The notes under the pieces are model-generated. The model was not told the DNA's origin. It saw only the letters and a list, made by a program, of their open reading frames with translations, and did no database searches. From the NCBI RefSeq assembly GCF_000365025.1, contig NZ_KB823011.1, forward strand, positions 558,001 to 622,000: a DNA stretch of 64,000 nucleotides. The letters run 5' to 3'. Below, in pieces: positions 1-64,000 of the stretch. This stretch comes from Robiginitomaculum antarcticum DSM 21748. Lineage in GTDB: Bacteria; Pseudomonadota; Alphaproteobacteria; Caulobacterales; Maricaulaceae. Within the stretch, counting starts at the first letter, position 1, and the number at the start of each line of letters is the position of its first letter. A program made the position numbers and the translations under genes.

Positions 1-105
1 CTTAAAAAACGAGTCGGCAGACCTAATTTATCACCTTATGGTTTTACTTCGCGCCAAAGATATTCACCTGGCTGATATAGTGTCAGTGCTTCAATCGCGT
101 CACCG

Positions 106-852
106 CTAGCCCGCTAGAATAATCTTGGCAAAATCTTCCATTTTCAGGCTCGCCCCGCCGACTAAAGCGCCGTCTACGCCCTTGGCCGACAGAATCTCTT
201 TGGCATTGGCCGGTTTAACTGATCCACCATATTGAATACGAAGCTTGCCTGCACTCTTGTCGCCCAATAACTGTCCGTATACCTTACGAATATGACCATG
301 CATCTGTTCGATATCGTCAAGTGTAGCGGTTTTGCCCGTACCGATCGCCCAGACAGGTTCGTAGGCTATGACTGTATTGAGTGCTGTGGAGGTCGTAGGG
401 ATCGAGCCTTTAAGCTGCATCTCTACGGTTGCCTCCGCTTCGCCGCTCTCTCGATACGCCAAAGTCTCGCCAACGCAAATTATAGCCGACAAGCCCGCTG
501 CGATAACAGCGTCAGCCTTAGCTCTAACCACCGCGTCAGTTTCTCCGAATAGAGCGCGGCGTTCTGAATGTCCGCAAATCACGTAATCTGCACCGCAATC
601 CGCCGCCATTTGCGCGCTGATTTCCCCTGTAAATGCGCCCGACGCACTGGCGTGGCAGTTTTGCGCGCCGGCATTCATACCGAATTTGCCAGCTTCTGTG
701 GCGATGCGGTCCAAATATACGGCGGGCGGGCAAAATAACACTTGCACATTTTCGGGCATATTATCGCCTAATAGGCTCGCTAGCGCCGCCGGTTTGGTGC
801 TCCAACTCCCCTCACCGTTCATTTTCCAATTTGCTGCGACGAGTTTCTTCAT
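106..852 (-). CDS. tpiA: Triosephosphate isomerase
   Basis: Interconverts dihydroxyacetone phosphate and glyceraldehyde 3-phosphate in glycolysis and gluconeogenesis, in the cytoplasm. The 248-residue length is normal for the family. Seen directly: the N-terminal NWKMN motif with catalytic Lys10, the CGHSERR motif with His95, the catalytic-loop motif AYEPVWAIGTGKTAT with Glu165, and a phosphate-binding C-terminal GGS motif. It is transcribed away from the PpiD-like gene, leaving 92 bases for divergent promoters. The 105 bases downstream of its stop to the window edge show no gene. Confidence 0.98.
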   Translation of the reverse strand: MKKLVAANWKMNGEGSWSTKPAALASLLGDNMPENVQVLFCPPAVYLDRIATEAGKFGMNAGAQNCHASASGAFTGEISAQMAADCGADYVICGHSERRALFGETDAVVRAKADAVIAAGLSAIICVGETLAYRESGEAEATVEMQLKGSIPTTSTALNTVIAYEPVWAIGTGKTATLDDIEQMHGHIRKVYGQLLGDKSAGKLRIQYGGSVKPANAKEILSAKGVDGALVGGASLKMEDFAKIILAG

Positions 853-944
853 CTGTCTGCGCCTCTATCATTGCATTTAGCGCCGACCGTGATAGTTAAG
901 CGCCGACGTTTTAGAACATGATTTCAGACTGAGATAAAGGCGAT

Positions 945-2870
945 ATGGCCCAGCAAAGCTCTAATATTTTTCGTAACATCGGACTCGGCATTATTATTGT
1001 CCTTCTGGTGATCGGTTTATCTATTTTTGGATTTACGGATATCTTTCAGCCAAAAGCCAAAGGCTCCGTTGCTCTAGTGGGTAAAAACAAGATCACTGAA
1101 CGGGTATATACAACTGAGTTCAAGCGGCGTCTGGATATTTATAACCGCGAAAACAACACCAGTATGACGGCAGCGGAAGCATATGAACGCGGTTTCAATC
1201 AAACCGTTATGAGTGGACTATTAACCGAAGCCGCTATGGATTTGGATGCTGATATATTAAATATCGGCGTAGCGCGTACAGTTGTACGCGAGTCTCTGTC
1301 AGATATCGAAGTCTTTAGAGACGAAATGACCGGTGAGTTCTCTGAAGAAAAGGTCAACGAATTTTTTGCTGCCAATCGCCGCGATTTCAATCGGGATGAT
1401 TTCGAAGCCAGCACAGTACGCGAATTGCGCCGACAGCAAAGTACGCGCGCGGTTATTTCCGGCATCAAAGCCCCTCTGGCTTATGCCGAACAGCGCTATA
1501 AATTTTTGACCGAGCAGCGCCTCGTTAAGATATTGACGTTGACACGCGATTCTGTTTCTACGCCCGAGGCGCCATCGGATGAAGTGTTACAAACATTTAT
1601 TGCTGAGAACGAAGCCGACTACACGCAGCCTGAATATCGCCGGTTTACGATTTTACGGATAGAAAATTTTGATACTGTATCAGATATTGAGATTGACGAA
1701 GCTGATGTGGTGGCGACTTACGAAGCTGATCTCGCCGATGGTAAGCTCGGTGAGCTCGAAATACGATCCGTGACCTATCTCCCTGTCACTAATAAAACTT
1801 TGGCCGAGGATGTGAAACAACGTCTGGCCGACGGAGAAAGTTTTGCTGATGCGGCAACGGCGGTTGGCGTTTCTCCACCAATTATATATACTGAAGTGCG
1901 TCCTGTGACGATTGCAGATCCGCGGGTTGCCGAAGCTTTATTTGAAGCTGAGACAGGTGAAATTATTTCAGGCGAAGGGACTTTAGGCGGCGCTTATGTT
2001 GCACGTCTTGATAGCATCACGCCGGCCGTTAAACCCAGCTTAGAGGCCGAGCGCGAACGTATAGTGTCTGAATTAACCCGCGATCAGGCCGAAGCCGTGT
2101 TGTTTGAACGCTTTGGTAAATTGCAAGATGTTATCGAAACGGGCGCGGCTTTTGAAGACGCCGGTAAAGAGTCCGGTGTGTCCGTCGCCTCCATTGATTA
2201 TATTTCTAGGCTTGGCGTAACCCGCGATGATAAGAAATTATCCGGCATTGGGGCCTTAACGGGAACTACCGGCGATGATGAAATCCTGCGCCAGCTCTTC
2301 ACCGCTGAGCCGGGATTTCCGACAGAGTTTTTTGAAACCAGCACGGGCGGCTATGCCATGATACGCGTCGATGACGTTATTGCGGCTAAACTGCGTTCAT
2401 TTGATGATGTCAAAGAAAAGGCAAAAGCGGTTTGGACTGCGAAACAAATCGACGAAAAATTAGCCGATTTAGCACGCACACTGGCAACGCGTATCCGCGA
2501 CGGCGAAACCCTAGAGCAAGTTGCCGCAAGCGTGCCTGCCGGAACAAATATTGAAACTCGCACAATGGTACGAACTAACCGCTCCCCCGGCTTATCACCG
2601 GAAGTTCTGTCCCAGCTTTTGACTGCGCGACAGGGCGAGGTTGTCCAAGGTAATGGGACCGATCCACTCACACGCAAAGTCGCAATTGTTGCGCGCGTCT
2701 CGGCCAATACGGACCGGCTGTCAGGCGGTTTTGCAGACGCTATGCAAACGCAATCCACAGAGGACTTATCGTCCGATATTCAGATGGTTTATCGTCAAGA
2801 TATTTTACGCGAGAATCCCGTGCAAATGTTTGAAGACCGTATGAGTCAGATTAACGGCGTTACTGAGTAA
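945..2870 (+). CDS. PpiD/SurA-type periplasmic peptidyl-prolyl isomerase
   Basis: Probable membrane-anchored periplasmic foldase that helps outer-membrane and exported proteins fold. The 641-residue protein has one N-terminal membrane helix (about residues 12-31), then a SurA_N-like helical region, then a parvulin-like middle part (about 240-360) and a helical C-terminal region, as in PpiD. The parvulin part is divergent, so isomerase activity is inferred, not shown. Its stop codon TAA is followed at once by the trpE ATG, so it is the first gene of the trp transcription unit. A foldase just upstream of trpE is a common alphaproteobacterial arrangement. Confidence 0.85.
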   Translation: MAQQSSNIFRNIGLGIIIVLLVIGLSIFGFTDIFQPKAKGSVALVGKNKITERVYTTEFKRRLDIYNRENNTSMTAAEAYERGFNQTVMSGLLTEAAMDLDADILNIGVARTVVRESLSDIEVFRDEMTGEFSEEKVNEFFAANRRDFNRDDFEASTVRELRRQQSTRAVISGIKAPLAYAEQRYKFLTEQRLVKILTLTRDSVSTPEAPSDEVLQTFIAENEADYTQPEYRRFTILRIENFDTVSDIEIDEADVVATYEADLADGKLGELEIRSVTYLPVTNKTLAEDVKQRLADGESFADAATAVGVSPPIIYTEVRPVTIADPRVAEALFEAETGEIISGEGTLGGAYVARLDSITPAVKPSLEAERERIVSELTRDQAEAVLFERFGKLQDVIETGAAFEDAGKESGVSVASIDYISRLGVTRDDKKLSGIGALTGTTGDDEILRQLFTAEPGFPTEFFETSTGGYAMIRVDDVIAAKLRSFDDVKEKAKAVWTAKQIDEKLADLARTLATRIRDGETLEQVAASVPAGTNIETRTMVRTNRSPGLSPEVLSQLLTARQGEVVQGNGTDPLTRKVAIVARVSANTDRLSGGFADAMQTQSTEDLSSDIQMVYRQDILRENPVQMFEDRMSQINGVTE

Positions 2871-4415
2871 ATGACTTTGGCGGACACGGGGCGTGTCAAC
2901 GGTGCGGCAGAAGATCTCTGTCCGCATAAGGACGATTTTAGTGCCGTTTATGAAAGCGGCGCACCTCAACTCGTCTACCGGCGTGTTATCAATGATCTCG
3001 ATACGCCTGTCTCAGCTTATATAAAAATTGCAAAAGGCCGTCCCTACGCTTTTTTGTATGAATCCGTTCAAGGGGGTGAGCAGCGCGGCCGTTATTCCTT
3101 TTTAGGATTCTCCCCAGATATCGTTTTTCGTTGCACTGGGTTGGCGTGCGAGATTGCGCGTGGCCAGGACGCTATCTCATCAGATAATTATACGCCGCTT
3201 GAAGGCGCTCCGCTGGATAATTTACGTTCATTAGAGCACGAGTCGCGTTTGCCCTTGCCTGACGGACTGCCCCCTATGGCAGCCGGGCTGTTTGGTTATC
3301 TTGGTTATGATATGGTGCGACATGTCGAGGATATCGGAGCGGCCGGCCCTGATCCGATTGGTACGCCTGATTGCATTATGATCCGTCCGACGGTCATCGC
3401 CATATTTGACCTCATTGCGCAGGAAATTATTCTCGCTACGCCTGTGCGCCCATCTGATAAAACAGCGAAAGAGGTTTATGCGGAAGCAAAAGACAAACTT
3501 GAAGCGATCTGCAGTGATTTACAAACGCCGATTAACGCCGGCCCTGTCACGCAAGGCCAGTCCAGCAAAGTCATAGCTAAAGCCGGGCAGAGTCTGGGTG
3601 CATTCTCAAAACGCGTCGAAAAAGCCAAAGATTACATACGCGCGGGGGATGTATTTCAAGTTGTCATAGGACAGCGCTTCTGTGCTGATCTTCCGGTTAG
3701 CCCTTTTGCGCTTTACCGCTCGCTTCGCCGGCTCAATCCTTCGCCGTTCCTGTTTTTCTTAAATTTCAAAGATCACGCTGTTATCGGATCCAGTCCTGAA
3801 ATATTAGTCCGCCGCCGCGGCGATGTTGTTACCGTCCGTCCTATTGCGGGTACTCGGCCGCGCGGAGCAACGCAGCAGCAAGACGCCCAACTGGAAGCCG
3901 AATTACTGGCGGACAAGAAAGAATGCGCCGAGCATTTAATGCTACTTGATCTGGGCCGAAATGATGCCGGACGGGTGAGCCTGCCCGGGACTGTAAAAGT
4001 CACAGAGAGTTTCACCGTAGAGCGCTACAGCCACGTCATGCACATCGTCTCCAATGTTGAAGCCCGCCTGGATCCTGCATTCGATACCTTGGACGCGCTA
4101 TTTGCCGGCTTTCCGGCAGGCACAGTCAGCGGCGCGCCTAAGATTCGCGCGATGCAAATAATTGATGAGCTTGAAGACGAAAAACGGGGTATATATGCAG
4201 GAGCCGTGGGTTATATCTCCTGTCAGGGCGATATGGATACCGCGATTGCGCTGCGTACAGCTATCGTAAAGGACGGCGTCATGCATGTCCGTGCAGGCGC
4301 GGGGATTGTGCTCGATAGCAATCCAAAGGCTGAGTATGAAGAGACGCAGCATAAGGCGCAGGCTCTGTTCACAGCGGCTAGCCATGCCAGCCGGTTTGAC
4401 GGGAATGCCTTATGA
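2871..4415 (+). CDS. trpE: Anthranilate synthase component I
   Basis: Converts chorismate and ammonia from TrpG into anthranilate, the first committed step of tryptophan synthesis. The 514-residue protein shows the N-terminal feedback-site region (YESVQGGEQRGRYSFLG, LYES in place of the usual LLES) and chorismate-binding motifs including IAGTRPRGA, LDLGRNDAGRV, PAGTVSGAPKIRAM and AGAGIVLDSNP. The start abuts the upstream foldase stop with no spacer, and the 3' end overlaps trpG by 4 bases (ATGA). This implies translational coupling of the two subunits. No leader-peptide attenuator can be placed because there is no intergenic space. Confidence 0.97.
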   Translation: MTLADTGRVNGAAEDLCPHKDDFSAVYESGAPQLVYRRVINDLDTPVSAYIKIAKGRPYAFLYESVQGGEQRGRYSFLGFSPDIVFRCTGLACEIARGQDAISSDNYTPLEGAPLDNLRSLEHESRLPLPDGLPPMAAGLFGYLGYDMVRHVEDIGAAGPDPIGTPDCIMIRPTVIAIFDLIAQEIILATPVRPSDKTAKEVYAEAKDKLEAICSDLQTPINAGPVTQGQSSKVIAKAGQSLGAFSKRVEKAKDYIRAGDVFQVVIGQRFCADLPVSPFALYRSLRRLNPSPFLFFLNFKDHAVIGSSPEILVRRRGDVVTVRPIAGTRPRGATQQQDAQLEAELLADKKECAEHLMLLDLGRNDAGRVSLPGTVKVTESFTVERYSHVMHIVSNVEARLDPAFDTLDALFAGFPAGTVSGAPKIRAMQIIDELEDEKRGIYAGAVGYISCQGDMDTAIALRTAIVKDGVMHVRAGAGIVLDSNPKAEYEETQHKAQALFTAASHASRFDGNAL

Positions 4416-4981
4416 TCCTGATGATCGATAATTACGACAGCTTTACTTACAACCTCGTCCACTACGCGCAGGAATTAGGCGCAGATGTCAAAGTCATCCG
4501 CAATGATGATATGAGCGCCGCTGAGGCCCATGCTCTGGGCGCGAGCGGCGTGATATTATCGCCCGGCCCGCGCACGCCTGACGATGCGGGCATAATGCTG
4601 GACTTTATTAAAACTGCGCCGGACGATTTACCAATCTTTGGCGTATGCCTTGGTCAACAAGCGATTGGCCAGGCCTTTGGCGGCAAAGTCATCCGCGCTA
4701 AAGCGATTATGCACGGCAAAGTGTCTCCGGTTTTTCATGATGATAGCGGGCTGATGTCCGGCCTTAATCAGCCGTTCAATGCCACGCGCTATCACAGTCT
4801 TGCTGTTGAACGTCACTCATTGCCCGACTGTCTGCGCGTGAACGGCTGGACGCAAGACGATGAAATAATGAGTTTTTATCACATTTCACGCCCCATTCAC
4901 GGCGTACAGTTTCATCCCGAATCCATTGCCTCAGAGCATGGTCACGACATTATCAAAGCCTTTTTGGAGCTTACGAAATGA
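4412..4981 (+). CDS. trpG: Anthranilate synthase component II (glutamine amidotransferase)
   Basis: Hydrolyses glutamine and channels ammonia to TrpE. The 189-residue class I amidotransferase has the oxyanion and nucleophile region GVCLGQQAIGQAFGG with Cys79, and the catalytic His168-Glu170 pair in GVQFHPES. Its start overlaps trpE by 4 bases and its end overlaps trpD by 4 bases, so the three are co-translated. A separate PabA role (folate synthesis) is possible if no other pabA exists in the genome; this cannot be judged here. Confidence 0.97.
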   Translation: MILMIDNYDSFTYNLVHYAQELGADVKVIRNDDMSAAEAHALGASGVILSPGPRTPDDAGIMLDFIKTAPDDLPIFGVCLGQQAIGQAFGGKVIRAKAIMHGKVSPVFHDDSGLMSGLNQPFNATRYHSLAVERHSLPDCLRVNGWTQDDEIMSFYHISRPIHGVQFHPESIASEHGHDIIKAFLELTK

Positions 4982-5994
4982 GCGTATTCAACGAGGCCTT
5001 TGACGCCTTTGTCAAAGGCAAACACCCCTCTGAAGAAGTGATGACGCAGGTTTTGCAGGCTATGTTATCAGGCCGCGCATCGGACGCACAAATCGGCGCA
5101 GTTCTTCTTGGGCTTGAAATCGTGGGCGTGACAACATCGGATATCGAGATCGGCGCGGGTCTAATGCGTGAGCATATGAGCCCTGTCAAAGTGGATGTCG
5201 AGGTTGTCGATACGGTCGGAACGGGCGGAGACGGCCACAATACATTCAATATCTCAACAACCACGGCGATTGTGGCTGCCGCTTGCGGCGCTCATGTCGC
5301 CAAACATGGTAGCCGCGCCGTCTCATCCAAATCCGGGAGCTCCGATGTTCTGGCTGAGCTGGGCGTCGACATTGACGCGAATGCGGTCACTGTCGCGCGG
5401 TGCATAACCGAAGCGGGCGTAGGTTTTCTTTTTGCGCCGAAGCACCACGGGGCCATGCGCCATGTTGCGGCAGCGCGCGCAGGATTGGGACGCCGCACAT
5501 TATTCAATCTTCTTGGCCCTCTCACAAACCCTGCCGGCGCAAAGCGTCAATTGGTCGGCGTTTATGACAAAAAATGGTGCCGACCTATGGCCGAAGCGCT
5601 ACAGTCGCTCGGGTCCAAACATGCATGGGTTGTGCACGGGCACGATGGCCTGGACGAGCTAACCGTCACAGGCAAAAGCCATGTCATCGAGCTTAAAGAC
5701 GGTAAAATACGTCAGTTTACCGTTCACCCGGAGCAAGCGGGATTAGGCGTTTATACATTGGAACAATTGCGCGGCGGGTCTGCGGAACTCAATGCCCAAG
5801 AGCTGTCGGATGTGCTACGTGGACAACAAGGCGCCTATCGCGATTGCGTTATTTTGAACACGGCAGCGACGCTAATTGTGGCGGGACTGGTCGATGATCT
5901 CTCGCAAGGGGCAGCCAAGGCCGCGCAGGCCATTGATAGCGGCGCAGCGCTGCAAACGCTGACGAAACTCGCGCGCATGTCATATTCCGGCTGA
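4978..5994 (+). CDS. trpD: Anthranilate phosphoribosyltransferase
   Basis: Transfers phosphoribosyl from PRPP to anthranilate, the second step of tryptophan synthesis. The 338-residue protein carries the family signature [14 protein letters not shown], the following [15 protein letters not shown] segment that binds PRPP and magnesium, and HHGAMRHV in the anthranilate site. It overlaps trpG by 4 bases and trpC by 1 base (TGATG), so it sits in a tightly coupled trpEGDC unit. Confidence 0.97.
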
Positions 5995-6806
5995 TGAGCG
6001 ATATACTCCAAAAAATCGCGGCGTATAAACATGACGAAGTCGACGCGCTTCGCCCCCATGCCGCAGACATAAAAGCGCGCGCCGCAGATGCGCCCGCCCC
6101 GCGTGGTTTTGCTCGCGCGCTCGCCGAAGCGCGGGGCCCTGCCCTAATTGCCGAAGTAAAAAAAGCGAGTCCATCTAAAGGACTTATCCGCGATAATTTC
6201 GATCCTGCCAATATTGCGCGGGCGTATCAGGCAGGCGGCGCAACATGCCTGTCTGTCTTAACGGACGGCCCGAGCTTTCAAGGCAGCGCGGACGGTTTCG
6301 CAGAAGTTCGCAAGGCCGTTAAACTCCCCCTGCTTCGCAAAGATTTCATGGTCGATCCGCTACAGATTTACGAATCCCGCGCTATGGGCGCAGATTGCAT
6401 ACTGATTATTATGGCGATGATCGAAGACGGTTTGGCTAAAGACCTTTTTAATATGGCTAAAGACCTGGGCATGGACTCTTTAATAGAGACACATGACATG
6501 GACGAACTTGACCGTGCATTAGTGCTCGGAGGGAATTTGATCGGTATTAATAACCGCAACCTCAAAACATTTGAAACAACCCTCACAACATTTAAAACCC
6601 TAGCGCCTCGCATTCCGATCGAGAAATTTTTGGTCGCCGAAAGCGGAATTTTCACTCCCGGTCATATACTTGATCTAACGGCTCATGGCGCGCGTGCCTT
6701 CCTTGTCGGGGAAAGCCTGATGCGGCAAGACAATGTTGAACTTGCGACGCGGCGACTTCTCGGTCTTTCGGCTACGCCACTTGACACAAAAGCGGAACAC
6801 ACATAG
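5994..6806 (+). CDS. trpC: Indole-3-glycerol phosphate synthase
   Basis: Closes the indole ring from CdRP to give indole-3-glycerol phosphate. The 270-residue TIM barrel has the expected [10 protein letters not shown] active-site segment, LRKDFMVDP, and the INNRNLKTF and AESGI motifs. It is a stand-alone TrpC, not fused to TrpF. Its last codons carry the LexA box of the next gene, so the end of the trp operon and the lexA promoter overlap physically. trpF, trpB and trpA are not in the window. Confidence 0.97.
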
Positions 6807-6809
6807 AAC
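6795..6809 (+). promoter_or_regulatory. LexA (SOS) box upstream of lexA
   Basis: The direct repeat GAAC-ACACATA-GAAC matches the known alphaproteobacterial LexA site GAAC-N7-GAAC. It spans the trpC stop codon and lies 55 bases before the lexA ATG, which fits LexA autoregulation. Confidence 0.85.
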
Positions 6810-6864
6810 AAAAGCGTATGTTGCTGATTTGTTCAGTGATGATTCGACTATTTTGGAGTGTTTT

Positions 6865-7515
6865 ATGCTTACCCAGAAGCAACATGACTTACTGTTCTTT
6901 ATTGATAAACGTCTTAAAGCCGGTGGTGTGTCCCCGTCATATGACGAAATGAAAGACGCTCTGGGTCTGGCAAGCAAATCAGGCATTCACAGACTGATTA
7001 CAGCGCTTGAAGAACGCGGTTTTATCCGCCGTCTGCCGCATCGGGCCCGCGCGCTTGAAGTTCTTAAAATGCCGCAGATTGAAGCGGCTAAGCTGAAAAC
7101 CAAATCTTCGCCCCTGCCCGTTGCGGCTAATGATGAATACGAAATACCCTTTGTCGGGAAAATCGCTGCAGGTAATCCTATTGCAGCGATTGAAGACGCG
7201 CATCGCATGATTTCCGTGCCACCCAATATGATGGGCCCGGATCATTTTGCGCTCGAAATCGAAGGCGAATCCATGACCGGCGCTGGAATTCTAGACGGTG
7301 ATATCGTAGTCATTCGCAGAGCCAATACAGCAAGAAACAACCAAATCGTTGTGGCCTTGATTGACCAAGAGGAAGCGACGCTCAAAACGCTTAACAAAAC
7401 GTCGCTAGGCGTAGAATTGAGAGCCGAAAACCCGGATTATGAGACCCGTACTTTTGGACCTGACCGCGTTGAGGTTCAAGGCATTCTCGTCGGATTGGTC
7501 CGCAAATATCATTAG
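6865..7515 (+). CDS. lexA: LexA repressor
   Basis: SOS repressor that cleaves itself when activated by RecA. An upstream in-frame start exists, but ATG 6865 fits the family best. It follows GGAG at a spacing of about 7 bases and gives a 216-residue protein beginning [10 protein letters not shown]. Residues 1-65 are the winged-helix DNA-binding domain. The self-cleavage site is Ala102-Gly103 (KIAAGNP), and the Ser136/Lys174 dyad lies in GESMTGAG and ATLKTL. The GAAC-N7-GAAC box upstream indicates autoregulation. Its stop overlaps that of the convergent comEC by 4 bases. Confidence 0.97.
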
Positions 7516-9680
7516 CGTCTACCCGCCCATGGCCGGCTCTTTCGCGAGGGCGGGTCGGAGGATTTCATTTTGATCCCCTCCTCTGTCAGATAAATATCCA
7601 AACCGCCATCTCGAGCCAGTGCGCGCAAATCAACTAATTTGTCGTGGCATTGACGCCGGAGCCGCGGGCCCGCCGGGCGCTGCGTAAGAAGTACAAGATC
7701 CGCACGTTCACATTCCTCGGCCAAAACTTCAGGCGTATCGACAATAGATATATTCCGGTCATCAATGATGAAGCGGCAGGCCGCCGCGTCGCATACGGCA
7801 TCGCTCTCCTGCATATTCACAATCTGCGCATTGCTTTGGCCGAGGCGTTCTAAAAACATATCTCGTCCGTAATTATCTGCACGCAGACGGCGTCCATAAA
7901 GTGTTGTTCCGTCATCGGTCATATCCCAATATGTAAGAACAGCACTCTCTGATATACGCAAACGCGGCAGCGGGAGAAGCGTCCACCCCGTGATTGCAGC
8001 AGTTAAAAGTGATACGCCGATAAGACGCGTCCACCGATGGCCCAGACAGAGCACGGTGAACCCCAGCGCGTAGAGGCACAAAATCCAAGGGGCTCCGCCC
8101 GGCACCTCAATAAATGCGCCGGGCCATTTCGATATCGGCGTGACTACGGCCAATAAACGCTCAAGACCCCAGCCCATGACTTGCAAGAATGGACCGTCCA
8201 AACCAAATGGCATCAGGACGACAGCCAGAATACCAACCGGCATAATCAAAAATGTGAAGATCGGCATTACGAGTACATTCGCCAAAAATCCATATCTTGA
8301 GAGATGATGAAAATGCAGTGCTGCAAATCCACCTGTGGCAAGTCCGGCAACAAGAGATGTCACAGCAAGGCCAGTCAGATTATTCACGCCCCGTCTCACT
8401 AAGCTTTTGGAGAAGTTAGCGGGACGTCTTTGTTGCCAAATGCCATATACAGTCACCAAAGCCAGGACCGCTGCGAAACTCATCTGGAATCCTGCGCTAA
8501 CAACCGCTTCCGGGTGTATCCACAAGCAGACCCATGCTGCGACAGCTACAGACCTGATCGACAAAGCCGGTCGCCCGATGATAATGGCCATAAATACGAT
8601 AAGAGCCATGACATATGCCCGCTGTGTCGACACGGCCCCTGTTGAGATGCAAAGATAAAGCGTGGCGGCCAACAAGCTGAAAACAGCAGATATTTTACGC
8701 ACATCATAGCGGCGCGCCAAAACATCAATGCTGGCCAGCAGCCATGTCAGCGCCCAGTAAACACCGCCGGCGACCAGTCCCATATGTAATCCGGATATAG
8801 CCAAAATATGGGCGAGGCCTGTGACCCGTAACGCCTGAACCTGATCCGGATTTATAAAGGCCCGCTCTCCGGTAATCAGCGCAATTTGTAGACCCGCAGT
8901 CGTCTCGGGCGCCTTAGCCTGAATGCGTTTAATTATGCGGGCCCGAAATCCGGCTCTGGCACGGGCAATTCTTTGTGCATAACCGACCTGAGCCATATCA
9001 ACGGTTTCGATTTTACCAAGCGCAAAACCGTTTCCTCCAACTTTGTCAAAAAAAGCTCGCCGCGCCGGATCATATCCGTCCGGTATAGCCGGTCGCGGCG
9101 GAGCGCTTAGCCGCCCGAAGATACGTATAGTTTGGCCGGGTGAAATATCCTGTGCGCCTTTTGCCTTGATCCGCACTGCATAAGGCCGACGATTATCATC
9201 GAGCGGTTTTCCATACTGCTCGATTTGGGTTACGCGCAGATTGAGGCGATAGCCGTTACCGCTCCGCTCAACGGCCTGAACCCATCCAGTAACCGTGTAA
9301 GCTTGCGCGCGCTCCGGCAATATCGGCGAGTCTACAGCCGCGCTATGCAAGGCCGCCCGGGACATGCCCAGCACCATAAGCATCAGAACAAGCGCCGCTG
9401 CCCAAACGCCGTTATAATGACGTCCACTCCATTGTGCGATACCGCAAATCAGCAAGAGGGTCGTCAAACCATAGAGGTCCGGCTCAAAGGGCAGCGCAAA
9501 ATAGGCCGCTATGCCTATACCGAATATAACAGTCCCCACCTCGAACGAAATCCGCCATCGCTCGAAAAAGTACTGTTTTACGCAGACTTGCGGTTCGTTG
9601 GTTTCATATATGCCGTGTGATTGCTCTATTGCCCGCCCCCCCGCGCATGTTATCAGATGCAGGTTAAGCCTCCCGGCCAA
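7512..9680 (-). CDS. comEC: ComEC/Rec2-type DNA uptake channel protein
   Basis: Inner-membrane protein predicted to pass single-stranded DNA into the cytoplasm during transformation. It has an N-terminal DUF4131-like region with early membrane helices and an OB-like soluble stretch (about 120-220). The Competence domain follows, with the conserved [13 protein letters not shown] segment near residue 290 and about ten membrane helices. The C-terminal beta-lactamase-like region is reduced and shows no HxHxDH metal motif, so nuclease activity there is unlikely. The TTG start at 9680 is the longest choice; the true start could lie some 30 codons further in. It is divergent from gltX. Confidence 0.88.
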
Positions 9681-9709
9681 ATTTGACCAGACACTGAAAG
9701 AGATATTCT

Positions 9710-11122
9710 ATGGCCCGAAAGACGCCGGTTACCCGGTTCGCCCCCTCGCCTACAGGTTTTTTGCACATTGGCGGCGCGCGCACAGCTTTGTTTAATTATC
9801 TCTTTGCCCGCCATCACGGAGGCAAATACTTGCTGCGTATCGAGGACACGGACATCGCGCGATCAACGCCTGAGGCGACGCAGGCTATAGTTGACGGTCT
9901 GGATTGGCTCGGCCTTAACCCGGACGGCGATATTGTATATCAAAGCCGAAACGCTGACCGCCATGCCCAAATCGCGCATAAATTAGTGAAGCTTGGTCAC
10001 GCCTATCGATGCTACCTTACGTCGGAACAAGCCGAAGATCAGCGCCGGATTGCGCAAAATGAGGGCCGCGCCTTTCGCTCACCTTACCGAGAAAATGCTC
10101 ATCCCGATGGAGATGGCGATTATGTTGTGCGGTTCAAAGTTCCAGACGGCCAGACCCGCATTGACGACCTTGTTCAAGGCCATGTGTCTTGGGAGAATTC
10201 AGATTTTGACGACCTTGTCCTGCTTCGTGCTGACGGCACGCCGACTTATATGCTGGCCGTCATTGTCGACGACCACGATATGGGCGTGACCCATGTTATT
10301 CGCGGCGACGATCATCTGATCAATGCTGCCCGCCAGAAATTAATGATCGAGGCTATGGAATGGGACGTCCCAGACTATGCGCATGTTCCGCTGATACATG
10401 GCCCGGATGGAAAGAAATTGTCAAAACGTCATGGCGCACTCGGCGTGGATGCCTATCGCGATATGGGTTATATCGCGCCTGGGCTTCGTAATTATTTGAT
10501 GAAACTCGGTTGGTCACATGGTGATGACGAGATATTCTCAGACGAAAACGCAATTGCTGCCTTTAATTTATCCGGCATTGTTAAATCCCCGGCACGGCTG
10601 GATTTTGACAAAATGGACTATATAAATGGCCAGCATATTCTGCTGATGTCGAATGAGGACCTGCTCGCCGAAGCTCTCCCATTTTTAATTGGCGCCAATG
10701 ACAGGTCTCTGACAGACGCGGAAACAGTGAGGGTCACGCGGGCAGTAGACGCATTAAAACCGCGCTCTAAAACCCTGAAAGAAATGGCCGAACAAGCGCG
10801 ATATCTTCTTCTCTCCCGCCCTTTGCAAATAACAGGAAAAACCGCGAAACCTCTAAGGCGCGAGGGCGTTTTGCCGCTTATGCAGGCTTTGACTTTGACG
10901 TTGAAATCCTTAGAAGATACCAAATGGACAGCGGATGCTGTTCACATGATTTTAGACCGGTTCGTTTCGGATAATAACATCGGATTTGGTAAAATCGGGC
11001 AACCCGTTCGCGCAGCTTTAACTGCAGGGCATCCTTCGCCAGATTTGTCACAGGTGATCTACGCACTGGGACGAGAAGAAACACTGGGCCGTCTCGAAGA
11101 CGCGCTAAGATATAATTCATAG
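9710..11122 (+). CDS. gltX: Glutamyl-tRNA synthetase
   Basis: Charges tRNA-Glu, and in many alphaproteobacteria also tRNA-Gln for later amidation. The 470-residue class I synthetase shows the HIGH-type motif as SPTGFLHIGGART near residues 13-25 and the KMSKS-type motif as KKLSKRHGA. Alphaproteobacteria often carry two gltX copies with different tRNA preferences, and this window alone cannot tell which one this is. It is followed by gltA after 8 bases. Confidence 0.95.
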   Translation: MARKTPVTRFAPSPTGFLHIGGARTALFNYLFARHHGGKYLLRIEDTDIARSTPEATQAIVDGLDWLGLNPDGDIVYQSRNADRHAQIAHKLVKLGHAYRCYLTSEQAEDQRRIAQNEGRAFRSPYRENAHPDGDGDYVVRFKVPDGQTRIDDLVQGHVSWENSDFDDLVLLRADGTPTYMLAVIVDDHDMGVTHVIRGDDHLINAARQKLMIEAMEWDVPDYAHVPLIHGPDGKKLSKRHGALGVDAYRDMGYIAPGLRNYLMKLGWSHGDDEIFSDENAIAAFNLSGIVKSPARLDFDKMDYINGQHILLMSNEDLLAEALPFLIGANDRSLTDAETVRVTRAVDALKPRSKTLKEMAEQARYLLLSRPLQITGKTAKPLRREGVLPLMQALTLTLKSLEDTKWTADAVHMILDRFVSDNNIGFGKIGQPVRAALTAGHPSPDLSQVIYALGREETLGRLEDALRYNS

Positions 11123-11130
11123 GATAGATA

Positions 11131-12432
11131 ATGGAAAATTTGATTAAACAGACGGCCACGGCGAAACTTTCACTTGATGGAAAGAATATCGACCTACCGG
11201 TCTATTCGGGCAGCCTGGGTGCGCCTGCTATTGATGTCCGCGGCCTCTATAAAACGTCCGGACATTTTACATTTGACCCCGGCTACACCTCTACCTGCTC
11301 TACTGAAAGTCAGATTACATTTATTGATGGCGGAAAAGGACAGCTTCTTTATCGCGGTTACCCCATTGAGCAATTGGCTGAGAAATCAACATTTCTAGAA
11401 GTCTCATATCTCCTTATTCACGGTGAACTGCCCAATAAAAAACAAAATACCGAATTCACCAACACAATCACGCAGCATACGATGCTGCACGATCAGATTG
11501 AGAGCTTCTTTCACGGCTTTCGCCGCGACGCTCATCCTATGGCGATGATGTGCGGTACTGTAGGCGCGCTTTCCGGTTTCTACCATGACGACACGCACAC
11601 GACCGTCGATGATGCGCGTAATGTGGCGATGCACCGCCTGATTGCAAAGATTCCGACTATTGCCGCACGCGCTTATAAATATTCCATCGGACAGCCGCAT
11701 GTTTTCCCTGATAATTCCCTGAATTATGCCGAAAACTTTTTGAATATGTGTTTTTCTGTTCCGGCCGCGCCCTATCATGTCAGCCCGACAATTTCGCGTG
11801 CCATGGATAAGATTTTCATTCTCCACGCCGATCACGAGCAAAACGCTTCGACGTCGACAGTTCGTCTGGCCGGTTCATCCGGTGCCAATCCTTATGCCTG
11901 TATTGCGGCTGGTATAGCCTGTTTGTGGGGTCCGTCCCACGGCGGCGCGAATGAGGCCTGTTTAAATATGCTGCGCGAAATCGGCTCTGTTGACCGTATT
12001 CCTGAATTTATTGCCCGCGCTAAAGATAAAAACGACCCCTTCCGACTGATGGGTTTTGGCCACCGCGTTTACAAGAACTTCGATCCCCGGTCCCGCGTGA
12101 TGCAGAAAGTCGCGCATGAAGTTCTAGATGAACTCGGCATTCGCAATCCTGTCCTAGATGTGGCTAAAGAACTTGAGAAGATCGCGCTTGAAGACGAATA
12201 CTTTATTGAGAAGAAACTCTATCCGAATGTAGATTTCTATTCCGGTATCGTACTATCCGCTCTGGGATTTCCGACCTCAATGTTCACCGTTTTATTCGCG
12301 CTGGCCCGCACTGTCGGCTGGATTTCACAGTGGAATGAAATGTTAGAGGATCCTAGCCAGCGTATCGGGCGTCCGCGCCAGCTTTATACAGGTCCGACTC
12401 AGCGCGATTTTGTTCCAATGGAAGAGCGCTAA
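11131..12432 (+). CDS. gltA: Citrate synthase
   Basis: Condenses oxaloacetate and acetyl-CoA into citrate, the entry step of the TCA cycle. The 433-residue protein is the Gram-negative hexameric type by length. The catalytic residues His270 ([10 protein letters not shown]), His311 ([13 protein letters not shown]) and Asp368 (NVDFYSG) are all present. It follows gltX closely and is convergent with lpxB, with only 11 bases between the two stops. Confidence 0.97.
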
Positions 12433-12443
12433 GACGGAAACCC

Positions 12444-13604
12444 TCAAGACTGTTTGCGGAATAGATTCAGCAGCGCGCGGGCGGCCTTGTCGCTCGCGCT
12501 ACCTTGCCCGGCCCGCATCTTTTGCGTGACAGCCAAAAGCGCGTCACGGCGCGATTGCCGAAAATCTTTGTCTTGCAACAGATCAAGCAATGGCGCGCTC
12601 AAGGTTTGAGCCTCACAAGCCTCTTGCAAAAACTCCGGCATCAATTCGTCATTCGCGGCCAGATTAACAACCGACACATAATCCGCTTTAAACAGTCGCG
12701 ATGCGACCAAATATGACAATGTTCCGAGCTTATACCCCACAACCGTCGGTACGCCTGCCATGGCGAGCTGCGTAGTCACAGTTCCTGAACAAGCCAATGC
12801 GACATCGCAGGCCGCGAAAGCATCCGCTTTATCACGCTCATCCAGCCATATGACATCTTCAAATACGCCAAGCTTTTGAGTGTGCTCCTGTGTTAATTGC
12901 GCTGTGTTCTCGGCCAATGGCGAGATGACATGCAGCTTTGGATATTTGGATTTCAAAAGGGCTAGCGTATCTCCAAAAGGTTTTGCCAGCCTAATAATTT
13001 CAGCAGGACGCGAGCCCAGAAGAACGCACAACACCGGATCATCCCCGTCAATTCCCAGCCGCTTCCGAAGCGCTGCGCCGTCACCTGCGCTATAATCGTC
13101 ATCGAAGACAGGATTACCGACATATGTCACATCGAGTCCTTCGCGCGTGAAATACGGGGCTTCAAAATTATGTATGGTTAGCAAATGGTCGACGCTTCGC
13201 GCCAATACTTTGGTGCGGCCTTCACGCATAGCCCAAACCTGAGGTGCCACATATTTAACAATGATTCCGTCATACCCCTGCGATTTTAGACGCTCCGCAA
13301 CGCGTATCATAAAACCCCAACTATCAATTAAAACAACCATGTCCGCGCCGGACTTGAATATTGTATCCGTCGCTTGTCGCACTAATCGCATGACGGTTCT
13401 GTATTTCACCAAACCTTCGAAAATACCGAGAATAGCTAATGGCGCTACATCGATAGGTGAATTTATACCCCGCTCATTCATCTGGGCCCCGCCAATTCCG
13501 CTAATTTGGATATACGGTGATTTACCTCGTAGCGAGTCAATGAGAGCCGCGCCAAGGCTATCGCCAGAGCGCTCTGCCGCAACGACATAAATATGCTTAG
13601 CCAT
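12444..13604 (-). CDS. lpxB: Lipid-A-disaccharide synthase
   Basis: Joins UDP-diacylglucosamine and lipid X to form the lipid A disaccharide at the inner membrane. A longer frame starts at 13625, but ATG 13604 (MAKHIYVVAAERSGDSLGA) gives the standard GT19 N-terminus and 386 residues. The GGAQMNERG motif and the GSRPAEI nucleotide-binding segment are present. The start overlaps the lpxI end by 8 bases. It is the last gene of the envelope operon. Confidence 0.95.
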   Translation of the reverse strand: MAKHIYVVAAERSGDSLGAALIDSLRGKSPYIQISGIGGAQMNERGINSPIDVAPLAILGIFEGLVKYRTVMRLVRQATDTIFKSGADMVVLIDSWGFMIRVAERLKSQGYDGIIVKYVAPQVWAMREGRTKVLARSVDHLLTIHNFEAPYFTREGLDVTYVGNPVFDDDYSAGDGAALRKRLGIDGDDPVLCVLLGSRPAEIIRLAKPFGDTLALLKSKYPKLHVISPLAENTAQLTQEHTQKLGVFEDVIWLDERDKADAFAACDVALACSGTVTTQLAMAGVPTVVGYKLGTLSYLVASRLFKADYVSVVNLAANDELMPEFLQEACEAQTLSAPLLDLLQDKDFRQSRRDALLAVTQKMRAGQGSASDKAARALLNLFRKQS

Positions 13605-14442
13605 TGGGCGGCAGACCAATAACAAAAAGGCCGTGACGATTAGCCGAAGCGATAACCCGATCCTTATTTATTACAAAAGCCCGTCCGGCTTCGACCGCTA
13701 TTCCGGCCAGCCCAGCCACTGCAGCAGCTTCGACAGTAGATACGCCAACTGTCGGTAAATCCATGCGATCATCCTGTCCGGGCTTAATGATCTTGGCCAG
13801 AACACCCGAGCGCGAAGTAATAGTCCCTCGCAAGGCTTGGGGCAGCGCAGTTATACGAGAAAGCATTGCATCGGTGCCTTCAGCAGCTTCAACTGCCAGA
13901 ACAAGTCCGCGAGCAACAATAGCGCCCTGCCCGATATCGAGTCGGCCTATCTCGCGGGCTATATCGCGGGCTATGTCAATATCTGCTAAATGCGGCGCCA
14001 CCGGTACAACCTTGCCCCAAACTCCTTCGGGGGCAAGTAAGGCGGAACAGAACTGCTGAGGCCCCACAAGTGGCATCCCCTTTGATTCAAAAATTCCGCT
14101 CACATGCCGCAGTAAAGCATCATCACCTTTGGCCGCCGCCGCAATAACTCCCGGAAGGTATTTCATACCGCCTAGGTCAGGTCGAAATGTTTTAAAATCC
14201 GGCCGAGCCACATTGCCGGCAAAGCAAACCGCGTCTACTTTTTGATGTTCAAGAGTTTTCAGAAGTTTGCCAAAGTCGCCTAAACGAAATGCCTCAGAGT
14301 TGGTGGGGAAGTCATCTGGGCTTGCAAAATCATTTAACACTATGGTGAAGACATCTATGCCTTGTGCCATTGCGCCCCTATGCACATTTTTGGGAAGTTC
14401 CCCGCCCCCGGCTATGAGACCTATACGCTTTAAGACCGTCAT
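13597..14442 (-). CDS. lpxI: UDP-2,3-diacylglucosamine pyrophosphatase LpxI
   Basis: Hydrolyses UDP-2,3-diacylglucosamine to lipid X and UMP, taking the place of LpxH as in other alphaproteobacteria. ATG 14442 was chosen (MTVLKRIGLIAGGGELP, 281 residues) because the family begins with this glycine-rich segment; an upstream in-frame start inside lpxA adds 30 unmatched residues. The DUF1009 hallmarks are visible: LGDFGKLL, CFAGNVARPDF, AAAKGDDALLRHV and KIIKPGQDDRMDLPTVG. It lies between lpxA and lpxB. Confidence 0.93.
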   Translation of the reverse strand: MTVLKRIGLIAGGGELPKNVHRGAMAQGIDVFTIVLNDFASPDDFPTNSEAFRLGDFGKLLKTLEHQKVDAVCFAGNVARPDFKTFRPDLGGMKYLPGVIAAAAKGDDALLRHVSGIFESKGMPLVGPQQFCSALLAPEGVWGKVVPVAPHLADIDIARDIAREIGRLDIGQGAIVARGLVLAVEAAEGTDAMLSRITALPQALRGTITSRSGVLAKIIKPGQDDRMDLPTVGVSTVEAAAVAGLAGIAVEAGRAFVINKDRVIASANRHGLFVIGLPPNG

Positions 14443-14443
14443 A

Positions 14444-15241
14444 TCATCGGCCTGTATGCGGCATGCAAATACTTCGCTTGTCCTGCGTTTCAATAAATCG
14501 CACGATTTCCATAACTTGTGTGTGGTCGGCATATAGCCGCGAACAATCTGCTAAACGCTCTTTAAATGTCCCCTCTTCGGCAAATAGGAGACGATAAGCG
14601 CTACGTAAATCAGAAATTGTCTCACGCGGGAAATGGCGGCGTTTAAGACCCACAATATTCAATCCGGCCAGATGAGCATGGTTGCCGATAACTGAACCAT
14701 AAGGAATGACATCGGTAGTCACCAGCGCCATAGCACCGACAAAAGCATGATCGCCAATTCGGGTAAATTGATGGGCGGCGGATAGCCCCCCCATGATAAC
14801 ACTATTCCCAATTGTGACGCAGCCGCCAATTTGGACGTAGTTTGAAAATGTCACATGATTGCCGAGCCGCGCTTCATGCGCGACATGGGACCCCACCATA
14901 AAATAGCAATTATCTCCGGTTACCGTCTCGGGGCGTCCGACATCGGTTCCGGGGTGCACGGTTACGTTTTCACGTAATGTATTATGCTTGCCGAGTTTAA
15001 TGCTGACACGGCCACCTTTATGTTTAAAATCTTGGGGGGGATGGCCTAAGGATACAAATGGATAGAGCGTACTGCCCTCTCCGACATTTGTGTGACCTGA
15101 AATGCTTACGTGACTGATGAGTGTAACATCGTCATTAAGCTGGGCATCAGGACCAATCACACACATCGGACCGATTTTCACATTCGTGCCGAGCTGCGCT
15201 TTGGGATCAACAACTGCGGTCGGATGTATAGTCACTGACAT
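14444..15241 (-). CDS. lpxA: UDP-N-acetylglucosamine acyltransferase
   Basis: First step of lipid A synthesis: transfers a 3-hydroxyacyl group from ACP to UDP-GlcNAc. The 265-residue protein is a left-handed beta-helix of hexapeptide repeats with the catalytic His122 in VGSHVAHEA and the C-terminal helical ACP-binding region. It starts 8 bases after fabZ and ends 1 base before lpxI. Confidence 0.96.
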   Translation of the reverse strand: MSVTIHPTAVVDPKAQLGTNVKIGPMCVIGPDAQLNDDVTLISHVSISGHTNVGEGSTLYPFVSLGHPPQDFKHKGGRVSIKLGKHNTLRENVTVHPGTDVGRPETVTGDNCYFMVGSHVAHEARLGNHVTFSNYVQIGGCVTIGNSVIMGGLSAAHQFTRIGDHAFVGAMALVTTDVIPYGSVIGNHAHLAGLNIVGLKRRHFPRETISDLRSAYRLLFAEEGTFKERLADCSRLYADHTQVMEIVRFIETQDKRSICMPHTGR

Positions 15242-15249
15242 AATGCGTC

Positions 15250-15714
15250 CTAATCAAATTTCATAAGATTTGCGGTAAATGCGACCTGTGCCACACGAGT
15301 CTCGCCGACAAATAAATCGCTCTCAAATTTAAATAAAGGTCTACGGGCTTTTGCAATACGAAGCTCTACACGAACTGTATCACCTGGTTTCACCGCCTTT
15401 CTGAACTTGGCGGCATCTATTCCGGTGAGCGCAAGAAACTCTATTCCCGCCTCTATGTCGTAGGTTAGATCCATGAGAACAGCGGCACTTTGCGCTGCCG
15501 TTTCGGCGAGTAACACGCCCGGCATGAGGGGCATGTCCGGAAAATGACCCGCAAGCACAGGCATTTCCGCCGTGATGTCATGTTCGGTCACAATGCTCTG
15601 TTCGCCCAAAGAGAGGACACGAGATAACATCAGCATGGGGGAACGGTGGGGGATTAGAGTTTTAATCACATTCGCGCTAAAAGGGGGTGCGGGCTTGCCG
15701 GCGCGCAGGCTCAT
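15250..15714 (-). CDS. fabZ: 3-hydroxyacyl-ACP dehydratase FabZ
   Basis: Dehydrates 3-hydroxyacyl-ACP in fatty acid elongation and competes with LpxA/LpxD for the same substrate, which explains its place between them. The 154-residue hot-dog-fold protein has catalytic His57 and Glu71 in GHFPDMPLMPGVLLAETAA. It overlaps lpxD by 4 bases. Confidence 0.96.
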   Translation of the reverse strand: MSLRAGKPAPPFSANVIKTLIPHRSPMLMLSRVLSLGEQSIVTEHDITAEMPVLAGHFPDMPLMPGVLLAETAAQSAAVLMDLTYDIEAGIEFLALTGIDAAKFRKAVKPGDTVRVELRIAKARRPLFKFESDLFVGETRVAQVAFTANLMKFD

Positions 15715-16721
15715 GACTTTTTGGGCCGGGCCATGCGCGATAATATCGCGATTTCACGCATATGTTGCCGTAAGGGTTTGGCCGGAAAGCCTGACCATAC
15801 CTCATCTGCTGGTACACTTTTCATCACGCCGGCCATTGCCGCCAATATCACATTATCGCCAATTGTAATATGATCAGCCAGGCCAACGCCTCCACCCATA
15901 GCGACACGGTTACCTATCTCGCAGCTCCCGGAAATGCCTGTATGTGCAGCAAACATACAGTCTTCTCCAATTAAGGTATTGTGGCCAATTTGACATAAAT
16001 TATCGATTTTCGACCGTGCGCCAATCTCCGTCGTGCCGAGCATGCCGCGGTCAATTGTAGTATTATATCCGATCGAGACATAGTCATGGATTTTAACATA
16101 TCCAATATGATCAATCTCAACATTTCCCGTTGCGTCACGGTCGACACCAAACCCATCACCCCCAATGACCGCTCCGCCATTGATACGGCAATGCTTGCCG
16201 ATTTCGGCGCATATAACCAGTACGCCAGCGCCGATATGGCTGCCGGCTCCAATTGAGACGCCTGGACCAATAACAGCATTGGGCTGTATCGTGGCATTTT
16301 CAGATATGACCGCATCAGGACCGATAACGGCGCCGGGCATGATTTTTGCGGTTTTCGCTATTTTTGCGGATGGAGAGATACGGACGTCTCCGGTCTCAAA
16401 GCTCCTGCGGCAATATAGTTTCGAAACACAATGCGCAAAGGCTGCGCGCGGAAAGGGCGTAACGACCGCAATGGCGCCTGCCTCCTGAACAACTTCCACA
16501 TCCTCAGGCTTACATAAGATTATACCACCCGTTGCAGCTTGAAGATCGCTCTTATATTTTTTCCCGGCGTAATAACTGATCGCGTCAGCACGGCGAACAG
16601 ACAGAGGCACCACATCAGTTATGGTTTGGTCTGTATTAAAAGAGAGCTGTAAGGCCGTATTTTGCCCAATTTGCGACAAACGCACTGACCCTTGATAGTC
16701 ATAATAGCGCTTGTCGACCAT
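15711..16721 (-). CDS. lpxD: UDP-3-O-(3-hydroxyacyl)glucosamine N-acyltransferase
   Basis: Third step of lipid A synthesis, adding the N-linked acyl chain. The 336-residue protein has the N-terminal uridine-binding domain (about 1-100), then hexapeptide repeats with the catalytic histidine in CQIGHNTLIG. Gene order skp-lpxD-fabZ-lpxA is the standard proteobacterial one. Confidence 0.96.
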   Translation of the reverse strand: MVDKRYYDYQGSVRLSQIGQNTALQLSFNTDQTITDVVPLSVRRADAISYYAGKKYKSDLQAATGGIILCKPEDVEVVQEAGAIAVVTPFPRAAFAHCVSKLYCRRSFETGDVRISPSAKIAKTAKIMPGAVIGPDAVISENATIQPNAVIGPGVSIGAGSHIGAGVLVICAEIGKHCRINGGAVIGGDGFGVDRDATGNVEIDHIGYVKIHDYVSIGYNTTIDRGMLGTTEIGARSKIDNLCQIGHNTLIGEDCMFAAHTGISGSCEIGNRVAMGGGVGLADHITIGDNVILAAMAGVMKSVPADEVWSGFPAKPLRQHMREIAILSRMARPKKS

Positions 16722-16762
16722 AATATCTCCGCAGCAATGAGAGGCGTGATTCGCCCCGTTGC

Positions 16763-17335
16763 TTATGATTTACGCGGAAGACGCTCGCGTGTCACGGGCA
16801 CGGTGCGCATTTCTTGGTCAAGACGACGAATGACATCGGCTGTAATATCCACAGTTGGCGCACCGTAAATAACCATTGAGCGGTCAACAACAATCTGCGC
16901 GCCGCGTTCAGAAACGACGGCCTCAAGAATTTTAGCGAGCTTTTCGTTGACCTTCGCAGCCGCTTTTTTCTGTGTTACCACGAATTCTTGCTGTTTATAC
17001 TGTTTCTCAACCTGTGACTTACCTACTTTTTCCTGCAAATCCGAGGCGCGTTGCGCGAGATCGGGACGGGCGCGAAGCTGCTCAGCTGTCATGCCGCTCA
17101 TTGAAGCCCGAAGGTTATCCAGTTCAGACTTTATCGGCGCTTCAGCCTGCTGCATTTCACTGTCCATCTGCGTGCCAATGGCTTTCATTTGGTTAGTGAT
17201 GTGCTTGCCGACATTGGAATCACGCATAACGCGCGACTGGTCGACAACGAGAACGGACTGTGCATTCGCGACAGCGGCAAAAAAGGCGGTCGCTATTGTG
17301 ATAAGAGCGATGCGGGAAAATTGACGTATAAACAT
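16763..17335 (-). CDS. skp: Periplasmic chaperone Skp/OmpH
   Basis: Periplasmic chaperone that holds unfolded outer-membrane proteins for BamA. ATG 17335 (MFIRQFSRIALITIATAFFA) gives a clear signal peptide with cleavage after AANA or VANA at about residue 25; the upstream in-frame start would bury it. The mature part is rich in Lys, Gln and Glu and forms a long helical coiled coil (about 50-135), as in the family. Total 190 residues. It begins 1 base after the bamA stop. Confidence 0.9.
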   Translation of the reverse strand: MFIRQFSRIALITIATAFFAAVANAQSVLVVDQSRVMRDSNVGKHITNQMKAIGTQMDSEMQQAEAPIKSELDNLRASMSGMTAEQLRARPDLAQRASDLQEKVGKSQVEKQYKQQEFVVTQKKAAAKVNEKLAKILEAVVSERGAQIVVDRSMVIYGAPTVDITADVIRRLDQEMRTVPVTRERLPRKS

Positions 17336-17336
17336 A

Positions 17337-19793
17337 TTAGAACCTTGTTCGGGTGTTAAACTGGAACGACTTCGTACGGTCGTACTCTTCACGAGCGAGC
17401 GGTTGAGCTAAATCAAACCGGATGGGGCCAAATGGACTGTCCCAGAAAACACTTATGCCAACGACAGCACGAAGAGATAGATCATCAACCACCAAAGTTG
17501 TGGTTCCTGTTGTTGGGTCCGGGTCTTGTCCCGATACCGGATCCGAAAATTTGAACTCATCATCCAGAAGGCCGACAGTGCCCGCCTCCGCAAAGAGTGA
17601 GCCCAGAATGCCATATTGCTCCGGCAATCCAAGCGGAAAACTCACCTCTGCTGCACCAATGGCATAGAAGTTACCGCCCAGCGCATTGCCTTTGGTTATG
17701 ACTTCGCCGGTCGCGTCATCCACCTGAATAACACGCGGGCCTAGACCCGCCGTATCGAATCCGCGGAAGCTGTTTGCGCCTTTAAAGAAGCGGTCATTAA
17801 GCTGTACCGAATCATCGCCATAGCCTTGCGTATAACCGGCAGATATGCGGCCTGAGGCAATGACATTCTTGAAAATGCCGTAATAAGTATTGCCGTTCAG
17901 TTCAGTCCGTAAATATTTTGCGTCGCCGCCAACGCCGGCAAAATCCTGTGACAAGCGCAAATCAAACCCGCGTGTCGGCTCAATCGGGTCGTTACGACGG
18001 TCCCATGAGAATGTATATCCCAGCGCGGATGTCAGGCGTCCGCCCTCTTGCGCGCAGAGACTGGCCGTCTGTGGATCAAACGCCACTGCGGGGTCGTTAC
18101 AATTGATATTGGGAATTTGAATTTCTTCTTGCCGCAAAGCATAACGGCCTTGAAGGGCTGTAAACTCGGTGACAGGGAAGCCGATCGTCAAGGCGCCGCC
18201 TGTACGTTGCGAGCGAAACCCTGCTTCTTCAAGAAAGTCGTTAGTCACGTCGAAGATTTCGATACCGGCGGCCAAATTACGCCCCAAAAAGCGCGGCTCT
18301 GTGAAACGCAGGTCAATTTCTTGACGGTTTGAACTCGCCCGGATTACAAAACGGAGTAATTGTCCGCGGCCTCGTAAATTGCGCTGGGTAATAGACAGGT
18401 CAACCAGAAAGGCGTCAGCAGATGAGAAGCCGGCAGAGAAGGATAGCTCGCCGGTGGGAACTTCTTTGACTTTGACCTCGACAATTGCGCGGTCGGGTTG
18501 GCTACCCTGGCGTTCGGTGATTTCAACGCCGTCTTTAGACTCAAAAAACCGTAGTGCTCGCACCCTGTTGCGGGAGCGGTCAAGCAGCACTTTGTTAAAG
18601 GCGTCGCCTTCAACCAATTCCAATTCGCGGCGGATAACATAGTCAAGAGTCTGGGTATTCCCGATAATATCAATTCGCTCAATATAAACCCGGGGGCCCT
18701 CTTCGATTACAAATGTAATATCAGCTGTATTTGTTTCGCGGTCATATTTCACACGGGGCTGGATATCAACAAAAGCGTAACCCGCCGCGCCTGCGGCAAA
18801 TGTAAGGTTTTCAATCGTCGATTCTATCTTTGAACTCTCGTAAATCTCACCGGTTTTAATGGGAATTAGCGCTAACAAAATATCTTTATCCAGCGTTTCA
18901 AGCTCAGTGCTGACGTCAATTTCACCCCAGCGATATTCAGCGCCCTCGTCAACGCTCATCGTAATATAAAAGTCTTCCTGATCCGGCGTGAGTTCAGCCG
19001 TAGCGGATGTAACGCGGAAGTCGGCGAAACCGCGATCTGTGTAGAATTTACGCAATTGTTCGCGGTCATATTCCAGACGGTTTGGATCGTAATTGTCGTT
19101 AGAAGAGAAAAACCGGTACCAAGTAGACTCTTCGGTTACCATTTCAGATTTTAGGCGGCGATCAGAGAATTCCCGGTTACCGAGGATATTAATGCGCTTC
19201 ACACCTGTTGTGGGGCCTTCGTCAATTTCAAAAATGAGATCAACGCGATTCTGCGGTTGCTGAACAACTTTGGGCGTGACGTCAGCGGCAAAGCGGCCCG
19301 ACACACGGTATAGCTCAATAATACGCTGAACATCGGCCTGTGCTCTTGCCCGTGTAAAGACAGAGCGCGGCTTAGCTTCGACTTCATCAGTAATCTTATC
19401 ACTCTTTATAGATTTATTGCCCTCGAGAATCACGCGGTTGATAATTGGGTTTTCAATCACACGGATGATGACATCGCCGCCGTTAGGCTCGATGAGGACA
19501 TCCGCGAACAGACCTGTTGCAAACAGCGTTTTGACGGACATATCGATGCGGCGCGGATCAAAGCGGTCACCCGGTGCAAAGAGAAGATAGGAGGCTATCG
19601 TATTGGCTTCGATACGTTGATTTCCAACTACCGATACGGTTTTGATGAGCTCTACTTGCACAGGCGCTGCAGGCACTGTCGCCTCTTGAGCATGAAGCGC
19701 CGGCGCGATGATAAAACACGTCATCGTCGTGGCAAAGACAGCACAAAACTGACGGGCGGAATTAAAAGAGGCTGCGAACATATCCGATGTCAT
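17337..19793 (-). CDS. bamA: Outer-membrane protein assembly factor BamA
   Basis: Central component of the BAM complex, which inserts beta-barrel proteins in the outer membrane. The 818-residue protein has a signal peptide ending at ALHA|Q, five POTRA repeats (about 45-440) and a C-terminal 16-stranded barrel ending in the outer-membrane signature phenylalanine (RTRF). The GYTQGYGDDS and NSFRGF segments are typical of the barrel. The start overlaps the rseP 3' end by 32 bases (20 if the second ATG at 19781 is used). Confidence 0.96.
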   Translation of the reverse strand: MTSDMFAASFNSARQFCAVFATTMTCFIIAPALHAQEATVPAAPVQVELIKTVSVVGNQRIEANTIASYLLFAPGDRFDPRRIDMSVKTLFATGLFADVLIEPNGGDVIIRVIENPIINRVILEGNKSIKSDKITDEVEAKPRSVFTRARAQADVQRIIELYRVSGRFAADVTPKVVQQPQNRVDLIFEIDEGPTTGVKRINILGNREFSDRRLKSEMVTEESTWYRFFSSNDNYDPNRLEYDREQLRKFYTDRGFADFRVTSATAELTPDQEDFYITMSVDEGAEYRWGEIDVSTELETLDKDILLALIPIKTGEIYESSKIESTIENLTFAAGAAGYAFVDIQPRVKYDRETNTADITFVIEEGPRVYIERIDIIGNTQTLDYVIRRELELVEGDAFNKVLLDRSRNRVRALRFFESKDGVEITERQGSQPDRAIVEVKVKEVPTGELSFSAGFSSADAFLVDLSITQRNLRGRGQLLRFVIRASSNRQEIDLRFTEPRFLGRNLAAGIEIFDVTNDFLEEAGFRSQRTGGALTIGFPVTEFTALQGRYALRQEEIQIPNINCNDPAVAFDPQTASLCAQEGGRLTSALGYTFSWDRRNDPIEPTRGFDLRLSQDFAGVGGDAKYLRTELNGNTYYGIFKNVIASGRISAGYTQGYGDDSVQLNDRFFKGANSFRGFDTAGLGPRVIQVDDATGEVITKGNALGGNFYAIGAAEVSFPLGLPEQYGILGSLFAEAGTVGLLDDEFKFSDPVSGQDPDPTTGTTTLVVDDLSLRAVVGISVFWDSPFGPIRFDLAQPLAREEYDRTKSFQFNTRTRF

Positions 19794-20955
19794 TCCACGT
19801 CAAAATTACAAACAAGCCTAAAATTAAGGCAAAACCCATACGAAAGCCGATTTCCTGTGTCTTTTGACTTAAAGGACGTCCAGCAACGGCTTCATAGCCA
19901 TAGAAGAGTAAATGTCCACCGTCGAGCACTGGAATCGGCATTAAATTTGCGACACCTAACCCTATAGAGAAAGCTCCCGCAAGGTAAATAAGCGCCTGAA
20001 TGACACCACTTATGCGCTCTGACACCGGTCGGTCGCTTTGCGCGCCATCCGTTGCCGTTTTGCCGGTCATAGCGGCAATACGGACGATTCCGCCCAGCTG
20101 TTTACCGCTTTCCTGTCCGGTAAAAATACGTTTGATGTAGGTTCCGGTATGGCCGATAACACTGCCGACTTCTTTAGTGCCCTCCACCATGGCGCCGGGC
20201 AGACTGTATGTGGTGATAATTTTATGCTCATCTATGCGAGATGGTGCAATGCCAAGACGCCCTTTTTCTGCGTCACCGCCGACAAAGTCTTTGCCATCAA
20301 TGCGCAATAGCCGCACTTCAATTTGTTTAATCTCGCCATTTCTCTTCACGTCCATTACAATATCCGTGTCCGCATGCAGAGCAATTAAAGGTAGAAGCTT
20401 GTTCTGCGTCGCAGCAGGCTGGCCATTAAATGTAAGAATTAAGTCCCCGGGTAAAAAGCCGGCCGCCTCTGCAGCCTCTCCAGGGACAAGGTCAGCGACA
20501 TAGCTGTGATAATCCGTTCTTCCGTTCATTAAAATAAACCCTGTGAAGATTACAGCTGCGAGGATGAAATTCGCTATTGGCCCGGCCAAAACGACGAGGA
20601 CGCGTTGCCATAACGGTTTAAAGTGAAACACTTTACCCGATGTCTCCTCACCGTATTTTTGGTCTATATCAGATTTGATTTGCGCGAGCTGCTCGGCGTC
20701 GGGATTACTCGCCGCGCCTGAATCGCCGAGAAATTTGACATAACCTCCCAGCGGTATGGCCGCTATGACCCACTCTGTTCCGGATTTCGCGCGACGGCGC
20801 CAGAGCGGTTTGCCAAACCCTATGGAAAAACGCTCGACGGCAATGCCGAACATGCGCGCGACACTGTAATGTCCGAGCTCGTGGAAAAAGACGAGACTTG
20901 AAATCACAATGAAAAAGGCGGCAGCGCCAAGCAGGATAAGCAGTATCAAGGTCAT
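19762..20955 (-). CDS. rseP: Site-2 membrane metalloprotease RseP
   Basis: Intramembrane zinc protease that cleaves anti-sigma factors or signal-peptide remnants. The 397-residue protein has the HELGH zinc motif at residues 25-29 in the first membrane helix, one PDZ domain (about 130-215) and the second catalytic motif NLMPIPVLDGGHL in a C-terminal helix. It has one PDZ domain, fewer than E. coli RseP, as is common in alphaproteobacteria. In many relatives dxr lies just upstream; here cdsA is adjacent instead. Confidence 0.94.
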   Translation of the reverse strand: MTLILLILLGAAAFFIVISSLVFFHELGHYSVARMFGIAVERFSIGFGKPLWRRRAKSGTEWVIAAIPLGGYVKFLGDSGAASNPDAEQLAQIKSDIDQKYGEETSGKVFHFKPLWQRVLVVLAGPIANFILAAVIFTGFILMNGRTDYHSYVADLVPGEAAEAAGFLPGDLILTFNGQPAATQNKLLPLIALHADTDIVMDVKRNGEIKQIEVRLLRIDGKDFVGGDAEKGRLGIAPSRIDEHKIITTYSLPGAMVEGTKEVGSVIGHTGTYIKRIFTGQESGKQLGGIVRIAAMTGKTATDGAQSDRPVSERISGVIQALIYLAGAFSIGLGVANLMPIPVLDGGHLLFYGYEAVAGRPLSQKTQEIGFRMGFALILGLFVILTWNDIGYVRSLF

Positions 20956-21031
20956 ATAGGCCGATCATCTCCGGAACGTCTATGGCTTCACTGCCACAGT
21001 CGCCATGGTGAAAAAACTTAAAATTACACTG

Positions 21032-21853
21032 CTATACGGCCCACAGCGCCGGAATCAGCAGCAGCACGACGGCAAATATGCTCATCGCCGCCATAAGCGC
21101 ATCCAGTCGGTCTAATAGACCGCCATGTCCCGGCAGAAGTTGCCCTGTATCTTTGACATTGAGGCGACGTTTTAGTCCGCTTTCAAAAAAATCTCCCACA
21201 ACGGAGATTATACTAATCGGAGGCGCGAGGAGCAGGCCCCATATAATAGGCTTCCCAAATATGGCCATGGATACCATTCCGACAATGCAGGCAAAAATCA
21301 GTCCGCTAAAAAAGCCTGACCACGTCTTATTTGGCGATAATTTCGGCGCTATTTTCGGGCCGCGCAGTTTTGACCCCCCCAAATATGCTCCGACATCAGC
21401 GGCCACTACGACCAAGACAACAAAGAGGAACCGCTGAAAAGCGGGGGAAGTAAATCCGGCTGCATCGCTGCGCACAAATTGTGTCGCAAGTACAGGTAAG
21501 GCAATGTATAAAAGACCGAAGACGGACCAGATGACGCCGGATCGACGAAAGCGTTCGACCCCCGCTATAAGAGCGCTGATAAAAACGAGTCCTATAGCCC
21601 ACAAACCAAATCCAGCCACTAACAGGATAAGTGCGCCAATGAGCGACACGGTAGGAATAACAAAAGCTATCCCCGGGGCGCCCGGGTCAGACATACGCAC
21701 AAATTCATAGGATAATCTTACCCCGAGAAGCGCGGTCATAGCGGCAAATATCCATCCACCAAAATAAGAAAACGGAATAATAATAGCGGTGAGAAAAAGA
21801 GCAGTAAAAATCCGGCTGGATAAATCCTTATATGGAGGCCGTTTGGCGATGAT
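21032..21853 (-). CDS. cdsA: Phosphatidate cytidylyltransferase (apparent ATC start)
   Basis: Makes CDP-diacylglycerol from phosphatidate and CTP, the branch point to all phospholipids. The C-terminal CDP-DAG synthase signature is clear (SPNKTWSG, then KDTGQLLPGHGGLLDRLD). The first ATG in frame is at 21739 and would cut into the first membrane helix. The open frame continues upstream with family-like residues KDLSSRIFTALFLTAIIIPF, but no ATG, GTG or TTG is found before an in-frame stop at 21872-21874. The frame meets the uppS stop as TAATC, where neighbours have TAATG, so an ATC start at 21853 (273 residues) is proposed. A sequence error or start loss is possible. Confidence 0.8.
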   Translation of the reverse strand: MIAKRPPYKDLSSRIFTALFLTAIIIPFSYFGGWIFAAMTALLGVRLSYEFVRMSDPGAPGIAFVIPTVSLIGALILLVAGFGLWAIGLVFISALIAGVERFRRSGVIWSVFGLLYIALPVLATQFVRSDAAGFTSPAFQRFLFVVLVVVAADVGAYLGGSKLRGPKIAPKLSPNKTWSGFFSGLIFACIVGMVSMAIFGKPIIWGLLLAPPISIISVVGDFFESGLKRRLNVKDTGQLLPGHGGLLDRLDALMAAMSIFAVVLLLIPALWAV

Positions 21854-22578
21854 TAGGCCACATCCGCAGTATCAAGACCGCCATAACGGCGGTTACGCGC
21901 AAAATAGCTCTCAATAGCCGCCTCGAGATCAGATTTTTTAAAGTCGGGCCATAAAACATCGGTAAACATGAGTTCCGCATAGGCCGCTTGCCACAAAAGA
22001 AAATTGCTAATCCTGTACTCCCCGCTCGTGCGGATGACGAGGTCAGGCTCCGGTAAATCTGCGGTATCTAAAAGCTGTTCGAATTTAGCCTCATCAAGAT
22101 CATCTGGCAAAATCCCGGTCTTAATTGCCATGCGGCAGGCCCGCAATATTTCGTCGCGACCCCCGTAATTAAACGCAATATTCAGCGAGAATGCGGTATT
22201 TTCACGGGTACGCGTTTCAACATGATTGATCACCCTTAAGATATCGTCGGGCAAGCCGTCTTGCCGGCCAATGATTCGCACGCGCACATTATTGCAGTGA
22301 AGCTCCTCAAGATCATCTTCGACATAGCGTTTGAGGAGGTCAAACAGAGCCCGGATTTCAGTACGAGGTCTATTCCAATTTTCAGTTGAGAAACTGTATA
22401 ATGTCAAATACTTGACGCCAATATCTCTTGCGTCCTGTACAATACGGCGAACCGTCTTTACGCCTTCATGATGTCCAAATAAACGGGGCCTGCGGCGAGC
22501 TTGCGCCCAGCGGCCATTCCCATCCATGATAATGGCGATATGTGGCATAGGGCCTGGGGAATGCGGGTGAGCTTTCAC
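21853..22578 (-). CDS. uppS: Undecaprenyl diphosphate synthase
   Basis: Cis-prenyltransferase that makes the C55 carrier lipid for peptidoglycan and LPS O-antigen. The 241-residue protein shows the IIMDGNGRWA catalytic motif, GHHEG, YSFSTENWNRP and the C-terminal RTSGEYRISNFLLWQ motif. The start at 22578 is GTG, 6 bases after the frr stop; an ATG 30 bases further in (MPHIAIIMDG) is a possible alternative. Confidence 0.96.
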   Translation of the reverse strand: MKAHPHSPGPMPHIAIIMDGNGRWAQARRRPRLFGHHEGVKTVRRIVQDARDIGVKYLTLYSFSTENWNRPRTEIRALFDLLKRYVEDDLEELHCNNVRVRIIGRQDGLPDDILRVINHVETRTRENTAFSLNIAFNYGGRDEILRACRMAIKTGILPDDLDEAKFEQLLDTADLPEPDLVIRTSGEYRISNFLLWQAAYAELMFTDVLWPDFKKSDLEAAIESYFARNRRYGGLDTADVA

Positions 22579-22584
22579 GTCAGC

Positions 22585-23145
22585 TTAGACCTGCATGATC
22601 TCTGCAGTTTTCACGGCCAGATAGTCATCGATACGTTTTACACAATCATCTGTAGCCGATTGCACATCTTTTTCGAATGCTTTTTGCTCATCCTCGCCAA
22701 TGTCACTATCTTTTTCCATACGCTTAAGCGTATCCATGCCGTCGCGACGTACATTACGCACGGAAATCTTAGCTGTTTCAGCATAGGTTCCGGCAACTTT
22801 CGACAGATCCCGGCGACGCTCTTCGGTCAAGGCCGGCATCGGAATCCGGATAAGCTGCCCGTCCGTCATCGGGTTAATACCCAAATTGCTTTCACGCAAG
22901 GCCCGCTCAACAGCGCCGAGCTGATTCTTGTCCCAGACTTGTACAGTCAACATACGCGGCTCCGGCACACTAATCGCGCCAACCTGTTTGATAGGTACGC
23001 GCGAGCCGTAAGCCTCAATCGTAATCGCATCCAGCAAAGCGGTATGAGCCCGCCCTGTACGCAGGCCCGAAAATTCCTGCTTGAGCGCCGTTATGGCGCC
23101 TTCCATGCGGCGTTTGATGTCGCCTAAATCAAAACTGTTTGACAT
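22585..23145 (-). CDS. frr: Ribosome recycling factor
   Basis: Splits post-termination ribosomes together with EF-G. The 186-residue protein has the standard length and the signatures [27 protein letters not shown] and [11 protein letters not shown]. It lies between pyrH and uppS. Confidence 0.97.
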
Positions 23146-23181
23146 TGTTTACTCCTTGACGGTTCGCGCCATAGCCGGGCT

Positions 23182-23901
23182 TTATGTCCGGATTATGGTG
23201 CAGATACCCTCACCTTTCATCACATTTTCAAAACTGTCAGGCTTGTGTATCGAAAAGACAATTATGGGGATATTATTCTCTTTCATCAAGGTCACAGCTG
23301 AACTATCCATAACTTTCAGTTCTTTGGCAATCACATCCATATGTGTCAGCGTATCATAACGTTTTGCGTCCGGATTTTCCTTTGGATCGCTATCATAAAC
23401 GCCGTCAACCTGCGTGCCTTTCAGAAGTGCGTCGCAGTCCATCTCGGCCGCGCGCAAAGCTGCCGCTGTGTCAGTGGTAAAATAAGGATTGCCGGTTCCG
23501 GCTGCAAAAATTACGACGCGCCCTTTTTCAAGGTGCCGTACAGCGCGGCGGCGAATATAGGGTTCACACACTGTGGTCATGGGTATTGCGGACATGACGC
23601 GCGTTGTAACCCCGATACGCTCTAGAGCACTTTGCATCGCCAAAGCATTCATGACTGTGGCCAGCATGCCCATATAGTCAGCGGTTGAGCGCTCTATTCC
23701 TGATGCGGCCGCAGACAAACCGCGAAATATGTTGCCGCCGCCAATGACGAGACAGACCTGCAGGCCGCCATCATGAGCCTTTTTGACCTCATTCGCGACC
23801 TTATTGGTCATCGCAACATCGATACCGTATGCTTTGTCACCCATAAGGGCTTCGCCCGACACCTTGAGCAAAACGCGGCTATATTTAATTTTTTCGGCCA
23901 T
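23182..23901 (-). CDS. pyrH: UMP kinase
   Basis: Phosphorylates UMP to UDP in pyrimidine synthesis. ATG 23901 ([21 protein letters not shown], 239 residues) fits the family; the longer frame to 23985 only covers the leader. Motifs seen: [36 protein letters not shown] and [14 protein letters not shown] strong hairpin lies between tsf and this gene. Confidence 0.96.
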
Positions 23902-23972
23902 AAAAAATCCCCGGACGCGGTCACCCTTAACTGGAAAAACCGAGTCATTTCGGGGACTCATACAATAAACTT

Positions 23973-24004
23973 GCCGCTGCGCCAAAGAATTGCGGCGCAG
24001 CGGC
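23973..24004 (-). terminator. Strong hairpin between tsf and pyrH
   Basis: An 11-base perfect inverted repeat (GCCGCTGCGCC / GGCGCAGCGGC, loop 10 bases) sits 15 bases after the tsf stop. In the direction of transcription it is followed by a weakly T-rich stretch, so it may act as a partial terminator or an mRNA-stabilising 3' end. Confidence 0.6.
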
Positions 24005-24019
24005 TGATTTTATTTGGAT

Positions 24020-24946
24020 TTAGTCATTACCGCGCGTAGCGGCAACTTCTGCGGCGAAGTCTTCCTGAACTTTTTCAATGCCTTCGCCGAGTTGCATACG
24101 GGAAAAACCTGTCAGTTTGATCGGCGTTCCCAATGTTTTGGCTTCAGTTTCAACCACCTGCTCAATTGTATTTTCACCGTCCATGACGAAGATTTGTTGC
24201 ATAAGCACGGATTCTTTGAAGAATTTCTGCATACGGCCATCAACCATTTTCTCGATAATGGCTTCGGGCTTACCGGACTCACGCGCTTCCGCGATCAGAG
24301 CGTTGCGCTCTTTTTCAACATCGGCTGGATCAAGGCTATCAACGTCAAGCGCAAGCGGCGCAGTCGCCGCAACATGCATGGCAATTTTCTTGCCAAGAGC
24401 TTCGAGAGCGTCTTTATCGCCTGAGCTTTCCAGGGCAACCAAAACACCGATTTTACCAAGGTTATCAGCAACAGCATTATGCATATAGGTCGTGACGACA
24501 CCTTGGCTAACCGACAAGAGAGTCGTGCGGCGCAAACCCATATTCTCGCCTATTTTGGCAACAAGTGTCACTAGGAAATCTGTAACGGACTGACCGGTCT
24601 TGGTCTCCATCTGAGCCAATTTAGCCGTGTCGCCTTCAGCGTCCAAGGACAAATCCGCAATGTGACGAACAGCGGTTTGAAACTCGTCATTACGTGACAC
24701 GAAATCAGTTTCAGAGTTGACTTCGGTAAGTGTTCCGGTTGTCCCATTCGTGGTCGCAGCGACAAGGCCTTCTGCAGCAACGCGGCTGGATTTCTTGTCA
24801 GCTTTGGCAATACCCTTGGTACGCAGCCAATCGGCCGCAGCTTCAAGATCTCCGCCGGTTTCGTTCAATGCTTTTTTGCAATCCATCATACCTGCGGATG
24901 TTTTCTCACGCAGTTCTTTGACCATAGCGGCCGTAATCTGAGCCAT
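24020..24946 (-). CDS. tsf: Elongation factor Ts
   Basis: Guanine nucleotide exchange factor for EF-Tu. The frame has an earlier ATG at 24961, but an AAGGAG ribosome binding site is embedded in those first codons, so ATG 24946 (MAQITAAMVKELREKTSAGM) is the true start, giving 308 residues. The UBA-like N-terminal domain (1-50) and the TDFVSRNDEFQ motif are clear. It follows rpsB with a hairpin between them. Confidence 0.96.
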   Translation of the reverse strand: MAQITAAMVKELREKTSAGMMDCKKALNETGGDLEAAADWLRTKGIAKADKKSSRVAAEGLVAATTNGTTGTLTEVNSETDFVSRNDEFQTAVRHIADLSLDAEGDTAKLAQMETKTGQSVTDFLVTLVAKIGENMGLRRTTLLSVSQGVVTTYMHNAVADNLGKIGVLVALESSGDKDALEALGKKIAMHVAATAPLALDVDSLDPADVEKERNALIAEARESGKPEAIIEKMVDGRMQKFFKESVLMQQIFVMDGENTIEQVVETEAKTLGTPIKLTGFSRMQLGEGIEKVQEDFAAEVAATRGND

Positions 24947-25005
24947 TTTGCTCTCCTTCAATAAGGGTTTTGCCCCGTATATAGGGGCGAAATTAAAAGA
25001 TGAAA

Positions 25006-25033
25006 TGCCGGCGCGGTCTATGACGCGCCGGCA
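25006..25033 (-). terminator. GC-rich hairpin between rpsB and tsf
   Basis: A perfect 10-base inverted repeat TGCCGGCGCG / CGCGCCGGCA with an 8-base loop starts 10 bases after the rpsB stop. On the transcript it is followed by a T-rich run (CATTTCATCTTTTAATTT). This looks like an attenuating terminator that lowers tsf expression relative to rpsB, as known in other bacteria. Confidence 0.65.
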
Positions 25034-25043
25034 CTAAACAACT

Positions 25044-26135
25044 TTATGCGCGTGCAGCGTCGCTTTTTGCGCGTGGCGGCTTACCAGCGACAAGCTCTTT
25101 GGCTTGCTCAATCCACTCACCGGAGACGATCTTCCCGCCCAAACCAAGATCTTCATCAAGTTTATTGGCTGTGGCTTCTTCCAAATCGGCAATGGATTTG
25201 AAGGTCGTATAACCGGCTTCTTCAAGCTTGCTCTTATAGGTCGGACCAACACCATCAATCAGTGAAATATCGTCGGCGGGTTTTTCAGCTTTCTTGGCTT
25301 TTGGAGCTTCAGCTTTTGGCGTTTCAGTTTTGGCCGATGCTTTTACAGGCTCTTCTTTAGCCGGCGCGGCCATAGCGGCCTCGTCAGCGGCAGACAGTTC
25401 TACAGGATTAGCCGATGCACCGAGATCAATACCGCGGCCGGCTGCGCTATCGGCCATGCCGTCAAGAATAGCGTCCGCCATCAGATCGCAATACAAACCG
25501 ATTGCGCGTGCTGCATCATCATTGCCCGGAATTGGGAAGTCAGCATTATCCGGATCACAGTTGGAGTCCAAAATAGCGATAACAGGAATGCCTAATGTAC
25601 GGGCTTCTTTGATCGCAATGCTTTCTTTATTGGTGTCGATCACAAACATCAGATCCGGAATTCCGCCCATGTCTTTGATCCCGCCAAGAGCGCGGTCAAG
25701 CTTATCGCGCTCGCGCGTCAGGTTCAGCAACTCTTTCTTGGTCAGGCCGGTATCAACTTCACCTTCAAACTTTGTTTCAAGCTCGCGCAGGCGCGAAATG
25801 GAACGCGATATTGTTGTCCAGTTCGTCATCATGCCGCCAAGCCAGCGGTGATTGACATAGTACTGCGCGCAGCGTTTAGCGCTATCGGCAACGATATCGG
25901 ATGCGGCGCGCTTCGTGCCGACAAACATAATACGGCCACCGGACGCAGCAACATCACGGGCCTGAACCAGAGCCTGATGAAGCAAAGGTACGGTTTGTGA
26001 TAAATCAAGGATATGGATGTTAGAACGGTCGCCAAAAATATAGGGCGCCATTTTTGGATTCCAGCGATGTGTCTGGTGACCAAAGTGAACGCCAGCTTCG
26101 AGCAATTGACGCATAGAAAATTCGGGTAGTGCCAT
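25044..26135 (-). CDS. rpsB: 30S ribosomal protein S2 with C-terminal helix-hairpin-helix extension
   Basis: Small-subunit ribosomal protein. ATG 26135 ([20 protein letters not shown]) follows a strong AGAAGGAG site; the frame upstream to 26255 is leader. Residues 1-245 are ordinary S2 ([33 protein letters not shown]). After this comes an Ala/Lys/Glu/Pro-rich linker (about 246-287) and a compact domain (about 288-352) with [15 protein letters not shown], a helix-hairpin-helix-like motif, followed by a basic tail. Total 363 residues against about 250 usually. NuoE in this window ends with a related domain. Confidence 0.95.
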
Positions 26136-26251
26136 GAGATATTCTCCTTCTCCGGTTTGGCTAACGCAGGCTTGCAAGTTTTCACTCACCGGACCGACAA
26201 CTTCTATGTAAAATGAAGCCGCCGCACCCACGCGTAAGATTTGAGCGGCCC

Positions 26252-26276
26252 GCATAGCAAAATTACGGCGCTATGC
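26252..26276 (-). terminator. Hairpin between dnaE and rpsB
   Basis: A 7-base perfect inverted repeat (GCATAGC / GCTATGC, loop 11 bases) lies 28 bases past the dnaE stop in the dnaE-rpsB spacer. There is no T run, so it may be a weak terminator or part of the rpsB promoter/leader region rather than a classical terminator. Confidence 0.35.
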
Positions 26277-26304
26277 AAGCCTGAAATCATAATTAATAGC
26301 AGTA

Positions 26305-29300
26305 TTAAAGCGCCGCCATCGTCTCAATGCGCGACACGCCGGGTACGCTTTTAAGACTCGCCAAAAACCGTTTATCCATGGAGACGCGGTCCGCCAGTTT
26401 AATCTCATATTCTCGCAGATTACCCAGCGGTGCAATAATATGCATGTCCCCGTAATATCGCGCCGGCGCATCAGCCAAACTGTCTATACGGGATTTCAGG
26501 GCTGAAAGCGCCTCGGCTGTATCAATATAGATTGTGACGCCGCGTGGCGGCTGCTCGCTTGTTTTACTTTTGGCCGGACCGCTTGCGCCGGACAGAATAT
26601 CAACGCTATTGGTGTAAAGCTTGATCTCTCCGTCGCGGTCTTCGATCTTGACCGCAATATCGAGCAATGTTCCCGATTGCATAATGTCGCGCTTTGCTGT
26701 CAGCAGATCCGCATTGACCAATGTTTCATAAGCTCCGGAGGGATCGGACATTTCTAGAAATGCAAAACGCTTTGATGAACGCTGGCTCATCCTCTCAACC
26801 CGCTTGTGAAGTACGCCGGCCATACGCACAGCGCGTTTGCCGGATTTAAAAGCCGTTTCGAGATCACAGGCCAGCGTATGGCTATGCTCAAGACGCTCAG
26901 CAAAACCTTCTAAAGGATGTCCGGAAAGATAAAAACCAACAGCTGATAATTCTTCATCAAGCGAACGCACATCATCCCAGGGCGGAGCGGATGTCAGCTC
27001 TTTTTCGACCATAATCTGCTCATCCGCACCGCCGAAGAGGCTGACCTGCGCAGAGCTGCGCTCTTCACTGGCGCGCGCGCCGATAGCTTGCAAATCAGCG
27101 GCAGAGGCCAAAAGCATGGCCCGGTTACCTTCAAGCGCGTCAAATGCGCCTGCGCGGGCCAAATTTTCCAGCGCGCGTTTATTGACAATGCGCGTGTCAA
27201 CGCGGCGTACAAAATCATAAATATCAGTAAACGCCCCGCCCTCCTCGCGCACTTTAACGACATGCTGCATAGCGGCAACGCCCACATTTTTTAGAGCGCC
27301 GAGCGCGTAAAGAATTTTGCCTTCGCGTACTTCGAAATCCGCAAAGCTCTGATTCACATCCGGCGCGACGACATCAAGTTCTAATCGTTTGGCCTCAGCG
27401 TAGAATTGCGCCAGTTTATCCGTATTGGCGATATCAAGCGCCATGGTCGCGGCCAAAAATTCGACCGGATGATGCGCTTTCAGATAGGCTGTCCGGAAAG
27501 AAATCATGGCATAGGCGGCCGCGTGGGATTTATTAAACCCATAACCGGCAAACTCATTCACGAGATCAAAAATCTCATTGGCCAGACGGCGGTCAACATC
27601 ATTCTTGGCCGCACCCTCAATAAAGCGAGAGCGCTGCCGATCCATCTCGGCCTGGTCTTTTTTACCCATAGCCCGGCGCAGCAAATCCGCCTCGCCAAGA
27701 GAAAAACCGGACAGCACCTGCGCGATTTGCATCACCTGTTCTTGGTAGATGATAATGCCGTAGGTTTCTTCAAGGATATCCTTGAGCATGGGGTGCGGAT
27801 ATTCGATATCCACGCGACCGAATTTACGGTCAATATAGGTATCGATATTCTTCATCGGCCCGGGACGATAAAGCGAGATAAGCGCCGTCAGCTCTTCAAT
27901 TGTGCCGGGCCGCATTTTGCGCAAAACGTCGCGCATACCCGAACTTTCCAGTTGGAACACACCATCAGACGCCCCTTCGGCCAACGGTTCATAGGCGCGC
28001 TTGTCCGTAACGCTGACGCGGTCAAGATCAATGGGCCGCCCTTGCGCGGCCAGATATTTCAGAGCTTTATCAATAACTGTGAGCGTTTTAAGACCCAGAA
28101 AGTCAAATTTGACCAGACCGGCTTTTTCAACCCATTTCATATTGAATTGCGTCGCGGGAATATCAGAGCGCGGATCACGGTAGAGCGGCACAAGTTCTGT
28201 CAGCGGCCGATCGCCAATAACAACGCCCGCAGCATGGGTCGACGCATTTCGGTAAAGACCTTCAAGCTCCAACGCAAAATCCAGAAGCTGACGCACAGCC
28301 GGCTCCGTATCGCGCTGCTCACGAAGTCGCGGTTCCATAGCAATTGCTTGGCGTAATGTGACGGGATTAGCGGGATTAGCCGGAACCATTTTGGCCAGAC
28401 GGTCCACCTGCCCCAGCGGCATTTGAAGCACGCGGCCGACATCACGCACGACCGCACGGGCCTGTAACGTACCGAAGGTGATAATATGGGCAACTTGGTC
28501 TTTGCCATATTTGCGCTGAACATATTGAATGACTTCGCTGCGCCGCTCCTGACAGAAATCAATATCGAAATCGGGCATGGAGACCCGCTCTGGATTGAGA
28601 AAGCGCTCAAACAGCAAACCGTAACGTAACGGGTCCAGATCGGTAATGAGCAGCGACCACGCCACAACAGAGCCCGCGCCGGAACCCCGACCCGGCCCTA
28701 CCGGAATGCCCTGCTCTTTGGCCCAGCGGATAAAATCCGAAACGATCAGAAAATAACCCGGAAACCCCATTTGCGCGATCACATCAAGTTCGAAATCCAG
28801 ACGTTCACGATAGGCGGGCTCATCCGCTGACATCTCATCGAGAGAGCGTAGCATGTCCAGACGCGCGGTCAGACCGTCATGGGCCTGCGCGCGCAATATA
28901 TCGGTTTCACTCGTATTCTCATCACCAAAACCCGGCAGGATGGGGGCGCGCTTGGGCGATGCATAGGCGCAGCGCGTGGCAATATCGATTGTGGCGTTCA
29001 GTGCTTCGGGCAAATCTTCGAACAATTTGACCATCATTTCGGGCGATTTTAAAAAATGCTCGGATGTCACTTTGCGCCGGTCTTTTTCCAGAACGTAACT
29101 TCCTTCGGATATAGCCAGTAATGCGTCATGGGCCGCATGCATAGAGCGGTCTTCGAAAAACGGCTCATTAGTGGCAACAATAGCAATGCCGCGCCCGTAA
29201 GCCTGCTCCAGCAGCCAGCTTTCAGTTTGCGCTTCATTCGGCTCGTCATGACGCTGCAATTCGATATATAAGCGGTCACCGTATATTGACGCTAATTTGG

Positions 29301-29793
29301 ACAGCCAAGCTTGCGCCTCTTCAAAACGCCCTTGACGCACAAACCGATCCAGCGCGCCGTCATAACCCCCGGTCAGCACAATCACGCCCTCGCTGCGCGC
29401 CTCTAATGTACTGGCCAGAATATGCGGCATATCCGTGGCTGACACATCAAGATAGGCTGCAGAAGACAATGCCATAAGATGGCCGTAACCGGTTTCGTTT
29501 TGCGCTAGCAAAACCAGTGTTCCATCCGGGTCGCGGCGGGTTTGACCGGGCTGCCCCGGCAGTTCTAAATCAATAGATAATGTACAGCCAATAATGGGTT
29601 GTACGCCGCGCTCTTTGAGGGTCTCGCTAAATTCCAGCGCCCCGCACATATTGTTACTGTCCGTTAAACCGATAGCCGGCATGCGGTGGTCATAACACCA
29701 TTTGGCAAGCGCCTTGAGCGTGACTGCGCCCTCAAGCAAAGAATAAGGCGAGCGCGCGCGCAAATGTATAAAGTCAGGCTCACGCTGTGCCAT
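26305..29793 (-). CDS. dnaE: DNA polymerase III alpha subunit
   Basis: Replicative DNA polymerase. The 1162-residue protein has the N-terminal PHP domain (about 8-75 onward), the catalytic palm with PDFDIDFCQERR and the helix-hairpin-helix/OB C-terminal region (OB near residues 980-1070). This is the full-length replicative DnaE1 type, not the SOS DnaE2 (ImuC) type, judging from its length and PHP sequence. GGAG lies 6 bases before the ATG. A 30-codon gene with an SOS promoter ends only 21 bases upstream, so dnaE may be partly transcribed from that promoter. Confidence 0.96.
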   Translation of the reverse strand: MAQREPDFIHLRARSPYSLLEGAVTLKALAKWCYDHRMPAIGLTDSNNMCGALEFSETLKERGVQPIIGCTLSIDLELPGQPGQTRRDPDGTLVLLAQNETGYGHLMALSSAAYLDVSATDMPHILASTLEARSEGVIVLTGGYDGALDRFVRQGRFEEAQAWLSKLASIYGDRLYIELQRHDEPNEAQTESWLLEQAYGRGIAIVATNEPFFEDRSMHAAHDALLAISEGSYVLEKDRRKVTSEHFLKSPEMMVKLFEDLPEALNATIDIATRCAYASPKRAPILPGFGDENTSETDILRAQAHDGLTARLDMLRSLDEMSADEPAYRERLDFELDVIAQMGFPGYFLIVSDFIRWAKEQGIPVGPGRGSGAGSVVAWSLLITDLDPLRYGLLFERFLNPERVSMPDFDIDFCQERRSEVIQYVQRKYGKDQVAHIITFGTLQARAVVRDVGRVLQMPLGQVDRLAKMVPANPANPVTLRQAIAMEPRLREQRDTEPAVRQLLDFALELEGLYRNASTHAAGVVIGDRPLTELVPLYRDPRSDIPATQFNMKWVEKAGLVKFDFLGLKTLTVIDKALKYLAAQGRPIDLDRVSVTDKRAYEPLAEGASDGVFQLESSGMRDVLRKMRPGTIEELTALISLYRPGPMKNIDTYIDRKFGRVDIEYPHPMLKDILEETYGIIIYQEQVMQIAQVLSGFSLGEADLLRRAMGKKDQAEMDRQRSRFIEGAAKNDVDRRLANEIFDLVNEFAGYGFNKSHAAAYAMISFRTAYLKAHHPVEFLAATMALDIANTDKLAQFYAEAKRLELDVVAPDVNQSFADFEVREGKILYALGALKNVGVAAMQHVVKVREEGGAFTDIYDFVRRVDTRIVNKRALENLARAGAFDALEGNRAMLLASAADLQAIGARASEERSSAQVSLFGGADEQIMVEKELTSAPPWDDVRSLDEELSAVGFYLSGHPLEGFAERLEHSHTLACDLETAFKSGKRAVRMAGVLHKRVERMSQRSSKRFAFLEMSDPSGAYETLVNADLLTAKRDIMQSGTLLDIAVKIEDRDGEIKLYTNSVDILSGASGPAKSKTSEQPPRGVTIYIDTAEALSALKSRIDSLADAPARYYGDMHIIAPLGNLREYEIKLADRVSMDKRFLASLKSVPGVSRIETMAAL

Positions 29794-29814
29794 TATCCGC
29801 TCCGATGGGGTAAA

Positions 29815-29907
29815 CTAACCCCCGATGATCATCATCCAAACAGTCATAACCGTAATAAAGCCCGCGACAACCATTCCTGTCGACAAATCCACAACCAACT
29901 GTTTCAT
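29815..29907 (-). CDS. Small SOS-controlled membrane peptide (SidA-like in character)
   Basis: A 30-codon open frame (ATG 29907, TAG 29815-29817) with a GGGAG ribosome binding site 6 bases before the ATG. The peptide begins MKQLVVDLSTG, and residues 12-28 are almost all hydrophobic with Trp24 and two terminal glycines, enough for one membrane helix with a short N-terminal cytoplasmic part. A perfect LexA box over a strong promoter lies 20-70 bases upstream, so SOS induction is likely. Caulobacter SidA is a 29-residue SOS-induced inner-membrane peptide that blocks division at FtsW/FtsN; size, topology and control match, but sequence homology was not tested. dnaE follows after 21 bases. Confidence 0.7.
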   Translation of the reverse strand: MKQLVVDLSTGMVVAGFITVMTVWMMIIGG

Positions 29908-29926
29908 AACTCACTCCCATTTTTAT

Positions 29927-29975
29927 GTTCTTGTTACGTTCGGATTATATATTCCCCTTTTGTTCTTTTCGTCAA
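29927..29975 (-). promoter_or_regulatory. SOS promoter: sigma-70-like -35/-10 with LexA box
   Basis: On the minus strand: TTGACG (29970-29975), an 18-base spacer and TATATA/TATAAT (29944-29951). The LexA direct repeat GAAC-GTAACAA-GAAC (29927-29941) follows at once and covers the expected transcription start. LexA bound here would block initiation. It reads into the 30-codon gene and dnaE. Confidence 0.85.
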
Positions 29976-30005
29976 GTCTAAAACGAATCAGTGCGGAACA
30001 TAGCC

Positions 30006-30060
30006 TGTGGATAAGTCAGTGAAGTTATCTGAGGATAAACTGTGCATGGCCTGTGGACAG
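30006..30060. promoter_or_regulatory. Cluster of DnaA-box-like sites
   Basis: One perfect DnaA box TGTGGATAA (30006-30014), one single-mismatch site TGAGGATAA (30030-30038) and one weaker site TGTGGACAG (30052-30060) lie within 55 bases, all in the same orientation. They sit between the lolD stop and the SOS promoter. Binding by DnaA is an inference from motif match only. Confidence 0.45.
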
Positions 30061-30073
30061 ACCACAATAAGTC

Positions 30074-30769
30074 CTAGCTGTAAGGAACAATCGCCCCGTC
30101 GCGCACTGTAACGACGCGGTCCATATAGTCTGTCAGGGTCATATTATGGGTCGCGACAAGCGCGGACACGCCTTCGGTGCGGGTTAGATCAAACAGGCTT
30201 TGAAAGACATTGCCCGATGTCGTTGGATCCAGGTTGCCTGTGGGTTCATCCGCCAAAATTATGCTCGGCTTATTTGACATAGCGCGGGCAATGGCCACGC
30301 GCTGCTGCTCCCCGCCCGACATTTGGCCGGGTTGATGCTCCATACGTTCGGCTAGCCCCATAACGGTCAGCAAGCGCGCGGCTTCTTTGCGCGCAAGCGT
30401 TTGCGGCACGCCCGCCGCCATTTGCGGCAAAGCCACATTATCTATTGCGTTAAATTCACGCAGTAAATGGTGGAATTGATAGACAAACCCCACTTCTTCG
30501 CGGCGGATGCGCGTGCGCGCGTCATCTTTAAGGCGCAGACATTCCTGACCTTTAATCCAGACTTCACCCGCCGTCGGTGTCTCCAGTAAACCCGCCGCAT
30601 GGAGCAGGCTTGATTTACCACTCCCTGACGGGCCGATTAAGCCGACAACTTCTCCGGGATAGATATCCAGATTAGCTGAGAGCAGAACGTTCAAAACGCT
30701 CTCCCCGCTTTGATATTGGCGGGTCAGATTGCGCACAGATAATACGGGTGTTGCGGAGCGGTTATTCAA
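30074..30769 (-). CDS. lolD: Lipoprotein-releasing ABC transporter ATPase
   Basis: ATPase that powers release of outer-membrane lipoproteins to LolA. The 231-residue protein shows Walker [10 protein letters not shown], signature [15 protein letters not shown] and Walker [12 protein letters not shown]. It overlaps the permease gene by 8 bases, and the pair forms the transporter. MacB-type exporters share the fold, but the neighbour supports Lol. Confidence 0.93.
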
Positions 30770-32045
30770 AGCGGAACGCCTCCACGGGATCTAATTTGCT
30801 TGCGCCCAAAGCAGGAAAGAATGTAGCGACCGCTGTGGTTAAAAACCCCCAGAACGCCACCATGCCGACTTCAGCCCATTCAATGCGCGCGGGCACGCCG
30901 CCCGTGAGTTGGTAGACATCCGGCGGAAAGAGTTCAACGCCCAGCACAGCTTCGATCACGGCCTGTACACCGCCAATATTAAGACAGAACAGCACGCCTA
31001 AAATAATGCCTGCCGCTGTTCCGGCAAGGCCGATTAGAACGCCCGCCATAAAGAAAATGCGAAGAACAGAGCCGCGCGTCGCGCCGATTGTGCGCAAAAT
31101 TGCAATGTCGCGACCCTTATTTTTGACCAGCATAATCATGGCTGCAACAATCGGGAAAATGGCAATTACGACCACGATCATCAGGATAAATCGCATCGCT
31201 ACTTGCTCTACCCGAAGCGCGCCCGCTATGGATTTCGCGCGTTGCCGCCAGTCCGTCACGTAAAGCGCGTAATCCGGGTTGTTGCGTAACATCGTCACGA
31301 AACGCCCGACATCATCCGGGTCTTTTAGGCGCACTTCAATCTCGTCTGACGCCTCCCCTTGATCAAAAAATAACAACGCCTGCTCAAGTGGCATATAGAC
31401 ATAAAGGCTGTCAGCATCATCAAATCCAAGCGAATATATAGCTCCGATTGTATAGGATTTTCGCTGTATATTTGAACCAAAGGCCGTGTTGATTGGCTTC
31501 GGCGAGATCAGCATGACATCATCACCGACGGAAACGCCTAATGTCGACGCCATGATTTCGCCGATACCTATAATATCGCCGCCATATTCACCCGCCCCAA
31601 ATTGCGAAAAGTCACCATATTGAACGCCGTCGAGCACAAATTCTAATCGCGCCAAATCCTGAGGCGTAACGCCTTTGACAATTGCCGGTGAACCGCGATC
31701 ATCTTTGGCGACAAAGGCTTGACGGTTTAAAACGGGAAAGGCCACATCCACGCCGTCCTGAGCGCGGATAAAATCAGCGATTTTACTCACGTCTAAAGCC
31801 GTCGGATAATCCGCTGCTGTTGCAACATAAAGATGGCCTTGCGCGCCTAATATACGGCTGACAAGCTCATAACGAAAGCCGTTCATGATCGACATGACAA
31901 TAATAAGTGCGGCAATAGCGAGCGCGAGACAGGTAAAGCTGATCCAGGCGATCAGGCCGACGCCGCCTTGCTTACGACGCGCGCCCAGATAGCGCATAGC
32001 AATGCTACGTTCGAATTTATTAAACGGCTTTGCGCGCTTAGCCAT
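30762..32045 (-). CDS. lolC: Lipoprotein-releasing ABC transporter permease LolC/LolE type
   Basis: Inner-membrane permease with one N-terminal helix (about 30-50), a large periplasmic domain (about 55-270) and three C-terminal helices (about 280-420), the MacB/FtsX-like topology of LolC/E. The 427-residue protein carries the SMRYLGARR-like N-terminus (AMRYLGARRKQGG). A single gene is found, so it may form a homodimer. The start overlaps proS by 1 base and the end overlaps lolD. Confidence 0.92.
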   Translation of the reverse strand: MAKRAKPFNKFERSIAMRYLGARRKQGGVGLIAWISFTCLALAIAALIIVMSIMNGFRYELVSRILGAQGHLYVATAADYPTALDVSKIADFIRAQDGVDVAFPVLNRQAFVAKDDRGSPAIVKGVTPQDLARLEFVLDGVQYGDFSQFGAGEYGGDIIGIGEIMASTLGVSVGDDVMLISPKPINTAFGSNIQRKSYTIGAIYSLGFDDADSLYVYMPLEQALLFFDQGEASDEIEVRLKDPDDVGRFVTMLRNNPDYALYVTDWRQRAKSIAGALRVEQVAMRFILMIVVVIAIFPIVAAMIMLVKNKGRDIAILRTIGATRGSVLRIFFMAGVLIGLAGTAAGIILGVLFCLNIGGVQAVIEAVLGVELFPPDVYQLTGGVPARIEWAEVGMVAFWGFLTTAVATFFPALGASKLDPVEAFRFE

Positions 32046-33370
32046 TAGGCAGCAAACTCGGCGGTTAGGAATTTTATCGCGGCCTCTGGTGATAGCTTTT
32101 GGCGTTCACCCGTGGCGCGGGTTTTAATCTCGACGACGCCTTCAGCGACGCCGCGCGGACCCACCGTAATGGCGTAAGGCAATCCGATCAGATCCATGCG
32201 CGAGAATTTCACACCGCCGCGGTCATTGCTATCATCATAAAGCGGATCAATCCCGGCCTTAGCTAACGCCGCGTAGAGCGTTTCGCAGACCTTATCCGTG
32301 TCTTCATTGTCGGTTTTTAAATTGATAATCCCAACACCAAAAGGCGCAACGGATTTAGGCCAGATGATGCCGTCTTCGTCATGGCTGGCTTCGATAATAC
32401 CGCCGACCAGACGCGATACGCCAATACCGTAAGAGCCCATTTGCACGGCGTGTTCTTTACCGTCCGGCCCCATTACATTAGCATTCATCGGAGCAGAGTA
32501 TTTATCACCAAAATAGAAGATATGGCCGACTTCGATACCGCGCGCGCTCATTTGCTTGTCTTCGGGAAGCGCGGCAAATGCGGTAGCGTCATGCATCTCG
32601 TCAGCTGCGGCATATAATGACGTCCGGCTATCGACATGCGCTGACAGGTCACCGGCGAAATCAACGTTGCCCGGCGCGTTCATATCCAGCAGATCTTTGT
32701 GGCAAAAAACTTCGCTCTCGCCCGTATCCGCAAGAATAACAAACTCATGGGATAGATCGCCGCCAATCGGCCCTGTATCGGCTTTGACCGGAATGGCTTT
32801 GAGACCCAAACGGTCAAATGTATTGAGATAGGCCACGAACATTTTGTAATAGCTTTTGACAGCGTCCTCTTTGGTCACATCAAAGCTATAAGTGTCTTTC
32901 ATCAAAAATTCGCGGCCGCGCATCACGCCAAAACGCGGGCGGCGCTCATCGCGGAACTTCCATTGAATATGATAGAGCATTTTCGGCAGCATTTTATAAC
33001 TGCGCACATAGCTACGGAAGATATCGGTAATCATATCCTCATTGGTCGGGCCATAGAGCATATCGCGGTCACTACGGTCTTTAATACGCAGCATTTCAGG
33101 GCCGTAAGCGTCATAGCGCCCTGTTTCGCGCCATAGTTCAGCGGACTGTATCGTGGGCATCAACATCTCAACCGCGCCGGCTTTATCCTGTTCTTCGCGG
33201 ACAATTTGTTCAATTTTACGGAGCACTCGAAAGCCCAAAGGCAGCCAAGCATAAATGCCCGCGCTTTGCTGGCGTACCATTCCGGCGCGCAGCATATAGC
33301 GGTGAGAGGCAATCGTGGCCTCTGCCGGCGTTTCTTTGAGAACGGGCAGGAAGTATTGAGACAAACGCAT
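32045..33370 (-). CDS. proS: Prolyl-tRNA synthetase (short type)
   Basis: Charges tRNA-Pro. The 441-residue protein is the alphaproteobacterial short type that lacks the inserted editing domain of E. coli ProRS. Class II motifs are visible: [33 protein letters not shown] and the C-terminal [13 protein letters not shown]. Editing of Ala-tRNA-Pro would need a separate trans-editing protein, which is not in this window. Confidence 0.96.
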
Positions 33371-33447
33371 GACGCGAATCCGGTTTTATAATTACGTTGG
33401 ATGCGGTCTAGCTTGGCAGCCCGCGCGCCGCAATTGCTATTGCTGTT

Positions 33448-33714
33448 TTACGTGATTTTGGGAATGAACGGAAGATCGGCAATATTGAACAGATCAAAAA
33501 CGATTATACAGTACACGATCCCGAATGTGAGGACCGCCAAAGCTGTCGTTATAAGAAGCTTTTTCTTAATCAGACTCTTTGTCGGCGCTCCGGGTTCACT
33601 GCCCGGAACAACGTCATTATCTTCAAGTTGACCACGCACGCCAAAGGGCAGAACCATGAACAATATGATCCACCAAATGACCATAAACAGCACGAATGCG
33701 TTAAATGGATTCAT
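33448..33714 (-). CDS. DUF1467 family small membrane protein
   Basis: 88 residues with two membrane helices (about 5-25 and 52-75) and a conserved central VRGQLEDNDVVPGSEPGAPT segment, the hallmark of DUF1467. Function unknown. It sits between mce and proS, which is the usual alphaproteobacterial place for this family. Confidence 0.85.
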   Translation of the reverse strand: MNPFNAFVLFMVIWWIILFMVLPFGVRGQLEDNDVVPGSEPGAPTKSLIKKKLLITTALAVLTFGIVYCIIVFDLFNIADLPFIPKIT

Positions 33715-33728
33715 ATCGAAATGTCTCG

Positions 33729-34169
33729 CTAATCATCTGTATTTATTTGTTTTTCCATCAATTCAATAAGAACGCCTTGATTGTGTCTCGGATGCAAAAA
33801 TATTACGGGCGTGCCATGCGCGCCAATGCGCGGATCATTTAAAACCGTCATCCCCCGTGCTTCCATTACAGACTTTGCCTCATGAATATCATCCACCTCG
33901 TAACAGACATGATGCTGTCCGCCCTTGGGGTTATTCTTTAGGAACTTCTCAATCGGCGAATTCTCACCATAAGGCTGAATCAGTTCGATCTGCCCGCTGG
34001 GCAGGTTCACGAAAGCAAATGTCACCCCCTGCGGCGGCAGGTCTTGCGGTTTTGTAATATCAGTGACCCCAAAAACGTCACGGTAATGCTGCGCCGCCGC
34101 CTCTATATCAGGGACTGCAACGCCGACATGGTTTAACGGGCCGAGTTTAAAGTCGCATATTTGGGTCAT
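33729..34169 (-). CDS. mce: Methylmalonyl-CoA epimerase
   Basis: Epimerises (S)- and (R)-methylmalonyl-CoA in propionyl-CoA catabolism. The 146-residue glyoxalase/VOC-fold protein has metal-ligand segments NHVGVAVPDIEAA, QIELIQPYG, HHVCYEVDDI and the C-terminal GVLIELME glutamate. It overlaps rnj by 4 bases. Confidence 0.93.
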   Translation of the reverse strand: MTQICDFKLGPLNHVGVAVPDIEAAAQHYRDVFGVTDITKPQDLPPQGVTFAFVNLPSGQIELIQPYGENSPIEKFLKNNPKGGQHHVCYEVDDIHEAKSVMEARGMTVLNDPRIGAHGTPVIFLHPRHNQGVLIELMEKQINTDD

Positions 34170-35848
34170 ACCGCCAGCACCGTCACTTCGACGACAGGGC
34201 GTTTGAACCCGGGCTGGTGCCTATAATATTTGCGTATTGCCGAGGCAATGTCCGCTTCGACCTTATCTTCATCCTTACGGACACTCGGATGGAGCGAGTC
34301 AAATTTGCGCTCTACAATATCAGCAATATCGTCCAGCATATTTTCGACGCCCTGCCCGTCACGGCCTTCGGGGAAGCCGCTAATGCGCGGATCGGGACCG
34401 CCGACGATTTTTCCGCTTTTATTGACGGCCAGCGAGACACTCACATGCCCGGCAAAGCTCATTTTACGGCGCTGTCGCAATCCTTCATCATTAGCGCTCA
34501 CGATCATTTCGCCGTCCTGATGCAGACGGCCTGACGGCACTATATCAATCACTTTAGGGCCATGCGGAGCCAGACGGATCATTTGTCCGTTATCGGGCGC
34601 GTGTGTGCGAGGAACACCAAGCTCAGCGGCGAGGCGTGCATGTTCGATCAAATGCCGGCGCTCGCCGTGTACAGGAATAGCAATTTTGGGCTTGATCCAG
34701 CCATACATGCGGGTCAGCTCGTCGCGGCAGGGATGGCCGGAGACATGAATATCACGCGACTTTTCGGTGACAATCTCTATGCCCCGCTCAGCCAATTGGT
34801 TTTGAAGCGCAAAGATCGTCTTTTCGTTTCCGGGTATGATTTTAGAACTGAAAATAACCGCATCGCCTTGATTAAGACTGACATTACGGTGCTCGCCCGC
34901 CGCAATTCGAGACAAGGCTGCGCGCGACTCACCCTGACTGCCTGTACATAAATACAAAATATTACCGTCCGGCATTTGCGACGCTTCATTCTCGTCCAGC
35001 AATACGGGCTGGTTTCCGATAATGCCAACGGCCCGAGCCGCGCCCACCATGCGGTGCATAGATCGACCGACCAAACAGACACTGCGGTCATTTTCATTTG
35101 CCGCGTGCAATACGGAGCTCAGCCGCGCGACGTTGGAGGCAAAGCTGGCTACAGCAATCTTTTTGCCCTCAAATTCGCCTATGAGCTTAGTCAGCTCTTC
35201 GCGTACGCCCAACTCGCTTCCGGCCTCGCCCGGCGTAAACACATTTGTGCTGTCACAGGTCATAGCGATAACGCCGTCATCGCCGATCTGCTCGAGCGCT
35301 TTGATATTAATGCTCTCACCAACGAGTGGGTTTGGATCAATTTTCCAGTCCCCGGTATGAAAAACCGTCCCAAGCTTAGTGGTGATTGTCAGTGCGCTTG
35401 GCTCCGGAATAGAATGGGTAAGCGGAATGAAGCGCAGATCAAAGGGGCCGATAGAAAATGTGGCCTCAAGACCAACCTCGTGCAGTTTAACGTCACCTGT
35501 CAGTCCGGCTTCATCCAATCTGTCCTTGACCAAATACATAGTGAACGGCGTGGCCCAAACCGGACAACGCAGCTCCGGCCATAACCGGGCCAGCGCGCCC
35601 ATATGATCTTCGTGGGCATGAGTGAGCACAATACCGAGCAGGTCTTTTTCGATGCCTTTAAAGAACTCAATATCCGGCATGATAATATCAATACCGGGCG
35701 TTGTCAGATCGCCAAATGTGACGCCGAGATCGACGATGATATATTTGCGGTGACTGGGTGGGCCAAAGCCAAATACGTTCAGGTTCATCCCGATTTCGCC
35801 GCTTCCGCCAAGCGGCAGGAAGACAAATTCATCTCTATTTTTTGACAT
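34166..35848 (-). CDS. rnj: Ribonuclease J
   Basis: Beta-CASP metallo-beta-lactamase ribonuclease with 5'-exonuclease and endonuclease activity, used in rRNA and mRNA processing in alphaproteobacteria. ATG 35848 (MSKNRDEFVFLPLGGSGEIG, 560 residues) was chosen; the earlier in-frame start overlaps coaX. The zinc motif LTHAHEDHMGAL, HSIPEPSAL, HTGDWKID and the C-terminal HGERRHL segment are clear. Confidence 0.95.
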   Translation of the reverse strand: MSKNRDEFVFLPLGGSGEIGMNLNVFGFGPPSHRKYIIVDLGVTFGDLTTPGIDIIMPDIEFFKGIEKDLLGIVLTHAHEDHMGALARLWPELRCPVWATPFTMYLVKDRLDEAGLTGDVKLHEVGLEATFSIGPFDLRFIPLTHSIPEPSALTITTKLGTVFHTGDWKIDPNPLVGESINIKALEQIGDDGVIAMTCDSTNVFTPGEAGSELGVREELTKLIGEFEGKKIAVASFASNVARLSSVLHAANENDRSVCLVGRSMHRMVGAARAVGIIGNQPVLLDENEASQMPDGNILYLCTGSQGESRAALSRIAAGEHRNVSLNQGDAVIFSSKIIPGNEKTIFALQNQLAERGIEIVTEKSRDIHVSGHPCRDELTRMYGWIKPKIAIPVHGERRHLIEHARLAAELGVPRTHAPDNGQMIRLAPHGPKVIDIVPSGRLHQDGEMIVSANDEGLRQRRKMSFAGHVSVSLAVNKSGKIVGGPDPRISGFPEGRDGQGVENMLDDIADIVERKFDSLHPSVRKDEDKVEADIASAIRKYYRHQPGFKRPVVEVTVLAV

Positions 35849-35849
35849 A

Positions 35850-36632
35850 TTATCTCTTGGCTCCGCCATTGCGGCGATAAATTTCAAACAGACCGTCTAT
35901 GGTCAGGCGGCTGTCATAATGCTCAATCGTATCAGATGCACCTTCGAATAGTGAGGCAATTCCGCCTGTCCCGATAACGGTAAATTTCAAATCTGAACGC
36001 TCCTGCTTAATCCTATTCACCAATCCGTCGATCAGGCCAATATAGCCCCAAAAAATACCCGATTGCATAGATTCCACAGTATTTGTTCCAACAACTTTTG
36101 ACGGTCTTCGGATTTCAATGCGCGGCAAACGGGCCGCTGCTTCGTGTAAGGCGCGTACAGACAGATTAATCCCGGGCGTAATAATCCCGCCGATGAAATT
36201 TCCATCCTCATCGACAACATCAAATGTTGTCGCCGTTCCGCTATCGACGATAATCAATGGCGCCTTATACCGCGTAAGCGCGCCGACCACATTGACCAAA
36301 CGGTCAGCGCCCGCCTGCTCTGGATTATCAATGAGCGCTTTTGTACCCAGATCCAGATCGCCCTCACCCACAATCATGGGCTCAACATTTAAATGCCGCC
36401 GCGCCAGATTGCGCATATTGAAAAGGGATTGCGGAACAACCGAGGCGATAATGCAGCCTGTCACATCCGTAAACTTCAACCCCTGCATCTCCATGAGCTG
36501 GTGAAACCACACCGCATATTCATCAGCCGTGCGTGCGGCATTGGTCGCAATGCGCCATTCAACCACCCAATCCGTACCGTTATGAATTGCAAAGAGGGTA
36601 TTTGTATTTCCCGTATCAATTGCCAGCAGCAT
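35850..36632 (-). CDS. coaX: Type III pantothenate kinase
   Basis: First step of coenzyme A synthesis. ATG 36632 ([15 protein letters not shown], 260 residues) is the family start; a longer frame to 36662 runs into birA. ASKHA-fold signatures: [32 protein letters not shown] and [11 protein letters not shown]. It overlaps the birA end by 17 bases and is followed by rnj. Confidence 0.95.
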
Positions 36633-37374
36633 TGGCGTCCTTTCGGTTTTGCCCAGCCACACTGAACACTTCTCCGGAAGAGATACGCGCTATCCCGCCA
36701 TCGGGCAAGCGCAGGACAAGCGCGCCGTCATTGGCCAGCCCCTCCATCATGCCGGAGATAGCCTGACCGCGTGAGGATGTTTCAATCTTTTGGCCCAAAT
36801 GTGCAGCGCGGGCGAGCCATGCTTTGCGAATGGGCATAAAGCCCTCGCGCCGCAATATATCACGTTGCTGCTCAAAGAGCTGCGAGAGTAAAGGCACCAT
36901 AGCCCGCGCATCCGGAATTTCTTCGGGATCATCTATGTCCATATGCGCCGCCAGATGCGTTGCCGGGTAAGGCAGGTCATCTGGATGAAAATGGATATTA
37001 ATACCGATCCCGACGCTGACCCAGCCACGAACGGATTCCAGCAGAATTCCGGCCAGTTTGGCACCTTTGATTTGAACATCATTGGGCCATTTCAGTCTCG
37101 TATCTGTGTCAGGACAATATATTTTGATCAGGTCTGCGACGGCATTTGCTGCGCAAAAGCTCAGCAGTCCGGCCTGCGCCATAGGACCGTCATGAGGGTA
37201 AAGTCCCGTGCAATACAGGTTTCCACGCCGCGATATCCACTCACGCCCTAAGCGCCCCCGGCCGCCGCTTTGGCTATCGGCTTGAATCCATAAAGGCCCG
37301 TGATCTCCGGCGGTGGCGCGGCGGCGCGCTTCGCTGGATGTACTGTCCAGCGTATCAAAATGCTCATACCGCAA
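36616..37374 (-). CDS. birA: Biotin-[acetyl-CoA-carboxylase] ligase
   Basis: Attaches biotin to carboxylase carrier domains. The 252-residue protein is a ligase only, without the N-terminal DNA-binding domain of E. coli BirA, so it does not repress biotin genes itself. Motifs seen: [38 protein letters not shown] and VGIGINIH. It lies 3 bases after nuoN, the usual alphaproteobacterial linkage. Confidence 0.94.
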
Positions 37375-37377
37375 TTC

Positions 37378-38817
37378 TTAACCGAACAGGCTGGACGCTG
37401 CGTCGCGGATCAGATTCAGTCCCGGATAGGTAATAAATGGCAGGATCCCCATCGCCAGCAATAAAACTGCGGATACGAGCGAGAAACTACGCTCAATACG
37501 CGGGGCCGCGACAAAACCTTCATTGGCTTCTGCAAACCACATCAATCGGATAATACGCAAATAGTAAAATGCGCCGACAACACTGGCGACGAGCGCTAGA
37601 ACAACAATGAAGTAGTGGCCGGCGCCAATAGCTGGGCCAAATGCGAACCATTTCCCCCAAAAGCCTGCAAATGGCGGAATGCCGATTAGCGAGACCATCA
37701 TGACGGTCAGGGTTATGGCCAGCCCTTTATTGGTTTCGGCAAGGCCGGATAGATCGCTGATTTGCTCAACAATGCCGTTGCGGATACGCATTTGTAGGAT
37801 ACAGGCAAAGACGCCGATTACAGTGACGACGTAAATGGTCATAAAGGTCAGCATGCCTGCAACACCGGCCAAAGTCCCGGCGGTAAGCGGCACAAGCGCG
37901 TAGCCCATATTGGTTATCGAGCTATAGGCCATAAGGCGCTTGATATTAGTTTGCATCAACCCGCCCAGCGCGCCGACAACCATAGACAGTCCGGCAAACA
38001 CCATCAGCGCCAAAGTCCAGCCTTCGGCCAGATCCCCGAAAGGTTCGTAGAGAACGCGCGCAATCAGAGCGATTGCCGCCAGTTTCGGCGCGCCCGCAAA
38101 AAATCCGGTTACGGGTGTTGGCGCGCCCTCATAGACGTCCGGCGTCCACATGTGAAAAGGCGCCGCCGAAATTTTAAAGGCCAGCCCGCAGAGTAGAAAG
38201 ATCATGCCGCCGACCAAGCCCGGGCCGTAATCCCCTTGAAGCGCCAAGGCGATACCGTCAAAACGCAAACTGCCGGAATAGCCATATATCAGCGATGCGC
38301 CGTAAAGAAGTATTCCGGATGATAAGGCGCCGAGAACGAAATATTTTAATCCGGCTTCGGAGGCGCGAAGACTATCACGGTTAAAAGCGGCCAGCACGTA
38401 AAGCGCCAAAGCCTGCATTTCAACGCCAATATAAAGCGTCAGCAGGTCATTAGATGAGACCATTATACCCATGCCAAGAACGGCATAAACCAGCAGAACG
38501 GAGAACTCATACTGATCCAGACGTTCACTGCGCAGGTAATTGCGCGACAGAACAATAGCGGCAGCGCCGGCAAGGCCGATAATGAGTTTCACATAACGGG
38601 CAAAGTCATCATTGATGAACGCACCGCCAAAGGTTTCGGTGACATTGCGATCCGTCACAAAACCGACGAAAGCAAAAGCCAGCAGACCGACAACCGCCAT
38701 TAGGCGGATCAGGTCAGGACGTTTTTTCGACTTGCTGAGGCCTGTCAAAAGCATAAATTGCGATGCTGTGATCGCAAGAATAATCTCGCCGAGTACGGGC
38801 TGTAGGGTCATCCACAT
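37378..38817 (-). CDS. nuoN: NADH-quinone oxidoreductase subunit N
   Basis: Antiporter-like proton-pumping subunit of complex I with about 14 membrane helices. The segment HMWTPDVYEGAPTPVTGFF and the lysine-bearing LMAYSSITNMGYALVP are typical. ATG 38817 lies 4 bases after the nuoM stop; a second ATG 6 bases further in is also possible, and the longer frame to 38853 overlaps nuoM. About 479 residues. Confidence 0.95.
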   Translation of the reverse strand: MWMTLQPVLGEIILAITASQFMLLTGLSKSKKRPDLIRLMAVVGLLAFAFVGFVTDRNVTETFGGAFINDDFARYVKLIIGLAGAAAIVLSRNYLRSERLDQYEFSVLLVYAVLGMGIMVSSNDLLTLYIGVEMQALALYVLAAFNRDSLRASEAGLKYFVLGALSSGILLYGASLIYGYSGSLRFDGIALALQGDYGPGLVGGMIFLLCGLAFKISAAPFHMWTPDVYEGAPTPVTGFFAGAPKLAAIALIARVLYEPFGDLAEGWTLALMVFAGLSMVVGALGGLMQTNIKRLMAYSSITNMGYALVPLTAGTLAGVAGMLTFMTIYVVTVIGVFACILQMRIRNGIVEQISDLSGLAETNKGLAITLTVMMVSLIGIPPFAGFWGKWFAFGPAIGAGHYFIVVLALVASVVGAFYYLRIIRLMWFAEANEGFVAAPRIERSFSLVSAVLLLAMGILPFITYPGLNLIRDAASSLFG

Positions 38818-38821
38818 CTCA

Positions 38822-40357
38822 CTAACCTCCGGCGACAGCGCTATTGGCTGCATTAAAATTTGAAATCAGATTATCAACGCTGACTGCGGTAATATCCGTA
38901 ATTAGGGACGGATAAACGCCTAATACCAAGGTCATAATGACCAGCGGTACCAACACCCAAAGTTCGCGGGCATTCATATCGGCGATGTCATTCAGTTTTT
39001 CATTTTGCACATCCCCGAACACTGTTTCGCGGAACAGATGCAGCGCATAAACCGCAGATAGGATCATGCCGAAGGCCGCGCCGAACGCAATCCATGGATT
39101 AACCTGATAAGCGCCGATCATGGTCAGAATTTCACCGACAAAACCTGACGTACCCGGCAAGCCGACATTGGCCATTGTAAAGAGGAGGAATATTGCCGCA
39201 AATATCGGCATTTTTTTCGCAAGCCCGCCGTAAAATGCGATTTCGCGGGTATGCATGCGATCATAAATGACGCCGACACAGAAGAAGAGCGCGCCGGAGA
39301 TCACGCCATGAGACAGCATCTGGAAAATGGCCCCCTGCACGCCCTGAACATTCATGGCGAAGATGCCCATGGTCACAAAGCCCATATGGGCGACAGAGGA
39401 ATAAGCGATCAGCTTTTTCATATCGAGTTGTCGATAAGCGACCAGCGACGTATAAATAATTGCTATCACGCTCATCCAGAACACCAGCGGAGCCAGCGTC
39501 ACGCTCGCTTCTGGGAACATCGTAATAGAGAAGCGCAGCAGCCCGTAGCCCCCGAGTTTCAGCAAAATACCCGCCAGAATGACAGAGCCGGCTGTTGGCG
39601 CTTCAACGTGGGCGTCAGGTAGCCAGGTATGAACCGGCCACATCGGCATTTTGACGGCAAAGCTGGCAAAGAAAGCCAGCCATAGCCAGATTTGCGGCCC
39701 GCCGGGAATTTTTAGATCATTGATCAGAACTTCAATATTCGTCGTCGGCGCGCCGAGCTGCGTACCGGAGTAATAATAGATCCACAGCATGGCCGCGAGC
39801 ATCAGAACTGAGCCCAGCAGCGTGTAGAGGAAGAATTTATAGCTGGCATAAATGCGGTTCTTCCCGCCCCATACGCCGATAATGATAAACATCGGCACAA
39901 GAACGGCTTCGAAGAAGAGATAGAACAGCACCAAATCCAGCGCGCAGAACACGCCAATCATCAGCGTCTCTAAGATCAAAAACGCTACCATGTAATCCAG
40001 CATGCGCTTCTTGATATTTCTCCAACTGCCCAGAATACAGAGCGGCGTCAGAAAAGCCGTAAGAAGGATGAACAGGACGGAGATGCCGTCCACGCCCATG
40101 CGGTATTTAATTCCGTCGCTAATCCAGTTGGCTTCTTCAACGAATTGGAAATCCGCCGTTGTGCGATCAAAGGAGAAGGTCAGCAAGAGCGCCAGAACAA
40201 GCACAAATAAGCTGGTCCAAAGGGCCACCATAGGCGCATTACGTTCAATCTGCGCCCGGCTATCCGGCTTGGAGAGGCGGGCCGTGATCATCAAAACCAA
40301 AGCCGCAACCAGCGGGATAAAGGTGATAAATGTAAGGATTGGAATACCGTCTAACAT
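38822..40357 (-). CDS. nuoM: NADH-quinone oxidoreductase subunit M
   Basis: Antiporter-like membrane subunit of complex I. ATG 40357 ([20 protein letters not shown], 511 residues) follows the nuoL stop by 1 base. [20 protein letters not shown] and [18 protein letters not shown] are the conserved segments, with the essential glutamate in the fifth helix region [12 protein letters not shown]. Confidence 0.95.
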
Positions 40358-40358
40358 A

Positions 40359-42440
40359 TTAAGACCCCGTCGCCGAAAAGACGAGCGCAATAATGGCGGC
40401 CAGGCCCACAAGCATGACTAATGCATAATGGTAAAGATAGCCGCTCTGGAATTTTGAGACGCGTTTTGCCGCGCCCGAGGCCAGCGCCGCAAACCCGTTG
40501 GGGCCAAGGCCATCAATAATTCTTTGATCGCCGATTTTCCAAAAAACATCACCAAGCTTGCGGACAGGCCGCACAAAAATGAGATCGTAGAGCTCATCGA
40601 AATACCATTTATTGAGCAGGAATTTGTAAAGGACCCCACCCTCACCGCGCATAGAGGCTGCCGTGCGTTTGGCTGCGCCGTCTTTGAACATGTACATAAA
40701 CCATGCGATGATAAAACCGGTCAGCATGGCAATGAATGGAGACCAAATCACCCAGGCCGGGAATTCGTGATGACCACCATCGTCTTCGTTATGGTCGCCG
40801 CCCGCCTCAGCATAGGAGGCCTCTGCGCTTTGAGACACATCCGCGCCATGGCTTGCGGACTCAGCCATGCCCGGGGGCAATCCGGTACCGCTATAGGCAT
40901 TATCGACCGGTAGGCTATGCGCCCAAAATGCGGCCGCATAATCGCCGACGAAATATTTATAAAAATACAGACCCGCAAATATTGCGCCAAGGCCCAGCAT
41001 TATAAGCGGTATCAGCATCACAGGCGGGGATTCATGCGCGTTATTAAGAACGTCTGACTTGCCGCGATATTTGCCGTGGAATGTCAGGAAAATTAAACGC
41101 CAAGAATAGAAAGATGTCATCAGGGCGGCGAGTAGACCGGCCGTAAAGGCGATCATTGCCGGCGAATAAATACCGCCATTCGCAGCTGCATACGCGCCCT
41201 CGATTATAACGTCTTTGGAGAAGAAACCGGCAAAACCGATTTTTGTGCCTGGAATACCCACACCGGTCAGCGCGAGCGTTCCGATAATCATGAAGATATA
41301 GGTCAGCGGGATCAGCTTATACGTGCCGCCCATTTTGCGCATATCCTGCTCGTGATGAAGGGCGTGAATGACCGAGCCTGCACCAAGGAACAGCAAGGCC
41401 TTGAAAAAGGCATGGGTGAAGAGATGAAACATTGCCGCATTGTAAAGACCAAGTCCTGCCGCGAAAAACATATAGCCGAGCTGCGAACAGGTGGAATAAG
41501 CAATAACGCGCTTAATATCATTTTGCACAAGGCCCACGGTTGCGGCAAAGAAGGCCGTTAGCGCGCCAATGAGTGTGATGAACCCTGACGTAATCGGCGC
41601 GGCCTCGAAAATTGGATAAGCGCGGCAAACCAGAAATACGCCAGCGGTCACCATGGTCGCGGCATGGATCAAGGCCGAGACGGGCGTCGGGCCTTCCATC
41701 GCGTCAGGTAGCCAGACATGTAGAAAAAACTGGGCTGATTTACCCATAGCGCCAATGAAAAGCAGCGCTGCGATAAGTTCTATCGCGCCAAAATTCATGC
41801 CGAGAAACGGTAAGACAAGATCCTGTTTGTCAGCGACCTGTGAAAACACTGTATCAAATTTGACGCTACCAAAGACGAGAAAAATTGTCATAACGCCGAG
41901 CGCAAGACCGACATCGCCTACGCGGTTCGTCACAAAGGCTTTAATCGCCGCGGCATTAGCGGACGGTTTTTTATACCAGAATCCGATCAGCAAATAAGAG
42001 GCCAGACCCACGCCTTCCCAGCCAAAGAAAAGCTGGATGAAGTTATCAGCCGTCACCAGCATCAACATGGCAAATGTGAAGAGCGACAGATAAGCGAAGA
42101 AACGCGCTTTGCTGTCATCCTCATTCATATAGCCCCAACTATAGACATGAACGAGCGAGGAAACCGATGTGATAACGACCATCATGACGGCTGTAAGTGT
42201 GTCGATTTTGAGCGCCCAGCCGGCATTCAGATCGCCGACATCAAACCAGCGCATTAGCTCTATATCGGTGGCTGTGTGACCGAAGCCGATAGCGATAAGC
42301 GCAACCCAGGACAGCACAGCCGACAGGATCAAGAACGCTGTCGTGACGCTCATGGCAGCAGATTCGCCGATTTTACGGCCAAATAGACCCGCAATCAGCG
42401 CGCCAAGAAGCGGACCGAAGACTATGGTTAAATACATCAT
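40359..42440 (-). CDS. nuoL: NADH-quinone oxidoreductase subunit L
   Basis: Largest antiporter-like subunit of complex I, with a C-terminal lateral helix. The 693-residue protein has [20 protein letters not shown] and [15 protein letters not shown]. Between about residues 545 and 580 there is a hydrophilic, His/Asp/Glu-rich loop ([10 protein letters not shown]) typical of variable loops in this subunit. It is followed by nuoM. Confidence 0.96.
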
Positions 42441-42447
42441 GCTGCGA

Positions 42448-42756
42448 TCAGCCCTTCATCAGGTTAATGTCTTCAACCGCAATATCGCCGCGGTTTCGGA
42501 AATACACGACCAGAATTGCAAGACCGACAGCCGCTTCAGCGGCGGCCACGGTCAAAACAAACATTGCAAAAATCTGTCCGGCCATATCGCCCATATGCGT
42601 AGCGAAAGCGACGAAATTGATATTCACCGCGAGCAATAAAAGCTCGATACACATCATAATAATAATGACGTTTTTGCGGTTTACGAAAATTCCGAATGTG
42701 CCGATCACAAATATGATCGCTGCAACGGTGAGGTATTCTGTCAATCCAATGGTCAT
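42448..42756 (-). CDS. nuoK: NADH-quinone oxidoreductase subunit K
   Basis: Small three-helix membrane subunit of complex I (102 residues). The conserved [17 protein letters not shown] segment bears the membrane glutamates used in proton transfer, and [19 protein letters not shown] is the third helix. It overlaps nuoJ by 4 bases. Confidence 0.96.
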
Positions 42757-43355
42757 TCGCCTGTCCCCGCTCCGCTCTCAATCTCGACCAATTCGACACC
42801 GTCTTTGCGTGTCCGCGAAACCTGTTTGGTAATATCCTGCCGGCGCACGCCCGTGCGGTGACGTAGGGTCAGCACGATTGCGCCGATCATAGCGATCAAT
42901 AAGATCAGGCCTGACGCTTCAAAGAAGAAGGCGTAGTCGGTGAACAGCACATTGCCGAACGCTTCGATATTAGACAGGCCGTCCGCGCGCGGCTCAGGCG
43001 TCACCTCGCTATCAGCGAAATATGATCCACCAATAACGATTAGCTCCATTAAAAGGATGACAGCGACAACGCCGCCCATCGGAAAATAGCTGAAAAAGCC
43101 GCGCTTCATTTCAGAAAAATCAACATCGAGCATCATCACGACAAAAAGGAACAATACAGCGACCGCGCCAACGTAAACCATGACAAGCAATAGCGCCAAA
43201 AATTCTGCGCCCATTAGGACAAACAGTCCCGCCGCCGAGAAAAAGGTAAGGATCAAAAACATAACCGAATGCACCGGATTGCGCGAGGCCACGACCATAA
43301 AGGCTGCGGCAATGGCAACGGAGGAGATCAGATAAAATGATAAGACTGGAAGCAC
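42753..43355 (-). CDS. nuoJ: NADH-quinone oxidoreductase subunit J
   Basis: Five-helix membrane subunit of complex I (200 residues), with the characteristic [20 protein letters not shown] helix that holds the pi-bulge tyrosine, and [10 protein letters not shown] near the N-terminus. It is overlapped by nuoK and preceded by nuoI after 29 bases. Confidence 0.96.
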
Positions 43356-43384
43356 GGTTATGGCCCTTTGATTCTGCGCCCGCT

Positions 43385-43873
43385 TTAGCGGTACGGCGCG
43401 TCCATGGCTAGGTTTTTTGCAATCTGCTGTTCCCAGCGATCCCCGTTATCAAGAAGCTTTTCCTTATCATAGTAAAGCTCCTCGCGGGTCTCTGTCGCAA
43501 ATTCGAAATTCGGGCCCTCAACAATGGCGTCAACCGGGCAGGCCTCTTGGCATAAACCGCAATAAATGCATTTGACCATGTCGATATCATAGCGGGTTGT
43601 CCGGCGTGACCCATCCGGGCGCGGCTCGGCTTCAATCGTAATCGCCTGCGCCGGGCAAATCGCTTCGCATAATTTACAGGCAATGCAGCGCTCTTCGCCG
43701 CTGGGATAACGGCGCAGCGCATGTTCACCGCGAAAGCGCGGCGACAAAGGGCCTTTTTCAAACGGATAATTAACCGTGACTTTCGGACGGAAAAAATATT
43801 TCAGCGCAAGCCAAAAGGCTCCGATAAAATCAAGAAACATGGCCCCGCGAATAAATTGTTTAACGCGCGTCAT
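43385..43873 (-). CDS. nuoI: NADH-quinone oxidoreductase subunit I
   Basis: Peripheral-arm subunit that binds two [4Fe-4S] clusters (N6a, N6b) through [12 protein letters not shown] and [15 protein letters not shown] 43873 ([20 protein letters not shown], 162 residues) lies 1 base after the nuoH stop; the longer frame overlaps nuoH. Confidence 0.96.
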
Positions 43874-43874
43874 A

Positions 43875-44975
43875 TCACGCCCCTCCTGCGGCATTACCGC
43901 CAACAAATACGACCCAGGCCGACACATACATCACAGCCAGCAGCGATGTCGGCAGGAAAACCTTCCAGCCGAGGCGCATTAATTGGTCATAACGATAACG
44001 CGGCACAATCGCCTTCACCATGGCAAACATGAAGAATACAAAGGCGCATTTACTTACAAACCAGAAGATGGGCGGAACGAACTGCACGCCAATATCAAGG
44101 GGCGCATACCATCCGCCTAAGAATAAAATCGTGATCAAAGCGCACATCAATGTAATGTTTAGATATTCTGCGAACATAAATAACAGATATGGCGTTGAGC
44201 TATATTCAACCTGATATCCGGCGACCAGCTCTGACTCGGCTTCGGGCAAATCAAAAGGCGGGCGGTTTGTCTCGGCTAGTGCGGAAACAAAAAACAGGAT
44301 AAACATATAAAACATCACAGGCGCAATAAGCAGGGCTTGTGGACTGTTCAGGTAAAATGCATGCCAGTTCCAGAATCCATGACCTTGGGCCATAACGATT
44401 TCGGTCAGATTCAAAGAGCCCGCAACCAAAAGAACTGTAATAATGATAAAGCCAATGGACACTTCGTAGGATACCATTTGCGCCGCACTGCGCAGCGCGC
44501 CGAGAAACGGATATTTGGAATTTGAGGCCCAGCCCCCGATGATGATCCCATAAATGCCCATTGAGCTAATCGCGAGAATATAAAGTACGCCAATATTGAT
44601 GTCGGAAATCACCCAGCCCGGCGCGACAGGCACAACGCCCCATGCCAGAAACGCCATGGTCAGGGATATAATTGGCGCGAGAATGAACAAGGTTTTGTCC
44701 GATCCCGCCGGAATAATGATCTCTTTGAACACAAATTTCAAAAGATCGGCGAAGCTTTGCAGCAAGCCGAACGGGCCAACAACATTCGGACCGCGCCGCA
44801 TTTGCGCCGCCGCCCAGATTTTGCGGTCGGCCAAAATTAGAAATGCCAGTGTTATAGACAAAATCAGGACAAAGGCGACGATGACGGCAACCTTCAGCCA
44901 GAAAAACTGGACATCATCCATATTCTCCCAGTTTGGGAGACCAAATGCGCCGGGCATGATGAAATTGGCAAACAT
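43875..44975 (-). CDS. nuoH: NADH-quinone oxidoreductase subunit H
   Basis: Membrane subunit of complex I at the quinone site, 366 residues with about eight or nine helices. Conserved segments include [19 protein letters not shown], the charged loop [20 protein letters not shown] and YHGEYSS-like GYQVEYSS. It overlaps nuoG by 1 base. Confidence 0.96.
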
Positions 44976-47086
44976 TATTCAGCAGCCTCCACGAGTGGCG
45001 TTATATCGCTTAGCGCTGCGCATTCAGCCATTACTTTACTGGCCCGCGCGATTGGGTTGGTAAGATAAAACTCACGAACGCTGACGGCGAAATTATAATC
45101 AGCCAAATCGCCCGCCTTACCCATTTTTGCCGGATCAAAGTCCTCAGCACCTTGCGCGCCGGGAGCGTGTCCCAGCCCCGCAAAGACGGGATGATCGGCA
45201 AATAATTTCTCGCGAAGCTGATCCAGGCTGTCATAAGGCAGAACCCGGTCACAATGCGCCGATAGCGCCCGAATAATCGCCCAATCCTCTTTAGCATCAC
45301 CTTTTAGGGGCACAGCTATGTTGGCGGCTTGAACGCGGCCCTCTGTATTTGTGTAAAGTCCGTATTTTTCGGTATAGGCCGCGCCGGGCAGGATAAGATC
45401 GGCGCTATGCGCGCCGTTATCACCGTGGCTGCCTTGATAAATCACGAAGGCATTGCCAAAATCGCTGTCAATTTCATCGGCGCCAAGAAGATAGACTGTG
45501 TCCAGTTCTCCCGCTTCAGCTTTTGATATAATTCCCGCCGTGCCGACGCCGCCTTCACCGGGCAAAAAGCCCATATCCAGACCTGCAACGCGGCTCGCGG
45601 CTGTGTGCAATACGTTAAATCCGTTCCAGCCCGGTGTCACAACGCCAGACTTTTTCGCAAATTCACCGACCCTGCGCAGCAAAGCGGGCGCGTTATCACC
45701 CGTGAGAACGGATTGGCCAATGATTATGACCGGTCGCTTGGCGGCTTTAAAGGTCTTTGCGAAGCCTTTGGTAGACTTCATGAATTTTGTAAGATCAGAA
45801 CTTCCCGCGCCTAAGTGATCATAATTGTAGGTCAGATCAACAGCCTCCCCCAATAAGCCGACAGCCATATCGCCATGAAGCCAACCTTTACGAATGCGGG
45901 CATTCACGAGCGGGGCTTCCAGGCGGGGATTGGCACCGATAATAAGGACGGCGTCAGCGTCTTCTAATCCGGCGATGGTGGTGTTGAGCAAATAGTCCTG
46001 ACGCGGTCCGCCGCCAACGACGCTGCCATCCTGACGGCAATCAAGATTACGTACGCCGAGGCTCGTCATCAGATCTTTGAGCGCTTTCATGGACTCCGCG
46101 TCCATTAAATCGCCGGCAATCGCCGCTATACGTGATGGACCGCCTTTCAGCTTATCAGCTGCCAAGGCCAGGGCTTCGTCCCAGCCTGCCGCGCGCAACT
46201 TACCGTTCTCGCGGATATAGGGCTTATCCAGACGCTGCCGTGTCAGACCGTCCCAGACAAAGCGGGTTTTATCGGAAATCCATTCCTCGTTCACCTCTTC
46301 ATTGATGATCGGCAGAATGCGCAGAACCTGTCCGGATTTACTATCAATGCGGATATTAGAGCCGACAGCGTCCATCACATCGATGCTCTCGACGCTCTCC
46401 AGTTCCCACGGACGGGCATTAAAGGCATATGGCTTGGACGTCAGCGCTCCCACCGGGCATAAATCGATCACATTACCGGATAATTCCGACGTCAAAGACT
46501 TCTCTAGATATGTTGTAATTTCCGCGTCTTCACCGCGGTTAGCCATCCCGATTTCCTCGACGCCCGCCACTTCGGTTATAAAGCGAACGCAGCGCGTACA
46601 CTGGATGCAACGCGTCATGATCGTGTTGACTAGCGGGCCCATAAATTTATCATCTACTGCGCGTTTATTTTCCTCAAAGCGGGAAAAATCGCGGCCATAC
46701 GCCATGGCCTGGTCTTGCAAATCACACTCGCCAGCTTGGTCGCAAATCGGGCAATCCAGCGGATGATTAATAAGCAAGAATTCCATCACGCCTTCGCGGG
46801 CTTTTTTCACAGTCTCGGAATTGGTGAGGATATTGGCTGGGGTGCCGTCACGGTTCGGGCGCAAATCTTTGACTTGCAGCGCGCAACTGGCTTGAGGCTT
46901 TGGCGCGCCGACCCATTCAACCAGACACATGCGGCAATTACCCGCCACAGACAGGCGCTCATGGTAACAAAACCGTGGAATCTCCACGCCTGCCGCTTCT
47001 TCACACGCCTGCATGAGCGTATATTCAGCCGGCACTTCATATTCCGTGCCGTCAATATTGATTTTGCGTAGGTCGCTCATAGTCAT
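44975..47086 (-). CDS. nuoG: NADH-quinone oxidoreductase subunit G
   Basis: Large iron-sulfur subunit of complex I (703 residues). N-terminal [2Fe-2S] ligands lie in [16 protein letters not shown], a [4Fe-4S] set in [19 protein letters not shown] and another in [13 protein letters not shown], followed by the molybdopterin-oxidoreductase-like domain. Its start is either ATG 47086 (4-base overlap with the upstream unknown gene) or ATG 47080. Normally nuoF would directly precede it. Confidence 0.95.
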
Positions 47087-47838
47087 ACTACCGAGTAAAC
47101 GAATTTTATATACATAAAATAGAAGAATATTGTGATCACAAACAGCGCAACACCATTTATACTGGACTTTAAAGCTAACCTGTCAAAACCCAGTGTTACA
47201 TCAATGTCACTAGGCGAAACTACGACATCTGTATTGTCCATATTATTTCTTATCTTTGAAGCTTTTATTCTAAGTTTTTGAGCATTCCACAATTCAACCA
47301 AAGCTGCAATAAAACCAGCCATAAGAATAAAATTGGAAATAAAGAAAATAATTTTAGTCTGCCTTGCGTGATTATGGAAAATCATATTTTCATAATTTAG
47401 TGCAGAGATACGATAGTTGGAGGTGGATGTAATATTTTCAATTTCAGATTCGATAATTTGAACTGATAATTGACATACCTTAAACCTAGCCAGTTCAGCC
47501 TCACAAGACCCATCCACACATTCCTTACAATGATATTCTTCAAATAGATTTCTACTGAAGTCAATTTTTCCCTTTATGCCATTAATTGTATCGAGGGACT
47601 GTGGAGTTTTAACCACTCTATGGGTAACTTGTCGCGTTACAGCTGGAATATTTCTTTCTATTACGCGCCTATCAGGCGCTACATAAGACTCAGGTACACT
47701 GACTTCTGCTACTCCTTCAGTCACTGTAACATCAATTTCTGACCTCTGCTGAGCGAATGCAAGAGCAGAATAATTCATTAAAAAAGCGGCTAAAAAACTA
47801 AGCCACAGTCGATATAAATAGTTAGATTTATACAACAC
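47083..47838 (-). CDS. Unknown exported membrane protein inserted in the nuo operon
   Basis: I do not recognise this 251-residue protein. It starts at GTG 47838, 3 bases after the nuoF stop, and overlaps nuoG by 4 bases. An N-terminal signal peptide (about 9-29, cleavage near AFA|QQ) leads to a periplasmic part with four cysteines (104, 107, 112, 122; CKEC then C then C) that could form disulfides or bind metal. Two membrane helices follow (about 163-185 and 226-247) around a charged, probably cytoplasmic loop. The first 180 bases counted inside the gene (47101-47280) are about 32% G+C, against about 55% in nuoF rows nearby, which suggests recent transfer or relaxed codon use. Confidence 0.75.
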   Translation of the reverse strand: MLYKSNYLYRLWLSFLAAFLMNYSALAFAQQRSEIDVTVTEGVAEVSVPESYVAPDRRVIERNIPAVTRQVTHRVVKTPQSLDTINGIKGKIDFSRNLFEEYHCKECVDGSCEAELARFKVCQLSVQIIESEIENITSTSNYRISALNYENMIFHNHARQTKIIFFISNFILMAGFIAALVELWNAQKLRIKASKIRNNMDNTDVVVSPSDIDVTLGFDRLALKSSINGVALFVITIFFYFMYIKFVYSVV

Positions 47839-47841
47839 GCC

Positions 47842-49152
47842 CTACTCCGCCGCCACTGGGACAAAGACGGGCTTGCCCGCACGGTAATTATCGATGCGGT
47901 CTTCAATCTCGTGCCGGAAATGACGGATAAGGCCCTGAATGGGCCACGCCGCGGCATCACCAAGCGCGCAAATGGTATGGCCTTCGACCTGTTTCGAAAC
48001 GTCGAGCAGCATATCAATCTCTGCTGTTTCGGCGTCGCCTCGCACCATGCGCTCCATAACGCGCCACATCCAGCCCGTACCTTCGCGGCACGGCGTGCAC
48101 TGACCGCAGCTCTCATGCTTGTAGAAATAAGACAGGCGCGCAATCGCTTTGATCACGTCCGTGGAGTTATCCATCACGATCACAGCAGCCGTGCCGAGGC
48201 CGGATTGATGTTCACGCAGGGCGTCAAAATCCATCAAAACCGTATCACAAATTTCTTTGGGCAGGAGCGGAACGGAGGAGCCGCCCGGAATAACGCATTT
48301 CAAATTATCCCAGCCGCCGCGCACGCCGCCCGCATATTCCTCAAGCAGCGTCTTCATCGGGATAGAAAGCGCTTCTTCAATATTGCAGGGCTTATTAACA
48401 TGGCCGGAGATCGAGAAAACCTTCGTGCCTTTATTATTGTCGCGGCCAAATTGCGTCCACCAGTCCACGCCGCGACGCAAAATCGTCGGCACAACAGCAA
48501 TCGATTCGACATTATTAACAGTCGTTGGGCAGCCATAAAGACCTGCGCCCGCAGGAAAAGGAGGCTTTAAGCGAGGCTGGCCTTTTTTGCCTTCGAGAGA
48601 TTCTAGCAAAGCCGTCTCTTCACCGCAAATATAAGCGCCCGCGCCGTGATGCATATAGATGTCAAAATCCCAGCCCGTTCCGCTGGCATTTTTGCCGACA
48701 AGTCCTGCGGCATATGCTTCGTCAATTGCGGCCTGCAAGCGGTTGCGTTCCTGAATATATTCGCCGCGCACATAGATGTAGCACGCATGGGCCTGCATTG
48801 CGAAACTCGCAATTAAGCAGCCTTCGATCAGCAAATGCGGATCATGGCGCAAAATATCACGGTCTTTACATGAACCGGGTTCAGACTCATCGGCATTGAC
48901 GACTAAATAATGCGGGCGCGCGCCCACTTCTTTAGGCATAAATGACCATTTCAGACCTGTCGGAAACCCTGCCCCGCCGCGGCCGCGAAGGCCCGAAGCC
49001 TTGACCTGACCGATAATCCAGTCGCGGCCCTGCTCTATCATGGCGGATGTGCCATACCACGCGCCGCGCTCGCGCGAGGCGTCCAGACGGTGATCCTTAA
49101 GCCCGTAAAGGTTCTGGAAAATCCGGTCTTTATCTTGAAGAAGCTCGGTCAT
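47842..49152 (-). CDS. nuoF: NADH-quinone oxidoreductase subunit F
   Basis: Binds NADH, FMN and a [4Fe-4S] cluster (N3) in complex I. ATG 49152 ([17 protein letters not shown], 436 residues) overlaps the nuoE stop as TAATG; the upstream frame is inside nuoE. Motifs: [33 protein letters not shown] and the [23 protein letters not shown]-site segment. Confidence 0.96.
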
Positions 49153-50408
49153 TATGTCTTGCCCTTCGTCCGCCCTGCCGCGTGTTTGGACAGCGCCTTG
49201 GCTTGTTTGACCCATTCGTCACGTTTAATCTGGCCGGTAAATTTATCCGCCTTGTCTTCGACAGTCTTGATGTCCGCAGCTTTCCATGCCGCGATTTGGC
49301 GGTAATAATAGACACCGCTCGCATTCAAGTTTGCTTCAAATTTCGGCCCTATACCCTTGATTTTCTTTAAATCATCAGGATCACCTTCTGATGGCCCGTC
49401 TGTGTAGAGCACTTTGGGCTTCGAAGGTACCGCGTCGGATTTCACAGGCGTGCGTTTCCAGGCTTTTGTTTTGGTTTTGGTCTTAACCGCCTTGCGCGGC
49501 GACGGCACATCTGCTGCATCCGACACGACTTCCGACGGTTTGTCGCCTAGTTTCTTGGACGCAGGCTCGCTGGCCCGTTCGGGTTTGGCGGCAAAAGCCG
49601 GTTTATCGATCAGCCCGGCCGACATATCTTTACCGGCATTATCAGGACGTTTTTTAGGGTCGGGATTAGCATTAAGCTTGGGATCCACCCATCCGCCCCG
49701 TGTCGCGCGGCGCTCTTTGGGATCCCACTCATAATAATTTATTTTAGCCTTGGTCTCAGCATTGGGCAATTTAGTGAGTTTGCCGCGGGCTTTTGACAAA
49801 TTCTGGGTGGTTAATACCTTGGTACCACCTTTAGGCTCGGACGTATGCCGTCCATTTTGCGGTCCTTGTCCAGGCGCGCCTCCGGCCACCAATTTATCCA
49901 GCACAGCCTCAAGGGTATCAGCCGTTAAATCCTCGTAATAATGATCGCTTTGAGCGTTAGAAATCTGAACCATCGGCGCGTTAGCGCAAGAGCCCAGACA
50001 CTCCACTTCTATCCATGACAGCTTACCGTCTTCAGATATGCTGCCCTTGGGACCGATTTTGCGCTTAAGCATGGCGATGAGATCATCTGATCCCCGCAGC
50101 CAGCACGGAGTCGTCCCGCAAAGCTGCACATGGTGCACGCCGACAGGCGCCAAATTAAACATCGTGTAGAATGTCGCGACTTCGTAGACGCGGATATAAG
50201 CCATATCGAGCAAATCACCGACTGCGCGCAGAGCGGCCTCAGGCAGCCAGCCATCCCCATCTTTTTGTGCAATCCATAGCGCAGGTATCATAGCGCTGCG
50301 TTGCCGCGCTTTTGGATATTTCTTAACCCAACCCGCAATTTCTTTTTTAGCGGCAGCGGAAAGCGTAAAGCTCTCAGGCTGGCGTATGGCGAGGCGGCGG
50401 GTACTCAT
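49152..50408 (-). CDS. nuoE: NADH-quinone oxidoreductase subunit E with C-terminal helix-hairpin-helix extension
   Basis: Thioredoxin-fold [2Fe-2S] (N1a) subunit of complex I. Cluster ligands are Cys97, Cys102, Cys137 and Cys141 (CGTTPC and CLGSC). The core ends near residue 175. A long Lys/Pro/Ala-rich linker (about 176-340) and a terminal domain (about 345-405, [20 protein letters not shown]) follow. Such helix-hairpin-helix tails on NuoE are known in alphaproteobacteria. A related domain ends RpsB here. It overlaps nuoD by 4 bases and nuoF by 1. Confidence 0.95.
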
Positions 50409-51604
50409 CGGTCGATCTCTCCAAATACGATATCAAGCGAGCCCAGGATCGCGGATACGTCGGCCAGCATATGGCCTTTATTCATATAATCCATAGCAGC
50501 CAAATGCGGAAAGCCCGGCGCACGGATTTTGCAGCGATAAGGCTTATTACTTCCGTCAGAAATCAGATAGACGCCAAATTCACCTTTAGGCGCTTCAACG
50601 GCGCAATAGACTTCCCCCGCCGGAACGTGGAACCCTTCCGTATAGAGTTTGAAGTGATGGATCAGCGCCTCCATGCTTTGCTTCATTTCCACGCGGCGCG
50701 GCGGCGCGATCTTTTTATCCAGTGTCAGAACGGGGCCGTCCGGCATCATTTCCAAACATTGGCGCATGATTTTGACGCTCTCATACATTTCGTCAACGCG
50801 GCAGAGATAGCGGTCATAACAATCGCCGTTTTTACCCAGTGGTATTTTGAAATCCAGTTCATCATAGACTTCGTAAGGTTGATTGCGGCGCAGATCCCAG
50901 GCAATGCCGGAACCACGCACCATCACGCCGGAAAACCCAAGCTGTATGGCTTCCTGTTTAGAGATGACACCAATATCGACATTACGCTGTTTGAAAATCC
51001 GGTTTTCAGTCAGCAAGGTCTCAATATCTTTTAGCTTTTGCGGAAATTGATCGCACCAACTCATCAAATCGCTAATCAGATCCGGCGGTAAATCCTGATG
51101 GACACCGCCCGGTCGGAAATAAGCCGCATGCATGCGTGAGCCGCTGGCGCGCTCGTAAAACACCATGAGCTTCTCGCGCTCTTCAAAGCCCCAGACCGGC
51201 GGAGTCAGCGCGCCGACATCCAAGGCCTGGGTCGTGATATTGAGCATATGCGACAGGATGCGGCCAATTTCGCTATACAGAACGCGGATAAATTGAGCGC
51301 GGCGCGGCACGGTAATGTTCAACAATTTTTCAATGGTCATGCAAAAGGCATGCTCTTGATTCATCGGCGCGACATAATCCAACCGGTCAAAATACGGCAG
51401 CGCTTGCAGATAAGTTTTATGCTCGATCAGCTTTTCTGTGCCCCGGTGCAGCAGTCCGATATGCGGGTCAACGCGCTGCACAACTTCGCCCTCAAGCTCC
51501 AGCACAAGGCGCAAAACGCCATGCGCCGCCGGATGCTGCGGGCCGAAATTGATCGTAAATTTACGGTCGTCTTCAGGATGAGTTTCGTTCATGGATTCGA
51601 TCAC
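50405..51604 (-). CDS. nuoD: NADH-quinone oxidoreductase subunit D
   Basis: 49-kDa-type subunit forming the quinone pocket with NuoB. Conserved N-terminal [31 protein letters not shown] and the C-terminal catalytic [22 protein letters not shown]-type end are present. GTG 51604 overlaps nuoC as GTGA; an ATG four codons on (51592) is the alternative start. About 399 residues. Confidence 0.96.
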
Positions 51605-52200
51605 GATTTTTCCTCAACCTTCTCATCACCCGGGAGAATGTATTTGGCTCCTTCCCAAGGACTCATGAAATCAAAGCTGCGGTACTCCTGAGGTAAATTC
51701 ACCGGCTCATAAACCACGGCTTTGCGGGCATCGTCATAGCGCACTTCGACAAAGCCGGAGAGCGGGAAGTCTTTGCGCAGAGGATGGCCTTCAAAACCGT
51801 AATCGGTCAGCAGGCGGCGCAGATCAGGATGATTTTCAAAGGCGATACCGTACATATCAAACGCTTCACGTTCATACCAATCCGCGGACGGGTAAACCGA
51901 AATAACGCTCTGCACAGGCGTTTCGGTCTCGGTCGACAGCTTAACCCGCACGCGGTGATTATGCGGCATAGACAGCAGATGATAGACAACGTCGAAACGA
52001 CGCTCACGAGACGGGTAATCCACACCGCAAATATCGATCAGCGTTGTGAATTTCAGACTCGGTTCGTCGCGCAAGAGTGTAAGTACATTGACGATATCGC
52101 GGCGGCGGATCTCGATCGTCATCTCGTCATTATCAAGATTAGAGGAAATCACCGCTTCGCCAAGCTCGGCCGTGATATGGTTGAGAATATCTTTCATCAT
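51601..52200 (-). CDS. nuoC: NADH-quinone oxidoreductase subunit C
   Basis: 30-kDa-type peripheral subunit of complex I (199 residues). Signature segments are [40 protein letters not shown] and [16 protein letters not shown]. It is a separate gene, not fused to nuoD as in E. coli. Confidence 0.96.
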
Positions 52201-52212
52201 CCTGCTCCGCGC

Positions 52213-52779
52213 TTAGCGCTGAATATTGCCTTCGCGGCGGATTTTTTTCTGTAATTGCAAAATGCCGTAGACCAGCGCCTCGGCGGTCGGGGGGCATCCG
52301 GGAACGTAAATGTCGACAGGTACAATGCGGTCACACCCGCGTACAACCGCGTAGGAATAATGATAATAACCGCCGCCATTGGCGCAGCTTCCCATCGAGA
52401 TAACATAACGCGGCGCAGGCATTTGATCGTAGACCTTGCGCAGCGCAGGCGCCATTTTATTGGTCAGAGTTCCGGCCACAATCATCACGTCGGATTGGCG
52501 CGGGGAGGCGCGCGGGGCAAAACCGAAACGCTCGACATCATAACGCGGCATAGACGCCTGCATCATCTCTACCGCGCAGCACGCAAGTCCGAAGGTCATC
52601 CACATCAGGCTGCCCGTGCGCGCCCATGTCACCAAATCGTCTGACGCCGCAGTGATAAAGCCGCGATCCGCCAATTGATCGGACATCCCGTCAAAAAACG
52701 GATCATGCTTTTTGGGATCATAGGCCGGCGTGCCCAAATCGCGGGCGGCGGTGCCGGCTGGCATGATAATTTCGCTCAT
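52213..52779 (-). CDS. nuoB: NADH-quinone oxidoreductase subunit B
   Basis: Carries the terminal [4Fe-4S] cluster N2. Ligand cysteines are in [22 protein letters not shown] and [15 protein letters not shown] 52779 ([14 protein letters not shown], 188 residues) was chosen because AGAGG lies just before it; the frame start at 52797 contains that site. Confidence 0.96.
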
Positions 52780-52806
52780 AAAAACCTCTTCGCGCACATA
52801 GACGGG

Positions 52807-53172
52807 TTATTCCCAGTCCAGCGCACCTTTTTTCCAAGCATAGATCAGACCGACAAAAAGCTCAGCTAGAAAAATCATAACCACTGTCCAGCCATAAACC
52901 CCGATATATTCAAGCGAAACCGCCCATGGGAACAGGAAGGCGACTTCCAGATCGAAGATAATAAATAGAATGGCCACCAGATAGAACCGGACGTCGAATT
53001 TCATTTTACTGTCGTCAAAAGCATTAAACCCGCACTCATATGTCGACAGCTTCTCACGGTCAGGCTCAGACGGCGCCAAAACCTTGGCGGCCAGTAAAAG
53101 CGCCACAGAAAACCCGCCTGCCACAAAGAGCAGAACGAGAATCGGAAGATATTCACGCAGGAAATCGGACAT
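52807..53172 (-). CDS. nuoA: NADH-quinone oxidoreductase subunit A
   Basis: Three-helix membrane subunit (121 residues) and first gene of the nuo operon. The [20 protein letters not shown] loop and [16 protein letters not shown] helix are the family hallmarks. The 253 bases to the divergent ccmF must hold the nuo promoter, but no clear site can be assigned by eye. Confidence 0.96.
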
Positions 53173-53425
53173 AATGTCTTTCTACTCCATGGCGGCGTGC
53201 TTGCCCACCTTATTAACGGCGTTTTTGAGTCGCACCCCGATAGCAGATAGGTCAACACAATAACGGCCTCTCATAGCGCAGTGGAATAGATTCGCAACGC
53301 TTGGCGCTGAAATTCCTTTTGTCTTAAAGCAGGGTCTCAAAGTCGGTATTCAGTGCGCCAATTTGCGCGCCGTGATATGTTCAGCCTGTCTTGCGAAGCT
53401 CCCGCAAGCAGCTTAGCGTCGCGCC

Positions 53426-55360
53426 ATGATTGCCGAGCTGGGACATATTGCGCTGATTGCCGCGTTTTGCGTAGCCATATTGCAATTTGCTTTGCCGTTA
53501 TGGGGGGCAGCACGCGGTCATGGCGCTCTGATGGCATTGGCCAGCCGTGCCGCCTTACTGCAATTTATCTTAATCGCCGCGAGTTTTATAGCCCTGACCA
53601 CATCGTTTCTGCTCAGTGATTTCTCTGTACTGCTCGTGGCTAATCATTCGGCCTTGTCCAAACCGCTTTTATATAAAATATCCGGAGTCTGGGGCAATCA
53701 CGAAGGCTCCATTTTGCTCTGGGTATTGATATTGGCGCTATACGGCGCGCTCGCCGCAACGTTCGGCAAGGCCCTGCCAGCGCCGCTTAAAGCGCGAGCC
53801 CTTGCCATACAGGGCGGACTGGGCGCGACCTTTATCGGCTTCACCCTGTTTACCTCTAATCCGTTTGAACGATTGTTTCCCGCTGCAATGGACGGCACAG
53901 GGCTTAACCCCGTGCTTCAGGATCCGGGCCTCGCCATACACCCGCCGCTTTTATATATGGGCTATGTCGGATTCTCGCTAGCGTTCTCATTCGCGATAGC
54001 TGCACTGATTGAAGGCAAAGTCGACGCCATCTGGGCACGCTGGCTTCGTCCATGGGTACTGCTCGCATGGAGCTTTCTAACAGCCGGCATTACAATCGGC
54101 AGCTTCTGGGCCTATTATGAACTGGGCTGGGGCGGCTGGTGGATGTGGGATCCGGTGGAGAATGTCAGCTTCATTCCGTGGCTTCTCGGCACAGCGCTTC
54201 TGCACAGCATTATGGTACTGGGTACGCGCCACGCTATGAGCAGTTGGACGGTGCTCCTCGCCATTTCCACATTCTCGCTCTGCCTGATCGGGACATTTAT
54301 CGTGCGCTCCGGCATTCTGGTTAGCGTGCACAGCTTTGCTGTGGATCCGACGCGCGGCGTTGTTATCTTGATCATTCTGGCCGTTGTAACCGGCGCGGCA
54401 TTGACGCTTTATGCCATTCGGTCAAGTACATTGACGGGAAGCGTCACCATCGCGACCGTTTCACGCGGCGGGGCGCTTATTCTCAACAATATACTGCTTA
54501 TCGTCGCGGCCTTTATCGTTTTGCTCGGGACGTTCTATCCCCTGTTTATCGACATGTTTACCGGCGAGAAGATCACGGTCGCAGAGCCGTTTTTCAATCG
54601 CCTCTACACGCCCGTCATGCTGCTGCTGATCGTGTTTATGTCCTTCGGTCCCTTACTGAAATGGCGCGCGGACAGCCTGTCACGCATTAAAGGTAAATTG
54701 ATTGCCGGGGCGATTGTCGCCGTCTTGTCCGGGCTGGCTCTTTATGCATTCGGGCGCAGTGCAGGCGCAGTGCTCGGCTATAGTCTTGCCGCTTTGCTCG
54801 CTTACGGCACATTTACGGCTTTTCTCTCAAAAACTCCGGCAGGGCCGAACCGACTACGCCGCCTGACCCGCCTGCCTGCCGCAACATATGGCTTCCTCCT
54901 AGCCCATCTGGGCATGGCTGTCGTCACAGCCGGCATAACGGCCATGTCGACAGGCTCGGCGGAAAATATTGCGCGCCTCAAACCGGGACAAGCCATAAGC
55001 ACGGCAGGTTATGAATTTACGCTCACTGATCTAGGCGTCGGTGAGGGTGAGAATTATCAATTTATGCGCGCTGTGATCAGCGTCACCCATAAGGGCCGTA
55101 CCCTGCCCGATCTTCTGCCCGAGCGCCGTTATTATGATCAGCCCCCCATGTTTACGACGGAAGCCGGGTTTCGCTTACGGCTAAAGGATACAGTGTTTGT
55201 GGCGATTGGTGAGGGCGACCCTCAAAAAGGCTATATTGTCCGGGCCTATTACCAACCTTTTGTAAGCTTGATTTGGATTGGCGCGCTGATAATGGCGCTG
55301 GCAGGGTTCATAAGCATTGGAGATAAGCGAATGCAGATCAATAAGGATCTGACGTCATGA
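53426..55360 (+). CDS. ccmF: Cytochrome c-type biogenesis protein CcmF
   Basis: Membrane heme lyase component that attaches heme to apocytochrome c with CcmH and CcmI. The 644-residue protein has about 14-15 membrane helices and the WWD heme-binding domain at residues 234-249 (GWGGWWMWDPVENVSF), plus conserved histidines nearby. It overlaps ccmG by 4 bases. ccmE, often just upstream in alphaproteobacteria, is not here. Confidence 0.96.
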   Translation: MIAELGHIALIAAFCVAILQFALPLWGAARGHGALMALASRAALLQFILIAASFIALTTSFLLSDFSVLLVANHSALSKPLLYKISGVWGNHEGSILLWVLILALYGALAATFGKALPAPLKARALAIQGGLGATFIGFTLFTSNPFERLFPAAMDGTGLNPVLQDPGLAIHPPLLYMGYVGFSLAFSFAIAALIEGKVDAIWARWLRPWVLLAWSFLTAGITIGSFWAYYELGWGGWWMWDPVENVSFIPWLLGTALLHSIMVLGTRHAMSSWTVLLAISTFSLCLIGTFIVRSGILVSVHSFAVDPTRGVVILIILAVVTGAALTLYAIRSSTLTGSVTIATVSRGGALILNNILLIVAAFIVLLGTFYPLFIDMFTGEKITVAEPFFNRLYTPVMLLLIVFMSFGPLLKWRADSLSRIKGKLIAGAIVAVLSGLALYAFGRSAGAVLGYSLAALLAYGTFTAFLSKTPAGPNRLRRLTRLPAATYGFLLAHLGMAVVTAGITAMSTGSAENIARLKPGQAISTAGYEFTLTDLGVGEGENYQFMRAVISVTHKGRTLPDLLPERRYYDQPPMFTTEAGFRLRLKDTVFVAIGEGDPQKGYIVRAYYQPFVSLIWIGALIMALAGFISIGDKRMQINKDLTS

Positions 55361-55890
55361 ATTGGAAAGCCCTTATACCGCTTGCTGTGTTTGCCGGGTT
55401 TTGCATCGCGCTGGCGATTGGTCTTACGCGCGACCCTGCCGCTCTCCCCTCACAGCTTATCGACGAGCCCTTTCCCGAATTTGAACTGACCAGCCTGTTT
55501 GACGAGCAGCAAACTGTGGATCGCAGCGTGCTTCTCGGCCAGGTCAGCGTCGTAAATGTTTTTGGCTCGTGGTGCACCAGCTGTATTTATGAGCATCCCG
55601 GCCTGATGGAAATGCGCAAGCTTGACGGTTTTCAACTGGTCGGCATTAACTGGCGCGACACACGCGAAGCGGGGCAAAACTGGCTTGCGGATAATGGAAA
55701 TCCTTATCACGTCGTCGCCTTTGATCCGGCGAGTATATTGGCTGTGGAGATTGGCGTTGTGGGCGCGCCGGAAACCTATATTGTCGATAAGTCCGGACGC
55801 ATTCGATATAAATATTCCGGCGCTTTATCGCCAGATGTCGTGGTCAAAGAGATATTGCCCCTAATCCAGAAATTGCAGGCCGAATCATGA
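55357..55890 (+). CDS. ccmG: Thiol:disulfide interchange protein CcmG/DsbE
   Basis: Periplasmic membrane-anchored thioredoxin that reduces apocytochrome or CcmH cysteines. N-terminal anchor at about residues 5-22, then a thioredoxin fold with Cys73 and Cys76 in GSWCTSCIYEHP, the acidic GINWRDT segment and VGAPETYIVD with the cis-proline. 177 residues. It overlaps ccmF and ccmH by 4 bases each. Confidence 0.95.
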   Translation: MNWKALIPLAVFAGFCIALAIGLTRDPAALPSQLIDEPFPEFELTSLFDEQQTVDRSVLLGQVSVVNVFGSWCTSCIYEHPGLMEMRKLDGFQLVGINWRDTREAGQNWLADNGNPYHVVAFDPASILAVEIGVVGAPETYIVDKSGRIRYKYSGALSPDVVVKEILPLIQKLQAES

Positions 55891-56273
55891 TCCGCGCGCT
55901 GCTAGCCCTCCTTTGCATTGCGCTGTTCGCTTTGCCCCCCTTCGCGCAAGACGCTTATGATTATCCGCCGGAAATTGAGGCGCAAGCACGAGACATTGGC
56001 CGCAAACTGCGCTGCGTCGTTTGCCAGAACCAATCTATCGAAGATAGCGATGCGCCGCTTGCCGCTGACATGCGCGTTATGGTGCGCGAACGGCTCGCGT
56101 CGGGACAGACCGAAGCCCAAATCATGGACTACATGCAGCACAGCTATGGCGATTTCGTCCTGCGCAATCCCCCCATACAAAATAATACGCGCCTGCTCTG
56201 GTATGGCCCGCCCGCCCTTCTTATTATGCTACTGCTGTGGTTTCTTCTGCGCCGAAAGTCCGCCGCGTCATGA
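55887..56273 (+). CDS. ccmH: Cytochrome c-type biogenesis protein CcmH
   Basis: Periplasmic heme-ligation factor. 128 residues with a signal peptide (cleavage near FAQ at 20), the redox motif LRCVVCQNQSI (Cys43, Cys46) and a C-terminal membrane anchor (about 104-123). It is the short CcmH form; the TPR domain (CcmI) would be separate. It overlaps the next small gene by 4 bases (ATGA). Confidence 0.95.
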   Translation: MIRALLALLCIALFALPPFAQDAYDYPPEIEAQARDIGRKLRCVVCQNQSIEDSDAPLAADMRVMVRERLASGQTEAQIMDYMQHSYGDFVLRNPPIQNNTRLLWYGPPALLIMLLLWFLLRRKSAAS

Positions 56274-56434
56274 TCTGGCTGGCCGTCATATGCATCGCGC
56301 TGGTCAGCGGACTTGCGCTGGTCAGCGCGCTGCCTGCCTCTGACAAGCGCGTTAAGCTGGCTCTAATGGTTTCAATAGTGATCGCAGTTACAGCGATTTA
56401 CGCTGTGATAGGAACGCCAAATTTCTTACTATAA
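56270..56434 (+). CDS. Small two-helix membrane protein, possible miniature CcmI
   Basis: A 54-residue frame whose ATG overlaps the ccmH stop (ATGA) and so is probably translated with it. It has two membrane helices (about 2-20 and 30-48) joined by a short charged loop (ASDKRVK). The second ends AIYAVIGTPNFLL, close to the helix-2 boundary (GxP) of CcmI, which normally then continues into a TPR domain. Here both the cytoplasmic coiled-coil loop and the TPR part are missing. Function is inferred from position only. Its last 6 bases overlap the convergent gene. Confidence 0.65.
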   Translation: MIWLAVICIALVSGLALVSALPASDKRVKLALMVSIVIAVTAIYAVIGTPNFLL

Positions 56435-57520
56435 ATGCGCAAGCACGAGATTGCGTAATGCGGCGACTTCGGTGTCACTTATGTAGCCATGCACGGAAAA
56501 GCGAAAGCCCTCCTCACGCTCGTCACATAATATGTCATTGGCTTTGACAGCGGCGCGTAATGCGCTGCGGTCAGTCGGCGCGACGACAAAGGCCGCTCCG
56601 TGAGGCTGTCCGTTACGCGGAGAGACAAGGACGTCATCCGGCATATCCGCTGTCAGCGTAGCAATATGGTTCTTTACACGCTCAATCACATTGTCCTGCC
56701 CAATCTCGCCCAAAAGCGTCAAGGCTGCGACAGCCGATACAAGCGGCGCAGGTGACGGAGTTCCGCCAAAAAACCGCATGGCATCATCAGCGTAAGTGAA
56801 CCGCTCTATATCCATTTCAAACGGATTTTCATGCGAAAACCATCCGACATCAATCGGTGCGCAGCGGCTAATCATATCCGGCGAGACGTATAAAAAACAT
56901 GCGCCCGGCCCTGCGCAGAGAAATTTTACGCCCGTTCCCGTCAAAAAATCAGCGCCCCAAAGCGCGGGCGTCACAGGCGCGATACCGCAAGACTGCGCGG
57001 CATCGACTACACTAGACGCGCCCGCCGCTTTGGCTAATGTGCAGATCTGCTCGACAGGCAAAATATGTGATGTGTTGGACAGAGCATGGGTAATATGAAC
57101 CAGCGCCACAGTCTTATCGATAGCGTCCGCCCAGCCCTGCACTTCTGTCGGAGATTTCTCCACATATCTGATTTTAAAGCCGTGTTGCTCGGCCTGTTTA
57201 AAGACGAATCCGATAGTGGGAAAATCAGATTTTGACAGGACGATGACATTGCGCCCCGCTTCACGCGGTAGGCTGTAGAGTATTTTAGTCAACGCCGAAG
57301 AGATATTTGTCTGCGGGCAAACTGTGGATGCTTTAACGCTAAGAAGGCGTGCTACGCCTGCGCGAAAACCGTCCACAGCAGACATCCATTGCGCCCAGTT
57401 CTCACCCGATATCCACGGCCCGAAATAGCGCTCGCTCACGGCGTCTTGAACAGCCTTCGGCAAGCATCCGACGCTATGGGAGAGAAAGTAATTATCCGGG
57501 ACGTGAAAGTGCTTACGCAT
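56429..57520 (-). CDS. kynU: Kynureninase-like class V aminotransferase-fold enzyme
   Basis: PLP enzyme predicted to cleave kynurenine to anthranilate and alanine. ATG 57520 (MRKHFHVPDNYFLSHSVG, 363 residues) was chosen; an upstream start lies inside the dioxygenase gene. VVDAAQSCG carries the PLP-ring Asp173, and TGTGVKFLCAGPGACFLY carries the Schiff-base Lys199, arranged as in kynureninases. The protein is shorter than classic KynU (about 410). Its 8-base overlap with the dioxygenase-like gene supports the assignment; other class V enzymes cannot be excluded. Confidence 0.75.
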   Translation of the reverse strand: MRKHFHVPDNYFLSHSVGCLPKAVQDAVSERYFGPWISGENWAQWMSAVDGFRAGVARLLSVKASTVCPQTNISSALTKILYSLPREAGRNVIVLSKSDFPTIGFVFKQAEQHGFKIRYVEKSPTEVQGWADAIDKTVALVHITHALSNTSHILPVEQICTLAKAAGASSVVDAAQSCGIAPVTPALWGADFLTGTGVKFLCAGPGACFLYVSPDMISRCAPIDVGWFSHENPFEMDIERFTYADDAMRFFGGTPSPAPLVSAVAALTLLGEIGQDNVIERVKNHIATLTADMPDDVLVSPRNGQPHGAAFVVAPTDRSALRAAVKANDILCDEREEGFRFSVHGYISDTEVAALRNLVLAHL

Positions 57521-58259
57521 CAGAGCTCGGCGTGAGCTTGTCGCGTTTTTCACCATAAGTGCTGCCCCACCGATCTGTCATATCGGCGCGAACCTGCCAG
57601 AGATCCGGGAAGAATTTCTGGCGCATGCCGTCATTGAGAATCTCAACAGGGCGACCTTTCAACGATTTCGCCGCAACGCCGATCGTGCGGTAAATCAACT
57701 GCATATGATCGCCGCGAAACTTTTGAAATTGTTCATCAAATTCGGCCAGCGCTTCTGCCACCATATAGGCGTCATCATGACGATAATCGCTGTCATAAAC
57801 CTGCTCCAGCGTACGGTTATCACCGTCCAGATAGACATCTTTATAGGTCGTCCATAAATCTGCGGGCATTTTGAGCAGAACACGAAAGCCCGGACTTTCC
57901 TGCCCGCTGCCATTACCCAGCAAAAGCCGGATTTGTTGATAATCTTTAGGCGACATCGTCTCCAGTAAAGTCAGCTGCTGGCTCATCAATTCCTGACAAA
58001 TATGCACACGGCGAAACAGAGTCAGTGCTTTAAGACTATTGCGCGCGCGCATTTCGTCATTGGCATCCAGAAGCGAGGCCGCGATGAGCTTCATCCACAG
58101 CTCTTCGATTTGATGGACGATCATAAATTGAAGCTCATCCGGATGACATAAGTCCTCCGTCGCTTTTTGACAGGCGAGTAAATGTTCAGTTTTCAGGTAG
58201 ATCTCGTAGTCGAGCTTGCCCGCGCCGCGCATGTCTTTTTCGTATTTTTTCCGGTCCAT
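57513..58259 (-). CDS. kynA: Tryptophan 2,3-dioxygenase-like heme protein
   Basis: Predicted to open the indole ring of tryptophan to N-formylkynurenine. The 248-residue, all-helical protein keeps the substrate-side FMIVHQIEELWMKL (His49), SGQESPGFRVL (Arg126) and the likely heme ligand His185 in FRGDHMQLIYRTIG. It lacks the GTGGSSG loop that closes over tryptophan in classical TDO; that place reads SLKGRPVEILND. It is also about 40 residues shorter than Xanthomonas TDO. It is therefore a divergent subfamily member, and the substrate may differ. Co-transcribed with the kynureninase-like gene. Confidence 0.8.
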   Translation of the reverse strand: MDRKKYEKDMRGAGKLDYEIYLKTEHLLACQKATEDLCHPDELQFMIVHQIEELWMKLIAASLLDANDEMRARNSLKALTLFRRVHICQELMSQQLTLLETMSPKDYQQIRLLLGNGSGQESPGFRVLLKMPADLWTTYKDVYLDGDNRTLEQVYDSDYRHDDAYMVAEALAEFDEQFQKFRGDHMQLIYRTIGVAAKSLKGRPVEILNDGMRQKFFPDLWQVRADMTDRWGSTYGEKRDKLTPSSDA

Positions 58260-58651
58260 TCTTTTTCTCCATCAAGGTCGTAGCGTATAAATAATTCAAA
58301 CGATGACAGTGGATTATGAATGGCCGGTTCGCCATTTACGCAAGACAAGTTCTGCGAGGGGAATGTGTACAAGACGATGCATAACTGAAAGCTAGGCTGT
58401 TTCACCGCGTGTGTAAACAAGAGGGACTTTTGCGCCACTTCAAAATGAAGTGACGCGAGTGACCGGAACCAAACTCAGTTCATTTATCTATGTATTTCAG
58501 TTGTTAGGTGTCATCTACAAATTTTCTACCTACATAATCACCCGCATTCTTACCCATAATTTAAATTATAAGATTTCCGATTCCGGGTTCGACGTGCCAT
58601 GATGACACAGCTTATCATCCTCGCCTGTAAGCTAACACAGGCCAGTACGGA
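58260..58651. other. Intergenic region with one att-like repeat copy
   Basis: 392 bases between the dioxygenase-like gene and the carboxypeptidase gene. It holds the promoter side of the dioxygenase gene and the first copy of a 39-base direct repeat (see next entry). The rest is AT-rich, with no convincing gene or RNA seen. Confidence 0.6.
58435..58473 (-). repeat. 39-base direct repeat, copy A (tRNA-3'-end-like)
   Basis: Matches copy B at 60193-60231 in 34 of 39 positions, same orientation. It contains the palindrome CACTTCA-AAA-TGAAGTG followed by CGCGAGTGAC. Read on the minus strand the second half resembles the T-loop, T-stem and acceptor end of a tRNA, but with decay (TCA in place of CCA). 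Confidence 0.6.
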
Positions 58652-59707
58652 TCAGAGAACCGCAGCTTCGAGCAAACGCAGCGTGCCAGTGTCTGCGTCG
58701 ATCTCAGCCTCAATACCGAGCGGGATGGTAAATTGATCAGCCATATGCCCGAAGAATGCGCCGTGAAAGGCTGGCAAACCCAAAGGTTTGAAATGCTGTT
58801 CCAGGACTTCGGACAGCTCAAACCCACTGCCGCTAGACGTGTTACAACTCGTACATTGACCGAATACAACACCTTTAAGACCGCTTAAAAGGCCCGCTTG
58901 CCCCAACTGCGTCAGCATCCGGTCAATACGATATTCAGCCTCGTCTACGTCTTCCAGAAACAAAATGCCGCCATCTGTATTTGGCATATAGGGCGTACCG
59001 ACCAATGCCGTCATGACGGTCAAATTCCCGCCGATCAGATGACCCTTTGCCTTACCGCCCGTAATCGTTTGCGTGCGCCATTTGCGTTGAACCAGCCGGT
59101 TGTCATCCAAAACGGGGTTTTTGAAAGTCGGTTTTGCGCCGTCAAATAATAAGGGCTCAAAGTATTCCAGCGTTCTTTTTCCCCAAGCACTCGCCGCATT
59201 CGGCCCGTGAAAGCTCACAAGTCCCGTCTTAGCCTGAAGCGCCAAATGCAGGGCAGTAATGTCGCTATAACCAATCAGGGGCTTAGGGTTAGCGCGGATC
59301 ATATCATAATCAAGATAGGGCAGGATTCGCGCGCAGCCCCAGCCGCCGCGCACAGCCATAATCGCCTTAACAGATTTATCGGCAAACATCGCGTTGACAT
59401 CGGCCGCGCGCTCTATGTCCTGAGCCGCTAAATAGCCGAAATCCTTACCCACATATTGGCCACGTTTTGGTACCAGGCCCAGTGCCGTGACGACTTCTTC
59501 AGAAATTTGATATTCAAACCGCTCCAAGCTTTTGCTGGCTGGAGAGACAAGGCCGACCACGTCACCTTTTTTCAGTCGCGGCGGTTTTATCTTGGCTGTG
59601 TTGCTTGTCTGCGAAAGTGCCGGTACCGCAGCGCCCATAAGGGTGGCAATGGCCAGAGATCCGGATAATGCCATTAAATGCCGTCGACCAATGTCCATTT
59701 TCCGCAC
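58652..59707 (-). CDS. LD-carboxypeptidase (peptidase S66) with export signal
   Basis: Removes the terminal D-alanine from murein tetrapeptides in the LdcA family. The 351-residue protein has the S66 triad Ser148 (IGYSDITALHLAL), Glu252 (FLEDVDEAEYR) and His321 (GHMADQFTIPLG). Residues 1-32 look like an export signal with a twin arginine (GRRHLMALSGSLAIATLMGA, cleavage near ALS|Q), so it probably acts in the periplasm, whereas E. coli LdcA is cytoplasmic. MccF-type immunity enzymes share the family. It is flanked by the two 39-base direct repeats. Confidence 0.88.
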   Translation of the reverse strand: MRKMDIGRRHLMALSGSLAIATLMGAAVPALSQTSNTAKIKPPRLKKGDVVGLVSPASKSLERFEYQISEEVVTALGLVPKRGQYVGKDFGYLAAQDIERAADVNAMFADKSVKAIMAVRGGWGCARILPYLDYDMIRANPKPLIGYSDITALHLALQAKTGLVSFHGPNAASAWGKRTLEYFEPLLFDGAKPTFKNPVLDDNRLVQRKWRTQTITGGKAKGHLIGGNLTVMTALVGTPYMPNTDGGILFLEDVDEAEYRIDRMLTQLGQAGLLSGLKGVVFGQCTSCNTSSGSGFELSEVLEQHFKPLGLPAFHGAFFGHMADQFTIPLGIEAEIDADTGTLRLLEAAVL

Positions 59708-60150
59708 TCCTTGTCTTTAAAATCAATGCCAGATTTCCAGAAGGTGTAAAGAAAAAACTGTCCGGCCTCAAACGGTCATTGTCAGGATAGCATGCCATAA
59801 TGACCGTCCGTTGTCACATGAACGGGACAGAATTCGGCCTGGGCCAGAAAAGATTTTGTTCCCCTTGTTAATTGTTGCTATGCTGCGGACAAAAGACATC
59901 TCGAAAGCCGCGCGTGTCAAATTATTTCGCGACCATGCACTCATAGAATGGCGGCTGCTGATCGCAATCTAAAACAAAGACTACAGTCGAGAAAGATATA
60001 GAGAAGGAGAACGGCCGCGCCTGAAGATGCGTCGGGTGGTTTTTGCCAGATATTAACAGCTAGATAAAGGCGTGACACTAAACAATAAGCATGACCAGAT
60101 TATCCGGCGCTTTCTATCCACATTTTGGGGTGCGTCCGAAATAGCAGAAA

Positions 60151-60171
60151 GGCCCGGTTAAAGACCGAGCC
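60151..60171. other. Imperfect hairpin near the element boundary
   Basis: GGC-C-CGGT-TAAAG-ACCG-A-GCC forms a 7-pair stem with one internal mismatch and a 5-base loop. No T run follows on either strand, so its role is open. Confidence 0.3.
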
Positions 60172-60192
60172 CTCTCAATGTCTTATCTATTT

Positions 60193-60231
60193 CCACTTCA
60201 AGATGAAGTGGCGCGAGTGACGGGACTCAAA
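60193..60231 (-). repeat. 39-base direct repeat, copy B; candidate attachment site from a tRNA 3' end
   Basis: On the minus strand it reads as a tRNA 3' end: loop TTTGAGT (60225-60231), T-stem CCCGT (60220-60224), acceptor strand CACTCGC (60213-60219), discriminator G (60212) and CCA (60209-60211), then the hairpin CCACTTCA-AGA-TGAAGTGG. The 5' part of the tRNA is absent. This is what integration of a mobile element into a tRNA gene leaves at one end, so the intact tRNA should lie beyond the element on the right. Confidence 0.55.
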
Positions 60232-60284
60232 ATTATTATAAATCTATAATAACTTCAATTACTTACATGTATTTATAAATTTTA

Positions 60285-60320
60285 TGTGTGCAAGTTTGTG
60301 TGCATTTTTGTGTGCATATT
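60285..60320. repeat. Three 12-base iterons (TGTGTGCA core)
   Basis: TGTGTGCA occurs at 60285, 60297 and 60309 with an exact 12-base period, each followed by four T/A-rich bases. Such arrays next to an attachment site often bind integrase arm domains or an excisionase; here that is an inference. Confidence 0.6.
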
Positions 60321-60375
60321 AAAAGCTATAAAGAGATAAAATTCAAAAACAGGACTCGAACCATTGCCTGACGAA

Positions 60376-60603
60376 TCAGTCTAGGTTTGGATCGTCATCT
60401 ATTTCAGCGAACTTTAAACGCCTCTTAAGCCTATTAGCACGATGTTTCTTTGTTTCCAGGTCATTCTCAAGGCGTTCAAATATAGGCCAGTATTTATCTC
60501 CATATGCATTAATATGTCTAGCAGCTATCGCTAAACCGATCTTCAAGTCTTTTTCATGAGTTTCCATGGAATTATGTTTGGCGCGATGAATCTCGCCAAA
60601 CAT
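60376..60603 (-). CDS. Hypothetical protein of the conjugative element
   Basis: 75 residues, not recognised. It is hydrophilic and mostly helical by composition, with a very basic stretch KKHRANRLKRRLK near residues 52-64 and an acidic end. It starts 5 bases after the DUF736 stop in the same direction, so it is likely part of the same transcript, the last gene before the element boundary. Confidence 0.6.
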   Translation of the reverse strand: MFGEIHRAKHNSMETHEKDLKIGLAIAARHINAYGDKYWPIFERLENDLETKKHRANRLKRRLKFAEIDDDPNLD

Positions 60604-60608
60604 ACTGT

Positions 60609-60938
60609 CTAGTTATCTTTTTGAAGCTTAGGTCGTGACCAAACGAGGTCAGCGCCGTCTTCGCGATCAAACAGTGCAGCGTTGATTGGCTTATCCATTT
60701 CAGGGCCATCCAAAAGGACACGGATGTAATCAAAGGGTTCTTCGCCCGCTTCTTTTTTTGTCTCGTCCCAAGCGACGCCTAGGTCACTGCGGCCAGACTT
60801 GATAAAATAGTTCGGGCTGTCATCGCTCTTAGGGTTTTCGTTAGGGACGAATTTGACCTTTCGGTGTGTGGTCATAAGGGTCGCAATGGTTCCCTCATAG
60901 CCTTTCGTGGTGTGTTTAAAAGTGCCTATAGTTGCCAT
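60609..60938 (-). CDS. DUF736 family protein
   Basis: 109 residues that begin MATIGTFKHTTKGYEGTIAT and contain DYIRVLLDGPEM and INAALFD, the pattern of DUF736. This family of unknown function is common on conjugative plasmids and ICEs of alphaproteobacteria, near trb genes. The position here fits that. Confidence 0.85.
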   Translation of the reverse strand: MATIGTFKHTTKGYEGTIATLMTTHRKVKFVPNENPKSDDSPNYFIKSGRSDLGVAWDETKKEAGEEPFDYIRVLLDGPEMDKPINAALFDREDGADLVWSRPKLQKDN

Positions 60939-60968
60939 GGGAAATTCCTCCGTTATTGGCGTTGGTGA

Positions 60969-61202
60969 TTAGGCCAGCTCGCGCTTAGCCTTCTTGAAAC
61001 CGGCATCGCTGGCGAGAAAACCCGCTAGCATTGACGGAATGAGGGTGTTGACGTCCTGCTTATCTCCGTAAGTCTTTTCATAGACTTGGGCGTAAGCCTT
61101 CAACTCAATGTCAAGTTCAGGCGCGATTGTAATCGTGCGCTTCGTTGGCTTGGTGTCAGGTAGTTTCAACAATTTTAGTTTTGGGGTGTTGGCGTCGGCC
61201 AT
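60969..61202 (-). CDS. DUF2274 family protein
   Basis: 77 residues from ATG 61202 (MADANTPKLKLLKLPDTKPT), 2 bases after the trbI stop; a TTG 6 bases earlier is less likely. It has the KLLKLPD start and a ribbon-helix-helix-like TKRTITIAPELDIELKAYAQ segment, typical of the DUF2274 genes that directly follow trbI. It might be a small DNA-binding regulator of transfer, but this is untested. Confidence 0.8.
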   Translation of the reverse strand: MADANTPKLKLLKLPDTKPTKRTITIAPELDIELKAYAQVYEKTYGDKQDVNTLIPSMLAGFLASDAGFKKAKRELA

Positions 61203-61204
61203 AA

Positions 61205-62419
61205 TCAATCTCCGTAAGGTTTGAGGATGAGATCACGGCTGACAATGACGTTAAAACGCCAGCCCTGCCGGACTCTGAGGGTGGGTTGTACATTCAGGTT
61301 ACGGTCAATGATCCGCTGGCCTGCTGTATTGGCCGTATCTTGCCCTGCATTTTGCAAGGCGCGTGTCAGACGGTCGCCGTCGTCACTGGCGAGTTCGGAT
61401 CCAATACTAAGCAAAGACGATAGCGCCGCGCCTTTGATGAACTGCCACGTATGCTTATCGACTTTGTCTTTAAGGCCGGCAAAGCCCTGGGCATCAGATC
61501 CCGGTAAATTATCAAGCTGTATGCTATCGCCGTTCGGGAGTATCAGCCGCGTCCAGACGACAAGCGCCCTGCTCTGCCCAAAGGCTATGACGCTGTCATA
61601 TCGGCCCATCAGGCGTGACCCCTGCGGTATCAGTAAATGCTGACCCGTAACCGTATCAAAGACGTTTTCAGTGACCTGGCCGATTACTTGCCCCGGCAAG
61701 TCCGAGTTTAAGCCCGTCACCAGTGATGCGGGAATAAGATTACCAGCCATGACCTGATAGGGCGAGCGCGGGGATACGAGGCCGTGACTGTTATAAATGT
61801 CGTCAGCGTCCCGGTCTAAGAAGGCCTGTTTGGCGTCTTGTTTGTTCGGGTCCGTGTCCAGTGGGTTAGCATCAAAGGCCGAGGGCGGCGGCGTAAAATC
61901 AGGATATTGCGGAGATTGCGCAAAATACTGCGGATCAAGATTGGCAGTTTTACTATGTCCGGTTTGCTCGCCCCGCCCACTCAATTGAAAAAACAGTCCA
62001 GAACTTCCAGGATTTTGCGGCGGCGTTAGATCAGGAGCTTGCTGATATCGCCGCTGCGCGGTACGCGGAGCTGAATATGACACGGGGCGCTGAAGTTTCG
62101 ATGCCTCTGCCATAGGTTCGACCGGAGCCACGAGATAGGCCGCTCCAAGGTCTCCAGGCAATGGCGGTCCCAATTTGGGTTTCATCTCGCCGTAAGATTT
62201 TGGCAGTAGTTCCAAACCGTCAGCCATCGGTTTATGGGTTACATTATAAAGCTCATTGCCGTTTTCGCCGCTATAGTCGGGCGATTGCAGCGCGAAGGCT
62301 AAGGCTGCGAACATTATAGAGCCAAGGGCCGCAGCGCCGGCCATGAGAGCTTTACGGCTAAATCTTCGCACAGCGCGCGGCCTAGCCCTGATCGCGAGCT
62401 CTGGTGAGCTTTCTGTCAT
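61205..62419 (-). CDS. trbI: Conjugal transfer protein TrbI (VirB10-like)
   Basis: Spans both membranes and links the inner and outer parts of the mating-pair channel. The 404-residue protein has an N-terminal cytoplasmic tail, a membrane helix (about 24-45), a Pro/Gln-rich periplasmic stretch (about 90-190) and the VirB10 beta-barrel domain (about 220-400, with IPQGSRLMGRYDS and LPNGDSIQLDNLPGSDAQG). It overlaps trbG by 4 bases. Confidence 0.93.
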   Translation of the reverse strand: MTESSPELAIRARPRAVRRFSRKALMAGAAALGSIMFAALAFALQSPDYSGENGNELYNVTHKPMADGLELLPKSYGEMKPKLGPPLPGDLGAAYLVAPVEPMAEASKLQRPVSYSAPRTAQRRYQQAPDLTPPQNPGSSGLFFQLSGRGEQTGHSKTANLDPQYFAQSPQYPDFTPPPSAFDANPLDTDPNKQDAKQAFLDRDADDIYNSHGLVSPRSPYQVMAGNLIPASLVTGLNSDLPGQVIGQVTENVFDTVTGQHLLIPQGSRLMGRYDSVIAFGQSRALVVWTRLILPNGDSIQLDNLPGSDAQGFAGLKDKVDKHTWQFIKGAALSSLLSIGSELASDDGDRLTRALQNAGQDTANTAGQRIIDRNLNVQPTLRVRQGWRFNVIVSRDLILKPYGD

Positions 62420-63453
62420 GATGAGCGCTCAATCCGGACGACGGTCTGGTTTTTTTCGCCGAGGCGAAGCTCGGCAGCGTCAAACAAGCGGTCAACGACG
62501 TAGTATTCGCCTCTAACCCGGTAATTGACCAGCTTACTGCCTTTGCCTTTTTTGTCAGTTACAAATAATGGCGGCGCCTCGGATACAGCCATATTTTTTG
62601 GGAATTGGATAAAAACCTTCTTACCGTCATCAAAGACGCGCGTGGGTCTCCAATTCGGGCTATCGCCCTTGATGAGATAATCGAACCGCAGCTCATCTGG
62701 GTTCAGCTTCAAGTCTGACGTTTTGAAACCGGCTTTTGTAAAGCGAGCCTTTTTGGGTGCGGGGCCCCGAAGCTGTTTGATAACGTCATGCGGATAACGC
62801 CACGATACTGCCGCCATATAAGTGTCGGCGAACGATTTTAGGTCCAGATAGTAAGTCCGTTTTGTGGTCGTAATGACGGCGTTTGTCGAAAGCTTGGCCG
62901 CCATCGGCCTGACCAAAATATGCACTTGTTCATTGGCGCCCGACCCCGATACGGTATCGCCGACGGTCCACCGCTGCGTATCCCCTGCCGAAACCGACGT
63001 GAGCGCTTCACCGCGTTCTAGCGCAATATCTGTGACTTGCGACGGCGCTGCGTAGACTTGATAGACCGAGCCCGGCGTATAGGGATAGAGCTGGATGGCG
63101 TTGAGGTAATTCTCCGAGGACGGCTGAACAATTGCCGCCTGATTAGCATAACTTACCGCCTGAAAGCCCGTAACGCTTGGCCTATCAAAAAATTCGATAC
63201 TGGCGGGTTTGGCTTTCATCTGCCCCGGCATCACAATGCTAGGCGTATGGACGGCAGACTGAATGCTATATTCACCTTCGCCCGACGCTTCTGGGATATG
63301 GATAGCCTTTGACATTTCGCTTGGCGTTGTGGTCTTTGATGATTTCAAATCATTGAACGCGCTCTGAAGGCTCGCGCAGCCTGAAAGGGACGTCACAATG
63401 GCTAGAGCAGATACAGTTTTTACTGAGCGCGTAAGCGCGGGTGGATATGTCAT
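62416..63453 (-). CDS. trbG: Conjugal transfer protein TrbG (VirB9-like)
   Basis: Outer-membrane-associated component of the type IV secretion channel. ATG 63453 (MTYPPALTRSVKTVSALAIV, 345 residues) was chosen because it gives a lipoprotein signal with lipobox LSGC (Cys26); the longer frame overlaps trbF. The C-terminal VirB9 domain includes RFDYLIKGDSPNWRPTRVFD and GKKVFIQFP. Confidence 0.92.
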   Translation of the reverse strand: MTYPPALTRSVKTVSALAIVTSLSGCASLQSAFNDLKSSKTTTPSEMSKAIHIPEASGEGEYSIQSAVHTPSIVMPGQMKAKPASIEFFDRPSVTGFQAVSYANQAAIVQPSSENYLNAIQLYPYTPGSVYQVYAAPSQVTDIALERGEALTSVSAGDTQRWTVGDTVSGSGANEQVHILVRPMAAKLSTNAVITTTKRTYYLDLKSFADTYMAAVSWRYPHDVIKQLRGPAPKKARFTKAGFKTSDLKLNPDELRFDYLIKGDSPNWRPTRVFDDGKKVFIQFPKNMAVSEAPPLFVTDKKGKGSKLVNYRVRGEYYVVDRLFDAAELRLGEKNQTVVRIERSS

Positions 63454-64000
63454 CGGGAGACTCCTGTTGAATTGAGGTCTTTTGACCAATTGAGGCCGTG
63501 GACGTAGAGGCCGAGGGGATTGCGGTGCAGCGTCTCGGCATCGCGAGGGGGCGCGGTAATAACCGATAGGCTTGCGGTAAAGTCGGCTACGCCAATCTGC
63601 GCGCCGCTTCGAAATGACGTTTCGCGCCATCGAAGTTCAAAACTATCATCGGATGAACGCACAATGCTGGTGACATCGACGGTGACGCTGCGCTGTCCGA
63701 CTTCTGAGAACGGATCGTTTTCCTGCGCGTAAGCATTGAGCGTTATCGAAGCTTGGTCAGTGGTAAAATTATAGGCGTCGAGCCAATTTTGGCGCAAAAC
63801 AACAGGGTCGATGGATATGCTTCTCACGTTTTTGATAAACCGCGCGAGTTGACTCGCTATTTGGGCATCTGTCGGTTTGTAATCGCCCTGCAAGGGACTG
63901 ACGCTTTTAACGCCTGCATTGGCGTCAAGCTCTATGACATAAGGCATGATTGTGGCCTGAGCGCCCTGCCAGACAAAACCAAGCGCGAGTATGGCACTCA
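63450..64000 (-). CDS. trbF: Conjugal transfer protein TrbF (VirB8-like), 5' end beyond the window
   Basis: Inner-membrane scaffold of the mating channel. The visible 183 codons start inside the membrane helix (SAILALGFVWQGAQ) and continue PYVIELDANAG, then the VirB8 domain with FIKNVRSISIDPVVLRQNW and WRETSF. The frame runs off the window, so it is partial, not broken. It overlaps trbG by 4 bases. Confidence 0.9.
   Translation of the reverse strand, partial: SAILALGFVWQGAQATIMPYVIELDANAGVKSVSPLQGDYKPTDAQIASQLARFIKNVRSISIDPVVLRQNWLDAYNFTTDQASITLNAYAQENDPFSEVGQRSVTVDVTSIVRSSDDSFELRWRETSFRSGAQIGVADFTASLSVITAPPRDAETLHRNPLGLYVHGLNWSKDLNSTGVSR

Follow-up and report, generated by a model that had tools for sequence, protein, structure and literature searches.

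The closest described counterpart of the locus analyzed here is SidA of Caulobacter crescentus, an SOS-induced peptide of 29 residues that interacts with FtsW and FtsN (PMC4211646) and that a low-confidence model places on TM7 of FtsW (PMC13396833). YneA of B. subtilis, SosA of S. aureus and ChiZ of M. tuberculosis are likewise described as small, damage-induced membrane inhibitors of late division, with an action on FtsW that is reported as shown for YneA and as modelled for SosA and ChiZ (PMC13396833), while the genes yneA, divS, chiZ and sidA have been termed unrelated (PMC4211646). The gene described below encodes 30 residues, as opposed to the 29 of SidA, and its product would resemble these inhibitors in kind, although ChiZ carries a LysM domain (PMC13396833), for which a peptide of this length is too short. 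SulA of E. coli belongs to the same class of SOS-induced division inhibitors but disrupts the polymerization of FtsZ (PMC4211646), whereas the product considered here is a predicted membrane helix. DidA of Caulobacter is also a small single-helix inhibitor acting on FtsW/I/N (PMC4211646), and it differs from the present peptide in its 71 residues and in being independent of the SOS response and controlled by DriD.

We propose that a short frame in the window, by which we mean the whole stretch of 64,000 nucleotides that was analyzed, is very probably sidA, a LexA-repressed and damage-induced gene for a divisome inhibitor that is probably co-transcribed with dnaE. The frame lies at 29815–29907 on the minus strand and consists of 30 codons and a stop (product MKQLVVDLSTGMVVAGFITVMTVWMMIIGG), and it is preceded by the Shine-Dalgarno-like sequence GGGAG (29914–29918, minus strand), 6 nt 5′ of the ATG at 29907, with G-rich stretches visible by eye at a comparable distance from the start in relatives. 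On the same strand and after a gap of 21 nt follows dnaE, the gene of the DNA polymerase III alpha subunit (26305–29793, minus strand; NF004226, 1408 bits, cut-off 1002), and the upstream neighbor, also on this strand, is a gene for a lolD-like ABC transporter ATPase (30074–30769, minus strand), for which TIGR02211 is the best model at a score below its cut-off. The minus strand thus reads lolD, DnaA box, −35 element, imperfect LexA-type box, −10 element, exact LexA box, GGGAG, the frame and dnaE. Structure prediction gives the peptide one helix over residues 2–29 (mean pLDDT 95.3, pTM 0.50), and it has no match in scans of Pfam, NCBIfam and PHROG. The original prediction, made from the letters of the DNA, had described a mostly hydrophobic frame of 30 codons directly upstream of dnaE with GGGAG 6 bases before its ATG, and the locus is as it had been described. 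As a separate observation on the window, the rpsB frame (25044–26255, minus strand; 403 codons) matches ribosomal protein S2 at 51–266 and continues past the match by over 100 C-terminal residues, and its true start may be about 40 codons inward.

The exact LexA box GAACGTAACAAGAAC (29927–29941, minus strand) lies immediately 3′ of the −10 element, where the repeat GAAC-GTAACAA-GAAC had been reported, and an imperfect LexA-type box GAACAAAAGGGGAAT (29951–29965, minus strand), absent from the original prediction, falls within the promoter spacer. The imperfect box is identical in sequence in the nearest relative (G002), and several relatives have a comparable second box some 15–25 nt ahead of the main one. 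The promoter (29944–29975, minus strand) is composed of TTGACG at 29970–29975 and TATATAAT at 29944–29951. Both elements of the TTGACG/TATAAT promoter originally proposed are present, with the qualification that TATAAT (29944–29949) stands 20 nt from TTGACG and that TATATA, at 18 nt, is the better −10 register. A consensus sigma-70 scan finds no promoter at this site because its rule calls for a spacing of 16–18 nt and a final T, and TATAAT is at 20 nt while TATATA ends in A; by eye, many relatives have a −35 element of the TTGAC type.

The box motif occurs at chance frequency and hence is uninformative by itself, with 2 exact copies in the 64-kb window versus 1.55 expected and, genome-wide, 45 copies versus 61 for the reversed control. 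The other exact copy in the window (6795–6809, plus strand) is the box of lexA, the repressor gene (6865–7515, plus strand; TIGR00498, 170 bits), and is the motif reference for this genome, and recA (match from G000:C1:206598) has the box GAACAAAATTAGAAC about 170 nt upstream. The box at 29927–29941 is built like those before lexA and recA in this genome, and the LexA motif of Caulobacter has been published as GTTC-N7-GTTC (PMC12700426; PMC9578287). What raises the finding above chance is the conservation of peptide and box together before dnaE, the presence of the peptide throughout the family and purifying selection on it. Box, promoter and conservation together support, at the level of sequence, a putative SOS control of the peptide gene.

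Upstream of the promoter there is also an exact DnaA box, TTATCCACA (30006–30014, minus strand), the sole exact one in the 64-kb window, where 0.40 are expected by chance. Within the order, a DnaA box with at most one mismatch is present in 18 of 56 regions (30 shuffled motifs give a mean of 1.3 and a maximum of 5). An exact DnaA box is found in 4 of 79 Caulobacteraceae regions as against 0 across 30 shuffled motifs, and one with one mismatch in 10 of 79, a signal that is weak and unconvincing there, given that shuffled motifs average 1.5 and reach as many as 10.

The 30-codon frame is a real gene under purifying selection as protein. In our survey of the order, dnaE was matched in 59 of 61 genomes, and the region upstream of it was inspected in the window and 55 relatives, the survey leaving out two genomes in which dnaE was unmatched (G003, G005) and three in which the match had no N-terminus (G022, G026, G036). 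A peptide of this type precedes dnaE at 48 of these 56 loci, and the counts by family are 31 of 32 in the window organism's own family, 6 of 6 in f3, 5 of 6 in f4, 6 of 6 in f5 and 0 of 6 in f2. These counts include peptide starts and f4 and f5 members picked by hand by place, hydrophobicity and box, the f4 and f5 assignment depending in addition on a 90.3% profile match that has no shuffle control. At each of the 48 peptide loci a box lies no more than 130 nt from the start, exact in 40 and with one mismatch in 8, seven of which belong to the own family. At one locus (G028:C1:874723-877784) dnaE is matched as two pieces, each marked with an in-frame TGA, and L065 holds its start.

Searched with its own profile, the own family has the peptide in 119 of its 137 genomes, among them 92 of the 95 with a completeness of at least 90% and a contamination of at most 5%; in all 30 loci fetched from this search dnaE adjoins on the same strand, 12–140 nt downstream. 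The median dN/dS is about 0.17 over 37 pairs with usable dS, taken from 26 distinct sequences in pairs of at least 60% peptide identity. Codons with a single change, counted over all pairs of at least 60% identity, are synonymous in 536 cases and nonsynonymous in 170, in pairs that are non-independent. Between the window and G002, 7 codons differ, of which five have single changes that are all synonymous and two have double changes that alter the residue.

The link to SidA is provided by family f3, which includes the genus Caulobacter (G050). The peptide is present in 72 of 75 genomes of that genus, including all 60 of high quality. A scan with peptides of this genus gave 95 confirmed loci, and the best 80 of these are mostly from Caulobacter and Phenylobacterium, with one from Brevundimonas and several from metagenome bins. 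Among these 80, dnaE adjoins in 79, the contig of the 80th stopping 135 nt past the peptide start, and in 79 a box lies within 150 nt with no more than one mismatch. One genome of the genus (G132) coincides with that of C. vibrioides DSM 9893 in the contig number and coordinates of a box, and the two appear to be identical. In C. vibrioides DSM 9893, where inspection covered the 58 of 97 exact boxes with at most 4 G/C in the spacer, the lone strongly hydrophobic frame of 24–40 residues near an inspected box is the peptide before dnaE, which has 29 residues counted from the nearest ATG. The NCBIfam SidA model NF033228 scores this peptide at 72.4 bits (cut-off 35), two further Caulobacter peptides score alike at about 72 bits, and all 16 of the Caulobacteraceae peptides are matched by the model at E values up to 1. 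By the NCBIfam model, therefore, the Caulobacter peptide at the place before dnaE is SidA. We take sidA to be also CC_1927, adjoining CC_1926. In the literature Caulobacter dnaE is designated CC1926 (PMC1839093) and sidA CCNA_02004 (PMC10769358), and the published size, SOS induction and locus identifiers of SidA agree with this identification.

Unlike the Caulobacter peptides, the window peptide has no BLASTP match to SidA of C. vibrioides and is not recognized by NF033228, which matches neither the window peptide nor any of 30 members of its family, nor any of 9 members of f4 and f5. The failure of NF033228 reflects a model of limited reach, rather than a biological criterion, and the blank BLASTP result made a comparison of profiles necessary. 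Aligned by hhalign, the profile of the window family matches that of Caulobacteraceae SidA at 94.4% (E 8.4e-8), with a score of 29.7, while the best of 200 column shuffles, each confined to the N-terminal part and to the hydrophobic part, reached 18.4, and none was as good as the real alignment. Near residue 7, all 30 window-family members and all 16 Caulobacteraceae peptides have an acidic residue in one shared column, and the C-terminal parts of the two groups differ (WMMIIGG as opposed to CSVAxLxA types). The peptide thus has the LexA box, the length of about 29 residues, the single predicted hydrophobic helix, the profile kinship and the place before dnaE that characterize SidA. The profile match, the acidic column, the shared place and the LexA boxes make common descent the best reading, and they support the window gene as a divergent, syntenic ortholog of sidA; the original designation as SidA-type is right as to descent, since in Caulobacter this position is taken by SidA and the profiles match. 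In the openly licensed literature we found no report of sidA before dnaE or of SidA outside the Caulobacteraceae. The wider distribution of sidA may already be known elsewhere, and by sequence the window gene would be a divergent member of the known SidA group.

Kin of the peptide are likely to occupy the place before dnaE in other alphaproteobacterial families as well. Run against 289 genomes of the class, a profile of the Caulobacterales peptides matched 11, of which 3 are Caulobacterales and 2 are unrelated. The six matches from outside the order (families f8, f14 and f141) lie 18–207 nt ahead of dnaE and have a LexA-type box, exact in five and with one mismatch in one. The two unrelated matches (L273, L275), both weak, were rejected as different genes with neither box nor dnaE.

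We also surveyed the class independently of the profile, in 90 of the 121 non-Caulobacterales genomes that have a dnaE match, the sample comprising the 30 loci with the best scores and 60 picked by hand down the list, the last 20 of them leaning to larger genomes. An exact box lies within 500 nt before dnaE in 15 of the 90, as compared with 4 for the reversed motif, and 12 of the 15 boxed regions (12 of 90 genomes, in 10 families) have a hydrophobic frame of 22–65 residues starting 5–110 nt past the box. If every one of these 15 regions is given a single box at a random position, 4.0 such frames are expected and at least 12 arose in 0 of 200,000 simulations, a comparison that gives a slight advantage to the real data in that two real regions have two boxes. 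When 624 small frames were ranked by the Caulobacterales profile, the top 8 were all boxed, with E values below 0.1 in the first 5 only and with two (L281, L284) belonging to genomes already matched by this profile in the search of the class; of the remaining four boxed frames one ranked 12th and three fell outside the first 22. Kinship to the Caulobacterales peptides is therefore well supported for some of the 12 boxed frames, not for all.

The proximity of dnaE admits a different reading, in which the frame serves chiefly as a leader or coupling cistron that tunes dnaE by translation and the box puts dnaE under SOS control. We consider this improbable. It draws support from the short distance between frame and dnaE, which is 21 nt here and has a median of 32 nt (range 18–129) at 79 Caulobacteraceae loci and of 45 nt (range −2 to 220) at 31 loci of the own family, so that in many genomes there is little space for a separate dnaE promoter. 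It is likewise favored by exact boxes before dnaE that have no SidA-like frame, in G007 (own family, L064), in G059 (f4, L063), in the opposite orientation in G057 (f2, L055) and in 3 of the 15 boxed regions from other orders. These frameless loci suggest that the LexA-type box before dnaE may also serve dnaE. Family f2 as a whole has no such peptide before dnaE (0 of 6), though LexA is found in 6 of 6, and two of its genomes have at that place a 20-codon, mildly hydrophobic frame of a different sequence. The original prediction had held that relatives in which the box remains and the frame is broken would tell against the gene, and such an arrangement does exist at 3 of 56 loci (G007, G059, G057) without overturning it. 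Against a leader stand the conservation of the peptide sequence as protein, the variability of the gap and the division block that plasmid-made SidA is reported to cause in Caulobacter (PMC4211646). The RNA fold of 29940–29770 is, moreover, neither stable nor significant (z −0.36) and a scan of the whole window finds no Rfam family, and on these grounds an RNA leader or attenuator was rejected.

It is very improbable that the gene encodes an SOS-induced, membrane-depolarizing toxic peptide of the TisB or DinQ kind instead of a divisome inhibitor. The gross design is common to both, as TisB too is a short single-helix membrane peptide under SOS control, and toxic peptides of this type are controlled by a structured 5′ leader or an antisense RNA. 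DinQ is similarly described as a short, SOS-controlled membrane peptide (PMC3567139). The present message has no significant fold over 29940–29770, however, and the profile and syntenic kinship with SidA and the acidic residue at the start of the helix in 30 of 30 family members argue for the divisome. That the frame has arisen by chance, and that only the promoter and dnaE matter, is scarcely credible: the chance frequency of the box motif is in its favor, but conservation in the family and the codon evidence contradict it, and it was rejected because 119 of the family's 137 genomes have the peptide and dN/dS is about 0.17.

The window gene as sidA would operate as follows. LexA would bind the exact and imperfect boxes that overlap the TTGACG/TATATAAT promoter and repress it, and, as in the known SOS pathway, DNA damage would activate RecA, LexA would cleave itself and the promoter would fire. 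From the mRNA a 30-residue inner-membrane peptide with a single helix is predicted to be made, and, if it acts as in Caulobacter, it would inhibit the septal wall-synthesis complex FtsW/FtsI/FtsN and put off division until repair. The FtsW/FtsN-mediated block is thus carried over from Caulobacter by analogy; FtsW is encoded in this genome (344.8 bits, cut-off 337.5). As dnaE starts 21 nt past the stop of the peptide gene on the same strand, the transcript would probably continue into it, and checkpoint peptide and replicative polymerase would then be induced jointly.

The occurrence of LexA-boxed membrane micro-ORFs before dnaE in 12 of 90 genomes outside the order suggests that the arrangement is old. 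Somewhat tentatively, we raise the possibility that sidA and dnaE form a two-gene SOS unit of ancient origin in the Alphaproteobacteria, from which the peptide has been lost in some lineages with dnaE still under LexA, and in which a promoter controlled by LexA and perhaps touched by DnaA would lead both to a division block and to more replicative polymerase. If this is true, division would be halted for a time while the supply of DNA polymerase III goes on. Of 39 scanned members from other families of the order, the current NCBI model of SidA recognizes 0, and the kindred 30-residue gene at 48 of 56 loci suggests that the damage checkpoint of Caulobacter is not an oddity of that genus. A linked control of division block and replicative polymerase would also be a testable idea on how these bacteria handle a damaged chromosome.
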